A stretch of DNA of 46,805 nucleotides, taken from NCBI RefSeq assembly GCF_002081825.1, contig NZ_MUKU01000041.1, positions 1-46,805 on the forward strand, in the 5' to 3' direction. The DNA is from Chromobacterium haemolyticum. Lineage in GTDB: Bacteria > Pseudomonadota > Gammaproteobacteria > Burkholderiales > Chromobacteriaceae. Each line of letters opens with the position of its first letter. Position 1 is the first letter of the stretch. Below, piece after piece: positions 1-46,805 of the stretch. Below the pieces are notes generated by a model that saw nothing but the letters and a program-made list of their open reading frames with translations, ran no database searches and had not been told where the DNA came from. The position numbers were made by a program, and so were the translations under genes.

Positions 1-134
1 ATACCACCAGCAGTGTTTGCGGCACGCTATCGCCAGCAGCGGACCACCGAACTATCAAGCAGTACCACTACCATGCAAACCTAGGACTTCTCTCCTTATC
101 GCTGGTATGGCTGGAGGGGGAAGATCACTTGATG

Positions 135-201
135 GCCGGCATCGGGGGCTCCATGTTTTGCTAAGCGTTTTCATCTTTTTAGCATATGGGCCGATGCCGG
201 C
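135..201. other. Long imperfect inverted repeat (possible structured RNA or terminator)
   Basis: GCCGGCATCGG at 135-145 is perfectly inverted at 191-201 (CCGATGCCGGC). Inside it, CCAT and TGCTAA also find inverted partners, so about 67 nt can fold into one long hairpin with a U-rich loop. It lies just beyond the 3' end of the leftward pssA gene and could end that transcript, although there is no clean T-run on either side. The rest of positions 1-236 shows no convincing gene. Confidence 0.35.
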
Positions 202-236
202 GGGGAACGGCAGCGTTTTAGCGGGCCTTGAACCGT

Positions 237-1577
237 TTACAGCATCAGGTTTAGCATGCGGTCGATGCGCACGCGGCTCAGGCGGGTCAATAGTTTTTTG
301 ATTTGTTCGGGATAGGTGCGCACGTCTTCCAGCTCGCGGTAATGCAGCAACTGTCGGCTGTGACGCAAGATGTTTTCCTGTTCTTGCAGGTTCTGGTGCT
401 TAAGCTCGGCGTTGGGATCGCTGATCAGCAACGCGTTCTCCATGTCCAGGCGGAAGGCGCGCGGATTGAGATTGTTGCCGGTCAGCAGCATGTGGCGCTG
501 GTCGCTGAACATGCCTTTGAGGTGATAGGTGTTGTCGCCGTCTTTCCACTGGTGCACTCGCAGCTGGCCGACACCGATGTAGTGGCGTTGGCGCTTGGCG
601 AAGCGACGCAAGTTCATTTCGTAGAGATAGGGCAGCGCGCCGATGACACGGAAGGGCTCGCTGGGCGGAATGTAGAAGTCATTGGCAGTTTTATCGCCGA
701 CGACGATGTCGATTTGCACGCCACGGCGCAGCGCCTTGCTGATGGCAAGCACTACCGGCCGCGGAAAGTTGAAATAGGGGGTGCAGATGAACAGCGAACT
801 GCGGGTATTTGCAATCAGTTCCAGAATCACCCGGTTGAGCGTGTTGCCCTTGCCGATGCCGACAATCGGGCTGATGGCCAGTCCGTCTTCCGCGCCAATC
901 TGGTTGTCAATCCGGTATTGGCTATGGCTGATCTTGTCGCGGAAGGCGCGGATTTCCTTGCGTATGCTGCGCGTGGCCGGCGCCGGTTTGTCCAGCCGGA
1001 ATACCGCTGGGTCGTTGAAGAACTGCTCGTGCATATAGCTGGACATCACATCCGCCAGCGCCTGATTGCGGATCAGGTGGTAGCGGTCGAAACGGTACTT
1101 GTCCAGCTTGTGCAAGTAGACATTGTTGATGCTGGCGCCGCTGTACAGCACCTGGTCGTCAACAATCAGACCTTTAAGATGCAGCACGCCGAATAGTTCG
1201 CGGGTTTGCACCGGGATGCCGTAGATGGGCACGTCAACGTTGTGCCGCAGCGCCTGGGCCCGGTACCAGGCGGCGTTGCAACTGTCCTGGCTTTCGCCGA
1301 TGCGCCCGCGCTGGGCGCGGTGCCAGTCCACCATGATGCGGATATCCAGTTGCGGCTGCCGCTGTTTGGCGGTGAACAGCGCGTCCAGCACTTCCTGGCC
1401 GGCTTCGTCGTGCTCCAGATAGAGCGCGACGATATAGACGCGGTGCCGGGCCTGCGCGATCGCCTCCAGCAGGCAAAGGCGGAAGTCGGCTGTCTGATGC
1501 AGGGTGGTGATGGCGTCGGCTTGCATGCGCAGCTTGGGAAGCTGAGCCAGCAACGATCTTTTTAGCAGAAATGCCAT
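237..1577 (-). CDS. pssA: CDP-diacylglycerol--serine O-phosphatidyltransferase (phosphatidylserine synthase, PssA type)
   Basis: Makes phosphatidylserine from CDP-diacylglycerol and serine, the committed step to phosphatidylethanolamine. The 446-residue protein is close to the roughly 450-residue E. coli enzyme. It shows the two HKD half-sites of the phospholipase D superfamily: HLKGLIVDD (H133, K135, D140) followed by YSGASINNVYLH, and a second HLKGMFSD near residue 360 followed by LLTGNNLNPRAFRLD. Both blocks are typical of the Gram-negative, soluble or peripherally membrane-bound PssA. The start is set at MAFLLKRS (1577), because the frame upstream to 1721 is proline/arginine-rich and unlike the family. 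It is divergent from rppH across about 200 bp, which should carry both promoters. Confidence 0.93.
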   Translation of the reverse strand: MAFLLKRSLLAQLPKLRMQADAITTLHQTADFRLCLLEAIAQARHRVYIVALYLEHDEAGQEVLDALFTAKQRQPQLDIRIMVDWHRAQRGRIGESQDSCNAAWYRAQALRHNVDVPIYGIPVQTRELFGVLHLKGLIVDDQVLYSGASINNVYLHKLDKYRFDRYHLIRNQALADVMSSYMHEQFFNDPAVFRLDKPAPATRSIRKEIRAFRDKISHSQYRIDNQIGAEDGLAISPIVGIGKGNTLNRVILELIANTRSSLFICTPYFNFPRPVVLAISKALRRGVQIDIVVGDKTANDFYIPPSEPFRVIGALPYLYEMNLRRFAKRQRHYIGVGQLRVHQWKDGDNTYHLKGMFSDQRHMLLTGNNLNPRAFRLDMENALLISDPNAELKHQNLQEQENILRHSRQLLHYRELEDVRTYPEQIKKLLTRLSRVRIDRMLNLML

Positions 1578-1775
1578 GTAAGCGTTGGGTTTGACGTTTA
1601 ATCGTGGAATCGTAGCATCGTTTTCGCCTCTTGGGGGAGTCCGCGCCTGCGCAATCCTTGCGCCAGCGCAGTTCCGGACGAAGTCTAAGCTTGGCGAGGC
1701 CGGCGATAGAGTCCATGGCAAGGCGGAGCGAAATGTGCAAAAATTCGTTCAACTAGATGAATTGCAGGTTTTCCA

Positions 1776-2303
1776 ATGCTGGACCGGGACGGATACCGCC
1801 CCAATGTCGGAATCATCCTCATCAATGGTAAAAATGAGGTGTTCTGGGGCAAGCGAGTGCGGGAGCATTCTTGGCAGTTTCCGCAAGGCGGAATCAAGCC
1901 TGGCGAGAGTCCGGAGGCCGCGATGTATCGCGAGCTGCTGGAAGAGGTGGGTTTGCTGCCGCAACATGTGAAAATACTGGGACGCACCCGCGACTGGATG
2001 CGTTACGAGGTGCCGACCAATTGGGTGCGCCGGGAGTGGCGCGGCAGTTACAAGGGGCAGAAGCAGATTTGGTTCCTACTGAAGCTGGTGGGGCGCGAGT
2101 GCGACGTTTGCCTGCGCGCCAGCAGCCACCCCGAGTTTGACGGCTGGCGCTGGAACGAGTATTGGGCGCCGGTGGATGCGGTGATCGAGTTCAAGCGCGA
2201 GGTGTACGAGCGCGCGTTGGCCGAGCTGTCGCGCTTCCTGCGCGGAGTGGAAAGCCGGGAGGCCTATCTGGCCCGGCTTGGCCGCGCCCAGGAGCCGCAT
2301 TGA
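1776..2303 (+). CDS. rppH: RNA pyrophosphohydrolase (Nudix)
   Basis: Removes pyrophosphate from the 5' triphosphate end of mRNA, which triggers RNase E-dependent decay. The 175-residue protein opens with [15 protein letters not shown] and carries a complete Nudix box: [22 protein letters not shown], with the catalytic REL-EE glutamates at about residues 50-57. The WQFPQGG stretch just before the box and RDWMRYEVP after it are typical of RppH. The start fits the family length. It is divergent from pssA and followed, after about 115 bp, by parE. Confidence 0.95.
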
Positions 2304-2419
2304 TGCGGCGCCGTCTGCGCGCCTCGAAGCGACACGGCGGGCCTGGCCCGCTGTCTTTTTTTGCGCCGTGGCCCTGGCCGCGGCGTTTGGCGTAATTTGC
2401 TGAGCAACAAGATTCAAAT

Positions 2420-4384
2420 ATGACGCAACAATACGATGAGTCGTCGGTACGGGTACTGAAAGGCTTGGAGCCGGTCAAGGAACGGCCGGGGATGTATACC
2501 CGCACCACCGACCCCACCCATATTTGCCAGGAAGTGATAGACAACGCCGCCGATGAGGCGCTAGGCGGCTTTGCGCGCAAGATCGCGGTGACGGTGCATC
2601 AGGACGGTTCGCTGTCGGTGGAAGACGACGGCCGCGGCATTCCGGTGGGCCTGCATCCGCAGGAAGGCGTGCCGGTAGTGGAATTGGTGTTCACCCGGCT
2701 GCACGCCGGTGGCAAGTTCAACAAGAAAGACGGCGGCGCTTACGCCTTTTCCGGAGGCCTGCACGGGGTGGGCGTGTCGGTAACCAATGCGTTGTCCACC
2801 CGGCTGGAGGTGGAGGTCAAGCGCGAAGGCGGCGTGCACCGCCTGGTGTTTTCCGGCGGCGACGTTATTGAGCCTTTGGCCCGGGTGGCGGATTGCGGCC
2901 CACGCACAAGCGGCACTCGGGTCAAGGTATGGCCCGATGGCAAGTACTTTGAAAGCCCTCGTTACTCCTTGCCGGAGCTGGAACGCTTGCTGCGCGCCAA
3001 GGCGGTGCTGCTGCCCGGCGTCGCGGTCACCCTGGTGGTGGAGCGCCCCAGCGGCGATGAGGTCAAAGTCTGGCAATACCCGGAGGGCTTGAAGAGCTAT
3101 CTGGCCGAGTTGTGCAACGGCGACGAGCCGGTGGCGCCCTTGTTCGCCGGAGAGGCCTATATCGGCGACGATCACGAGCAGTTCGCCAAGGGCGAGGGCG
3201 TACAGTGGGCGATGGCCTGGTTCGAGGACGGCGCCAGCGGCGAGAGTTACGTCAACTTGATTCCGACGCCGGTGGGCGGCACCCATGAGGCCGGTTTGCG
3301 CGCTGGCGTGTTCGACGCGGTGAAGAGCTTCATCGATCACCACAACTTGCTGCCGCGCGGCGTCAAGCTGATGGCGGAGGATGTGTGGAGCCGCGTGCGC
3401 TTCGTATTGTCCGCCCGGGTGCTGGACCCGCAGTTCCAGGGGCAAACCAAGGACAAGCTGACCAGCCGCGACGCGTTGAAGCTGATTTCCGGCCTGGCGC
3501 GCGATCCGGTGGAGCTGTGGCTGAACCAGAACGTGGAGTCCGGCAAGAAGATCGCCGAGTTGGCCATCCGTCAGGCGCAGTCGCGCCTGAAGTCGGTGAA
3601 GAAGGTGGAGAAGAAGAAGGGCTCCGGCGTGGCCGTGCTGCCCGGCAAGCTGACCGATTGCGAGAGCGAGGATATCGACCGCAACGAGCTGTTCCTGGTG
3701 GAGGGCGATTCCGCCGGAGGCTCGGCCAAGCTGGCGCGAGACAAGGAGTACCAGGCCATCTTGCCCCTGCGCGGAAAGGTGCTCAATAGCTGGGAAACCG
3801 ACAAGGACCAGCTGTTCTCCAATGCCGAGATTCACGATATTTCGGTGGCCATCGGCGTGGATCCGCACGGGCCCAGCGATCACCCGGACCTGTCCGGCCA
3901 GCGCTACGGCAAGATCGCCATCCTGTCCGACGCGGACGTGGACGGTTCCCATATCCAGGTGCTGTTGCTGACGCTGTTCTTCCGCCACTTCCCCCGTTTG
4001 ATCGAGAACGGCAACATCTACGTGGCCCAGCCGCCGCTGTTCCGCGTGGATGTGCCGGGCCAGGGCAAGCACCGCCCGCCGCGCAAGCTGTACGCCTTGG
4101 ACGAAGGCGAGATGACCGCCATTCTGGACCGGCTGCGCAGCGAAGGCGTGCGTGAGAACGCCTGGAGCATTTCCCGCTTCAAGGGCCTGGGCGAGATGAA
4201 CCCGGAACAGTTGAAGGACACTACGATGAATCCAGATACCCGCCGCTTGTCCCAGGTGAGGGTGCGCACCGGCGAGCTGGAGCAGACGCTGTCCACTTTC
4301 GTCATGCTGATGGGCAAGGGGGAGGCGTCCAGCCGCCGCAGCTGGATGGAAGCCAATGGCAACGCAGTAGAGGCCGATATCTGA
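2420..4384 (+). CDS. parE: DNA topoisomerase IV subunit B
   Basis: ATPase subunit of topoisomerase IV, which with ParC decatenates daughter chromosomes. The 654 residues compare with about 630 in E. coli. The N-terminal GHKL ATPase domain shows EVIDNAADEAL, DDGRGIPV and GGLHGVGVSVTNALS. The TOPRIM domain shows EGDSAGGSAK and the metal-binding DADVDGSHI near residue 500. The C-terminus keeps RFKGLGEMNPEQL. ParE rather than GyrB is inferred from the short length without the large GyrB insertion and from the opening RVLKGLEPVKERPGMYTRT. parC is not adjacent. A strong terminator follows. Confidence 0.95.
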   Translation: MTQQYDESSVRVLKGLEPVKERPGMYTRTTDPTHICQEVIDNAADEALGGFARKIAVTVHQDGSLSVEDDGRGIPVGLHPQEGVPVVELVFTRLHAGGKFNKKDGGAYAFSGGLHGVGVSVTNALSTRLEVEVKREGGVHRLVFSGGDVIEPLARVADCGPRTSGTRVKVWPDGKYFESPRYSLPELERLLRAKAVLLPGVAVTLVVERPSGDEVKVWQYPEGLKSYLAELCNGDEPVAPLFAGEAYIGDDHEQFAKGEGVQWAMAWFEDGASGESYVNLIPTPVGGTHEAGLRAGVFDAVKSFIDHHNLLPRGVKLMAEDVWSRVRFVLSARVLDPQFQGQTKDKLTSRDALKLISGLARDPVELWLNQNVESGKKIAELAIRQAQSRLKSVKKVEKKKGSGVAVLPGKLTDCESEDIDRNELFLVEGDSAGGSAKLARDKEYQAILPLRGKVLNSWETDKDQLFSNAEIHDISVAIGVDPHGPSDHPDLSGQRYGKIAILSDADVDGSHIQVLLLTLFFRHFPRLIENGNIYVAQPPLFRVDVPGQGKHRPPRKLYALDEGEMTAILDRLRSEGVRENAWSISRFKGLGEMNPEQLKDTTMNPDTRRLSQVRVRTGELEQTLSTFVMLMGKGEASSRRSWMEANGNAVEADI

Positions 4385-4416
4385 GCAGCCACGCCGCTTG
4401 TTCAGAAAGGACGGGA

Positions 4417-4450
4417 AGCCCCCGCAAGTCTTGCTTGCGGGGGCTTTTTC
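4417..4450 (+). terminator. Intrinsic terminator after parE
   Basis: Perfect 12-bp stem AGCCCCCGCAAG (4417-4428) / CTTGCGGGGGCT (4434-4445) with a 5-nt loop and a following T-run. It lies 33 nt past the parE stop codon. Confidence 0.9.
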
Positions 4451-4501
4451 ATTGCGGGCTATAGTAAGGTTAGGCGTGGTGTCTCAATCAAGGGGAATGG
4501 C

Positions 4502-5218
4502 ATGGCCAAGCGATGGCGAGGGCTGTTGGCGGGGTGGCTGGCGCTGCCCGCGCTGGCTGCCGGCTATCACTCCTCCAGCCAGGACATCGGTCCCTGGGGC
4601 GACGGCGCGAGCCAGGACGGCCTGGCGCCGCGTTTCATCCGCTTCGTGGCGAAGCAGGCGGGACTGACGCTGACTCAGTATGTCCGACCGCTGCCGCGCA
4701 CGATAGAGGAGTTGAGAAATGGGCGCAACGCGCTGGCGCTGGTGACAGCCTCGCCGGAGCGCGCGCGTTTTGCCGTGGAGCTGTGCCGGCCAGTGTCGAT
4801 CCGCATTTCCGTGCTCTACCATCGCCGCGGCCTGGTGTCGCCCATCGGCCCGTCTTGGTTCCGCCAGCGCAGCCTGGGCGTTTTGCGCGGTACCCACACC
4901 TTGGACGGTTTTATCGCCGAAAGCGGTGCGACGCCGGTGGAGGTGTCGGACATGCCGCAGGGGTTTCGCATGCTGCAAGCCGGCAGGCTGGACGCGATGA
5001 TGTGCGTGCGTCCAGGCTGCGGCCACGCGCAGAGGCAAATGGGCGGGGGCCTGCCCAATCTGGCCGAATACGTGCATGGCGACGAGCCAATGGCGCTCTA
5101 CGTATCCAAACGCAGCGAGCTGGCGCGCGACGCCGTCATGTTGGGCAAATTGAAGGCCGCTTGTCTGTCCGTCGCCGGCAAGCGCGAGATGGCCGGCTTG
5201 CTGACGATTTACGATTGA
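4502..5218 (+). CDS. Periplasmic solute-binding-like protein (SBP_bac_3 type)
   Basis: Probably a secreted protein of the type 3 periplasmic binding fold, but the ligand is unknown. Residues 1-20 look like a signal peptide (MAKRWRG, hydrophobic core, ALPALAA). The mature part of about 218 residues has features of amino-acid-binding-like proteins: APRFIRFVAKQAGLTLTQYVRPLPR near the N-terminus, then GVLRGTHTLDGFI and FRMLQAGRLDAMMCVRP, the usual GYPxGR-like and low-complexity hinge segments. No permease or ATPase gene is next to it, so a sensor or orphan role is as likely as transport. It is a stand-alone gene between the parE terminator and a convergent SDR gene. Confidence 0.7.
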   Translation: MAKRWRGLLAGWLALPALAAGYHSSSQDIGPWGDGASQDGLAPRFIRFVAKQAGLTLTQYVRPLPRTIEELRNGRNALALVTASPERARFAVELCRPVSIRISVLYHRRGLVSPIGPSWFRQRSLGVLRGTHTLDGFIAESGATPVEVSDMPQGFRMLQAGRLDAMMCVRPGCGHAQRQMGGGLPNLAEYVHGDEPMALYVSKRSELARDAVMLGKLKAACLSVAGKREMAGLLTIYD

Positions 5219-5227
5219 GACAGGGAC

Positions 5228-5827
5228 TCACCAGACGCGCAGCGTTTGACCGGTCTGCACGCCTTCCACGCTGCGCACATAGGCTAGGGCCGCGCGCGCT
5301 GCCGGCACCGCTTCGAAACCGGGGAAGAAGTCCCGGTACTGTTCCCAGGACTCCTGCAACACGTTGGGGCTGACCACATTGATGCGGCGTCCGCCATCCA
5401 GCTCCGCCGCCGCGCCGCGGACAAAGCCTTCCAGCGCCGAGTTCACCGCGCTGGCGTTGCTGCCGAAGCGGATGGGCTGCTCGCTGACGATGCCGCTGGT
5501 GAGTGTGATGGAGCCGCCGGCGTTCAGGTAGTGCTGGCCGATCAAGGCCAGTTCCACCTGGCCCATCAGCTTGTCCTTGAGGCCGACGCGGAACTGATCG
5601 GCGCTCATTTCCGCCAGGGGGCCGAAATGCAGTTTGCCGGTGGCGCTGATGATGGCGTCCACCTTGCCTATGCGTTCGAACAGAGCGCGAATGCTGTCGC
5701 CGTCGGTCAGGTCCACCAGCGCGTCGCCGCGGCGGCTGCCGGCCTTGATCAGCTGATGATGGGACAGCGCCTGGCTGATGGCCTGGCCCAGCGTGCCGTG
5801 GGCGCCGACGATGAGAATTTTTTTCAT
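5228..5827 (-). CDS. Atypical short-chain dehydrogenase/reductase
   Basis: NAD(P)-binding Rossmann protein of 199 residues, short for an SDR. The glycine-rich VGAHGTLGQAI is at residues 7-17, DLTDGDSI follows strand 3, and SATGK and LTSGIVS mark strands 4 and 5. The usual catalytic YxxxK is absent: the expected segment reads FGSNASAVNSALEGFV, with no Tyr-x3-Lys. The substrate is unknown and catalysis may be altered. The start at MKKILIVG (5827) is preferred over the upstream Met because it begins directly at the first beta strand. It is divergent from the LysR gene at 5925, a common arrangement for a regulator and its target. Confidence 0.8.
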   Translation of the reverse strand: MKKILIVGAHGTLGQAISQALSHHQLIKAGSRRGDALVDLTDGDSIRALFERIGKVDAIISATGKLHFGPLAEMSADQFRVGLKDKLMGQVELALIGQHYLNAGGSITLTSGIVSEQPIRFGSNASAVNSALEGFVRGAAAELDGGRRINVVSPNVLQESWEQYRDFFPGFEAVPAARAALAYVRSVEGVQTGQTLRVW

Positions 5828-5924
5828 GGGGAATCTCCCGGACAAGTACAAGACCCGGTCATTTTGCGCCCGCGCGGAACATTGATTAATCCGCTAAGAT
5901 GAACAAGATTGAAAACTATGGGTT

Positions 5925-6812
5925 ATGAATGGCATGGATCGCCTATTGAGCATGGAGCTGTTCGTGGCGGTGGTGGAGCGCGGCAGCTTCACCGCGGCGG
6001 CGGAGGCGCATGGTTTGTCCCAGCCCATGGTGGGCAAGCATATCGCCAGCCTGGAGCGGCGGCTGGGCGGCCGGCTGCTGGCGCGCACCACCCGCCGCCA
6101 GCAACTGACCGAATTGGGCTCGCACTATTTCCAGCGCTGCCAGTCCATTCTGGCGGAAATCCGCGCGGCGGAAAGCGGGGCCGAACTGATCAGCGGCGCG
6201 CCGCGCGGCGTGCTGCGCGTCAACGCCTCGGTGACTTTCGGCTCTCTGCGGCTGGCCGGTCTGCTGGCCGAGTTCATGCAAACTTATCCGGACATCACCG
6301 TGGACCTGAGTTTGTCCGACGAGCTGGTCGACTTGGTGGCCGACGGCTACGACGCCGCTTTTCGCATCGGCCGGCTGCCGGACTCCGGCCTGGTGGCGCG
6401 GCCCTTGCAGCCCTATCGGATGATGGTGGCGGCAGCGCCCGCCTATCTGGCGCGCAAGGGCGTGCCGCGCGCGCCGGCGGATCTGGCCGCGCATGATTGC
6501 CTGGGTTTCTCGCTGTGGCGCAAGGACGATGGCTGGGAGTTGCTGGGGGCCGGCGAGTGGGCCCGCGCCAGCCGCTTTCAGTCTAATCACGGCCAGGCGC
6601 TACGCATGGTGGCGCTGGCCGGCGGCGGCATCGTGCTGCAAGCCGAGGCCTTGCTGGGCGACGATGTGGCCGCCGGCCGGCTGGTGGAGGTGTTGCCGGG
6701 CTGTTTGCCGCCGCCCAAGCCCATGCATTTGATTTATCTGCAGGACCGCCGGCCTTTGCCCAAGTTGCGTGTGTTCATCGACTTCATTCTGGAGCGCCTG
6801 GGCGCGCTGTGA
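5925..6812 (+). CDS. LysR-family transcriptional regulator
   Basis: DNA-binding regulator of 295 residues. The N-terminal winged helix-turn-helix, MELFVAVVERGSFTAAAEAHGLSQPMVGKHIASLE, spans about residues 10-45. It is followed by the effector-binding domain with GVLRVNASVTFGSLRLAGLLAEFMQTYPDITVDLSLSD. The sequence belongs to the large LysR subgroup that lacks a dedicated inducer assignment. It is transcribed away from the SDR gene, and LysR members commonly control the divergent neighbour, so the SDR is the natural target (inference). ATG at 5934 is an alternative start three codons in. Confidence 0.9.
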   Translation: MNGMDRLLSMELFVAVVERGSFTAAAEAHGLSQPMVGKHIASLERRLGGRLLARTTRRQQLTELGSHYFQRCQSILAEIRAAESGAELISGAPRGVLRVNASVTFGSLRLAGLLAEFMQTYPDITVDLSLSDELVDLVADGYDAAFRIGRLPDSGLVARPLQPYRMMVAAAPAYLARKGVPRAPADLAAHDCLGFSLWRKDDGWELLGAGEWARASRFQSNHGQALRMVALAGGGIVLQAEALLGDDVAAGRLVEVLPGCLPPPKPMHLIYLQDRRPLPKLRVFIDFILERLGAL

Positions 6813-6907
6813 GTTTTATTGACAGGGCCTGTCAGCGATTTTCGTTTGAGCGGCGGCGCGCATCGGCGTAGCGTGGACGCGTGGATGATTTGGAGAGAGG
6901 AAAGGGC

Positions 6908-7465
6908 ATGGAACCGGATATGCGGACGCCCAGTCGGCGTGATTTGTTCGCCGGCTTTTTCTCTATCGGGCTGACCGGTTTCGGCGGCGTATTGCCGCAG
7001 GCGCACCGGATGATGGTGCTGCGCCGCCGCTGGCTGAGCGAGGCCGACTTCGCCGTGGTGCTGGGCTTGGGCCAAGTGCTGCCCGGCCCCAATATCGTCA
7101 ATGTCGCGGTGGCGGTGGGCAGCCGCTTTCACGGCGTGAGCGGAGCCTTGGCCGCCATCGCCGGCCTGTTGCTGGCGCCCATGGTCATCGTGCTGTTGTT
7201 GGCTTCCTTCTACGGCCATTACCGGCAGCTGCCGCTGGTGCAGAATGTGCTGCATGGCCTGGCCTCTGCCGCCGCCGGCCTGATCGCGGCGATGGGGCTG
7301 CGCTTGCTGGCGCGTATTGAGCGCAAGCTGTGGTGCGCGCTGGTGGCGGCGCTGACCTTCTGCGCGCTGGGCGTTCTGCAACTGCCCTTGCTGTGGTCGC
7401 TGGCCTTGCTGGCGCCCATCGCCATCGGGCTGGCCTGGCGAGACAGACCGAAGGAGGACTCATGA
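6908..7465 (+). CDS. Chromate transporter, short-chain ChrA subunit 1
   Basis: First half of a two-gene short-chain ChrA (CHR family) transporter; long ChrA proteins fuse two such domains. The 185-residue protein carries the hallmark N-terminal GLTGFGGVLPQAHRMMV and the repeated LGLGQVLPGPNIVNVAVAVGSR, followed by several hydrophobic segments. The start at 6908 (MEPDMRTPSRRD) is chosen because GAGAGAGGAAAG precedes it; a start 9 codons upstream lacks this. It overlaps the second subunit by ATGA, so the two are translationally coupled. The family exports chromate or related oxyanions, and the substrate here is not proven. Confidence 0.88.
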   Translation: MEPDMRTPSRRDLFAGFFSIGLTGFGGVLPQAHRMMVLRRRWLSEADFAVVLGLGQVLPGPNIVNVAVAVGSRFHGVSGALAAIAGLLLAPMVIVLLLASFYGHYRQLPLVQNVLHGLASAAAGLIAAMGLRLLARIERKLWCALVAALTFCALGVLQLPLLWSLALLAPIAIGLAWRDRPKEDS

Positions 7466-7977
7466 TTCTGCTGGTGCTGTTGTGGCAGTTTTCCATGCTG
7501 TCGCTGGTGGCGGTGGGCGGCGCCAATGTGCTGATACCCGAGCTGCAGCGCCTGGTAGTGGAGCAGGGCTGGATGAACGCGCGCGAGTTCGCCGCGCTGT
7601 TCGCCATCGCTCAGGCCGCGCCCGGCCCCAATGTGTTGGTAGTCTGTCTGATCGGCTGGCAGGTGGCCGGGGTGCCGGGCGCGCTGGTCAGCATGGTGGG
7701 TATCTGCGGCCCGTCGTCGGTACTCAGTTTTTACGTGGCGCGCTGGTGGCAGCGTTATCAGCAGGCGCCGTTGACCCGGGCAATCCAGCGGGGACTGGCG
7801 CCGCTGACCATAGGGCTGGTGGCGGCCAGCGCCTGGCTGTTGAGCCAGGCGGCCAATGCCGACGCGGGCGCCTGGCTACTGTGCGGCGCGGTGGCGCTGA
7901 CGGCGTGGCGCACTGCGATCAATCCCTTGTGGCTATTGTCGGCCGGCGCTTTGCTAGGCGGTTTGGGGTTGCTCTAG
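7462..7977 (+). CDS. Chromate transporter, short-chain ChrA subunit 2
   Basis: Second short-chain CHR subunit, 171 residues. Its start codon overlaps the stop of the first subunit (ATGA at 7462-7465) with AAGGAGG just upstream. The N-terminal FSMLSLVAVGGANVLIPELQRL and the AIAQAAPGPNVLVVCLIGWQ motif mirror the first subunit with inverted topology expected, as is known for paired short CHR proteins. It is strongly hydrophobic throughout. It ends at TAG 7975-7977, immediately followed by a 48-bp repeat remnant. Confidence 0.88.
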   Translation: MILLVLLWQFSMLSLVAVGGANVLIPELQRLVVEQGWMNAREFAALFAIAQAAPGPNVLVVCLIGWQVAGVPGALVSMVGICGPSSVLSFYVARWWQRYQQAPLTRAIQRGLAPLTIGLVAASAWLLSQAANADAGAWLLCGAVALTAWRTAINPLWLLSAGALLGGLGLL

Positions 7978-8025
7978 GATTGCGTTCAAAGTCTCGCTTT
8001 AGTTAGCGAGATTGTGAACAGGCTC
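7978..8025. mobile_element. 48-bp remnant of the IS5-like miniature element family
   Basis: Starts directly after the chrA stop codon. Its ends are inverted: GATTGCGTTCAAAGTCTCGC on the left, and the reverse complement of the right end reads GAGCCTGTTCACAATCTCGC. Both resemble the ends of the larger elements at 33083, 37767 and 46241. Only the two ends are left, meeting at TTTAGTTA, so it looks like an internal-deletion derivative. It can fold as a hairpin. Confidence 0.6.
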
Positions 8026-8069
8026 TACGCGGTGGCCATAATGAACAGGGTTTTCTCGGGAGGACCCGC

Positions 8070-8915
8070 ATGATGCGAATCTTGATGCTGCTGCTGTGCG
8101 TTCTGGCGCTGCCGGCGTTGGGGCAAACTTTGTCGATCCGCTACGCGCTGGTGTCCGGAGAGCAAGACCCCCATTTGCCTTATATGCAGGCTTTGCTGCA
8201 ACTGGCGTGCAGCGAGGTCAAATTCAGTTGCGAACTGAGCAGCGCGCTGGACATGAATCAGGGGAGGGCGCTGGAGCAGATGGCGCACGGCAATGCCGGC
8301 GTGGATCTGTTCTGGGGCATGAGCAGCCGCGAGCGCGAACAGAAGGCCCTGCCGGTGCGAATTCCTTTGTACAAGGGCTTGATTGGCTGGCGAGTGCCGC
8401 TGGTGCCACAAAAGCGCGGCCGGTTGTTTGAGAAGGTTTTCACCTTGGCGGATCTGAAGACGCTGAGCGCAGGGCAGGGGCAGGATTGGCCGGATACGCA
8501 GATTCTGCGCGACGCGGGTTTGCCGGTGGTGGCGAGCCCTTTGTATTTGCCGCTGTTCGCCATGCTGCGACAGGGGCGCTTCGACTATTTCCCGCGCAGC
8601 GTGATCGAGGTGGGTCAGGAACTGGAGTCAGACGTCGCCAAGGGCCTGATGCTGGATCCTTTCATTGTGTTGCACTATCCGGCGGTCTTTTATTTCTTTG
8701 TGTCGCCGCGCCGGCCGGAGCTGGCCCGGGCGCTGACCCAGGGCCTGGAGGCCGCGGTTAAGGACGGTAGCTTTGACAAGCTGTTCATGCGTTTCAACGG
8801 GCCTCGCCTACGCGCCTTGAACCTGGCGCAGCGGCGCATCATAGAGCTGCCCAATCCCTTGTTGCCCAAGGAGGCGCCGCTGAAGCGGAAGGAGCTGTGG
8901 TTCTATCCGCGCTGA
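8070..8915 (+). CDS. Periplasmic substrate-binding-like protein
   Basis: Secreted protein of 281 residues with a signal peptide (MMRILMLLLCVLALPALGQ). The mature part resembles type 2 periplasmic binding folds: an N-terminal SIRYALVSGEQDPHLPYMQALLQLA, QMAHGNAGVDLFWGMSSRERE, then a hinge LFAMLRQGRFDYFPRS. A C-terminal helix region, ARALTQGLEAAVKDGSFDKLF, is typical of such folds. The ligand is unknown and no transporter genes adjoin it. GGGAGGA lies 8 nt upstream of two tandem ATG codons. Its 3' end overlaps the convergent PP-loop gene by 13 bp. Confidence 0.7.
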   Translation: MMRILMLLLCVLALPALGQTLSIRYALVSGEQDPHLPYMQALLQLACSEVKFSCELSSALDMNQGRALEQMAHGNAGVDLFWGMSSREREQKALPVRIPLYKGLIGWRVPLVPQKRGRLFEKVFTLADLKTLSAGQGQDWPDTQILRDAGLPVVASPLYLPLFAMLRQGRFDYFPRSVIEVGQELESDVAKGLMLDPFIVLHYPAVFYFFVSPRRPELARALTQGLEAAVKDGSFDKLFMRFNGPRLRALNLAQRRIIELPNPLLPKEAPLKRKELWFYPR

Positions 8916-9583
8916 GGGTCCTGCGGCAGCAGATCGGTAAATACAAAGCCGTCTCGCTCCACCGTTTCGCCCACTGCATGCGGCACCGGTCGCAGGAACA
9001 TCGGGCCGTCCCAGACGAAGGAGTGGAACTCGCCGTATTCGCCGCAAGGGTCGGCGTCCGGCGGCAGCGCGTCCAGCAATGCCTGACCAAACTCGCTGCC
9101 GGCCAGGTCGCGGGGCAACTTGCGCGGGTCCAGGCAGGTCAGCCTGGCTTTGAGCCCGCTGCGCAGCATGGTTTGCGCCAGTTCCGCGGTGGGCAGGCCC
9201 CACAACGGGAATAGCGGCGCAATGCCGCTGCCGGCTAGATTCTGCTCTCGGTAGGCGCGCACATCTTCCAGAAATAGATCGCCGAAGGCCATATGACTGA
9301 CGCCGTCGGCGCGGCAGGCGCTGACGAAGTCCGCCATCCGGCTGGCGTAATCCTTGTTGCTGCAAGGGTAGGGGATGGTCACCTGGCGCAACGGCAAGCC
9401 CAGCGCCGCCGCCTGCGCCTGCAGCAACTCCACCCGCACCGCGTGCATGGCCACGCGCTGGAAAGCCTGATTGACGGTGGTGAACAGTCCGACGACTTCA
9501 ACGTCGGGATCCCGGCGCAGCACGTGCAGCGCCCAAGCGCTGTCCTTGCCGCTGCTCCAGGACAAGAGAACGGTTTTCTTCAT
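8903..9583 (-). CDS. PP-loop ATP pyrophosphatase, diphthine--ammonia-ligase-like (DUF71/MJ0570 type)
   Basis: Member of the adenine-nucleotide alpha-hydrolase fold, 226 residues. The N-terminal LLSWSSGKDSAWALHVLRR is the PP-loop (SGGKDS type). Later motifs include LRQVTIPYPCSNKDYASRM, GVSHMAFGDLFLEDVRAYRE and, near the C-terminus, CGEYGEFHSFVWDGP, the signature of the Dph6/DUF71 family. In eukaryotes and archaea the family makes diphthamide; bacteria lack diphthamide, so the bacterial role is unknown. The start at 9583 is where similarity begins. The stop overlaps the convergent gene at 8915. Confidence 0.88.
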   Translation of the reverse strand: MKKTVLLSWSSGKDSAWALHVLRRDPDVEVVGLFTTVNQAFQRVAMHAVRVELLQAQAAALGLPLRQVTIPYPCSNKDYASRMADFVSACRADGVSHMAFGDLFLEDVRAYREQNLAGSGIAPLFPLWGLPTAELAQTMLRSGLKARLTCLDPRKLPRDLAGSEFGQALLDALPPDADPCGEYGEFHSFVWDGPMFLRPVPHAVGETVERDGFVFTDLLPQDPQRG

Positions 9584-9647
9584 GGCGTACAGCTTAGCCG
9601 CGCGGAGGCGAGCCGCCAAGCGGGGGGACTGAGCCGGGGGACTCGGG

Positions 9648-9653
9648 TATAAT
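9648..9653 (+). promoter_or_regulatory. Likely -10 element of hemE
   Basis: A perfect TATAAT 38 bp before the hemE start codon. No good -35 hexamer is visible at 16-18 bp (GGGACT is the best), so the promoter would rely on the -10 or an activator. Confidence 0.45.
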
Positions 9654-9691
9654 GACGGTCTATTTTTTCGCCTCTCAGGACTGATTGCCGC

Positions 9692-10759
9692 ATGACCCAG
9701 CTCAAGAACGATACCTTCCTGCGCGCGCTGCTTGGCCAGCCCGTCGAATACACTCCGATCTGGATGATGCGCCAGGCCGGCCGCTATTTGCCGGAGTACC
9801 GCGCCACCCGCAGCCGGGCCGGCAGTTTCATGGGTTTGTGCACCAGTCCCGACTACGCCACCGAGGTGACGCTGCAGCCGCTGGAGCGTTTCCCGCTGGA
9901 CGCCGCCATCCTGTTTTCCGACATCCTGACCGTGCCGGACGCCATGGGCCTGGGGCTGTACTTCGCGGACGGCGAGGGGCCCAAGTTCGAGCGTCCGCTG
10001 CGCGACGAGGCCGCCGTCCGCGCGCTGGCGGTGCCGGCGCTGGACAAGCTGAGCTATGTCTTCGACGCGGTGTCCAGCATCCGCAAGGTGCTGGACGGCC
10101 GCGTGCCGCTGATCGGCTTCTCCGGCAGCCCGTTCACCTTGGCCTGCTACATGATTGAAGGCGGCGGCTCCGACGATTTCCGTCACGTCAAAGCCATGCT
10201 CTACAGCCGTCCGGAATTACTGCACCACATCCTGGACGTGAATGCCCGCACTGTGATCGACTACCTGAACGCCCAGATCGACGCCGGCGCGCAGGCGGTG
10301 CAGATCTTCGACACTTGGGGCGGCGCGCTGACCCAGGCGGCCTATCGCGAGTTCTCGCTGGCCTATATGCGCCAAATTGTCGCTGGCCTGAAGCGCGAAG
10401 CCGACGGCCGCCGCGTGCCGGTGATCGTGTTCACCAAGGGCGGTGGCCAGTGGCTGGAGGAAATCGCAGCCATCGGCGCCGACTGCGTGGGCCTGGACTG
10501 GACCACGGATTTGGGCGCCGCGCGCGCGCGGGTGGGCGACAAGGTGGCCTTGCAGGGTAATTTCGACCCCAACGCTTTGTTCGCCGAGCCGGCCGCCATT
10601 GAGCGCGAAGTGGCCCGTATCCTGGCTAGCTACGGCGCCGGCAGCGGCCATGTCTTCAACTTGGGCCACGGCATCTCGCAACATGTCAAGCCGGAGCATG
10701 CCGGAGCCTTGGTGGAGGCGGTGCATCGCTTGTCCCGTCCCTACCACGCCGCAGGCTGA
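9692..10759 (+). CDS. hemE: Uroporphyrinogen decarboxylase
   Basis: Fifth step of haem synthesis, decarboxylating the four acetate side chains of uroporphyrinogen III to coproporphyrinogen III in the cytoplasm. The 355-residue length matches the family. Signature 1 is [19 protein letters not shown] at residues 22-41, containing the catalytic arginine. [15 protein letters not shown] carries the conserved aspartate, and [17 protein letters not shown] is signature 2. The C-terminal [14 protein letters not shown] supplies the conserved histidine. It is monocistronic in appearance, with a weak GC hairpin at 10839-10866 as a possible terminator. Confidence 0.97.
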
Positions 10760-11326
10760 CAAACCGGTTTTAAGTTCAACGGCATATTTCTGTCGGCCCG
10801 ACGCGATTCCCTTTGGCGAACGCACCAAGTTGGCGCGGGCCGGCGGGCATTAAAGCCGGCTTTATCAGTGTCTAAATCCGACATCAAGCTGTTGTTAGCG
10901 CGGCCAGCGGAAAAGGATTTGTTTTTTCAACAGAAAACTTAACTTTTCTCTTGGGGCCGTTCGCGCGTCGTCGGGGTATCCTAACTTGTCCGGCCAATGG
11001 CTCTCCTGCGGCCGGATTGTATTTTTACACTGTGATGAATAAGGATATTGACAAGGCGAACCATAGTCGTTCTCTGAGTTATGCACATTTGCTAGTCAGA
11101 GTTCAGTGCCTTGTCAAGCCGACTGCTCATGTTTTTTTGATCAATTTAAGTCTTTGAAAATAAAGAGAAAAATAATTGATTAATTTTTGCGCAATCTAAC
11201 GGAAACGCTGATCTGAGGCCGTTTCAACCTTGGACCGGCAGCTTGTTCACAAAGTTATCCACAGCATCTGTGCACAGAGGCCGCAAAGCCTTGTCACAAC
11301 AGCATTTGTCTTCGGGGGCGCGCCGG
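10760..11326. promoter_or_regulatory. hemE-priA spacer with DnaA-box-like cluster and AT-rich tract
   Basis: This 567-bp gene-free spacer contains two exact matches to the DnaA box TTATNCACA: TTATGCACA at 11079-11087 and TTATCCACA at 11255-11263. Flanking the second are TTGTTCACA at 11243-11251 (one mismatch) and CTGTGCACA at 11268-11276 (two mismatches), all in the same orientation and 12-13 bp apart. A strongly AT-rich stretch (about 11130-11190) lies between the outer boxes, with GATC sites at 11139 and 11210. This looks like an origin-type or DnaA-titration/regulatory region in front of priA. No small gene was convincing here. Confidence 0.6.
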
Positions 11327-13501
11327 ATGGGGCAGCAAAGCATCGTACAAGTGGCCGTGGATGTGCCGCTGCCAGGTACGTTCAGTTACCTGACCCAGTT
11401 GTCTGTCATGGCCGGGCAAAGAGTGGCGGTTTCCTTTGGTCCCCGCCGGCTGTGTGGCGTGGTTGTCACGGATATGCCTCAACAGGGTATCGATCCCGCC
11501 AAGCTCAAGCCGGTGGAGTCCGTGCTGTCCGGGCTGCCGCCGCTGCCGGAAGACTTCATGGCCCTGGTTCGCTTTGCCGCGGATTATTACCACCATCCCT
11601 TGGGGCAGGCGCTGTTCACCGCTCTGCCCACCGGGCTGCGCGAGCCCCGGGACATCGTTTTGCCGGATGAGCGTCCATATGCGCTGACGCCAGAAGGCGA
11701 AGCGGAGGCGCCGCCGGCTCGCCAGCGCGCCCGCTTGGCGCTGTGGCAGGCTTTGCAGGACGGCGCGTTGACGCTGGCCGCGGCCAAGGCGGTGACGCCG
11801 CAGGCCGGCAAGGTGTTGGCGGATTGGCTGGCGGACAACAAGGTCCGCCGCGTGGAGCTGGAGCCCGTTCCTTTGCGGGTGGCGGACAGCCCTGAATTGA
11901 ACGAAGAGCAACAAGCCGCGCTGGATGCCTTGCGCGGCCAGGCTGGCTATCAGCCCTGGCTGCTGCACGGCATTACCGGCAGCGGCAAGACCGAAGTCTA
12001 TCTGCGGCTGATCGCAGATCATCTGGCCGCCGGCCGTCAAGTGTTGGTGCTGGTGCCGGAAATCAATCTGACCCCGCAGTTGATCACGCGCTTTACCCAA
12101 CGCTTTCCGGACAGCCGCATCGCGGTGCAGCACAGCCACCTGGCCGACGGCGAGCGCCTGAGGGGCTGGCTGGACGGCTGGCAGGGGCGCGCCGACGTGA
12201 TGATAGGCACCCGCTTGTCGGTATTCACGCCGTTGCCGCGCCTGGGTCTGATCGTGGTGGACGAAGAGCACGACGGCTCGTTCAAGCAGCAGGACGGCTT
12301 GCGCTACCATGCGCGCGATCTGGCGATCTGGCGCGCGCGCCAGGCTGGCGTGCCCATTCTGTTGGGCTCGGCCACGCCCAGCCTGGAGACCGTGGCCAAT
12401 GTCGAAGCCGGCCGCTATCGTCGTTTGGCGCTGAGCCGGCGCGCGCACGGCGCGGCGCGGTTGCCGGATGTGAGGCTGGTCGACGTGAGGCGGCAAAAAC
12501 TGGCGGAAGGCTTGTCCGAGCCCGTGATCCAGGCGCTGCGCCAGCGCCTGGCGCGCGGCGAGATGAGCTTGGTGTTCATCAACCGCCGCGGCTTCGCGCC
12601 GGTGGTGGCCTGTACTGATTGCGGCTGGACCAGCGGCTGCCCGCGCTGTTCCGCTAAGTTGGTGGTGCACCTGTTGGAGCGCAAGCTGCGCTGCCACCAT
12701 TGCGGTTGGGAAGAGGCGGTGCCGCGCGCCTGCCCGGATTGCGGCAATCCAGACATTAAACCGCTGGGCGAAGGCACCCAGCGGCTGGAGTCCGCGCTGA
12801 CGCGTTTGTTTCCCGAGGCGCGTATTCTGCGCATAGACCGCGACACCACCAGCCGCAAGGAAGCGTGGGACGAGATCTATCGCAAGGTTCACGCCGGCGA
12901 GGTGGACATGCTGGTGGGCACCCAGATGCTGGCCAAGGGCCACGACTTCGGCACTCTGTCGCTGGTGGTGGCGCTGGGCGCGGACGGCGGCCTGTATTCC
13001 GCGGATTTCCGCGCCTCCGAGCGGTTGTTCGCGCAACTGATGCAAGTGGCGGGCCGGGCAGGCCGCGCCGAGGCCGCCGGCGAGGTGTTGATCCAGACCC
13101 AGTGGCCGGATCATGAGCTATACCAGGCGCTGACGCGTCACGATTTCGACGGCTACGCCAAGGCCCTGTTGGACGAGCGGCGTATCGCCGGTTTTCCGCC
13201 CTGCGCCTACCAGGCGATGCTGCGCGCCGACAGCCCCAGCCTGGAATTGGCCACCGCCTTCCTGGCCGAAGTGCGGCGGCTGGCCGAGCCGCTGGCCGAG
13301 CAGGTGTTGATCGCCGGCCCGGCGCCGGCGCTGATGGCGCGCTTGGCTAATCGCGAACGCGCACAGCTGGTGCTGGAGTCCCCGCAACGGCAGGCGCTGC
13401 ACGGATTTTTGAATCAATTGCTGCCGCAGGTGGAAGCAGCGGCCAAACGCCATGGACGCGGCCTGCGCTGGTCGCTGGACGTGGATCCACAAGACATGTG
13501 A
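11327..13501 (+). CDS. priA: Primosomal protein N' (replication restart helicase)
   Basis: 3'-5' superfamily 2 helicase that rebuilds the replisome at collapsed forks. The 724 residues match the family (about 730). It shows an N-terminal fork-binding domain (VAVDVPLPGTFSYL), Walker A GITGSGKTEVY and a DEEH box in LGLIVVDEEHDGSF. The zinc-binding insert has paired cysteines (CTDCGWTSGCPRCS, CHHCG and CPDCGNPD), followed by GTQRLE and QVAGRAGRAEAAGEV. The start at MGQQSIVQV (11327) is where similarity begins; an upstream ATG at 11243 would run through the DnaA-box cluster. Confidence 0.96.
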   Translation: MGQQSIVQVAVDVPLPGTFSYLTQLSVMAGQRVAVSFGPRRLCGVVVTDMPQQGIDPAKLKPVESVLSGLPPLPEDFMALVRFAADYYHHPLGQALFTALPTGLREPRDIVLPDERPYALTPEGEAEAPPARQRARLALWQALQDGALTLAAAKAVTPQAGKVLADWLADNKVRRVELEPVPLRVADSPELNEEQQAALDALRGQAGYQPWLLHGITGSGKTEVYLRLIADHLAAGRQVLVLVPEINLTPQLITRFTQRFPDSRIAVQHSHLADGERLRGWLDGWQGRADVMIGTRLSVFTPLPRLGLIVVDEEHDGSFKQQDGLRYHARDLAIWRARQAGVPILLGSATPSLETVANVEAGRYRRLALSRRAHGAARLPDVRLVDVRRQKLAEGLSEPVIQALRQRLARGEMSLVFINRRGFAPVVACTDCGWTSGCPRCSAKLVVHLLERKLRCHHCGWEEAVPRACPDCGNPDIKPLGEGTQRLESALTRLFPEARILRIDRDTTSRKEAWDEIYRKVHAGEVDMLVGTQMLAKGHDFGTLSLVVALGADGGLYSADFRASERLFAQLMQVAGRAGRAEAAGEVLIQTQWPDHELYQALTRHDFDGYAKALLDERRIAGFPPCAYQAMLRADSPSLELATAFLAEVRRLAEPLAEQVLIAGPAPALMARLANRERAQLVLESPQRQALHGFLNQLLPQVEAAAKRHGRGLRWSLDVDPQDM

Positions 13502-13508
13502 TCGCCAA

Positions 13509-14900
13509 ATGAAAGCAATGAAGAAACAAATCCTGATGGCGGCTTGTCTGCTGTTGCCGGCGTTGCAGGCCCGCGCGTTGGACCTGCACGGCCTCAAGCC
13601 GGAGGAGGTGGCCGTCTGGGCCGCGCCGGTGGAAAGCGGCAAGGAGCTGACCGGCCATCGCGCGGACAGCGCGGTCAATCCGGCCTCTACCATGAAGCTG
13701 ATCACCAGCTGGAGCGCGCTGAACCTGCTCAAGCCCGGCTACCGCTGGCATACCGGGTTGTGGTCCGCCGCGCCGGTGCGCGACGGCGCGCTGCAAGGCG
13801 ATCTGTACTGGCTGGGCGCCGGCGATCCGCGTTTCAACAACGACAGCCTGCTCAATCTGCTGTACGGCCTGCGGCTGCGCGGCGTGCAACGGATAGACGG
13901 CAAGCTGGTGTTGGACAAGAGCGCGTTCAAGGGCGTGTCCAGCGCCCACGATTTTGACGAAGACGCCGGTCGCGCCTTCACAGTGGAGCCGGACAGCCAC
14001 CTGACCAATCTGAAAGTGGCCTGGCTCAACTTTTACGTTGACGCCGGCGGTGCGCGCGTGGCGCTGGACCCGCCGCTGGCCGGCGTCAGCGTCAACGCCA
14101 AGCTTCAGGCCGGCGGGCAGGGCGGCCCGAACGACTGTTCCGATGTGCGCCGCTACGTCAGCATCGCCAACGATTTGCGTTCCGTCACCGTCAGCGGCAC
14201 CTTGCCGCCCAGCTGCGACGGCGTCAAAACCTTCGTCAACGTGTTGGACCACGACGCCTTCGCCAGCCAGGACTTCGCCGCCCTGTGGCTGGCGCTGGGC
14301 GGGGCCGGACCCAAGGGCGCGGGGCTGGGGCGAGTGCCGGCCGGCGCGCGCGAACTGGCCGGCCACGACTCGCAGCCGCTGACCGTGGCGATCAGCGACA
14401 TCAACAAATACAGCAACAACACCATGGCGCGCACCCTGTTTCTGACCCTGGGCAAGGAGAGCGGCGGCGGCGAAGACACCCGCGCCAACGCCGAGCACGC
14501 GGTGCGGCGACTGTTGGCGGCCAACGGCATTTCCGATGAAACCCTGGTGTTGGAGAACGGTTCCGGCCTGTCGCGCCGCGAGCGGGTAAGCGCGCGGCTG
14601 ATGGGGCAGGTGCTGCTCAACGCCGCGCGCGGACCGTACGCCAGCGAATTCCTGGCCAGCCTGCCCATCGCCGGCGAGGACGGCACCTTGCGCAAGCGCT
14701 TCGCCGAACAAGGGCCGCGGCTGAGGATGAAGACCGGTACCTTGAAGGACGTGAAGGCGCTGGCCGGCTACTGGCTGGGCGCGGACGGCCGCCGGCTGGC
14801 GCTGACGGTGATCGTCAACAGCCCGCGCGCGCCGGAGATGGGCAGGGCGATGGACCAGATCGTCGCCGATCTGATCGACCGCTTTGAGGCCTCCAAGTAA
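13509..14900 (+). CDS. dacB: D-alanyl-D-alanine carboxypeptidase/endopeptidase (PBP4 type, family S13)
   Basis: Periplasmic peptidoglycan hydrolase of class C low-molecular-mass penicillin-binding proteins, 463 residues. There is a signal peptide at residues 1-23 (ending LPALQARA). The three active-site motifs are visible: SxxK as STMK (S60-K63), SxN as SNN in DINKYSNNTMAR (about 305), and KTG in RMKTGTLKDVKAL (about 410). A large insert between the first two motifs is typical of PBP4. The start is MKAMKKQ (13509); MKKQ at 13518 is possible. It follows priA by 7 bp, suggesting co-transcription. Confidence 0.93.
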   Translation: MKAMKKQILMAACLLLPALQARALDLHGLKPEEVAVWAAPVESGKELTGHRADSAVNPASTMKLITSWSALNLLKPGYRWHTGLWSAAPVRDGALQGDLYWLGAGDPRFNNDSLLNLLYGLRLRGVQRIDGKLVLDKSAFKGVSSAHDFDEDAGRAFTVEPDSHLTNLKVAWLNFYVDAGGARVALDPPLAGVSVNAKLQAGGQGGPNDCSDVRRYVSIANDLRSVTVSGTLPPSCDGVKTFVNVLDHDAFASQDFAALWLALGGAGPKGAGLGRVPAGARELAGHDSQPLTVAISDINKYSNNTMARTLFLTLGKESGGGEDTRANAEHAVRRLLAANGISDETLVLENGSGLSRRERVSARLMGQVLLNAARGPYASEFLASLPIAGEDGTLRKRFAEQGPRLRMKTGTLKDVKALAGYWLGADGRRLALTVIVNSPRAPEMGRAMDQIVADLIDRFEASK

Positions 14901-14940
14901 GAACATGGCGGATTGACGGTTTCGGCGCGCGCGGCGGCGG

Positions 14941-14946
14941 TATAAT
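14941..14946 (+). promoter_or_regulatory. Likely -10 element before grxC
   Basis: TATAAT lies 53 bp before the grxC start. The nearest TTGACG (14913-14918) is 22 bp away, too far for a standard promoter, so only the -10 hexamer is supported. Confidence 0.35.
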
Positions 14947-14998
14947 ATCGGGCTTTGCGCGCTCCTCGCCGGAGCGCCCGATTTCGCGAAAGTCATCG

Positions 14999-15256
14999 AT
15001 GAAACCCGTAACCATGTATACCACCGCGGTGTGCCCCTACTGCATCCGCGCCAAGCAAATCCTCGCCGCCAAAGGCGTGGCCGATATCAAGGAAATCCGC
15101 ATCGACCTGGACCCGGTCGAGCGCGACAAGATGATGGATCTGACCGGCCGCCGCACCGTGCCGCAAATCTTCATCGGCGATGCCCACGTCGGCGGCTGCG
15201 ACGACCTGATGGCGCTGAACCAGGCCGGCAAGCTGGACCTGCTGCTGGCCGATTGA
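14999..15256 (+). CDS. grxC: Glutaredoxin 3
   Basis: Small thiol-disulfide oxidoreductase of 85 residues that uses glutathione. The dithiol active site is CPYC at residues 12-15 (TTAVCPYCIRAKQIL). Also present are RRTVPQIFIGDAHVGGCDDL, holding the conserved cis-proline TVPQ and the GG-D glutathione-binding segment. It is the first gene of a grxC-secB-SH3-gpsA run that recurs in betaproteobacteria and may supply redox or folding functions linked to export. Confidence 0.95.
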   Translation: MKPVTMYTTAVCPYCIRAKQILAAKGVADIKEIRIDLDPVERDKMMDLTGRRTVPQIFIGDAHVGGCDDLMALNQAGKLDLLLAD

Positions 15257-15387
15257 GCCGTTTTGCCCGCGATCAAACCCCCGTTTGCGGGCGGTTGGCC
15301 CTGAACCGCTTTCGTGCGATGATACAGGCCTGTTTTAACCATTCAAAAACCGGCCGCTTGCGAGCGGCCTCCGTGTGAGACAAAGAG

Positions 15388-15840
15388 ATGAGCGAACAAC
15401 AAGAGCTGCAGCCGGCGTTTTCCATCGAGAAAATCTATGTGAAGGACATGTCCCTGGAAGTGCCTAACGCGCCGCAGGTGTTCCTGGAGCAAGAACAGCC
15501 GGAAATCGACATGCAGCTGGCCAGCGAAGGCAAACAGCTGGACGACGGTTTTTACGAAGTGACCCTGACCGTGACGGTGACCGCCAAGCTGCCGGAAAAA
15601 ACCATGTTCCTGTGCGAAGTGGGCCAGTCCGGCATCTTCCAGATCCGCAACGTGCCGACCGAAGACATCGACCCCATCCTGGGCGTGGCTTGCCCCAATA
15701 TCCTGTTCCCCTACGCGCGCGAAGCCGTGTCCAGCGTGGTGAACCGCGCCGGCTTCCCGCCGGTGCTGCTGTCGCCGATCAACTTCGAAGCCCTGTACAT
15801 GCAGCAACGCGCGCAACAGGCCGAAGCCGGCAACGCCTGA
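15388..15840 (+). CDS. secB: Protein-export chaperone SecB
   Basis: Tetrameric cytosolic chaperone that keeps preproteins unfolded and delivers them to SecA. The 150 residues compare with 155 in E. coli. Visible conserved segments are [19 protein letters not shown] near the N-terminus, [13 protein letters not shown], and [36 protein letters not shown] near the C-terminus, which is highly typical. AAAGAGATG spacing and position after grxC support the start at 15388. The SH3-domain gene follows after 13 bp. Confidence 0.97.
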
Positions 15841-15853
15841 GGCGACGCAAGCA

Positions 15854-16297
15854 ATGAAACGCCTCGTATATCCGCTGGCGCTGAGCCTGGGCCTGCTGGC
15901 CCACAGCGCCGCCGCACTTGAGTTTCGCTCAGTGAAGGAAACCGGCGTGGCGCTGTACGAGGCGCCGGCGCTCACCTCGAAGAAATTGTTCGTGGTGAGC
16001 CGCTACTACCCGGTGGAAGTGCTGAGCAGTCAGAAAGAATGGTCGCGCGTGCGCGACGCCACCGGCGGCATCGCCTGGATTCCGGCCGCCGCGCTGTCCA
16101 AGCAGCGCTGGCTGCTGATCACCGCCGACAAGGCGGAAGTGCGCGCCGCGCCGGCCAACGACGGCCCGCTGGCCTACACCGTGCCCAAGGACGGCGTGGT
16201 GGAGCTGCAAGAGCCGCCCAAGGGCGGCTGGGTCAAAGTGCGTCACCGCGACGGCAGCATCGGCTATGCTCGTATTACCGACCTCTGGGGCTTGTAA
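15854..16297 (+). CDS. Secreted bacterial SH3-domain protein
   Basis: 147 residues with a signal peptide (MKRLVYPLALSLGLLAHSAAA, cut near residue 21). The mature part looks like two tandem SH3b repeats. The first runs from FRSVKETGVALYEAP to GIAWIPAAALS; the second from LITADKAEVRAAPAND to DGSIGYARITDLWGL. Each ends in the typical G-xx-W/A-I/R stretch. Such proteins bind peptidoglycan or partner proteins in the envelope; the exact job is unknown. It is sandwiched tightly between secB and gpsA (gaps of 13 and 9 bp), so it is clearly part of that operon. Confidence 0.8.
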   Translation: MKRLVYPLALSLGLLAHSAAALEFRSVKETGVALYEAPALTSKKLFVVSRYYPVEVLSSQKEWSRVRDATGGIAWIPAAALSKQRWLLITADKAEVRAAPANDGPLAYTVPKDGVVELQEPPKGGWVKVRHRDGSIGYARITDLWGL

Positions 16298-16306
16298 GGG
16301 CTACGC

Positions 16307-17311
16307 ATGAAACTGGCCATCCTGGGCGCTGGCGCATGGGGCACCGCCCTGGCCATCGCCTTCGCCCGTCACCATCAAGTCACGCTCTGGGCGCGCGACG
16401 CCAACCAGGTGGCCGAACTGGCCGCCAAGCGCGTCAATCAGCGCTATCTTCCCGATTGCCCGTTTCCGGACGCGCTCAAGCTGTCCGCGGAACTGCCGCG
16501 CGCCATCCACGACGCCGAACTCATCCTCATCGTCACGCCGATGGCCGGCTTGCGGCCTACGTTGCGGGCGCTGACCGCGCTGTCTTCGCAACTGCCGCCG
16601 TTGCTGTGGGCCTGCAAGGGCTTTGAGGCCGGCTCCAGCTTGTTGCCGCACCAGGTGGTGGCGGAGGAGCTGCCGGCCAACCACCGCTGCGGCGTGTTGT
16701 CCGGCCCCAGCTTCGCCCGTGAAGTGGCGCAGGGCTTGCCGGCGGCGGCGGCCGTTGCCTCCGACGACGAAGCCTTCGCCTGGCAAGTGGCGCGCGATCT
16801 GCACAGCCCGCTGCTGCGTCTGTACGCCAACGCCGATCTGGTGGGGGTGGAAGTGGGCGGCGCGGTCAAGAACGTGATGGCCATCGCCACCGGCGTGGCC
16901 GATGGCCTGGAATACGGCATGAACGCCCGCGCCGCGCTGATCACCCGCGGGCTGGCGGAAATCACCCGCCTGGCCACCGCGCTGGGCGCCAGCCAGCAGA
17001 CCATGATGGGCCTGGCCGGCATGGGCGATCTGATTCTCACCTGCACCGGAGCGCTGTCGCGCAACCGTCAGGTGGGCCTGAAACTGGCCGAGGGCAAGCC
17101 CTTGCAGCAAGCGCTGCAGGAACTGGGCCACGTAGCCGAAGGCGTGGCCACCGCTCGCGAAGTGCTGACCATGGCTGAACGGCTGGAAGTGGACATGCCG
17201 ATCACCGCCGCGGTCTGCGGCCTGCTCTACCAGGGGCATGATCCGCAGCGTGTGGTGCAGGAGTTGCTGAGCCGTTCGCCCAAGTCGGAGGCGGGCGATC
17301 TGCTGCATTGA
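16307..17311 (+). CDS. gpsA: Glycerol-3-phosphate dehydrogenase [NAD(P)+]
   Basis: Reduces dihydroxyacetone phosphate to sn-glycerol 3-phosphate for phospholipid synthesis. The length is 334 residues. The N-terminal Rossmann motif is [15 protein letters not shown] (GxGxWG). Also visible are [52 protein letters not shown] with the catalytic lysine, and [16 protein letters not shown]. It is the last gene of the grxC-secB-SH3 run and is followed by a strong terminator. Its product feeds the same lipid route as pssA. Confidence 0.97.
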
Positions 17312-17340
17312 AGCATCTGCCGGGGCGCCGGCCGAATGAG

Positions 17341-17380
17341 AAAACGGACCGTTGCTCAGAAGAGCGCGGTCCGTTTTTTT
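17341..17380 (+). terminator. Intrinsic terminator after gpsA
   Basis: AAAACGGACCG (17341-17351) pairs with CGGTCCG (17367-17373) followed by seven T residues, 30 bp past the gpsA stop. The A-rich upstream flank may also let it work leftward. Confidence 0.88.
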
Positions 17381-17527
17381 ATGGTGGCAGGGAATAGCTA
17401 TCGCCTGTTGTTCGTGTAAAGCCGCCTTGTCATGCGGTGACGACTCCGATAGGTGCATATGACCACGCCTGTAGCGCTCTCCTTGGCGCCTCCTTGCTTG
17501 TTTTTCAGGTCGGGGCTAGCCATCCCT

Positions 17528-17848
17528 TCAAGGCTGCGCCTGCAGCGCGTCCAGGCCGTGTTGCAACCACTGCTGCGCCGGTTCCAGCGTCAGATGCAGC
17601 ACATTGCAGGGGCAGGGCTGTTCCTTGGCCTGCTCCAGCAGCGCCAATACCGCGCACAGGCTTTCGTGGCCCTTGCGCAGATCGCGTATGGCGCTGCGCA
17701 GGCTTTGCTCGCGGGCGTACAGCCGGTTTTCCAGCCGTTTCAGCGAGGCCGGCGCCACACTGTTGAACGGGCGCAATTCGGAGAGCAGCGTATTCAGGGG
17801 AAGAGAGGGAGACAGCAGGGCGCGATAGCGCCGGGTTTGGTGCGTCAT
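17528..17848 (-). CDS. Hypothetical protein, alpha-helical, 106 residues
   Basis: No family was recognised with certainty. It is a basic, leucine-rich, mostly helical protein: RPFNSVAPASLKRLENRLYAREQSLRSAIRDLRKGHESLCAVLALLEQAKEQ looks like a coiled-coil or helical hairpin. CPCNV near residue 78 holds two cysteines. Length and composition recall small uncharacterised families of Ralstonia and Chromobacterium (DUF1484 is a possibility, not checked). It is preceded by an AGGAGCC ribosome-binding site. It stands alone, convergent with gpsA. Confidence 0.55.
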   Translation of the reverse strand: MTHQTRRYRALLSPSLPLNTLLSELRPFNSVAPASLKRLENRLYAREQSLRSAIRDLRKGHESLCAVLALLEQAKEQPCPCNVLHLTLEPAQQWLQHGLDALQAQP

Positions 17849-18081
17849 CGGAAGGCTCCTATGGCTGGGCCTGCCTTCGCTGCTACGCGGGTACGGCAGG
17901 CGAATGACGAGGGTAGCAGACCGGCCATAGCTCCGGCAGGCGCACGAATGCGCCTCCCCGCCAGCGCCTGCCTTTGATAAGGCGGGGGACTATGGCGAGG
18001 CTATGGCTTTATGAGCTGCTACACCCAAATGCCGCAGAATGAGGCGGCACGCGGCGATTGTTACTGATTGGGGATGGAGGG

Positions 18082-18459
18082 TCAAGCCAGCGGCTTTGGC
18101 GGGGGGCAAGGCCTGCAAGCAGGCGCGGCCGGCGGCTCCGGAGAGAAGTAGCACCGCCAGAAAGCTTCGCGGCAGGCGTTGTTGAAGCTGATATGGCCGG
18201 GCTGGATGGCGTCGCCGGACGGCTGGCGGACGACTTCGTAACGAATCCAGCACTCGGCGCAGGCGGCCTCGGCCGGGTAATCGTCCTGTTCCGTCGTCCG
18301 CTGGATCATTGCGCCATCGTCGAAAACATAGGTGGACTGCTCTGCAACGACCGTATAGCCCTGATCCGTCCAACGGTTCCGGCTTGAGCCGTCCAGGCGC
18401 GCGCGGCGCGGGGAGGGCGCGTTCAGGATGGCGTTGACGTAGTTGACCAGATGATTCAT
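18082..18459 (-). CDS. Hypothetical protein, 125 residues
   Basis: Not recognised. The start is set at MNHLVNYVNAILN (18459). The central part is acidic and aromatic (GYTVVAEQSTYVFDDGAMIQRTTEQDDYP), followed by AACAECWIRYEVV and NNACREAFWRCYF with four cysteines that could bind metal. The C-terminus is proline-rich (PEPPAAPACRPCPPPKP) and may be disordered. No signal peptide or membrane segment. Codon use looks like that of real genes but the evidence for expression is weak. Confidence 0.45.
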   Translation of the reverse strand: MNHLVNYVNAILNAPSPRRARLDGSSRNRWTDQGYTVVAEQSTYVFDDGAMIQRTTEQDDYPAEAACAECWIRYEVVRQPSGDAIQPGHISFNNACREAFWRCYFSPEPPAAPACRPCPPPKPLA

Positions 18460-18537
18460 GCGGCTGCGGCTTGGACAGGTGCGGAAGGCTGTAATGGTAG
18501 GCGTAAACGGGGCGGGGGAGAAGCGGAAGAACAAAAC

Positions 18538-18566
18538 AAAAAAGCCCTTGATTTTTCAAGGGCTTA
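18538..18566 (-). terminator. Intrinsic terminator of tRNA-Ser
   Basis: Read on the minus strand, AGCCCTTGA pairs with TCAAGGGCT around a short loop and runs into a T-tract. It is 12 bp beyond the tRNA 3' CCA. Confidence 0.85.
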
Positions 18567-18577
18567 ATTGCTTGGTC

Positions 18578-18667
<90 letters not shown>

Positions 18668-18682
18668 GACTCAGAGTGGGGC

Positions 18683-18711
18683 ATTCTATTGGGCAAGGGT
18701 TTAGCTGTCAA
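18683..18711 (-). promoter_or_regulatory. Sigma-70 promoter of tRNA-Ser
   Basis: On the minus strand TTGACA (18706-18711) and TAGAAT (18683-18688) are separated by 17 bp, with the tRNA starting 16 bp downstream. A near-consensus promoter for a highly expressed RNA. Confidence 0.85.
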
Positions 18712-18733
18712 GAGCCTTGTCGCAGCTAGCCAT

Positions 18734-18759
18734 AAAAAACGCCGCCCGGAGGGGCGGCG
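18734..18759 (-). terminator. Intrinsic terminator after dctA
   Basis: Read leftward, CGCCGCCC pairs with GGGCGGCG over a 4-nt loop and is followed by six T residues. It lies 23 bp past the dctA stop codon and insulates the tRNA-Ser promoter. Confidence 0.88.
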
Positions 18760-18781
18760 CGTTCAACGGAGCAGACCATGC

Positions 18782-20014
18782 TCAGTGTTTTTTCAGCTCG
18801 CCTTCCCACTTGGCCACCACCGCGGTGGCGATGGAGTTGCCCACCACATTGGTGGCGGAGCGGCCCATGTCCAGGAAGTGGTCGATGCCCAGCAAGAGCA
18901 GCAGGCCGGCTTCCGGAATGTTGAACTGAGCCAGGGTGGCGGCGATCACCACCAGCGAGGCGCGCGGCACGCCGGCCATGCCCTTGGAGGTGAGCATCAG
19001 GATCAGCAGCATGGAGATTTCCTGCGCCAGCGTCAGATCAATGCCGTAAGCCTGGGCAATGAAGATGACGGCGAAGGTGCAGTACATCATCGAGCCGTCC
19101 AGATTGAAGGAGTAGCCCATCGGCAGCACGAAGCTGGCGATCTTGTTGGAGCAGCCGAAGCGCTCCAGCTGTTCCAGGGTCTTGGGGTAAGCGGCTTCGG
19201 AGCTGGCAGTGGTGAAGGACAGCAGCAGCGGTTCGCGCATCATGCCCATCAGCTTGAGCACGCGGGTGCCGATGAACAGGCCCCCGATCAGGATCAGCAG
19301 GCCCCACAGGATGCCGATGGACAGGTAGAACTCCGCCATGAACTTGCCGTAGGTGGCGAGGATGCTCAGGCCTTCCTTGGCCACGGTGGCGGCGATGGCG
19401 CCAAACACGGCCAGCGGCGCGAACAGCATCACGTAGCTGGTCACTTTCAGCATCACGTGGGCCACCACGTCGATGGTGTCGATCAGCAGCTTGGCGCGGT
19501 CGCCCAAAGCCGCCATCGCGCAACCGAAGAACACCGAGAACACCACGATCTGCAGAATCTCGTTGGTGGCCATCGCTTCAAACACGCTCTTGGGGATGGC
19601 GTGGGTGATGAAGTCCTTCACCGACAGCGCGCCGACCTGGATGCCACTGGTGGCGTGGCTGTCCGGCAGCGGCAGGCCAAGGGCCACGCCTGGCTTGAGC
19701 AGGTTGACCATGATCAGGCCCAGGGTCAGGGACATCAAGGACGCGCTGATGAACCAGAGCATGGTCTTGCCGCCGATGCGGCCGACGGTCTTGGCGTCGC
19801 CCATCTTGGCGATGCCTACCACCAGGGTGGAAACCACCAAGGGCGCGATGATCATCTTGATCAGGCGCAGGAAGATGTCGGTCAGAATGGAGATATTGCT
19901 GGCGAAGGCTTGGATGTCGGCTTCATTGGCGGCGTTCTCGCGGTAGAGATAGCCAGTGATGATGCCCAGCACCAGGCCGATGAGGATCAGCCCTGTGAGT
20001 TTTTTCGACTGCAT
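18782..20014 (-). CDS. dctA: C4-dicarboxylate/glutamate:cation symporter (DAACS family)
   Basis: Inner-membrane sodium- or proton-coupled carrier of 410 residues. It has the DAACS signatures: LIKMIIAPLVVSTLVVGIAKM near residue 60, LLLSFTTASSEAAYPKTLEQLERFG (serine-rich re-entrant loop), SFNLDGSMMYCTFAVIFIAQA, and GVPRASLVVIAATL plus FLDMGRSATNVVGNSIATAVVAKWE at the C-terminus. The last block holds the NxxG substrate and ion site. Choice between DctA (C4-dicarboxylates) and GltP-like (glutamate) cannot be made from sequence; dctA is a best guess. Start set at MQSKKLTG (20014), preceded by AGGAAC. Confidence 0.85.
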   Translation of the reverse strand: MQSKKLTGLILIGLVLGIITGYLYRENAANEADIQAFASNISILTDIFLRLIKMIIAPLVVSTLVVGIAKMGDAKTVGRIGGKTMLWFISASLMSLTLGLIMVNLLKPGVALGLPLPDSHATSGIQVGALSVKDFITHAIPKSVFEAMATNEILQIVVFSVFFGCAMAALGDRAKLLIDTIDVVAHVMLKVTSYVMLFAPLAVFGAIAATVAKEGLSILATYGKFMAEFYLSIGILWGLLILIGGLFIGTRVLKLMGMMREPLLLSFTTASSEAAYPKTLEQLERFGCSNKIASFVLPMGYSFNLDGSMMYCTFAVIFIAQAYGIDLTLAQEISMLLILMLTSKGMAGVPRASLVVIAATLAQFNIPEAGLLLLLGIDHFLDMGRSATNVVGNSIATAVVAKWEGELKKH

Positions 20015-20369
20015 TGAGAAGTTCCTACCTGTATTTGAGAGCGTTTTGATAACAACACGGCAAGTTCGCAATGAAACAATGCCGGCGCCGGTCCGGTGGA
20101 GGGAGCAGCCGCTTCGTGTGTGTCAAGGTTGCCGATGTAGTGGCCTGCCTACGTTATTGTTGTTTGATTTTATTGGCATTGCTGCCAGTTGTAGGACAGT
20201 TGTTGACCTATTTAGGGGTGGGATTATAGTGAATTAGCGAACGCTTGTCTTTGTTGTATTTCGAGTCTTGAATTTCGCAGCGGAGTGTGTGTTGCGGAAA
20301 CGAATGATGATGAACTTGCCATCGGGATGAGGGGCCGCCCCCGGCGCCTTGCGGCGGCGGCCTAGTATG
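20015..20369. promoter_or_regulatory. dctA upstream spacer with an orphan rightward promoter
   Basis: This 355-bp spacer contains TTGACC (20203-20208), a 16-bp gap and TATAGT (20225-20230) on the plus strand, a promoter close to consensus. Nothing is annotated on that strand beyond it before barstar is reached in antisense. A GC-rich inverted repeat, GGCCGCC at 20333-20339 and GGCGGCC at 20356-20362, lies near the barstar 3' end. No good dctA promoter was found on the minus strand. A small RNA starting near 20236 is possible. Confidence 0.4.
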
Positions 20370-20648
20370 TCAGTGGTGGATGTCCAGCGTGACGTCGCCG
20401 CGTTCTTCGGCCACGGTTTCCAGAATTTCCAGAATGGTGGCGTAAAGGTCCACGCCCATCGCTTTGCGCGCTTCCTCGGTTTCGCGCCAGACGATTTCGA
20501 ATGGGCCCGCCACGTCTTTAGCCAGGCTGTCGTACAGCGCGTCTAGATTGCGGCCGAAGTGGGCCGGCAGGAGCAACTGGCGGCTCAGCTCGTCAAACAG
20601 CTGGTCCAGGCTCTTGATGTGGTGCAATTCGCAAACTTTCACTGGCAT
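20370..20648 (-). CDS. Barstar-family ribonuclease inhibitor
   Basis: Cytosolic protein of 92 residues of the barstar fold that should neutralise the RNase encoded just upstream. It matches barstar in length and in the inhibitory helix: FGRNLDALYDSLAKDV, with the two conserved aspartates D36 and D40 that contact the RNase active site in barstar (D35, D39). No signal peptide, as expected for protection of the producer. Its start overlaps the end of the RNase gene by 10 bp, so it is translated from the same message. Confidence 0.9.
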   Translation of the reverse strand: MPVKVCELHHIKSLDQLFDELSRQLLLPAHFGRNLDALYDSLAKDVAGPFEIVWRETEEARKAMGVDLYATILEILETVAEERGDVTLDIHH

Positions 20649-21091
20649 GGTGGCACCTCGATGAAGCGGTTGTAGTGGTCCACGGTGATGAAACGTTGAC
20701 CGGAACCGGAGAACACGATGCGGTAAGCACCGCGCTTGCCCCCTTTATAGTTCAAGTCGGCTTCCTGCCATTGCCCTTTGGGCAAGCGTTTTTCGTAATT
20801 GCCGAAGCGGTCGCCGCCTATGGATTTGCCGTTGAGGCCGGGCACGCTCCACAGGCTGCGGCCAGGCTGCCAGCCGGCGTTTTTGGCTTGGCGTTTATTG
20901 ATGAATTGCGGCGGTAGCTGGCCGTTCTTGCCCAACTGGCTTAGCACCGCGCTCAGTTCGTTCTGGTTGAGCCGGTTGCCGGCTTGCTGATTGATCTGGG
21001 CCGCCACCAGCGAGCATTGGGGCAAGGCCCAGGCGGCGGGGGCGGCGATCAGGCAGGCCAGCGCCAGCAGGCGCGATAGACGTGGAATCAT
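20639..21091 (-). CDS. Secreted guanyl-specific ribonuclease (barnase-like, N1/T1 family)
   Basis: Extracellular or periplasmic RNase of 150 residues with a signal peptide (residues 1-22, cleaved near AWA-LPQ). The barnase catalytic triad is in place: E110 in QEADLNY, R124 in KRGAYRIVF, and H139 in TVDHYNRF. The GGDRFGNYEKRLP segment matches the guanine-binding part. Two cysteines, C26 and C149, could form a disulfide in the mature enzyme. The start codon overlaps the murI stop (ATGA). It is likely a scavenging or competition RNase; no toxin-delivery domain is attached. Confidence 0.93.
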   Translation of the reverse strand: MIPRLSRLLALACLIAAPAAWALPQCSLVAAQINQQAGNRLNQNELSAVLSQLGKNGQLPPQFINKRQAKNAGWQPGRSLWSVPGLNGKSIGGDRFGNYEKRLPKGQWQEADLNYKGGKRGAYRIVFSGSGQRFITVDHYNRFIEVPPCQ

Positions 21092-21870
21092 TGGGCTTGC
21101 TCCATGGGCAGGGATTCAACCGGATAATCGGCGCCTATCAGCAGCGGCAGGATGCGGCGCATGCCGGCGCTATCGGCGTCGGTGGTGATGAAGCGGTAGG
21201 CCGGCTCGGCTGTGGGCGCGGCGTCCGGCAGCAGCGAGGCCACGCGACGGGCGATGGCTTCGGCCGGATCGTACAAGGCGATGCCGTCGCCGGTCAGCTC
21301 GCGGATCAGCGGCTCTAAAAACGGATAATGGGTGCAGCCCAGCGCGATGTGGTCGACGTTCTCGCCAAGTAGCGGCCGCACTACGTCCGCCACCAGTTCG
21401 CGCGTGCGCGGGCTGTCGAGTTCGCCTGCCTCCACCTGTTCCACCCAGCCCGCGCCCACGCGGCGCAGCACTTCAACGTGGCCGGCATGGGTGTCCAGCA
21501 GTTTGCGCACCCGCTCGCTTTGCAGCGTGGCCTGGGTGGCCAGCACGGCGATGCGGCCGGTGCGGCTCATGGCCGCCGCCGGCTTGATCGCCGGCTCTAT
21601 GCCCACCAGCGGAATGGAAAGTTCGCGACGCATGGCGGCGATGCCGGCGGTGGTGGCGGTGTTGCAGGCCACCACCAGCAGGGTGGCGCCTTGTTCTTGA
21701 AGGTAGCGGCCCATCCTGACGCTGCGCTCGGCGATGTCGCTGTGGCTGCGTTGGCCGTAGGGGCAGTAGGCCTGATCGGCCAGATAGGTGATGCCCCAGC
21801 CGGGCAGCGCGGCGCGCACGGCCTTCCATACCGAAAGGCCGCCGAGGCCGGAGTCGAACATCGCGATCAT
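21088..21870 (-). CDS. murI: Glutamate racemase
   Basis: Interconverts L- and D-glutamate, supplying D-Glu for peptidoglycan. 260 residues. The N-terminal FDSGLGGLSVWKAV motif and two catalytic cysteines are visible: C69 in VVACNTATTAG and C179 in IALGCTHYPFLEPL. The DQAYCPYGQRS block is typical. Its stop overlaps the RNase start by 4 bp, making murI the first gene of a three-gene unit. Placing a housekeeping enzyme at the head of an RNase/inhibitor pair is unusual. Confidence 0.96.
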   Translation of the reverse strand: MIAMFDSGLGGLSVWKAVRAALPGWGITYLADQAYCPYGQRSHSDIAERSVRMGRYLQEQGATLLVVACNTATTAGIAAMRRELSIPLVGIEPAIKPAAAMSRTGRIAVLATQATLQSERVRKLLDTHAGHVEVLRRVGAGWVEQVEAGELDSPRTRELVADVVRPLLGENVDHIALGCTHYPFLEPLIRELTGDGIALYDPAEAIARRVASLLPDAAPTAEPAYRFITTDADSAGMRRILPLLIGADYPVESLPMEQAQ

Positions 21871-21880
21871 GAGGCGTGTG

Positions 21881-22972
21881 TCAGTTGTTCTGGATGACGA
21901 TCTTGGGGAATTTGCCGGAGAAGTCCTGAGCTTTCTCGCCCACCTTCACCGCCACTTTGCGGGCGATGGCCTTGTACAGTTCTGCCACCTTGCCATCCGG
22001 ATCGGCCGCCACCGTGGGGGTGCCGCCGTCCGCCGCCAGGCGGATGCCCATATCCAGCGGCAGGGAGCCCAGCACGTCCACGCCGAAGTCCGCCGCCATC
22101 CGCGCCGCGCCGCCTTCGCCGAAGATGTGTTCGGCGTGGCCGCAGTGGGTGCAGACGTGGATGGCCATGTTCTCCACCATGCCCAGGATGGGAATGCCCA
22201 CTTTCTGGAACATGGTGACGCCCTTGCGCGCGTCCAGCAGCGCGATGTCCTGCGGGGTGGTGACGATGACGGCGCCGGTGACCGGCACTTTTTGCGACAG
22301 CGTCAGCTGGATGTCGCCGGTGCCCGGCGGCATGTCGATGACCAGATAGTCCAGATTGTCCCAGCGGGTGTCGTTGAGCAGCTGTTGCAGCGCCTGGCTG
22401 ACCATGGGGCCGCGCCAGACCATGGCCTGGTCCGCGTCCACCAGATAGCCGATGGACATGGTCTGCACGCCGTGGCTTTCCAGCGGCTTCAGGCTCTTGC
22501 CGTCCGGGGTTTCCGGACGCTGGCCCTGCAAGCCCATCATCAGCGGCTGGGACGGGCCGTAGATGTCTGCGTCCAGGATGCCGACGCGCGCGCCTTCCGC
22601 GGACAGCGCCAGCGCCAGGTTGGCCGCGGTGGTGGATTTGCCCACGCCGCCCTTGCCGGAGGCGACGGCGATCACGTTCTTGACGCCGGAGAGCAGCGGC
22701 ACGCCGCGCTGGGCGGAGTGGCTGGTGATCAGGCTGCCCACGCGCACGCTGAGTTTGCGTTGCTCGGCCAGCGGCGCCAGCGCGGCTTCGAAGCGCTGGC
22801 GCACGGGCTCGTGCTGGCTATTGGCCGGATAGGCCAACACCACGTCCAGCGACAGTTCGGCATCGCTGATCTTGATGTTTTTCACCGCCTTGGCGGCGAC
22901 GAAGGGTTTGCCGGTGTTGTCGTCGATCAGGCTGGACACGGCTTCCAGCACTTGAGCATCGCTGAGTGACAT
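21881..22972 (-). CDS. apbC: Iron-sulfur cluster carrier protein, Mrp/ApbC family
   Basis: P-loop ATPase that carries and transfers Fe-S clusters. From 22972 it has 363 residues. It starts with a DUF59/MIP18-like domain (SDAQVLEAVSSLIDDNTGKPFV), then the deviant Walker A VASGKGGVGKSTTAANLA, DADIYGPSQPLMMG, DYLVIDMPPGTGDIQLTL and the cluster-ligating CTHC in AIHVCTHCGHAEHIFGEGG. The upstream ATG at 23026 would add 18 residues with no similarity and no good ribosome-binding site, so 22972 is preferred. It precedes murI by only 10 bp and is likely co-transcribed. Confidence 0.93.
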   Translation of the reverse strand: MSLSDAQVLEAVSSLIDDNTGKPFVAAKAVKNIKISDAELSLDVVLAYPANSQHEPVRQRFEAALAPLAEQRKLSVRVGSLITSHSAQRGVPLLSGVKNVIAVASGKGGVGKSTTAANLALALSAEGARVGILDADIYGPSQPLMMGLQGQRPETPDGKSLKPLESHGVQTMSIGYLVDADQAMVWRGPMVSQALQQLLNDTRWDNLDYLVIDMPPGTGDIQLTLSQKVPVTGAVIVTTPQDIALLDARKGVTMFQKVGIPILGMVENMAIHVCTHCGHAEHIFGEGGAARMAADFGVDVLGSLPLDMGIRLAADGGTPTVAADPDGKVAELYKAIARKVAVKVGEKAQDFSGKFPKIVIQNN

Positions 22973-23125
22973 GCTGTTTTCGGTTCCCGGTGAGGACTGG
23001 AAAAGGCGGGTGAGCTTGGAGAGCATGGGAAGGACATCCGTTGAATCTGTGGCTGTCCGGCAGTGTACCCCAACTTGCCCGCGCTGGCATCGGCGCGGGC
23101 GGGAAGGGCGTCCCGCCGGCCAGGT

Positions 23126-24463
23126 TTATTTGACCACGTTGCCGGCGACGTTGAGTACGTCCCAGGTGCGGGCGAAGGGGGGCGCGTAGCAGAAGTCCAT
23201 CATGCCCAGTTCTCGCGCGCTGACGTCTTTGGCGATGGCCACGGCCAGCGCGTCCAGCCGGTGCACCACATCGCCGTTGCGGCCTATCATCTGCGCGCCC
23301 AGCAGCCGTTGGCTGCCGGTTTCGTAAGTCAGCTTGACGTGGACTTCCGCCTGGCCCGGCACGTAATTGGTGTGGTTCTTGTCCTTGACCAGCACGCTCT
23401 GGCAGTCGAATCCGGCCGCGCGCGCCTGAGCGTCGGACAGGCCGGTGCGCGCGGCGTCCAGGGACAGCACCCGCACTGCAGCGGAGCCCAGGGTGCCGGG
23501 ATAGGCCTGGCGGCCGCCGGCCAGATTCTCGCCCACCAGCCGGCCCAGCTTGTTGGCCCCGGTGGCCAGCGCCACGTAGACCGGTTGGCCGGTCAGCTGA
23601 TGCGGCGCGGCGGCGCAGTCGCCGGCGGAGTAAATGTCCGGCAGGCTGGTTTCGCCGTAAGCGTTGACCACGATGGCGCCGTTGCCCAGCCGCGTAAGGC
23701 CGGCGTCGGCGACGAAGGCGGTGTTGGGGCGGATGCCTATGCTCAGCACCACCAGATCGGCCGGGTATTCGCCGCGATCGGTGAGCACGCTTTGCACCTT
23801 ACCGTCGCCGCGCAGCGCGGTGACGGCCTCGGACAGGTGCAAGGCCACGCCGTGTTCGCGCAATTCCTGCTCCATCAGACCGGTGATTTCGGCGTCGAAG
23901 GCGTCCGGCATTACCCGCTCGGCCAGCTGGATCAGGCGCACGCGCTTGCCCAGGCGGACCATGGCTTCGGCCAATTCCAGGCCGATGAAGCCGGCGCCGA
24001 TGATGGCGACCTCGCGCACTTCCTCGCGGGCCGCGGCCGCGCGCAGCGCCAGGCCGTCCTCCATTACCCGCAGCGTGTGCACGCCCGGCAAGTCCAGGCC
24101 CGGCAGCGGCGGCCGGATTTCGCTGGCGCCGGTGGCGATCATCAGCTTGTCGTAAGCGGCGTCGAAGGCTTCGCCGTCCGCCAGCCGGCGCACCCGCACC
24201 CGCTTGGCGGCGGGGTCTATGCTCAGCGCCTGGTGGCCGGTATGCACGCGGATATGGCGCTTGGCGAAGTCTTCCACGCTGAATTCGGCCATATAGCCGG
24301 GCTCGTCGAACTCGCCGCCGACGAAGTAGGGCAGGCCGCAAGCGCCAAAGGAAATGACCTCCGACATCTCGTAGACGTCGATTTCAGCTTGGGGCGCGCT
24401 GCGGCGCGCCTTGGCCGCCGCGCTCATGCCGGCGGCTTCGCCGCCGATGATGACGATTTTCAT
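23126..24463 (-). CDS. CoA-disulfide reductase-like FAD/NAD(P)-dependent oxidoreductase
   Basis: Flavoprotein of 445 residues in the pyridine nucleotide-disulfide reductase class that uses a single active-site cysteine. The FAD fold is VIIGGEAAGMSAAAKARR, the reactive Cys is in SFGACGLPYFVGG (about residue 43), and the NADH fold is VAIIGAGFIGLELAEAMVRLGK. The C-terminal dimerisation domain ends FCYAPPFARTWDVLNVAGNVV, where the YAPPF motif supplies the tyrosines used in CoADR. It may reduce CoA disulfide, polysulfide or peroxide (NADH oxidase/peroxidase relatives); substrate unresolved. It lies downstream of tcyP, in keeping with sulfur redox metabolism (inference). Confidence 0.82.
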   Translation of the reverse strand: MKIVIIGGEAAGMSAAAKARRSAPQAEIDVYEMSEVISFGACGLPYFVGGEFDEPGYMAEFSVEDFAKRHIRVHTGHQALSIDPAAKRVRVRRLADGEAFDAAYDKLMIATGASEIRPPLPGLDLPGVHTLRVMEDGLALRAAAAREEVREVAIIGAGFIGLELAEAMVRLGKRVRLIQLAERVMPDAFDAEITGLMEQELREHGVALHLSEAVTALRGDGKVQSVLTDRGEYPADLVVLSIGIRPNTAFVADAGLTRLGNGAIVVNAYGETSLPDIYSAGDCAAAPHQLTGQPVYVALATGANKLGRLVGENLAGGRQAYPGTLGSAAVRVLSLDAARTGLSDAQARAAGFDCQSVLVKDKNHTNYVPGQAEVHVKLTYETGSQRLLGAQMIGRNGDVVHRLDALAVAIAKDVSARELGMMDFCYAPPFARTWDVLNVAGNVVK

Positions 24464-24560
24464 AGTGTGTTCCCGTCGGGGTTATTGCTGTGCCGCGCGG
24501 CGCCGGCTCGCGCTGGGGCGGGCTCGGTCTGCATCGCGGGGCTGTTGGCCGCTTTCATGG

Positions 24561-24618
24561 AAAAACCGCCGAGGATGCTTAGTTTACAGGCTGTAAATAG
24601 GCATTCCCAGGCGGTTTT
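24561..24618 (-). terminator. Terminator-like hairpin after tcyP containing an inner palindrome
   Basis: Reading leftward, AAAACCGCC (24610-24618) pairs with GGCGGTTTTT (24561-24570), partly extended by GGGAATGC/GCATCCTC. The loop contains a separate palindrome TTTACAG-GC-CTGTAAA. It sits between the tcyP stop and the flavoprotein gene start and may both end tcyP and host an operator. Confidence 0.6.
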
Positions 24619-24642
24619 CAAGGCTGATTCGCGCGCAGAGCG

Positions 24643-26037
24643 TTAAGCCATTTCTTCGTCCAGATTGATCTCGCGGTCGCTATTGAACACCTGCATATCG
24701 GTCTGGCCCAGTAGGCGGCTGGTCACGGTGCCGGCGGTGATGGAGCCGCTGACGTTGAGCGCGGTGCGGCCCATGTCGATCAAGGGTTCGATCGAGATCA
24801 GCAGGCCGGCCAGCGCTACCGGGAAGTCCAGCGCGGACAGCACGATCAGGGCGGCGAAGGTGGCGCCGCCGCCAACGCCGGCCACGCCGAAGGAGCTGAT
24901 GGTGATGATGGCGATCAAGGGCACGATGAAGTGCAGATCCATCGGATTGACGCCCACGGTGGGGGCAATCATCACTGCGAGCATGGCCGGGTAGATGCCG
25001 GCGCAGCCGTTCTGGCCGATGGTGGCGCCGAAGGAGGCAGCGAAGTTGGCGATGCCGTCCGGAATGCCCAGCAGCTTGTTCTGCGTGGCCACATTCATCG
25101 GAATGGAGCCGGCGCTGGTGCGCGAGGTGAAGGCGAAGGTTAGCACCGGGATCACTTTCTTCGTCCAGCGCAGTGGGTTGACGCCGGCCAGGCCCACCAG
25201 CAGCAGGTGCACGGCGAACATCAGCAGCATCGCGCCGTAGGAAGCCAGTACGAAGTTGATCAGGTTGACGATGTCGGCCCAGCTGGAACCGGACACCACC
25301 TTGGTCATCAGCGCGAACACGCCGTAGGGGGTTAGGCGTAGCACCAGGGTCACCATCCGCATCACGATGGCCTGGGTCACGGCGATGAAATGGTTGAAGC
25401 TGGCGAACAGCTCGGGCTTTTTGCGGGCGATGCCGGTGGCGGACAGGCCTACCAGCACGGAGAAGATCACCACCGCGATGGTGGAGGTCTTGCGCGCGCC
25501 GGTCATGTCCAGGAAGGGGTTGGCCGGCAGGAAGTCCAGCACCAGCTTACTGAAGGACAGGTCTTCCACCGTGCTCAGGTTCTTCACCAGCGATTCGCCG
25601 CGCGCCACTTCGGCGGCGCCGGCGGTCAGACCCTCGGCGCTGAGGCCGAACAGATTGGCCATCAGAATGCCGGAGCCGGCGGCGAGCATCGTGGTGAACA
25701 AGAGCATGCCCAGGGTGGCGGCGCTGATCTTGCCCAGCGAGGAGCCGCCTTCCAGCTTCAACAGCGCGGCGATGATGGACACCATGATCAGCGGGATCAC
25801 GATCATCTGCAGCAGCTTCACATAGCCGGAGCCGATGATTTCGCACAGCTCCAGACAGGCGGCCAGCGCCGGCGAACCGGGTTGAGCCAGCCATTGCAGC
25901 GCGGCGCCGAAGGCGACGCCCAACGCCAGGCCGGTGAAGACCCGCTTGGTGAAGGAAACGTGGGTGCGTTGCTGCTGCCACAGCAGCGCCAGCAAGGCCA
26001 GCGTGACGGCTAGCGTAGCAATGACGGTCAAGGTCAT
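24643..26037 (-). CDS. tcyP: L-cystine:cation symporter (TcyP/YdjN type)
   Basis: Inner-membrane DAACS carrier of 464 residues, the length of E. coli TcyP (463). It differs from the dctA product by its N-terminal extra segment and by LKLLQMIVIPLIMVSIIAALLKLE, VLTFAFTSRTSAGSIPMNVATQ, GATIGQNGCAGIYPAMLAVMIAP and GRTALNVSGSITAGTVTSRLLGQTD, which match the cystine subgroup. It ends in an acidic tail (INLDEEMA). It imports cystine for cysteine supply and redox balance. It is divergent from mdfA across 564 bp and followed by a terminator, then a CoA-disulfide-reductase-like gene. Confidence 0.9.
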   Translation of the reverse strand: MTLTVIATLAVTLALLALLWQQQRTHVSFTKRVFTGLALGVAFGAALQWLAQPGSPALAACLELCEIIGSGYVKLLQMIVIPLIMVSIIAALLKLEGGSSLGKISAATLGMLLFTTMLAAGSGILMANLFGLSAEGLTAGAAEVARGESLVKNLSTVEDLSFSKLVLDFLPANPFLDMTGARKTSTIAVVIFSVLVGLSATGIARKKPELFASFNHFIAVTQAIVMRMVTLVLRLTPYGVFALMTKVVSGSSWADIVNLINFVLASYGAMLLMFAVHLLLVGLAGVNPLRWTKKVIPVLTFAFTSRTSAGSIPMNVATQNKLLGIPDGIANFAASFGATIGQNGCAGIYPAMLAVMIAPTVGVNPMDLHFIVPLIAIITISSFGVAGVGGGATFAALIVLSALDFPVALAGLLISIEPLIDMGRTALNVSGSITAGTVTSRLLGQTDMQVFNSDREINLDEEMA

Positions 26038-26601
26038 GGGAAACCCCTTAATCTATTTGGTTTTGTCGTCAGGTTTCACTGGCCGCCCAGGCCGGCTGAG
26101 TACTGGAGATTTTGGGTGGGGCGGCGAGCTGGGCTCAGGGTAGCGACGGCTTGGCGTCGGCATTTTGAGCGAGGTCAGACGAGCGTGGAATCCTGATAAA
26201 AAGCTTCATCCAGGCTGGGCGATACGCGAGGGAATACGCGCGGCCAAGCCGGGAGATACAGTGATAAAGGCGCGATTTTACCGAGTTTCCACTCGTTTTA
26301 CTTATATTAATAAGAATAAGCTTATTGATTGTTTTTCTATCAGCCGTGCGGCGATTTGGGGCCGGGGCGATAAAGCGAAGGGCCGCAATGGCGTGGCGCG
26401 TTGTCCCTCTTGCATGGGTAAGATTGATTGTCTTGACTGCAAATGGCTGTTTTTATTGCGTTTGTGGCAAAAATTGCTTTGCGCGTCGGGGGTTCTGCAG
26501 GTACAATTGCGCCCTTTTTTCGCTTTATTGGCCCTTGTCCGTCCGGCCGCATGGGCAAGCGCGCCGCCGCTTGCCGGTCTCAGAAAGGCTGCATCTCCGT
26601 A
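26038..26601. promoter_or_regulatory. tcyP-mdfA divergent spacer with AT-rich palindromes and mdfA promoter
   Basis: 564 bp without a gene. CTTATATTAATAAG (26301-26314) is followed one base later by the perfect palindrome AATAAGCTTATT (26315-26326), together an AT-rich operator-like block in a GC-rich genome; it resembles a Fur box at about 11 of 19 positions, which is not decisive. For mdfA, TTGCGC (26479-26484), 17 bp, TACAAT (26502-26507) fits a sigma-70 promoter with a leader of about 90 nt. No riboswitch was recognised. Confidence 0.45.
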
Positions 26602-27864
26602 ATGTCCGCTCTACACGCAAAGCTTAGCCGTTCTAATCTATTGTTCCCGCTGGCTCTGGTTCTGTTTGAATTCGCCGTCTACATCTGCAACGACATGGTG
26701 CAGCCGGCGATGTTGGCCGTGACCCGGGAATTCCTGGTCGACGCCTCCTGGGTGCCTGCGTCCATGACCGCCTTCCTGCTGGGCGGCGCGCTGCTGTCCT
26801 GGCTGACCGGCCCCTTGTCCGACCGCATCGGCCGCCGGCCGGTGCTGCTGTTCGGCGTCGCCTACTTTACCGTGACCTGCCTGGCCACCTACCTGGTCAG
26901 CTCAATCGAAGCCTTCATCACGCTGCGCCTGCTGCAGGGCATCGGCCTGTGCTTCATCAACGCCGTCGGCTACGCCGCGGTGCAGGAAGCCTTTGAAGAA
27001 AAGGCCGCGGTCAAGGTCACCGCGCTGATGGCCAATGTGGCGCTGATCGCGCCCTTGGCCGGTCCGCTGGCCGGCGCCGCCTTGATGGAGCTGGCGCCGT
27101 GGCGCACCAGCTTCCTGCTGATTGCCGCGCTGTCTTTCCTGGCCTTGTTGGGCCTACTGTGGAAAATGCCGGAAACCACTCAGCCCAGCCATGAAAAGCT
27201 GCCGCTGGCGCAGATGGGGCGCGACTACCTGAAAGTGTTCAGCAACGGCCGCTTTGTGTTGTCCGCGCTGTGCATTCCCTTGCTGGCGCTGCCGCTGATG
27301 GGCTGGATTGCCATGTCGCCGGTGCTGCTGATCAATGATCTGCACATGAGCGCGCTGGAATACGGCTTGATGCAGCTGCCGGTGTTTGGCGGCCTGATCG
27401 CCGGCAATCTGGCTTTGGTGCTGGTGGCAGGCCGCTGGCCGTTGGGCCGTTCCGCGCTGATCGGCATGTGGCCCATCGTGATCGGCCTCAGCCTGATGTT
27501 GTCCGGCGTGTTGTGGTCCGCGCATCCGCAATACTTCATGGTGGCCGGCATGACGCTGATGGCCTTCGGCGAAGGTTTGGCCTTCGGTGTGTTGTATCGC
27601 TTCGCATTGATGTCCTGCGACGCCGTCGGCAAGGGCACGGTGTCTGCCAGCATGAGCATGCTGTCCATGGCCGGCTACGCGCTGGGCGTGGAACTGTTCC
27701 GCATCGCTTATCAGCAGGCGGGCATGCTCGGTTTCGCCTGCCTGTCGCTGGCCTTCTCGCTGGCCTATGTGCGAGTGGCGCGCCGCACCGTGCGCTGGGC
27801 GATGTTGGAGCGCGCGCAGCAAGCCGAAGCCAAGCAGCTGGAACTGGCTAGCCAGGGTTCTTGA
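26602..27864 (+). CDS. mdfA: Multidrug transporter MdfA (MFS)
   Basis: Proton-driven efflux pump of 420 residues with 12 predicted membrane helices. It matches E. coli MdfA along its length: LFPLALVLFEFAVYICNDMVQPAMLAV includes the helix 1 acidic residue (E26 position) important for cation recognition; next are WVPASMTAFLLGG, the MFS motif A GPLSDRIGRRPVLL, LRLLQGIGLCFINAVGYAAVQEAFEE, and VKVTALMANVALIAPLAGP. Start at MSALHAKLSRSNLLFP (26602), as the preceding sequence is non-homologous leader. It is expected to export lipophilic cations and chloramphenicol-like drugs. A bidirectional terminator follows. Confidence 0.95.
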   Translation: MSALHAKLSRSNLLFPLALVLFEFAVYICNDMVQPAMLAVTREFLVDASWVPASMTAFLLGGALLSWLTGPLSDRIGRRPVLLFGVAYFTVTCLATYLVSSIEAFITLRLLQGIGLCFINAVGYAAVQEAFEEKAAVKVTALMANVALIAPLAGPLAGAALMELAPWRTSFLLIAALSFLALLGLLWKMPETTQPSHEKLPLAQMGRDYLKVFSNGRFVLSALCIPLLALPLMGWIAMSPVLLINDLHMSALEYGLMQLPVFGGLIAGNLALVLVAGRWPLGRSALIGMWPIVIGLSLMLSGVLWSAHPQYFMVAGMTLMAFGEGLAFGVLYRFALMSCDAVGKGTVSASMSMLSMAGYALGVELFRIAYQQAGMLGFACLSLAFSLAYVRVARRTVRWAMLERAQQAEAKQLELASQGS

Positions 27865-27882
27865 GCCGGCGCCCGATTCCGC

Positions 27883-27923
27883 AAACAAAGCCCGGCCGCG
27901 CATGCGGGCCGGGCTTTGTTTTA
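27883..27923 (+). terminator. Intrinsic terminator after mdfA
   Basis: 15-bp perfect stem AAACAAAGCCCGGCC (27883-27897) / GGCCGGGCTTTGTTT (27907-27921) with a 9-nt loop. A-rich left flank and T-rich right flank make it potentially bidirectional. Confidence 0.92.
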
Positions 27924-27949
27924 TCTGCGGCCGCATCCCGGAATCCATC

Positions 27950-27979
27950 GTGACCGCCGGGGGCGACTGCCTCTATAAT
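27950..27979 (+). promoter_or_regulatory. Likely metG promoter
   Basis: GTGACC (27950-27955), an 18-bp spacer and a perfect TATAAT (27974-27979) lie 35 bp before the metG start codon. Confidence 0.65.
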
Positions 27980-28014
27980 CGATCGTTTCAGATCGCACCT
28001 TTGGAACAATCCTA

Positions 28015-30075
28015 ATGAGCAAACGCAAGATTCTGGTGACCAGCGCACTGCCTTACGCCAACGCGGGGCTGCATCTGGGTCACATGCTGGAACAGATTCA
28101 GACCGATATCTGGGTGCGCTTCCAGAAGATGCGCGGCCACGAATGCTATTACGTCTGCGCCGACGACACCCACGGCGCCCCCATCATGCTGGCGGCGGAA
28201 AAACAGGGCATCACCCCGGAACAGCTGGTGGATAGCGTGCGCGAACTGCACCTGGCGGATTCCCAGGGCTTCCTGATTGGCCACGACAACTACTACAGCA
28301 CCAACAGCCCGGAGAACAAGGCGCTGGCGGAGCAGGTGTATCTGGCCTTGAAGGCCGACGACAAAATCGCCTGCCGCACCATCGAACAACTGTTCGATCC
28401 GGAAAAGCAAATGTTCCTGCCGGACCGCTTCGTCAAGGGCGAATGCCCTAAGTGCAGCGCCAAGGATCAGTACGGCGACAACTGTGAAGTCTGCGGCGCC
28501 ACCTACAACCCCACCGAACTGAAGAACCCGTACTCGGCGGTGTCCGGCGCCAAGCCGGTGCTGAAAACCTCCGAGCACTATTTCTTCCGCCTGGGCGAAT
28601 GCGCCGACTTCCTCAAGCAGTGGACCGGCGGCAGCAGCGTGCGCTCAGACGGCGCGACCCAGCCGCATCTGCAGCCGGAATCGCTGAACAAAATGAACGA
28701 GTGGATTTCCGGCGGCTTGCAGGACTGGGACATCAGCCGCGACGCGCCGTATTTCGGCTTCGAGATCCCCGGCGCGCCGGGCAAGTACTTCTATGTGTGG
28801 CTGGACGCGCCTATCGGCTACATGGCCAGCTTCAAGAACCTGTGCGATCGCAGCGGCCTGAACTTCGACGAATGGTTCGGCAAGGATAGCCGGACCGAGA
28901 TGTACCACTTCATCGGCAAGGACATCCTGTACTTCCACGCCTTGTTCTGGCCGGCGATGCTGAACTACTCCGGCCTGCGCGCGCCCACCGGCGTGTTCGC
29001 CCACGGCTTCCTCACCGTGGACGGGCAGAAGATGTCCAAGTCTCGCGGCACCTTCATCCAGGCCAAGAGCTATCTGGATTGCGGGCTGAATCCGGAGTGG
29101 ATGCGCTATTACATCGCCGCCAAACTGAACGGCCGCATCGAAGACATCGATCTGAACCTGAACGACTTCGTGGCGCGGGTGAACTCCGATCTGGTGGGTA
29201 AGTTCGTCAACATCGCCAGCCGCTCTGCCGGCTTCATCGCCAAGCGTTTCGACGGTATGCTGGCCAGCCAGGTCAGCGACGGCGACATTCTCGCCAAGCT
29301 GCAAGCCGCCGCCGACGAGTTGGCCGCCGCCTTCGAAGCACGCGAATACGCCAAGGCGCTGCGCGATGTCATGGCGCTGGCCGACGTGGTCAACGCCTAC
29401 GTGGACGCCAACAAGCCGTGGGAACTGGCCAAGCAGGAAGGCCAGGACGCGCGCCTGCAGGAAGTCTGCACCGTGTTGATCAACGCCTTCCGCCTGCTTG
29501 CCATTTACCTGAAGCCGGTACTGCCCAAGCTGGCCGAAGGCGTGGAAGCCTTTCTCGACGTGGCGCCGCTTGCCTGGAGCGACGCCGCAAACCTGCTGTT
29601 GGGCAAGAAGATCCATGCCTACCAGCACCTGATGCAGCGCATAGACCCGGTGCTGATCGACAAACTGATAGAAGCGAACAAACAGAATATGCAAGCTACC
29701 GCAGACGCCCCGGCCGCCGCTCAATACGAGCCGCTGGCTGAAACCATCAAGATCGACGACTTCGCCAAGCTGGATCTGCGCATCGGCAAGGTGCTGGAGT
29801 GCAACTTCGTCGAAGGCTCAGACAAACTGCTGCAGTTCACCGTGGACCTGGGCTTCGAGAAGCGCAACATCTTCTCCGGCATCCGCAAGGCTTATCAGGA
29901 ACCGGAAAAACTGGTGGGCCGCAATGTGGTGGTGGTAGCCAATCTGGCCGAACGCAAGATGCGCTTCGGCGTATCGCAAGGCATGATCGTCTGCGCTTCC
30001 GGCCAGGACGACAGCGAAGGCCTGTTCCTGCTGGACGCCGATCAAGGCGCCAAGCCGGGCATGCGCATAGGCTGA
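28015..30075 (+). CDS. metG: Methionyl-tRNA synthetase
   Basis: Charges both elongator and initiator tRNA-Met. The 686-residue form has all MetG parts: the HIGH-type motif [18 protein letters not shown] at the N-terminus, the zinc knuckle [21 protein letters not shown] (two CxxC pairs), WxDAPIGY in [14 protein letters not shown], and KMSKSRG at about residue 340. The C-terminal Trbp111-like tRNA-binding domain ([28 protein letters not shown]) makes it the long dimeric type found in E. coli. The initiator tRNA gene lies 1.7 kb downstream. It appears to be transcribed alone. Confidence 0.98.
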
Positions 30076-30120
30076 GCCGGTAGTTCCTAATCCTGACTGT
30101 TCTTTTTGCTAGTTGGGTCC

Positions 30121-30158
30121 CGCGGCCCCTGCTGTCATATTGGCATGCAGGGGCCGCG
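30121..30158 (+). terminator. GC-rich hairpin after metG
   Basis: CGCGGCCCCTGC (30121-30132) and GCAGGGGCCGCG (30147-30158) are perfectly inverted with a 14-nt loop. There is no T-run, so it could be a factor-assisted terminator or a 3'-end-stabilising hairpin. Confidence 0.6.
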
Positions 30159-30330
30159 TCATTTCGCGGCCCCGAAATCTTCACTGGGCTGTCATCTGAG
30201 GCTGTTACATTCACTGCAAGCCAAATGCGAAACATTCTCGTCCGGCTGGCGGAACTTTTGAAAATATGGTATGTCTCTAGATGAAATGAATTTTGAACAA
30301 CCCAAAAAAAAGAAAAAGGAATGAACCATC

Positions 30331-30516
30331 ATGAAAATTTCTCAACTGAAACCCGGCTACAAAATCCTTGAGCACAAGGACAGCGGCTCTACCATGCATT
30401 ACGAAGTGGTCAGCATTCGACAGGTTGGCAAGATGTTTGAAGTGACTTTCAAGTCCGCCTTGGGCTTGGCCAGCGCCTTGTATCCCGCCAATGCCTTCAT
30501 TCAGGCGGCCGCCTGA
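30331..30516 (+). CDS. Small conserved-looking hypothetical protein, 61 residues
   Basis: Unrecognised. It has a clear ribosome-binding site (AAAAAGGAATG, 12 nt upstream) after a strikingly A-rich leader, and a strong terminator 45 bp beyond the stop, so it looks like an independent, real transcription unit. The sequence MKISQLKPGYKILEHKD, YEVVSIRQVGKMFEVTF, SALYPANAFIQAAA suggests a small beta-rich barrel with alternating hydrophobic strands, perhaps an SH3/KOW- or Hfq-like nucleic acid-binding fold (inference only). No signal peptide. Confidence 0.6.
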   Translation: MKISQLKPGYKILEHKDSGSTMHYEVVSIRQVGKMFEVTFKSALGLASALYPANAFIQAAA

Positions 30517-30561
30517 TGCCACTTCCCTGCGTTTGTCCATTCCATTGCGCAGATTACAGAT

Positions 30562-30592
30562 AAAGCCCCGCAAAACGCGGGGCTTTGTTTTT
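30562..30592 (+). terminator. Intrinsic terminator of the 61-residue gene
   Basis: AAAGCCCCGC (30562-30571) pairs with GCGGGGCTTT (30577-30586), 5-nt loop, followed by GTTTTT. Confidence 0.9.
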
Positions 30593-30689
30593 GGTCGGTC
30601 TGTTTCTTCCCGTGTGAAAAACTCAAGTCAGGCAGTTGACGTTTCGATGCAAATTGTTCATGCTTTTTGCATTTGATGGCGGAGGTTCC

Positions 30690-31316
30690 GTGCCGCAACG
30701 AGCAAAACTGATACTGGAAATCATCGTTAATTTCCTGCTGCCCTGGCTGTGTTACCGCTATGGCGAGCCGCGTTGGGGAGAAGCCGGCGCGCTGATGTTC
30801 TCCGCCTTGCCGCCTGTATTGTGGAGCGTGGTCGAGTTGCTGCGCTTCCGGCGAGTGGATGCCTTGAGCCTGCTGGTGCTGCTGGGCATAGGCTTGTCCT
30901 TGCTGGCCATGCTGCTGGGCGGCGACGCGCGCCTGCTGCTGCTGCGCGAGTCCCTGATCACCGGTTTGATCGGTTGCGGTTTCTTGTTGTCTTTGGCGCT
31001 GCGTCGGCCGCTGGTGTTTTATCTGGCGCGGGCGACCTTGGCGCGGGAGTCGGAGCAGGGGCGGGAGCGGTTCGAACAGCTGTGGCGCGTTGACGGTTTT
31101 AGACGCGCCATCCAGCAGATGACGCTGTGGTGGGGTTTGGGCCTGAGCCTGGAGGCCGGCGGGCGCGCTTATCTGGCCTGGACCTGGCCGGTGGAGCGTT
31201 TTCTGCTGGTAGCGCCCTTCATCAGCTACGGCGTGATGGGCGGGTTGTGCCTGATGACTTTGCTGTATCGTCGGCGGATGCGACGAGAAGCCGCCGTGGC
31301 CATGGCCGCGCTTTGA
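30690..31316 (+). CDS. Inner-membrane protein of unknown function (VC0807-like)
   Basis: About 208 residues with five or six hydrophobic segments: LILEIIVNFLLPWLCYRY, LMFSALPPVLWSVVELL, LSLLVLLGIGLSLLAMLLGG, SLITGLIGCGFLLSLAL, then a cytoplasmic-looking basic stretch ERFEQLWRVDGFRRAIQQMT, and two more helices. The opening 'motif' P-W and the RLLLLRESLITGLIG segment resemble the uncharacterised VC0807-type family, seen across proteobacteria; this is from memory, not a search. A GTG at 30690 directly follows GGAGG and is preferred over ATG codons at 30636 or 30660. Confidence 0.65.
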   Translation: MPQRAKLILEIIVNFLLPWLCYRYGEPRWGEAGALMFSALPPVLWSVVELLRFRRVDALSLLVLLGIGLSLLAMLLGGDARLLLLRESLITGLIGCGFLLSLALRRPLVFYLARATLARESEQGRERFEQLWRVDGFRRAIQQMTLWWGLGLSLEAGGRAYLAWTWPVERFLLVAPFISYGVMGGLCLMTLLYRRRMRREAAVAMAAL

Positions 31317-31678
31317 AACGGATCGCGGCGAATAGACAAAAAAAAAAGGGCCGCAAAAGCGGCCCTGAAGTTCCGTGATGAACACTTAGGAGGAAAGACA
31401 CGGCTGCTTGTTTTGCGGCTTCGCTGGCAGTCGAAACCGCAGCGGCAATGTCTTCCAAAATGCACAAGATCGCGCCCGCATCGGCAGTGCCTGTTGGCAG
31501 ACAGGCGGCTGACTTCTCGGGCCGCAATCGCTCGGGGAGAACGACTGCGCTGACCTTGAGTTCACTTTAGCCGGTCTTTGTTGATCAGGTGTGTGGCAGT
31601 AAAGATCAACTGTTAACAAGTATGAATCGTCTTTGTGCGGACTTTCTGCGTGCCCGTAATCTTTTTTTGTCAAAAGGC
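31317..31678. other. Gene-poor spacer with an orphan leftward terminator
   Basis: This stretch between the membrane-protein gene and the tRNA-fMet promoter contains no convincing coding sequence on either strand; short frames run through without ribosome-binding sites. A strong terminator (31338-31366) faces leftward, implying an RNA made from the minus strand somewhere in 31370-31680. A TTGACA-like hexamer occurs on the minus strand near 31676, but no -10 is obvious. Confidence 0.4.
31338..31366 (-). terminator. Strong intrinsic terminator, leftward, with no known gene
   Basis: On the minus strand AGGGCCGC pairs with GCGGCCCT around a TTTT loop and is followed by ten T residues (plus-strand A-run 31338-31347). 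There is no T-run for plus-strand use. Confidence 0.85.
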
Positions 31679-31707
31679 TTGACCAAGGAAACGGGGCGGG
31701 GTATAGT
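31679..31707 (+). promoter_or_regulatory. Sigma-70 promoter of initiator tRNA
   Basis: TTGACC (31679-31684), 17-bp spacer, TATAGT (31702-31707); the tRNA begins 37 bp downstream, allowing a short 5' leader for RNase P. Confidence 0.85.
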
Positions 31708-31743
31708 TCACTCCTCTGCACGAAACACGGCAGACAGATCAGA

Positions 31744-31820
<77 letters not shown>

Positions 31821-31824
31821 AGTT

Positions 31825-31866
31825 AAAAAGCCCGAAGCTTACAAGCTTCGGGCTTTTTGCTTTTTT
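31825..31866 (+). terminator. Intrinsic terminator after tRNA-fMet
   Basis: AAAAAGCCCGAAGCTT (31825-31840) and its inverse at 31843-31858, followed by GCTTTTTT. It starts 4 bp beyond the CCA end. Confidence 0.9.
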
Positions 31867-31968
31867 AGTCTCGCCCGGGAGGGCCGGAATTGGCTGCGCG
31901 CCAAGCTTTTAGTTGAGAGAAGAGCTGCTTTATAGTGGTTTCATCTATTCACATTCGGGAGCCTCAGC

Positions 31969-32964
31969 ATGCGCATTGCCGTTTTTGACGCCAAGAATTA
32001 CGACCGCCAGGCACTGGAGGCCGCCAATCAAAACCACCACCATCAACTGCAGTTTTTCGAACCGCGCTTGAGCTTGGACACCGTGGGGCTGGTTCAGGGA
32101 GTGGCTGCGGTGTGCCCTTTCGTCAACGACAGGCTGGACGCCGCGGTGGTGGCGAAGCTGGCTGCGGCGGGGGTGAGGCTGGTGACTTTGCGTTGCGCCG
32201 GCTACAACGGCGTGGATCTGGCGGCTTGCCGTCAGCACGGCATCGCGGTGACCCGGGTGCCAGCCTATTCGCCGCACGCGGTGGCCGAGCACGCCTTCGC
32301 TTTATTGCTGGCGGTGGTGCGCCGCATTCACAAGTCCTACACCCGGGTGCGGGAGATGGATTTTTCGCTGGACGGGTTGGTGGGTTTCGATCTTCACGGC
32401 AAGACCATGGGCGTGTTGGGCGCCGGCCGAATCGGCCAGGCCACGATGTCCATCGCCCGCGGCTTCGGCATGCGGGTGCTGGCCTATGATCTGTACCCCA
32501 ACGCCGAACTGGCGGCTAGTCTGGGTTGCGAGTTTGTCTCTTTGGAGGACATATGGCGACAGGCGGATGTGATCAGCCTGCATTTGCCGTTGACGGCGGA
32601 GAGCCGGCACCTGATCAATCGCGAGACGTTGGGGCGGATGAAGCCGGGTGCGGTGCTGATCAATACCAGCCGAGGCGGCCTGGTCGACACTGCCGCCTTG
32701 TTGGAAGCGTTGAAGGCTGGGCGCTTGTCCGGCGTGGGCCTGGACGTGTACGAGATGGAAGAGGGCGTGTTTTTCGAGAACCTGTCGGAAAGCGGGCTGC
32801 AGGACGATCAGCTGGCGCGTTTGCTGACCTTTCCCAATGTGCTGGTGACTTCCCACCAGGGCTTTCTGACGCGGGAGGCGCTGATGAATATCGCCGACAC
32901 CACCTTGGGCAATGCCGGCGCTTTCGAGCGGGGAGAGGCGCTGGTCAACGCCATCTCCGTCTAG
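31969..32964 (+). CDS. ldhA: D-lactate dehydrogenase (fermentative, 2-hydroxyacid dehydrogenase family)
   Basis: NAD-dependent reduction of pyruvate to D-lactate. 331 residues, like E. coli LdhA (329). The dinucleotide motif is GVLGAGRIGQA (GxGxxG), and the catalytic set is visible: Arg in NTSRGGLVDT, Glu in LDVYEMEEGVFFE, and His in VTSHQGFLTREAL. RCAGYNGVDL near residue 75 and YSPHAVAEHAF are typical of LdhA. Upstream TATAGT (31931-31936) could be its -10. Two miniature repeats begin 3 bp after its stop codon. Confidence 0.94.
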   Translation: MRIAVFDAKNYDRQALEAANQNHHHQLQFFEPRLSLDTVGLVQGVAAVCPFVNDRLDAAVVAKLAAAGVRLVTLRCAGYNGVDLAACRQHGIAVTRVPAYSPHAVAEHAFALLLAVVRRIHKSYTRVREMDFSLDGLVGFDLHGKTMGVLGAGRIGQATMSIARGFGMRVLAYDLYPNAELAASLGCEFVSLEDIWRQADVISLHLPLTAESRHLINRETLGRMKPGAVLINTSRGGLVDTAALLEALKAGRLSGVGLDVYEMEEGVFFENLSESGLQDDQLARLLTFPNVLVTSHQGFLTREALMNIADTTLGNAGAFERGEALVNAISV

Positions 32965-32967
32965 TTA

Positions 32968-33079
32968 GAGCGGCTAACAAAACCACGCAGAGAAGCTGAG
33001 CCAAGGCGCGCCGACGCAGGCAGTACGAGTCGTACGACAAGGAGGCGCAATGCAGGATCAGGGGTTTTGTTCGCGGGTC
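32968..33079. mobile_element. 112-bp miniature inverted-repeat element with TTA duplication
   Basis: Ends are inverted: GAGCGGCTAACAAAACC on the left and, read inward from the right, GACCCGCGAACAAAACC. It is flanked by TTA at 32965-32967 and TTA at 33080-33082. It contains an inner palindrome GTACGAGTCGTAC and no open frame. Compact, non-coding, with 3-bp TNA duplication, it fits a MITE mobilised by an IS5-group transposase. It directly abuts the next element. Confidence 0.75.
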
Positions 33080-33082
33080 TTA

Positions 33083-33282
33083 GAGCCTGTTTACGATCTC
33101 GCGAGCTAAGGCGACACAAGGCGAGACAAGGCGAGACAAGGCGAGACAAGGCGAGACAAGGCGAGACAAGGCGAGACAAGGCGAAAACGGCTGAGAAAGC
33201 GGAATGTACACGTGGTACATGAGCATTTCGACGAGGTTTTCAACGCCGTATCGCCGACGCGCAGTAGATCGTAAACAGGTTC
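33083..33282. mobile_element. 200-bp IS5-like miniature element carrying a 10-bp tandem array
   Basis: Left end GAGCCTGTTTACGATC; right end is its near-perfect inverse, GATCGTAAACAGGTTC. Flanked by TTA (33080-33082) and TTA (33283-33285). The left end differs by one base from the end of the insertion sequence at 46683. It contains no gene. The right-hand TTA is the yaaA stop codon read from the other strand. Its interior is clearly related to the elements at 37767 and 46241. Confidence 0.85.
33101..33184 (+). repeat. Tandem 10-bp repeat (GCGAGACAAG), about 8 copies
   Basis: Six identical units at 33121-33180, preceded by two variants (GCGAGCTAAG, GCGACACAAG) and followed by a partial GCGA. 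The sister elements at 37767 and 46241 have only about two degenerate units at the same place, so the array expanded inside this copy. Confidence 0.95.
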
Positions 33283-34056
33283 TTAGGGTAGGTCGCGGCG
33301 GAATACCCAGGTGAGTTCGCTGGAGGCCGCCGAATCGAAGGCGTAACCGGCGCTGTCGAAGTGCTTGAGCTGCTCCGGCTGGCTGACCTGATGCAGCGCG
33401 GCCCAGCGCGCCATCATGCCGCGCGCGCGTTTGGCGTAGAAGCTGATGATTTTGTACTGGCCGTTCTTGCGGTCCTGGAACACTGGGGTGATCAGGCTGG
33501 CGTTGAGCTTGGTCGGCTTCACCGCCTTGAAGTATTCCTCCGAGGCCAGGTTCACCAGTACCGGGTCTTTTCTTTGCTCCAGCACGGCGTTCAACGCGTG
33601 GGTGACGGTGTCGCCCCAGAACTCGTACAAGTTTTTGCCGCGCGGGTTGTTCAGGCGGGTGCCCATCTCCAGCCGGTAGGGCTGCATCAGGTCCAGCGGC
33701 CGCAGCGTGCCGTAGAGGCCGGACAGAATGCGCAAATGGTTTTGCAGATAGCTCATCTGTCCCGGCTCCAGGCTGGCGGCGTTCAGGCCTTCGTAGACGT
33801 CGCCCTTGAAGGCCAGCACCGCCTGTTTGGCGTTGGCCGGGCTGAACGGCGCTTGCCAATCGTGGTAGCGGCCCACGTTCAATTGCGCCAGCGCGTCGCT
33901 GATGCTCATCAGCTTGCCGATTTCCAGCGGGCTCTTGGCGCGCAGTACCTGGATCAGCTCGGCGCTGTGGTGCAGAAAGTCCGGCTGGGTGTAGTGATTG
34001 GTGGCGGCGGGGGTGTCGAAGTCCAGCGTCTTGGCTGGGGAGATGACCATCAGCAT
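33283..34056 (-). CDS. yaaA: Peroxide stress protein YaaA (UPF0246/DUF328)
   Basis: 257 residues, as in E. coli YaaA (258), which lowers free iron and protects DNA during peroxide stress. It begins [28 protein letters not shown] and has [42 protein letters not shown], and [16 protein letters not shown], the most conserved blocks of the family. It ends at TAA exactly where a miniature element abuts, so the stop codon doubles as the target duplication. It is divergent from dtd. Confidence 0.95.
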
Positions 34057-34118
34057 GAGGCGAATCCTTATTGAGCAACCGCCATTGTACTGGACTGCGT
34101 CGGGCTTGGCCCGCCGTC

Positions 34119-34147
34119 GTGACCGGCGGCGCGCTTGGCTCTAGAAT
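34119..34147 (+). promoter_or_regulatory. Likely dtd promoter
   Basis: GTGACC (34119-34124), 17-bp spacer, TAGAAT (34142-34147), 45 bp before the dtd start codon. Confidence 0.55.
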
Positions 34148-34191
34148 GCAGGCCGGGATTTGAATCTATGATGGTTTGGCAAGGAGAGGAC

Positions 34192-34644
34192 ATGCGGGTA
34201 TTGGTGCAAAGGGTGAGGCAGGCTTCGGTGACGGTGGAGGGGCGCGTGACCGGGGAGATCGGTCCCGGCCTGCTGTTGCTGGTGGGCATTGAGGAGGAAG
34301 ACGGGGCGGAGGATATCGCTTGGCTGACGCGCAAGCTCAGCCAGTTGCGGATTTTCAACGATGAGGCCGGGGTCATGAACCGCTCGGTGCTGGATTGCGG
34401 AGGCGAGGTGTTGGCGGTCAGCCAGTTCACCTTGTTCGCCAGCACCAAGAAGGGGAACCGGCCCTCGTATTCGCGCGCGGCGCGGCCGGAGCGGTCTAGT
34501 CCCTTGTTCGATCAGTTTGTCGCCGCGGTGGCGCAGACCTTGGGCAAGCCGGTGCCCACCGGCGTGTTCGGCGCGGACATGCAGGTGGCGTTGGTCAACG
34601 ATGGTCCGGTGACGATCTGGCTGGACAGCAAGACGATGGAGTAA
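34192..34644 (+). CDS. dtd: D-aminoacyl-tRNA deacylase
   Basis: Removes D-amino acids (and glycine from tRNA-Ala) mischarged to tRNA. 150 residues. The start [17 protein letters not shown] (34192) follows AAGGAGAGGA. The catalytic signature [17 protein letters not shown] is at residues 78-94, and the Gly-cisPro chirality motif is in [11 protein letters not shown] at the C-terminus. It is 3 bp from the following FUSC-like gene, so they share a transcript. Confidence 0.96.
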
Positions 34645-34647
34645 ACG

Positions 34648-35727
34648 ATGGAAGGCAGCCGTTGGCGGTCCTGGCGCATTCTATTGACGCCGTATTATCT
34701 GAACCTGTACGCCCGGCAGGCGCATGTGCTGCGGGTGGCCGCGGCGTTTTTGGTGGGTTTGGCCTTGAACCTGCTGTTCGAGATACCGCATGGCAGCTGG
34801 ATGCTGGTGACCATTCTGATCGTGCTGGGCAGCGTGCCGCACTGGGGCGGGGTGAGGCGCAAGGCCTTGCAGCGCATGGGCGGCTCTTTGCTGGGGGCGG
34901 CGGCCGGCCTGGTGGCCATGGCCTTGTACCGCCATTCGCCGCTGTCCTGCTATCTGTGGATGACGGCGCTGGTGATGCTCAGCGCCTGGTTCGCGCTGGG
35001 CAAGGGCGAGTATCTGGCGCTGCTGGTGGGGTTGACCATGGTGATTGTCGCCGGCCTGGGCAACGAGCCGGTGGAGGCCGCGCTGTGGCGCGGCTTCAAT
35101 GTGCTGGCCGGTTCCCTGCTGGGCTTGGTGGCCGCCGGCCTGTTCCCTTTGCGGGCGATAGACAGCTGGCGTTTTTTGCTGGCGGACAATGTGCGCGAAG
35201 CGGCCACCCTGTACAGCAAGATCGCGCGGCGGCGCGAGGTGGACGCCGGCTTGGCGCTGGAGCGTTTCAACAGCCGTTTGATCCGGATGCGGGCCTTGGT
35301 GGCGGCGGCGGTGCAGGAGTCCGGCCTGCCCGCGGCGGGTTTCGACGTCATCCAGCGGCGTCAGCGCGCGCTGTGCAGCCTGCTGGACCGTATGGGCGAG
35401 GTGGCCCAGGACACGCCAGCCCTGAGCGATGGCGCTGAACAACGCCGCGCCATCGTGCGCACGCTGATGCGCGCCGCTCACGGAATGCGCTTCAATCAGC
35501 CGGCGATGCTGGCGGAGGTGCTGAGCGAGGCGGTCAGTCCGCTGGCGCTGGACAAGCCCTCGTATTGCCACTGGCTGACCGCGGAGTTCAATCTGGTCGC
35601 CGAGCATTTGCGCGAGGATTTGGCGCTGCTGCTGCCCTGCCTGATGCAGGTGCCGCCGCCCAGCCGCGGGGTGCTGCTGATGGTGTGGCACTGGCTGAGC
35701 AGCGCCAGCCAGGGGCGCAGCCGCTAG
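34648..35727 (+). CDS. FUSC-like integral membrane protein (fusaric acid resistance family)
   Basis: 359 residues. About six hydrophobic helices occupy the first 180 residues (VLRVAAAFLVGLALNLLF, GSWMLVTILIVLGSVPHWGGVRRKALQRMGGSLLGAAAGLVAMAL, LALLVGLTMVIVAGLGNEP, GFNVLAGSLLGLVAAGLFPLRA), followed by a long, mostly helical soluble C-terminus. The WGGVRRKALQRMGGSLLGAAAG block resembles the FUSC motif (RxxGTxxG). Family members are putative aromatic-acid or drug exporters; the substrate here is unknown. Translation is likely coupled to dtd. Confidence 0.78.
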   Translation: MEGSRWRSWRILLTPYYLNLYARQAHVLRVAAAFLVGLALNLLFEIPHGSWMLVTILIVLGSVPHWGGVRRKALQRMGGSLLGAAAGLVAMALYRHSPLSCYLWMTALVMLSAWFALGKGEYLALLVGLTMVIVAGLGNEPVEAALWRGFNVLAGSLLGLVAAGLFPLRAIDSWRFLLADNVREAATLYSKIARRREVDAGLALERFNSRLIRMRALVAAAVQESGLPAAGFDVIQRRQRALCSLLDRMGEVAQDTPALSDGAEQRRAIVRTLMRAAHGMRFNQPAMLAEVLSEAVSPLALDKPSYCHWLTAEFNLVAEHLREDLALLLPCLMQVPPPSRGVLLMVWHWLSSASQGRSR

Positions 35728-35733
35728 CGGCGG

Positions 35734-35771
35734 GCAAGAAAAAGCCAGGGCTCGCCCTGGCTTTTTCTTGC
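35734..35771. terminator. Bidirectional terminator between FUSC-like gene and mltD
   Basis: Perfect 17-bp stem (35734-35750 with 35755-35771) around a CTCG loop. The A- and T-rich stem ends give a U-run in both directions, fitting two convergent genes. Confidence 0.92.
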
Positions 35772-35782
35772 GGCCCAAGCCC

Positions 35783-37594
35783 TTACAGGCCCTGGATGCG
35801 CACTTTCTGGCCCGGCTGCAGCCGGGTCAACTGGCGGGAGTCGTTCCAGCGCTGGATGTCGTTGTGATTGACGCCGAAGCGGCGGGCGATGCTGAACAGG
35901 GTGTCGCCACGCTGCACCACGTATTCCGCCGGCACGCTGCCGGTGGCGCGCTGGTTGATCTGCAGGCCGCTGACTTTCAGCAAGGCGTCTTGCTGAGCCT
36001 GGCTGGCGCGGCTGTCCGCCAGCAGGGTCACGCTCTTGTCCAGGGTTTTGTTGACGTTCAGCACCTGGCCGACCAGAACGGTGTTGGAATCCAGCTGATT
36101 GGCCGTTTTCAAATCGTCCAGACTAAGGTTGAAGCGACGGGCGACGCTGTACAGGGTGTCGCCTGCGGCCACGGTGTAATTGCCGTCGGCGTCGGCCGTG
36201 GCTGTTGTCGCGGGCGCGGCCGCCACGAGGACGGTTTTGGCTGGGGCCGGCGGGGCTTCCGGCGCTGCCGCCAGGACAGGAGCGGGCTGGCCGGAGGCCG
36301 GCGGCGTCTGAACCTGGGCGACGGGGGTGGCTTGCGGGACGGCTTGGGCCGAGGCGACCATCACCGCCGGCGCGGCGCGCGGCGTTTCCGCCTGCGCCAA
36401 CAGGGTGGCGCTGTCGCCGCTTTCCGGCAAGGCGGTGTCGGTGGCGTCCAGCGGACGGATGTCGCGCTGATCCTTGCTCATCGCCACCAGCACCGGCTGG
36501 CCGGCCTTGAGCGAGCTGCTGCTCAGATTGTTGGCGCTCATCAGTTGACCGGCGCTCATGCCGTGCTCGCTGGCGATCAGGCTGACGTTGGCGTCCGCGG
36601 GCGGAGTGTAGACTTCCCAAGTGAGCAGCGGCTTGTCCCACTTGGCCAGATTGGCCTGGAACTTGTCGGCCTTGGCCGCCGGGATCAGCATCTGGCGGCC
36701 GTTTTTGTGCGCGTATACCGGCAGGTTGAAGGCCGGGTTCAGTTCTTTGAATTCCCCGATGGACACGCCGGCCAGCTTGGCGGCGATGTCGATATTCATG
36801 TGCTTGCCGGTGGAAACCGCGACGAAATAAGGCTTGTTGGGGAATTTGTCCAGGCGCACGCCGAACTTGGCCGGATCGTTGAGGATGTTGCGCACCGCCA
36901 GCAACTTAGGCGCGTAGTTGCGCGTTTCGTTGGGCATGCGAATGTTTTCGTAAGTCACTTCCTGACCGCTGGCCTGCAGCCGGGCGATGGCGCGGGAGAC
37001 GTTGCCCTCGCCCCAGTTGTAGGCGGCCAGCGCGATGTTCCAGTCGCCAAACTGTCCGTACAGGTTTTCCAGGTAGTCCAGCGCGGCGCGGGTGGCTTCC
37101 ATCACGTCGCGGCGGCCGTCGTACCACCAGGTCTGTTCCAGACCGTAGTGGCGGCCGGTGGCCGGCATGAACTGCCACAGACCGGAGGCGCCGACATGGG
37201 ATTTCGCGGTGGGAACGAAGGCGCTTTCCACCAGCGGCAACAGCGCCAGCTCGGTGGGCATGCCGCGGCGCTCCACCTCGTTCATGATGTGAAACAGATA
37301 TTTTCTACTGCGGTCCAGCGTGCGGCGGAAGTATTCCGGCTTGCTGGCATAAAAGCGTTCCTGGCGGCGTACGATGTCCGCGTTCACTTCCGGCAGTTGG
37401 AAGCCTTCGCGCGCGCGCTCCCAGACGTTGTCGCCGTTGCGAAGCAGGCTGGAGTTCAGCAGCATCATGTCCAGGCCGGCGGCCAGGCCCTCGTCCACGC
37501 CGACGGATTGGCGAAACGCCCCGTCCGCATGCGCGGCGGAGGCAAATAAAAAAACAAATGACAGCGAAAGTGCCAACGGGGTGAAGCGATTCAT
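35783..37594 (-). CDS. mltD: Membrane-bound lytic murein transglycosylase D with LysM domains
   Basis: Cleaves peptidoglycan glycan strands. 603 residues: signal peptide (residues 1-23, FVFLFASAAHA), an SLT catalytic domain with the glutamate in LALLPLVESAFVPTAKS (about residue 120), GASGLWQFMPATGRHYGLE and LAAYNWGEGNVSRAI. It is followed by an Ala/Pro-rich linker (about 400-480) and two clear LysM repeats (YTVAAGDTLYSVARRFNLS and YVVQRGDTLFSIARRFGVN). A degenerate LysM lies before the linker. No lipobox cysteine follows the signal peptide, unlike E. coli MltD, so membrane anchoring may differ. Confidence 0.93.
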   Translation of the reverse strand: MNRFTPLALSLSFVFLFASAAHADGAFRQSVGVDEGLAAGLDMMLLNSSLLRNGDNVWERAREGFQLPEVNADIVRRQERFYASKPEYFRRTLDRSRKYLFHIMNEVERRGMPTELALLPLVESAFVPTAKSHVGASGLWQFMPATGRHYGLEQTWWYDGRRDVMEATRAALDYLENLYGQFGDWNIALAAYNWGEGNVSRAIARLQASGQEVTYENIRMPNETRNYAPKLLAVRNILNDPAKFGVRLDKFPNKPYFVAVSTGKHMNIDIAAKLAGVSIGEFKELNPAFNLPVYAHKNGRQMLIPAAKADKFQANLAKWDKPLLTWEVYTPPADANVSLIASEHGMSAGQLMSANNLSSSSLKAGQPVLVAMSKDQRDIRPLDATDTALPESGDSATLLAQAETPRAAPAVMVASAQAVPQATPVAQVQTPPASGQPAPVLAAAPEAPPAPAKTVLVAAAPATTATADADGNYTVAAGDTLYSVARRFNLSLDDLKTANQLDSNTVLVGQVLNVNKTLDKSVTLLADSRASQAQQDALLKVSGLQINQRATGSVPAEYVVQRGDTLFSIARRFGVNHNDIQRWNDSRQLTRLQPGQKVRIQGL

Positions 37595-37766
37595 TTGGCG
37601 GGCCCGGAATTCTGATTTCGGCTGATGCTAAACAGCCAACATAGGGGTGTCAACCAAAAAACCAAATAACTTCATGTGCTTTGCTGACATATAGGCCATA
37701 CAGACTGTCCTGTGCCAGTTATTTTTAACAGTGGCGATCAGGATTCAGTTCCTTGTCATGGTTTCA

Positions 37767-37908
37767 GCGCTTGTTCACGGCCCGCTGAGCGCCGGCGATG
37801 TGGCCTTGAAAACCCCTTTGAAACACTGATGGACAGCGACGTGCTTTCCGTTTTCTCAGTCGTTTTCGCCTTGTTTCGCCTTAACTCGCGAGATCGTGAA
37901 CAAATCCC
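37767..37908. mobile_element. 142-bp IS5-like miniature element
   Basis: Flanked by TCA at 37764-37766 and TCA at 37909-37911. Left end GCGCTTGTTCACGG; right end, read inward, GGGATTTGTTCACGATC. The interior matches the elements at 33083 and 46241 in order (GCCGGCGATG, TTGAAA, TTTTCTCAG, TTTCGCCTT, CTCGCGAGATCGTGAAC). The right-hand TCA is the gloB TGA stop read on the other strand. No coding capacity. The rest of 37595-37766 is the mltD upstream region, where no strong promoter was recognised. Confidence 0.75.
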
Positions 37909-38673
37909 TCAGAAGCGATTTTTCCACTCGCGCAACGCGGCAAAGACTTCGACAACATCATTAAGAGCTTGGCCGCTCCAGTGCACGACGGACTGACGCA
38001 CCGCCGGCTCATGCGCTCTCAGGAAAGGGTTGCTGGCGCGCTCCAGGCTGATGGTGGAGGGTAGGGTGGGCTGGTTCTGTTCGCGCAATTTCAGGTCCCG
38101 GCTCATGCGGATAGCCAACACCGGGTTGCCGGGCTCCACCGTCAGCGCAAAGCGTAGATTCGCCACGGTGTACTCATGAGCCGGGTAGACCTTGGTGGCG
38201 TTCGGTAGCGCGGCCAGTTTGGTCAGCGAATCGTGCATTTGCCGCGGCGTGCCTTCGAACAGCCGACCACAGCCCGCGCCGAACAGGGTGTCGCCGCAAA
38301 ACAGCGCGTCGTCGATCACGTAGGCCAGGTGGTTCAGCGTGTGGCCCGGAACTTCCAGCACCGCGGCCGCGCCGAAGGAGAGTTCGACGCGAGCCCCGTC
38401 CATCACCGGGCGGGAGACCAAGGCGATGTCGGCCGGGCCGTAGACGGCGGCGTCCCGCCAGCGCGAGGACAGCTCGGCCACGCCGCCGATATGGTCGGCG
38501 TGGTGGTGGGTGATCAGGATGGCTTCCAGCTGAAGCCCTTCCCGCTCAAGGAAGGCGAAGACCGGCGCGGCCTCGCCCGGGTCCACCACGACAGCGCGGC
38601 CGCTGTGATGCAAAACCCAGATATAATTGTCACTGAAGGCCCCTACCGGGCTGACGGTGAATTTGGCTGGCAT
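37909..38673 (-). CDS. gloB: Hydroxyacylglutathione hydrolase (glyoxalase II)
   Basis: Metallo-beta-lactamase-fold thioesterase that hydrolyses S-lactoylglutathione, finishing methylglyoxal detoxification. 254 residues. The metal site is THHHADHIGGVAEL (about residues 54-67), with the further metal ligand HTLNHLAYV, FCGDTLFGAGCGRLFEG and PAHEYTVANLRFA. The C-terminal helical domain has NPFLRAHEPAVRQ. It is divergent from the yafS-like gene, the same arrangement as in E. coli. Confidence 0.96.
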   Translation of the reverse strand: MPAKFTVSPVGAFSDNYIWVLHHSGRAVVVDPGEAAPVFAFLEREGLQLEAILITHHHADHIGGVAELSSRWRDAAVYGPADIALVSRPVMDGARVELSFGAAAVLEVPGHTLNHLAYVIDDALFCGDTLFGAGCGRLFEGTPRQMHDSLTKLAALPNATKVYPAHEYTVANLRFALTVEPGNPVLAIRMSRDLKLREQNQPTLPSTISLERASNPFLRAHEPAVRQSVVHWSGQALNDVVEVFAALREWKNRF

Positions 38674-38686
38674 AAGGCTTCTCTCA

Positions 38687-39412
38687 ATGAAGAATTCGTT
38701 TAGCGACTGGCTGAGCTCCAGCGAATTGGGATGTTATCTGCTGGAGCGGGAGCAGGCTTATTTCGATCGCGCCGTCGCCGACGTGTTCGGCTTTCATGCG
38801 GTGCAGCTGGGGTTGCCGGAAGTCGACTTCCTGCGCGCCAACCGCATTCCCTGGCAGTGCCGCGTCGCGGATTCCGGGCCGGCGCAGATCCTGTGCGATC
38901 CGGAGCAACTGCCGTTCGAGAGTCGCAGCCTGGACCTGTTGGTGATGCCGCATGTGCTGGATTTTACCACTGTGCCGCATCAGGTACTGCGGGAAGCCGA
39001 GCGCGTGTTGATGCCGGAGGGCCGGTTGATCCTCACCGGCTTCAATCCGGTGTCGTTGTGGGGTGTGCGCAGGCTGATCCAGGGGCGCGAAAACTCGCCG
39101 TGGAGCGGCAACTTTCTGTCGCTGGTGCGCATCAAGGACTGGCTGACCCTGTTGGAGCTGGAGCCCGCGAGCGGCGGCTTCATGGGCTACGCGCCGCCGT
39201 TTTCCCGTTGCGACTGGGTGCAACGCTTCCGCTTCATGGAGCGGGCCGGGGACCGCTGGTGGCCGCTGGCCGCCGGCGTGTACGGCATTGAGGCGATCAA
39301 ACGCCAGCGCGGCATGCGTTTGATCCTGCCCAATTGGAAGCAGGCCAAGGCCAAAACCGGTCTGGCGGTGGCCGCCGGCAACGAGCGCCATCACAGCCAC
39401 AGGGAACCATGA
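38687..39412 (+). CDS. yafS: SAM-dependent methyltransferase (YafS-like)
   Basis: Class I methyltransferase of 241 residues; substrate unknown. The N-terminal part YLLEREQAYFDRAVADVFGFHAVQLGLPEVDFL is followed by CDPEQLPFESRSLDLLVMPHVLDFTTVPHQVLREAERVLMPEGRLILTGFNPVSLWGVRRL. That includes the acidic strand and post-motif loops of the fold, but motif I is poorly conserved. Position between gloB and rnhA matches E. coli yafS, which supports the symbol. Start at MKNSFSDWL (38687) is preferred, since the frame upstream overlaps gloB. Confidence 0.85.
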   Translation: MKNSFSDWLSSSELGCYLLEREQAYFDRAVADVFGFHAVQLGLPEVDFLRANRIPWQCRVADSGPAQILCDPEQLPFESRSLDLLVMPHVLDFTTVPHQVLREAERVLMPEGRLILTGFNPVSLWGVRRLIQGRENSPWSGNFLSLVRIKDWLTLLELEPASGGFMGYAPPFSRCDWVQRFRFMERAGDRWWPLAAGVYGIEAIKRQRGMRLILPNWKQAKAKTGLAVAAGNERHHSHREP

Positions 39413-39458
39413 GACAACACAGCAAGCGGGGCGCAAGCCCCGGCAATGACGAGACAGC

Positions 39459-39902
39459 ATGACGACTGAAGACAAGGTAGAGATGTATACCGACGGCGCC
39501 TGCAAGGGCAATCCGGGGCCGGGCGGATGGGGCGCTTTGCTGCGCTTCAAGGGCAAGGAAAAGGAAGTGTGCGGCGGCGAGGCGAACACCACCAACAACC
39601 GAATGGAGTTACTGGCCGTGATCAAGGGCCTGGCCACTTTGAACCGGCCCTGCCAGGTGGTGGTGTACACCGACTCCCAATATGTGCAAAAAGGCATTTC
39701 CGAGTGGATTCACGGCTGGAAAGCGCGGGGCTGGAAGACCGCGGCCAAGGAGCCGGTGAAGAACGCCGATCTGTGGCAGCAATTGGACGCCGAACGCAAC
39801 CGCCACCTGCACGTGGAGTGGCGCTGGGTTAAAGGCCACGCCGGCCATGAATTCAACGAACGGGCCGATCAGTTGGCCAACCGCGGCGTAGAGCTGGCCT
39901 GA
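39459..39902 (+). CDS. rnhA: Ribonuclease HI
   Basis: Degrades RNA in RNA-DNA hybrids. 147 residues. The four catalytic acidic residues and histidine are visible: D in [21 protein letters not shown] in [14 protein letters not shown] in [13 protein letters not shown], and H/D in [18 protein letters not shown]. The basic handle [20 protein letters not shown] is present, as in E. coli RNase HI. It is followed 70 bp later by dnaQ in the same direction; in E. coli the two are divergent. Confidence 0.97.
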
Positions 39903-39972
39903 CCCGGCCGCGCCCGCCCTTATTCAGGATTCAGAGCGGCGCCGCCGGCTGCGGCCGCCGCCAGGATAGCGC

Positions 39973-40692
39973 ATGAGACAAATCATTCTCGATACCGAAA
40001 CCACCGGTCTCGAACACGCCCAAGGCCATCGCATCATCGAATTCGCCGGCCTGGAAATGATCAACCGCAAGCTCACCGGCAAGCATCTGCATCTTTACAT
40101 CCATCCGGAGCGCGACATCGATCCGGACGCCCAGCGCGTGCACGGCATCTCTCTAGAGTTTCTGGAAGGCAAACCCAAGTTCCGCGAGGTGGCCGAGGAA
40201 ATGGCCGACTTCCTGCGCGACGCGGAGCTGATCATCCACAACGCGCCGTTTGACGTTGGCTTTCTCAACGCCGAATTCGAAAGAGTGGGCCTGCCGTCCA
40301 TCAAGAACCTGTGCGCCAATGTGATTGACACCCTGCGCGAGGCGCGCGACCAGTTCCCCGGCAAGCGCAATAGCCTGGACGCCTTGTGCGACCGCTTCGA
40401 GATCGACCGCTCCAACCGCACCTTGCACGGCGCGCTGGTGGACTGCGAACTGCTGTCCGAAGTCTATCTATGGATGACCCGCGGCCAGGAAAGCCTGGTG
40501 ATGGACATCGACGTCGATCTGCCAGGCGGCCAGCACGGCGCGATGGATTTCGAGCGCAAGCCGTTGATCGTCAAGCGCGCCAACGAGCAGGAACTGGCGG
40601 ATCATCAAACCTATTTGAACGATCTGGACAAATCGGTGAAGGGAACCTGCCTGTGGCGCAGTCTGGAGACGCCGGTCGGAGAGGGCGCGTGA
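39973..40692 (+). CDS. dnaQ: DNA polymerase III epsilon subunit (proofreading exonuclease)
   Basis: 3'-5' proofreading exonuclease of the replicase. 239 residues. Exo I is ILDTETTGLEHAQGHRIIEFA (residues 5-25), Exo II is HNAPFDVGFLNAEFERVG, and the HxAxxD motif is HGALVDCELLSEVYLWM. The C-terminal region carrying the clamp and alpha-subunit contacts is present (KRANEQELADHQTYLNDLDK). Its stop codon overlaps the GTG start of ispD by 4 bp (GTGA), so the two are translated together. Confidence 0.96.
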   Translation: MRQIILDTETTGLEHAQGHRIIEFAGLEMINRKLTGKHLHLYIHPERDIDPDAQRVHGISLEFLEGKPKFREVAEEMADFLRDAELIIHNAPFDVGFLNAEFERVGLPSIKNLCANVIDTLREARDQFPGKRNSLDALCDRFEIDRSNRTLHGALVDCELLSEVYLWMTRGQESLVMDIDVDLPGGQHGAMDFERKPLIVKRANEQELADHQTYLNDLDKSVKGTCLWRSLETPVGEGA

Positions 40693-41372
40693 GCCGCTAT
40701 CTGGCGCTGGTGCCGGCCGCCGGCCACGGCAGCCGCTTCGGCGCGCCCAGTCCCAAGCAATACCTGCAGCTGAACGGCAAGCCGCTGATGTGGCATACCC
40801 TGCAGGCCCTGGCCGCGGTGCCCGCCGTCGAGGCGGTGGCGGTGGTGATTTCCCCCTGCGACGAGTGGTTCGACGATTTCGACTGGGACATTCCCAAGCT
40901 GCAAGTGCTGCGCGTGGGCGGCGTCAGCCGCGCCGAAAGCGTGCGCAACGGCCTGGAGGCGCTGGACTGCGAGGCCGACGACTGGATCCTTGTGCACGAC
41001 GCCGCGCGCTGCTGCCTGACCGCGGACGCGGTGGAGCGGCTGCTGGCCGAGGTGGGCGACGATCCGGTGGGCGGCTTGCTGGCCCTGCCGGTGCCGGACA
41101 CCGTCAAGCGCGCCGACGTCGAACAGCGCGTGGCGGTCACCGTTTCGCGCGCCGGCCTGTGGCTGGCGCAAACCCCGCAGATGTTCCGCCACGGCAAATT
41201 GCGGGAGGCCCTGCAAGGCGGCGACTTGGCGGATGTGACCGACGAAGCCTCCGCGATAGAGCGCTGCGGCGGCAAGCCGCGGCTGGTGGAGGGCGACGCC
41301 CAGAATTTCAAAGTGACTTATCCGCGCGATCTGGCCTTGGCGCGCGCGGTGCTGTCGGCAAGAAAGGATTGA
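40689..41372 (+). CDS. ispD: 2-C-methyl-D-erythritol 4-phosphate cytidylyltransferase
   Basis: Third step of the MEP isoprenoid pathway. 227 residues from a GTG start at 40689 that overlaps the dnaQ stop. The N-terminal [26 protein letters not shown] is the nucleotide-binding loop; [20 protein letters not shown] and [13 protein letters not shown] follow, and the C-terminus has [36 protein letters not shown]. No ATG fits; longer readings of this frame would run inside dnaQ. It is followed by ispF after 1 bp. Confidence 0.95.
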
Positions 41373-41373
41373 T

Positions 41374-41850
41374 ATGTTTCGAGTGGGACAGGGCTACGAC
41401 GTGCATCAGCTGGTGGCCGGCCGGCCGTTGATCCTGGGCGGCGTGCGTATTCCGCACGACAAGGGCTTGTTGGGCCACTCCGACGCCGACGCCTTGCTGC
41501 ACGCGATTACCGACGCGCTGCTGGGCGCGGCGGCGCTGGGCGATATCGGCCGTCACTTTCCGGACACCGATCCCGAGTTCAAGGGCGCCGACAGCCGCGC
41601 GCTGCTGCGCGAAGCGGCCAAGCGCGTGCGCGCCGCCGGCTGGCGACCGGTGAACGTGGACAGCACGCTGATTGCGCAGCAGCCCAAGCTGGCTCCGCAC
41701 ATCGACGCGATGCGCGCGGCCATCGCCGAAGACCTCGGCCTGGACTTCGGCGCGGTCAACGTCAAGGGCAAAACCAACGAGAAGCTGGGTTATTTGGGGC
41801 GTTGCGAGGCGATAGAGGCGCAAGCCGTCTGCCTGCTGACGTCCGTGTAA
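41374..41850 (+). CDS. ispF: 2-C-methyl-D-erythritol 2,4-cyclodiphosphate synthase
   Basis: Fifth step of the MEP pathway. 158 residues. Metal ligands lie in [11 protein letters not shown] (DxH at residues 8-10) and [37 protein letters not shown]. The C-terminal [28 protein letters not shown] is the diagnostic end of the family. It is almost fused to ispD (1-bp gap) and lies in a dnaQ-ispD-ispF unit. Confidence 0.97.
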
Positions 41851-41963
41851 AACTGCGCCGCGCTTCGCGGTTTGCGGCTCGCAATTGATGACAGGTGTCT
41901 GGCGGATCGCCCCGTGCCATAATCCGCCCGGCGCAACACCATCCAAACACAGGAGGCATTACC

Positions 41964-42623
41964 ATGTTGACTCAGGACCAACTGAAGCTTGCCGTGGCCA
42001 AGAAGGCCATTGAATTCGTGCCGGACGACAGCATCGTCGGCGTGGGCACCGGCAGCACCGTCAATCTGTTCATCGAAGAACTGGCCGCGATCAAGGGCCG
42101 CATCCGCGGCGCGGTGTCCAGCTCCGACGCCTCCACCGCCCGTCTCAAAGCCCACCACATCCCGGTGTTCGACCTGAACGAAGTGGACGCTTTGCCGGTA
42201 TACATCGACGGCGCCGATGAAATCAACCACCACCTGCACATGATCAAGGGAGGCGGCGCCGCGCTGACCCGCGAGAAGATCGTCGCCAGCGTGGCCGAGC
42301 AGTTCATCTGCATCGCCGACGAAACCAAATACGTCGCCATGTTGGGCGGCTTCCCGCTGCCCATCGAAGTCATCCCGATGGCGCGCAGCTATGTGGCGCG
42401 CGAACTGGTCAAGCTCGGCGGCCACCCGGAGCTGCGCCAGGGCGTGACCACCGACAACGGCAATGTGATTCTGGACGTGCACGGCTTGAAGATTCAGAAG
42501 CCGGTGGAACTGGAAGAAATCATCAACCACCTGGCCGGCGTGGTTACCTGCGGCCTGTTCGCGCGCCGTCGCGCCGATGTGCTGGTGTTGGGTCGTCAGA
42601 GCGGCGTCGAAGAAATCCGTTAA
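41964..42623 (+). CDS. rpiA: Ribose-5-phosphate isomerase A
   Basis: Interconverts ribose 5-phosphate and ribulose 5-phosphate in the pentose phosphate pathway. 219 residues. Start at [19 protein letters not shown] (41964) is preceded by AGGAGG. Conserved motifs are [56 protein letters not shown], and [22 protein letters not shown] at 41918-41923 could be a -10. The stop codon is followed by what may be a degraded repeat. Confidence 0.97.
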
Positions 42624-42674
42624 CGGCCAGCTCAAAGTCCTGACGGCGCGTACCTGCCTCTGAACAGGCTTGTG
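42624..42674. repeat. Possible degenerate remnant of the miniature element family
   Basis: Directly after the rpiA TAA, GGCCAGCTCAAAGTCC resembles the left end of the element at 46241 (GAGCCAGGTCAAAGTCC), and CTGAACAGGCTTG near 42660 resembles a right end (GAACAGGCTC). Only the ends are similar. Confidence 0.3.
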
Positions 42675-42765
42675 CCGCCCGGACGCGGGCAGATGAATTG
42701 TCACATCGTCGTCATCTGTCCGCATTAACATAGCGTTTTTTGACAGGTTTTGGTTTGGGGCAGAC

Positions 42766-43467
42766 ATGGCAGAGCATATTTCCAAACAGTTCGATATGGA
42801 GCTGGAAACCATCCGCACCCGCGTCCTGCAGATGGGCGGACTGGTGGAGCAGCAGATTTTGTCCGCGATGGAAGCCCTGCTGGCAGGCGACATTGACAAG
42901 CTGGACAAGGTGATTGCCGAAGACGCGCTGGTCAACGCGATGGAAGTCACCATCGACGACGACTGCCTGCACATCATCGCCCGCCGTCAGCCGGCCGCCA
43001 GCGATCTGCGCATCGTGTTCACCGTGATCAAGGTGATCACGGATCTGGAGCGCATCGGCGACGAAGCCAAGAAGATTGCGCGCATGGGCAAGACCATCTA
43101 TCAGTCGGAGCGCTATCAGGTGCCGCGCTTCCGCGAAATCGAGAAAATGGCGGACTCGGCGCTGGGCATGTTGCGCCGCGCGCTGGACGCCTTCGCCCGC
43201 CTGGACACCAGCGCCGCCTTGGAACTGGCCGAGGCCGACCAGGAGCTGGACGAGGATTTCGCCGCGGAGCTGCGCCAGCTGATCACCTTCATGATGGAAG
43301 ACCCGCGCACCATCAGCATGTCCATCGACACCCTGTTCATCTCCAAGGCGATAGAGCGCATCGGCGATCACGCCACCAATATTTCCGAATATGTGGTCTA
43401 CCTGGTCAAGGGCAAGGACATCCGTCACACCACGCTGGAAACCAAGAAGCGAGAAACCCTGGGCTGA
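42766..43467 (+). CDS. phoU: Phosphate-specific transport system accessory protein PhoU
   Basis: Negative regulator that links the Pst phosphate transporter to the PhoR/PhoB signalling pair. 233 residues of two three-helix repeats: ISKQFDMELETIRTRVLQMGGLVEQQI at the N-terminus and TSAALELAEADQELDEDFAAELRQL in the second half. The characteristic metal-binding E/D-rich segments LERIGDEAKKIARM and IERIGDHATNISEYVVYLVKG (RIGD motif) occur in each half. pst and phoB genes are not in the window. No clear Pho box was found upstream. Confidence 0.95.
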   Translation: MAEHISKQFDMELETIRTRVLQMGGLVEQQILSAMEALLAGDIDKLDKVIAEDALVNAMEVTIDDDCLHIIARRQPAASDLRIVFTVIKVITDLERIGDEAKKIARMGKTIYQSERYQVPRFREIEKMADSALGMLRRALDAFARLDTSAALELAEADQELDEDFAAELRQLITFMMEDPRTISMSIDTLFISKAIERIGDHATNISEYVVYLVKGKDIRHTTLETKKRETLG

Positions 43468-43653
43468 GCCCGGCAGCGCTGGCCACGGCGACTTGACATG
43501 ACGGTTTGCCTAAAATGGCGGTAACATTCGGTGTTGCCGCCATTGTTGCGTCCGGCGTCCGTGCCAGTCCCCCGGCGATCCAACCTGATGATGAATCCCC
43601 CCGTTTCCGCCGGCGCAGCCGCGCGGGCGCGGGCCTTGATAAAGAGAGAAGGG

Positions 43654-45153
43654 GTGTCTTTGACACTGACCACGCCCCCAAACAACGTGCTCGCCACCAT
43701 CGATATGGGCTCCAACAGCTTCCGCCTGCAAGTGTCGCGGGTGGTGGACGACCAGCTGTACGCGCTGGACGTGATGAAGGAGACCGTGCGCTTGGGCGCG
43801 GGCCTGACCGCCGACAAACAGCTGGACCAAGAAACCCAGGACAAGGCGCTGGCCTGCCTCGCCCGCTTTGGCGAGCGTCTGCGCGGCTTCACCCCGGCCC
43901 AAGTGCGCGCGGTGGGCACCAACACCCTGCGCGTGGCCAAGAACGCGGCGGATTTCATCGCCAAGGCCGAGCCGCTGCTGGGTTTCCCCATTGAAGTGAT
44001 CGCCGGCCGCGAAGAAGCGCGGCTGATCTATCTGGGCGCCGCCCATTCGCTGCCGGACACTAAGGAGCGGCGCATGGTGGTGGACATCGGCGGCGGATCC
44101 ACCGAGTTCATCATCGGCAGCCATTACAAGGCTTTGGTCACGGAAAGCCTGCCCTTGGGCTGCGTTAGCTACACATTGCGTTATTTCGGCAACGGCAAGC
44201 TGACTCAGGCCAATTTCCAGGATGCGATTCTGGCCGCGCGCAATGAGATCCAGCGCATCGCCCATCAATACCAGCGCGAGGAATGGCAGTTGGCGGTGGG
44301 CACCTCCGGTACCGCGCGTTCCTTGCGCGACGTGCTGGAAATCAACGACTGGAGCACGGCCGACATCACCCTGTCCGGCATGGAAAAGCTCAAGGCGCAG
44401 CTGATCCGCCAGGGCAGCATAGACGCCATCGACGTCAACGGCCTCAAGGCCGACCGCGCGCCGGTGCTGGCAGGTGGCCTCGCCATCATGATCGCGGTGT
44501 TTCAGGAGTTGGCCATCGACAAGATGACGGTGGCCGAAGGCGCTCTGCGCGACGGCGTGCTATACGATCTATTAGGCCGCCAGCGTGAAAAGGACATGCG
44601 CGATACCACCGTCACCCAATTCAAACGCCGCTACCATGTGGACACCGGCCAGGCCGAGCGTGTCACCACGCTGGCCGAGCGTCTGTACCGGATGGTGGCC
44701 GGCGAAGATGTGGACCAGGCCATGCTCAAGCGCCTGCTGTGGGCCGCCAAGCTGCACGAGATCGGACTGACCATCTCGCACACCGCTTATCACAAGCACT
44801 CTTCCTACATCCTGCAGCACGCCGACATGCCCGGCTTCTCCAAGCGTGAGCAGGCCACGCTGGCCGCCATCGTGCTGGGCCACCGCGGCGACATGGGCAA
44901 GATGCGGCAATACATGGAAGACTCCAGCCTGTGGCAGGCGGTGGTGTCGCTGCGGCTGGCGGTTTTGTTCCATCGCAGCCGCAACAGCATTGCACTGCCG
45001 GAAATGCTGGACCTGCGCCAGCACGCCACCGGCTTTGCGCTGACCCTGAACAAGGTCTGGCTGAAAGGCAGCCCGCTGACCGCCAGCGGCTTCAAACAGG
45101 AGATTGGCCAGTGGAAGAACGTCGGCTTCGTGCTAGATATCGTGCAAGTGTGA
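43654..45153 (+). CDS. ppx: Exopolyphosphatase
   Basis: Hydrolyses terminal phosphates of polyphosphate and, in the related GppA, pppGpp. 499 residues from GTG at 43654, which follows GAGAGAAGG; the frame continues upstream to ATG codons at 43588 and 43531 without ribosome-binding sites. The ASKHA-fold motifs are LATIDMGSNSFRLQVSRV, RAVGTNTLRVAKNA, MVVDIGGGSTEFIIG and VGTSGTARSL. The C-terminal HD-like helical part includes KLHEIGLTISHTAYHKHSSYIL. It lies next to phoU, so phosphate sensing and polyphosphate use are together. Confidence 0.92.
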   Translation: MSLTLTTPPNNVLATIDMGSNSFRLQVSRVVDDQLYALDVMKETVRLGAGLTADKQLDQETQDKALACLARFGERLRGFTPAQVRAVGTNTLRVAKNAADFIAKAEPLLGFPIEVIAGREEARLIYLGAAHSLPDTKERRMVVDIGGGSTEFIIGSHYKALVTESLPLGCVSYTLRYFGNGKLTQANFQDAILAARNEIQRIAHQYQREEWQLAVGTSGTARSLRDVLEINDWSTADITLSGMEKLKAQLIRQGSIDAIDVNGLKADRAPVLAGGLAIMIAVFQELAIDKMTVAEGALRDGVLYDLLGRQREKDMRDTTVTQFKRRYHVDTGQAERVTTLAERLYRMVAGEDVDQAMLKRLLWAAKLHEIGLTISHTAYHKHSSYILQHADMPGFSKREQATLAAIVLGHRGDMGKMRQYMEDSSLWQAVVSLRLAVLFHRSRNSIALPEMLDLRQHATGFALTLNKVWLKGSPLTASGFKQEIGQWKNVGFVLDIVQV

Positions 45154-45160
45154 CCCGCCC

Positions 45161-46240
45161 ATGCGCCATGCCACGCTGAAAAAACGCATTCCCACGCTGG
45201 GCGAAGCGCCCGGCACCCTGCTGTCGGTGGGAGAGGCGAAATTGCCGGAAGCCTCGATCTCGCTGTTCGAATACGGCCCGGAGCAATTGCAGGAAACCGT
45301 GTTCCAGACCGTGTCGGAAGGTTTGGCCCACCAGCCCGGCAGCGGCGTGCTGTGGCTCAACGTCTACGGCCTGCACCAGCCCGAGGTGATGCGTGCCATC
45401 GGTCAGCGCTTTGGCCTGCACTCCTTGGTACTGGAAGACATCATGAACGCGCGGCAAAGGCCCAAAGTGGAGGACTACGGCGATTACCTGTTCGTCGCCA
45501 GCCGGGTGTTCGACTATCACCAGCACAGTGAAAACGGAGCGGGCCGGCTGTTGTCCGATCAGATCTACTTGGTCATCGGCCGTCGCTTTGTCCTGAGTTT
45601 CCAGGAGCGCCCCACCGGCGTGTTCGAGGAAGTGCGGGAACGGCTGCGCCGCGGACGCGGCCTGCTGCGTCACAAGGAGGCGGACTACCTGGGCTATTCC
45701 TTGCTGGACGCGATGATAGACGACTATTTCGGCGTGCTCACCGAGTTCAACGAAAGAGTGGAACGTATGGACAGCATGCTGCTGCGCGGCCGCGACCAGG
45801 GCGTGTTGATGCAGATCCAGCGGCTGAAGCGGGATTGTCTGAAGCTTCGCCGCGCACTGATGCCGATGCGGGAAATGCTGATCTCGCTGAACCGCGGCGA
45901 ACACGGCTTCTTCAAGCCGGAAACTCTGGTCTATCTGCGCGACGCCTACGATCACACCATGCACGTGATCGAATCCCTGGAAATGTCGCGCGAGATGGTG
46001 GGCGATATGTTGGACCTTTACCTGTCCACTCAATCTCACCGCCTCAACCTGCAAATGCGGGTGCTTACCGTGTTGACCATGATCTTCATGCCGCTGACGC
46101 TGATCGCCGGCATCTACGGCATGAATTTCGAATACATGCCGGAGCTGAAATGGCACTACGGCTACCACCTGGTGCTGGTGGCGATGCTGGGCATCGCCAG
46201 CGGGCTGGGGTGGCTGTTCTGGAAGCGACGCTGGCTTTAA
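45161..46240 (+). CDS. corA: Magnesium/cobalt transporter CorA family
   Basis: Pentameric divalent-cation channel of the inner membrane, 359 residues. A large cytoplasmic domain (FHSLVLEDIMN-like segment: FGLHSLVLEDIMNARQRPKVEDYGDYLF) precedes a long helix and two C-terminal membrane segments. The first ends in the signature YGMNFEYMPEL (GMN); the second is LVLVAMLGIASGLGWLFWK, and the protein ends in basic KRRWL. It may carry Mg2+, Co2+ or Ni2+. It starts 7 bp after ppx. Its stop codon TAA directly abuts a miniature element. Confidence 0.95.
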   Translation: MRHATLKKRIPTLGEAPGTLLSVGEAKLPEASISLFEYGPEQLQETVFQTVSEGLAHQPGSGVLWLNVYGLHQPEVMRAIGQRFGLHSLVLEDIMNARQRPKVEDYGDYLFVASRVFDYHQHSENGAGRLLSDQIYLVIGRRFVLSFQERPTGVFEEVRERLRRGRGLLRHKEADYLGYSLLDAMIDDYFGVLTEFNERVERMDSMLLRGRDQGVLMQIQRLKRDCLKLRRALMPMREMLISLNRGEHGFFKPETLVYLRDAYDHTMHVIESLEMSREMVGDMLDLYLSTQSHRLNLQMRVLTVLTMIFMPLTLIAGIYGMNFEYMPELKWHYGYHLVLVAMLGIASGLGWLFWKRRWL

Positions 46241-46380
46241 GAGCCAGGTCAAAGTCCGCTGCGTGTCGGCAATATGGCGTTGAAACCGGCTTCGAAATGC
46301 TCATATACCGTGTGTACACTCCTCTTTCTCTGCCGTGTTTGTTTTGTCTCGCTCTTGCTCGCGAGACTTCGAACAGGCTC
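46241..46380. mobile_element. 140-bp IS5-like miniature element
   Basis: Left end GAGCCAGGTCAAAGTC, right end read inward GAGCCTGTTCGAAGTC. Flanks are TAA (the corA stop, 46238-46240) and TAG. The interior aligns with the reverse complement of the element at 33083: TGTCGGCAATATGGCGTTGA versus CGTCGGCGATACGGCGTTGA, TCGAAATGCTCAT in both, TGTACA and GTCTCGC repeats in both, and CTCGCGAGA before the right end. Non-coding. The following 46381-46679 shows no convincing gene. Confidence 0.8.
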
Positions 46381-46682
46381 TAGAGAGTTGCCGCGCGTTG
46401 GTAGAAACACTGTGCGATGAGTGCCTGCGTCAGAGTTCCATGTTCCGTGCGCACGGTGTTTTCTGTCGCAACGCTCCGAGCTTGTAGCATGGATGATGAA
46501 CGCGGGCCTATAAGTTTTGCCGGCAGCCAACAAGCCGCAGGGGTAGTCCTGCCTCCCGTTGCCCTTTTCCCTTCCTGAAAACCTCATTTCCTCGGTTTCG
46601 AGACCTCCGGCCGATCTGCTGCGCGTCGTGAGACGTCGCATAGTGGTTCCGCTTTCTCTGTGGTCTCCCTGATCTCGCCTTA

Positions 46683-46805
46683 GAGCCTGTTCACGATCTT
46701 TTCGTCCTGAGATAATTGCCGAATGCGAAGAAGCCATTATCCAAGCGACGTAAGTCGTGAACAGTTCGAACAGATCAGACCGCTATTGGAAAGCCTGCGC
46801 AAGAA
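46683..46805 (+). mobile_element. Left end of an IS5-family insertion sequence (continues beyond the window)
   Basis: Preceded by TTA (46680-46682), a probable TNA target duplication. The terminal repeat begins GAGCCTGTTCACGATC, which differs by one base from the end of the 200-bp miniature element at 33083. A transposase start codon follows 40 bp inside. The right end is outside the window, so length and completeness are unknown. Confidence 0.85.
46723..46805 (+). CDS. IS5-family transposase, N-terminal fragment
   Basis: The visible 27 codons read MRRSHYPSDVSREQFEQI then RPLLESLRK. This is the typical N-terminal helix (YPSDxxxxQWxxIxPLLP pattern) of IS5-family DDE transposases. The catalytic domain lies past the window edge. 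It is the plausible trans-acting source for the miniature elements with matching ends. Confidence is high for the family and low for the subgroup, although the TNA flank suggests the IS1031/IS427-type groups. Confidence 0.85.
   Translation, partial: MRRSHYPSDVSREQFEQIRPLLESLRK

Follow-up and report, generated by a model that had tools for sequence, protein, structure and literature searches.

Several genes in the window, the whole stretch of 46,805 nucleotides of Chromobacterium haemolyticum DNA analysed here, end exactly where a miniature mobile element begins. The locus raises the question of whether placement on stop codons is a property of the element family as a whole, and how such placement could come about. 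The features concerned are the following.

7978..8025, no strand assigned: MITE-like remnant directly after the chrA stop codon TAG (7975-7977), followed by TAC, with no TNA duplication.
32968..33079, forward strand: MITE-B copy, flanked at either end by a TTA duplication (TNA) and arranged in tandem with MITE-A.
33080..33082, no strand assigned: TTA, left target duplication, common to MITE-A and MITE-B.
33083..33282, forward strand: MITE-A copy whose length of 200 bp is due to an internal 10-bp tandem repeat; its right end faces yaaA and its orientation is opposite to the gene.
33283..33285, reverse strand: TTA, right target duplication and yaaA stop codon (TAA).
33283..34056, reverse strand: yaaA, the name backed by NCBIfam.
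37764..37766, no strand assigned: TCA, distal target duplication of the copy beside gloB.
37767..37908, reverse strand: MITE-A copy of 142 bp, diverged, in the same orientation as gloB.
37909..37911, reverse strand: TCA, gene-side target duplication and gloB stop codon (TGA).
37909..38673, reverse strand: gloB, the name backed by NCBIfam.
45161..46240, forward strand: corA, the name backed by NCBIfam.
46238..46240, forward strand: TAA, corA stop codon and gene-side flank of the next copy; the distal flank (46381-46383) is TAG.
46241..46380, reverse strand: MITE-A copy of 140 bp, in the orientation opposite to corA.
46683..46805, forward strand: left end of an insertion sequence of the IS5 type that has the same terminal repeat and is truncated where the contig stops; it is preceded by TTA (46680-46682).

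All three full MITE-A copies of the window lie on stop codons, a higher share than the roughly one half seen in general. The preliminary description had read the stop codon as the target duplication at four genes. This was borne out at yaaA, where the element abuts the TTA of the TAA stop and TTA is also found on the far side, and at gloB, where the TCA of the TGA stop is matched by an identical TCA opposite. At corA the copy does start right after TAA as described, but the duplication is imperfect, since the distal flank is TAG. The fourth case, the remnant after chrA (a chromate transporter by Pfam), could not be upheld: because it follows TAG the TNA argument does not extend to it, TNA is absent from both flanks, and at E 1e-4 it was not among the hits of the MITE profile.

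Both TAA and TGA serve as targets when in frame, and since duplication of the triplet restores the stop codon, the protein stays intact, as had been proposed. The empty sites of relatives already contain the stop, among them the gloB site in genome G004, and the C-termini of yaaA and corA are unchanged in relatives without the element; this comparison covered 9, 7 and 8 of 19 genomes for the three genes. So simple a rule, the stop codon serving as the target duplication, can allow mobile elements to accumulate by the hundred in a genome at little cost.

MITE-A is a miniature element of the IS5 type, 140 bp long, that duplicates a TNA target; the TNA was identical on both sides in 96 of 150 copies of the own genome, 73 of 105 in named relatives and 99 of 143 in a further genome, G012. 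It reaches at least 150 copies per genome in some Chromobacterium; as only the best 150 candidates per genome were scored, and the best-scoring copies used, the copy numbers are lower bounds. The preferred target is C-T(A/T)A-G, which suits TAA and TGA, and no clear palindrome was seen in the target beyond C-TNA-G. No transposase gene is present in the 140 bp, the frames of consensus-length copies being at most about 47 codons. The terminal inverted repeats GAGCCTGTTCACGATCT are common to the MITE and to IS ends in the same genome. The first 116 amino acids of the partner IS protein, readable at contig ends, score above the cut-off for Pfam DUF4096 and reach 92 bits with an NCBIfam IS5 model, below the cut-off of 110 set for the whole protein. 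MITE-A is a non-autonomous element, and an IS5-family transposase is the most likely agent of its movement. Internally the IS that shares its ends differs from the MITE. Its end gave no match against plasmids and none within 2 mismatches in 18 other genomes of the genus, and an Rfam scan of the window gave no family over the gathering score except two tRNAs. Adjacent pairs of MITE-A were head-to-tail in 10 of 11 cases, with a single TNA in common.

Three samples were used to count stop codons among the targets. Copies of the own genome came from 120 of 121 planned stretches, the last copy from an earlier locus, and one without TNA was left out before counting (149 classed). Named relatives were sampled by one exact 21-base pattern among the matches listed; removal of 17 duplicates left 107 copies, and two without TNA or too near an end were left out (105 classed). 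G012 contributed 145 copies from 80 of 94 stretches, of which two were left out on the same grounds (143 classed). The sets overlap, with 32 gene clusters in more than one, and shared copies were retained among intergenic sites. Genes were called with a purpose-written caller trained on the same stretches, not taken from curated annotation.

The target was a stop codon in 202 of 397 classed copies (71/149, 58/105 and 73/143 in the own genome, the named relatives and G012, respectively). Among tolerated sites, i.e. stop and intergenic sites, 71 of 139 copies of the own genome were at stops, compared to 8 % of background tolerated TNA sites (409/5127). Target weighting lifts this expected share to about 23 %, and the expectation at stops was 24.0 copies with 5-mer matching and 31.6 with a 9-position target matrix. 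The corresponding counts were 58 of 97 with 20.7 expected in the named relatives and 73 of 127 with 29.9 expected in G012. Summed over the three samples against the target-weighted null, the ratio of observed to expected copies was 2.46 at stops (202 vs 82.2), 1.17 at 1-60 nt downstream (67 vs 57.4) and 0.42 elsewhere (94 vs 223), in agreement with the earlier suggestion of preferential tolerance at gene ends. Bootstrapping of the own genome and named relatives gave a 2.5-fold excess at stops (2.1-3.2), and 2.1-fold (1.4-3.0) over sites 1-60 nt downstream. Chance in a small sample was rejected as the cause, the three samples being concordant, and sequence context alone was rejected by the 5-mer, target-matrix and element-frame comparisons. 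A lack of excess at stop codons, named beforehand as the result that would overturn the proposal, was seen in none of the three samples, and the claim of stop-codon placement is largely right, also outside the window. MITE-A copies are scarce within genes and distant from gene 3' ends, and much of the stop placement follows from this scarcity together with the C-TNA-G target.

A new point beyond the preliminary description is the orientation of the copies. At exact stops it was 167:35, compared to 26:41 at 1-60 nt downstream (Fisher p 4e-11), the favoured orientation being that in which the end reading GAACCTGTTTACGATCTGCTGCGC follows the stop. The bias was present in each sample (62:9 in the own genome, 45:13 in named relatives, 60:13 in G012) and when counted by gene cluster (123:27, 3 mixed, p 8e-16; 153 clusters of unrelated genes). 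Sites 1-20 nt downstream did not share it (11:23) despite a similar RNA context, and the 1-60 nt sites lean the opposite way (p 0.09); insertions one base before the stop (TTA then G or A) were 8:4, with n=12 too few to judge. Copies of opposite orientation were found at three orthologous stops in different genomes. Compared with a widened null, the stop excess lay wholly in one orientation, and 3'-end tolerance alone is therefore insufficient. The other orientation showed no depletion, with 25 copies where the target matrix predicts about 23-31, so the bias looks like a gain of one orientation, not a loss. Placement is tied to the reading frame by a bias at exact stops that is absent a few bases downstream, strongly supported and unexplained.

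No clear effect of age was seen by identity, sharing between sets or duplication state. Young-looking copies (nearest-neighbour identity at least 0.98) were already biased (11:3), and the quartiles, at 0.73-0.94, gave no clear trend. Copies shared between sets (26:3, against 97:24 in one set, p 0.29) and those with imperfect duplications (46:5, against 121:30 with perfect ones) showed a tendency for older copies to be more biased, in neither case significant. Spurious small genes were rejected as a source, as genes of at least 150 amino acids gave 105:22 clusters (3 mixed), and so was a separate subfamily at favoured stops, the ends and columns being without clear difference (lowest column p 0.0096, uncorrected). 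A codon-phase flank preference was likewise rejected, favoured stops having no preference at position -4 relative to background stops. The bias could not be put down to gene length, reading frame or the nearby flank sequence, and coding scores of genes with either orientation did not differ (p 0.40). Coding-side position -20 was A-poor at favoured stops (7 % vs 29 %), without explanation.

That the stop excess is merely the TNA target multiplied by tolerance of gene ends is unlikely: TNA fits TAA and TGA, weighting raises the stop share and sites near the 3' end are favoured, but stops are occupied about 2.5 times as often as the weighting predicts and the orientation is skewed. New copies could also land head-to-tail beside an older copy and inherit its orientation, as the adjacent pairs would suggest, and a further element lies within 300 nt at 30 of 167 favoured stops and 1 of 35 others; however, 137:34 persists without those sites (other filters 85:21 and 91:22), which makes serial insertion very improbable as the explanation. 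Selection for an open frame past the stop, giving a readthrough product, has the longer frame 0 in its favour (median 38 codons in the favoured orientation, 8 in the other), yet at least 36 codons are kept in 83 % of favoured-stop and 81 % of intergenic copies (p 0.73), and we give this hardly any credence.

Oriented targeting is possible, if doubtful. In-frame stops would be picked, with the right end towards the gene, either by the transposition complex itself or by some host factor linked to termination of translation or transcription, like Tn7 at glmS. The early bias and the gain of one orientation are consistent with this, as are the right ends of the IS, of which 2 of 7 coincided exactly with the stop of a gene that runs towards them, compared to 0 of 14 left ends; these counts are small (7 of 9 recognised right ends, among 22 scanned loci). 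Against it, no flank signal separating stops from other TNA was found besides C-TNA-G, the prediction of element-frame matrices built on intergenic sites is 0.47-0.55, and the genes hit are unrelated. It would be rather improbable that a DNA transposition system puts its elements on in-frame stops of unrelated genes with a fixed orientation, the reading frame or translation termination feeding target choice. We lean instead towards early selection at the mRNA level. That MITE-A is moved by an IS5 transposase into a stop-rebuilding TNA target, the single-orientation excess arising for the most part from early selection at the 3' end of the mRNA, is a tentative reading with somewhat less than an even chance of being correct. 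The ribosome would halt right beside a 140-nt hairpin, where it may matter which strand is read out. The two strands differ in composition, with mean predicted stabilities of about -59 and -52 kcal/mol; the favoured strand is rich in pyrimidines and predicted to fold less stably, the other contains AAGG-type purine tracts, and copies in the other orientation may be lost soon after insertion. The bias in young copies, its absence 1-20 nt downstream, the undepleted other orientation and the equal coding scores argue against early mRNA-level selection.

IS5-family insertion sequences include subgroups with names such as IS1031. MITE-A resembles IS and MITEs of this family in its 3-bp TNA duplication, its lack of a transposase and terminal repeats matching an IS with a DUF4096 protein start; unlike known IS5-family MITEs, it is half on stop codons and orientation-biased, and the literature search returned no report of IS5-family MITEs with these two properties. 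Correia elements have the target duplication TA, and identity with them was rejected, the MITE-A duplication being TNA. Tn7 at glmS has one particular end facing the gene. Harmless insertion at a gene end in a set orientation is common to Tn7 and MITE-A, but Tn7, in the part of the source available, uses a single gene, which a dedicated protein recognises, whereas MITE-A uses unrelated genes (PMC2918618). REP sequences, as far as the available part of their description goes, are shorter than MITE-A, in which the target duplication itself is the stop codon and the TNA transposition signature is present (PMC12306157). ERIC of Yersinia is a MITE-like repeat whose effect on upstream transcripts is described as depending critically on its orientation, a cleavage site being exposed by the ribosome; its sequence is different, and the available portion of the account mentions no stop-equal duplication (PMC2229807). 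QMITE2 of Coxiella lies at a gene 3' end, and in one strain a stop codon immediately precedes it; in the available part of that report this concerns one gene and arose via an indel, whereas with MITE-A the stop is supplied by the target duplication (PMC5896051).

The genome that contains the window (5.29 Mb in 88 contigs, the window being one of them) carries at least 150 copies of the miniature IS5-type element MITE-A; the best 150 candidates were scored and 150/150 matched. A typical copy is 140 bp long, with the left end GARCSTGTTYACGATCTCGCGAGC and the right end GCGCAGCAGATCGTRAACAGGYTC, and its plus strand was defined as the one beginning with the CTCGCGAGC end. The flanking triplets were identical in 96 of the 150 copies, and in those 96 were always TNA (TTA 41, TAA 37, TGA 9, TCA 9); the preferred target is C-T(A/T)A-G. 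Neighbouring copies share one TNA and were head-to-tail in 10 of 11 adjacent pairs. The core was found, among the matches listed, in named genomes of Chromobacterium alkanivorans, C. aquaticum and C. haemolyticum, and the matches listed also included one in Crenobacter intestini. Within the genus, 14 of 19 genomes contain a match, five with at least 150 copies and nine with 1 to 9, and five contain none. This two-tiered distribution (at least 150 copies in five genomes, 0 to 9 in the other fourteen) points to a single expansion within a clade. In a set of 42 copies, 5 of the 31 predicted pairs in the outer and inner arms had changed on both sides, and the plus strand retains G-U where the opposite strand would carry A-C; the hairpin thus appears to be maintained at the RNA level, or else re-matched through template switching.

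The preliminary description held that MITE-A inserts at stop codons, which double as its target duplication. The three copies in the window, at the stops of yaaA (33083..33282), gloB (37767..37908) and corA (46241..46380), are placed as claimed, but the flanks of the corA copy differ, being TAA at the gene and TAG at the far end. The remnant beside chrA (7978..8025) is preceded by TAG and lacks a TNA duplication. At gloB, genome G004 has an empty site reading TAA and then AACCATGACAA, while the genome studied reads TGA, element, TGA and AACCATGACAA; the same stop is occupied in genomes G012, G001 and G005. Elements are absent from yaaA in G001, G004 and G005, and from the corA stop in G012, G004 and G005, in each case with the C-terminal residue unchanged; G005 has element-like sequence about 30 nt beyond the corA stop. 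Since relatives without the element end all three genes at the same place, the stop codon, as judged from these comparisons, predates the element. The yaaA copy contains seven units of the 10-bp sequence GGCGAGACAA (33110-33179, the first with one difference), which lengthen it from 140 to 200 bp and likely arose by replication slippage.

For the genome-wide count, stretches around the copies were collected, the element and one duplicate were removed by script, and each site was classed using gene calls from a frame-specific Markov model, for which the own-genome stretches themselves were the training data. This gave 71 stop, 68 intergenic, 6 coding and 4 gene-edge sites, and 1 without TNA. 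Stops make up 8 % (409/5127) of the background TNA sites where insertion would spare genes. However, they accounted for 71 of the 139 tolerated (stop plus intergenic) sites, compared to 24.0 expected when the five bases around the site were matched and 31.6 with a nine-position matrix. The corresponding values were 58 of 97 against 20.7 in the named relatives and 73 of 127 against 29.9 in the one-contig genome G012, so the proposed enrichment at stops exceeded the target-weighted expectation in all three samples. Summed over the samples, the observed/expected ratio was 2.46 at stops, against 1.17 for sites 1-60 nt downstream and 0.42 for all others, and at stops it was still 2.2 when the matrices took in 15 flanking bases. 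Copies are scarce inside genes and away from their 3' ends. The excess is thus explained partly by target match and partly by the tolerance of insertions at gene 3' ends, which leaves a residue. The occupied stops were TAA (53) and TGA (18), although TGA is the commoner stop in these stretches (333 TGA, 213 TAA, 50 TAG), as target preference would have it.

At exact stops most copies run against the gene, with the right end facing it: 62 of 71 in the genome studied, 45 of 58 in the named relatives and 60 of 73 in G012 (167:35 in total; 123:27 per gene cluster, with 3 mixed). In the window the yaaA and corA copies have this orientation and the gloB copy the opposite one. Intergenic duplications read in the element's frame were symmetric (TAA 48, TTA 44, TCA 8, TGA 7; own genome and named relatives). 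With the widened matrices, about 23 to 31 copies were predicted per orientation at stops; the minority orientation, with 25, matched this, whereas the majority, with 112, had about four times the predicted number; the stop excess and the orientation bias therefore look like one phenomenon. Some orthologous stops (loci L203/L421/L095, L223/L134/L120 and L265/L139) carry copies in opposite orientations in different genomes, which reflects either more than one hit on the stop or a copy inverting in situ.

As far as tested, several explanations of the bias did not hold. No separate subfamily of MITE-A specific to stops was seen, and the bias was accounted for neither by further elements beside the site, nor by gene length (105:22 with 3 mixed for clusters with genes of at least 150 aa), nor by whether the next gene is convergent (39:7) or in tandem (66:15). 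Selection for an open frame after the stop was also rejected, the frame being kept no better at stops. Flank preferences derived from intergenic sites predicted a share of 0.47-0.55 for the favoured orientation. The coding score of genes with favoured copies was slightly above background (p 0.0007) and did not differ from that of genes with the other orientation (p 0.40). The position 20 bases upstream of favoured stops is poor in A.

Two related elements also occur in the window:

32968-33079: MITE-B, a second miniature family with ends GAGCGGCTAACAAAAC and GTTTTGTTCGCGGGTC and a TNA duplication
46683-46805: IS5-type insertion sequence, cut by the contig end

The insertion sequence has the ends of MITE-A; its protein, of which the start can be read, matches there the DUF4096 domain found in IS4/5-type transposases. 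Besides the left end at 46683, which is one of 14 in the genome, many lie at contig ends, so IS copies probably broke the assembly. None of the 14 left ends adjoined an exact stop, two stop-less open frames reached the end, and at least 5 directly followed a MITE-like end. Of seven right ends examined, 2 adjoined the exact stop of a gene heading towards the IS (omitting a third gene call ending there, which runs through a MITE), 4 a MITE-like end and 1 was intergenic. MITE-B stands in tandem with the yaaA-side MITE-A, one TTA being common to both. It was found at stops in 9 of 28 classed copies from the own genome and named relatives (orientation 7:2) and in 5 of 18 copies in G012 (4:1); pooled, the orientation was 11:3 (p 0.057), with at least one site present in both samples.

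The orientation bias could arise from oriented targeting of the insertions or from early selection acting on the mRNA 3' end, and sequence alone does not choose between them. That the bias is missing just downstream of stops (26:41 at 1-60 nt) and already present in young-looking copies speaks for targeting and against mRNA selection; age proxies had no clear effect on the bias. We nevertheless favour early selection at the mRNA 3' end over targeting, given that the composition of the MITE-A strands is unlike, as is their predicted stability (about -59 vs -52 kcal/mol), and given what is reported for other repeats. In the titles and abstracts found on MITEs, IS5 in Chromobacterium, stop-adjacent targets and Correia elements, a weak sample with subscription journals mostly uncovered, there was no stop-equal duplication with orientation bias. 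The reports on other repeats that favour early mRNA 3'-end selection concern REP hairpins adjacent to stops, for which an effect on translation is described (PMC12306157), and ERIC elements, whose action is given as orientation-dependent in a review (PMC2229807).
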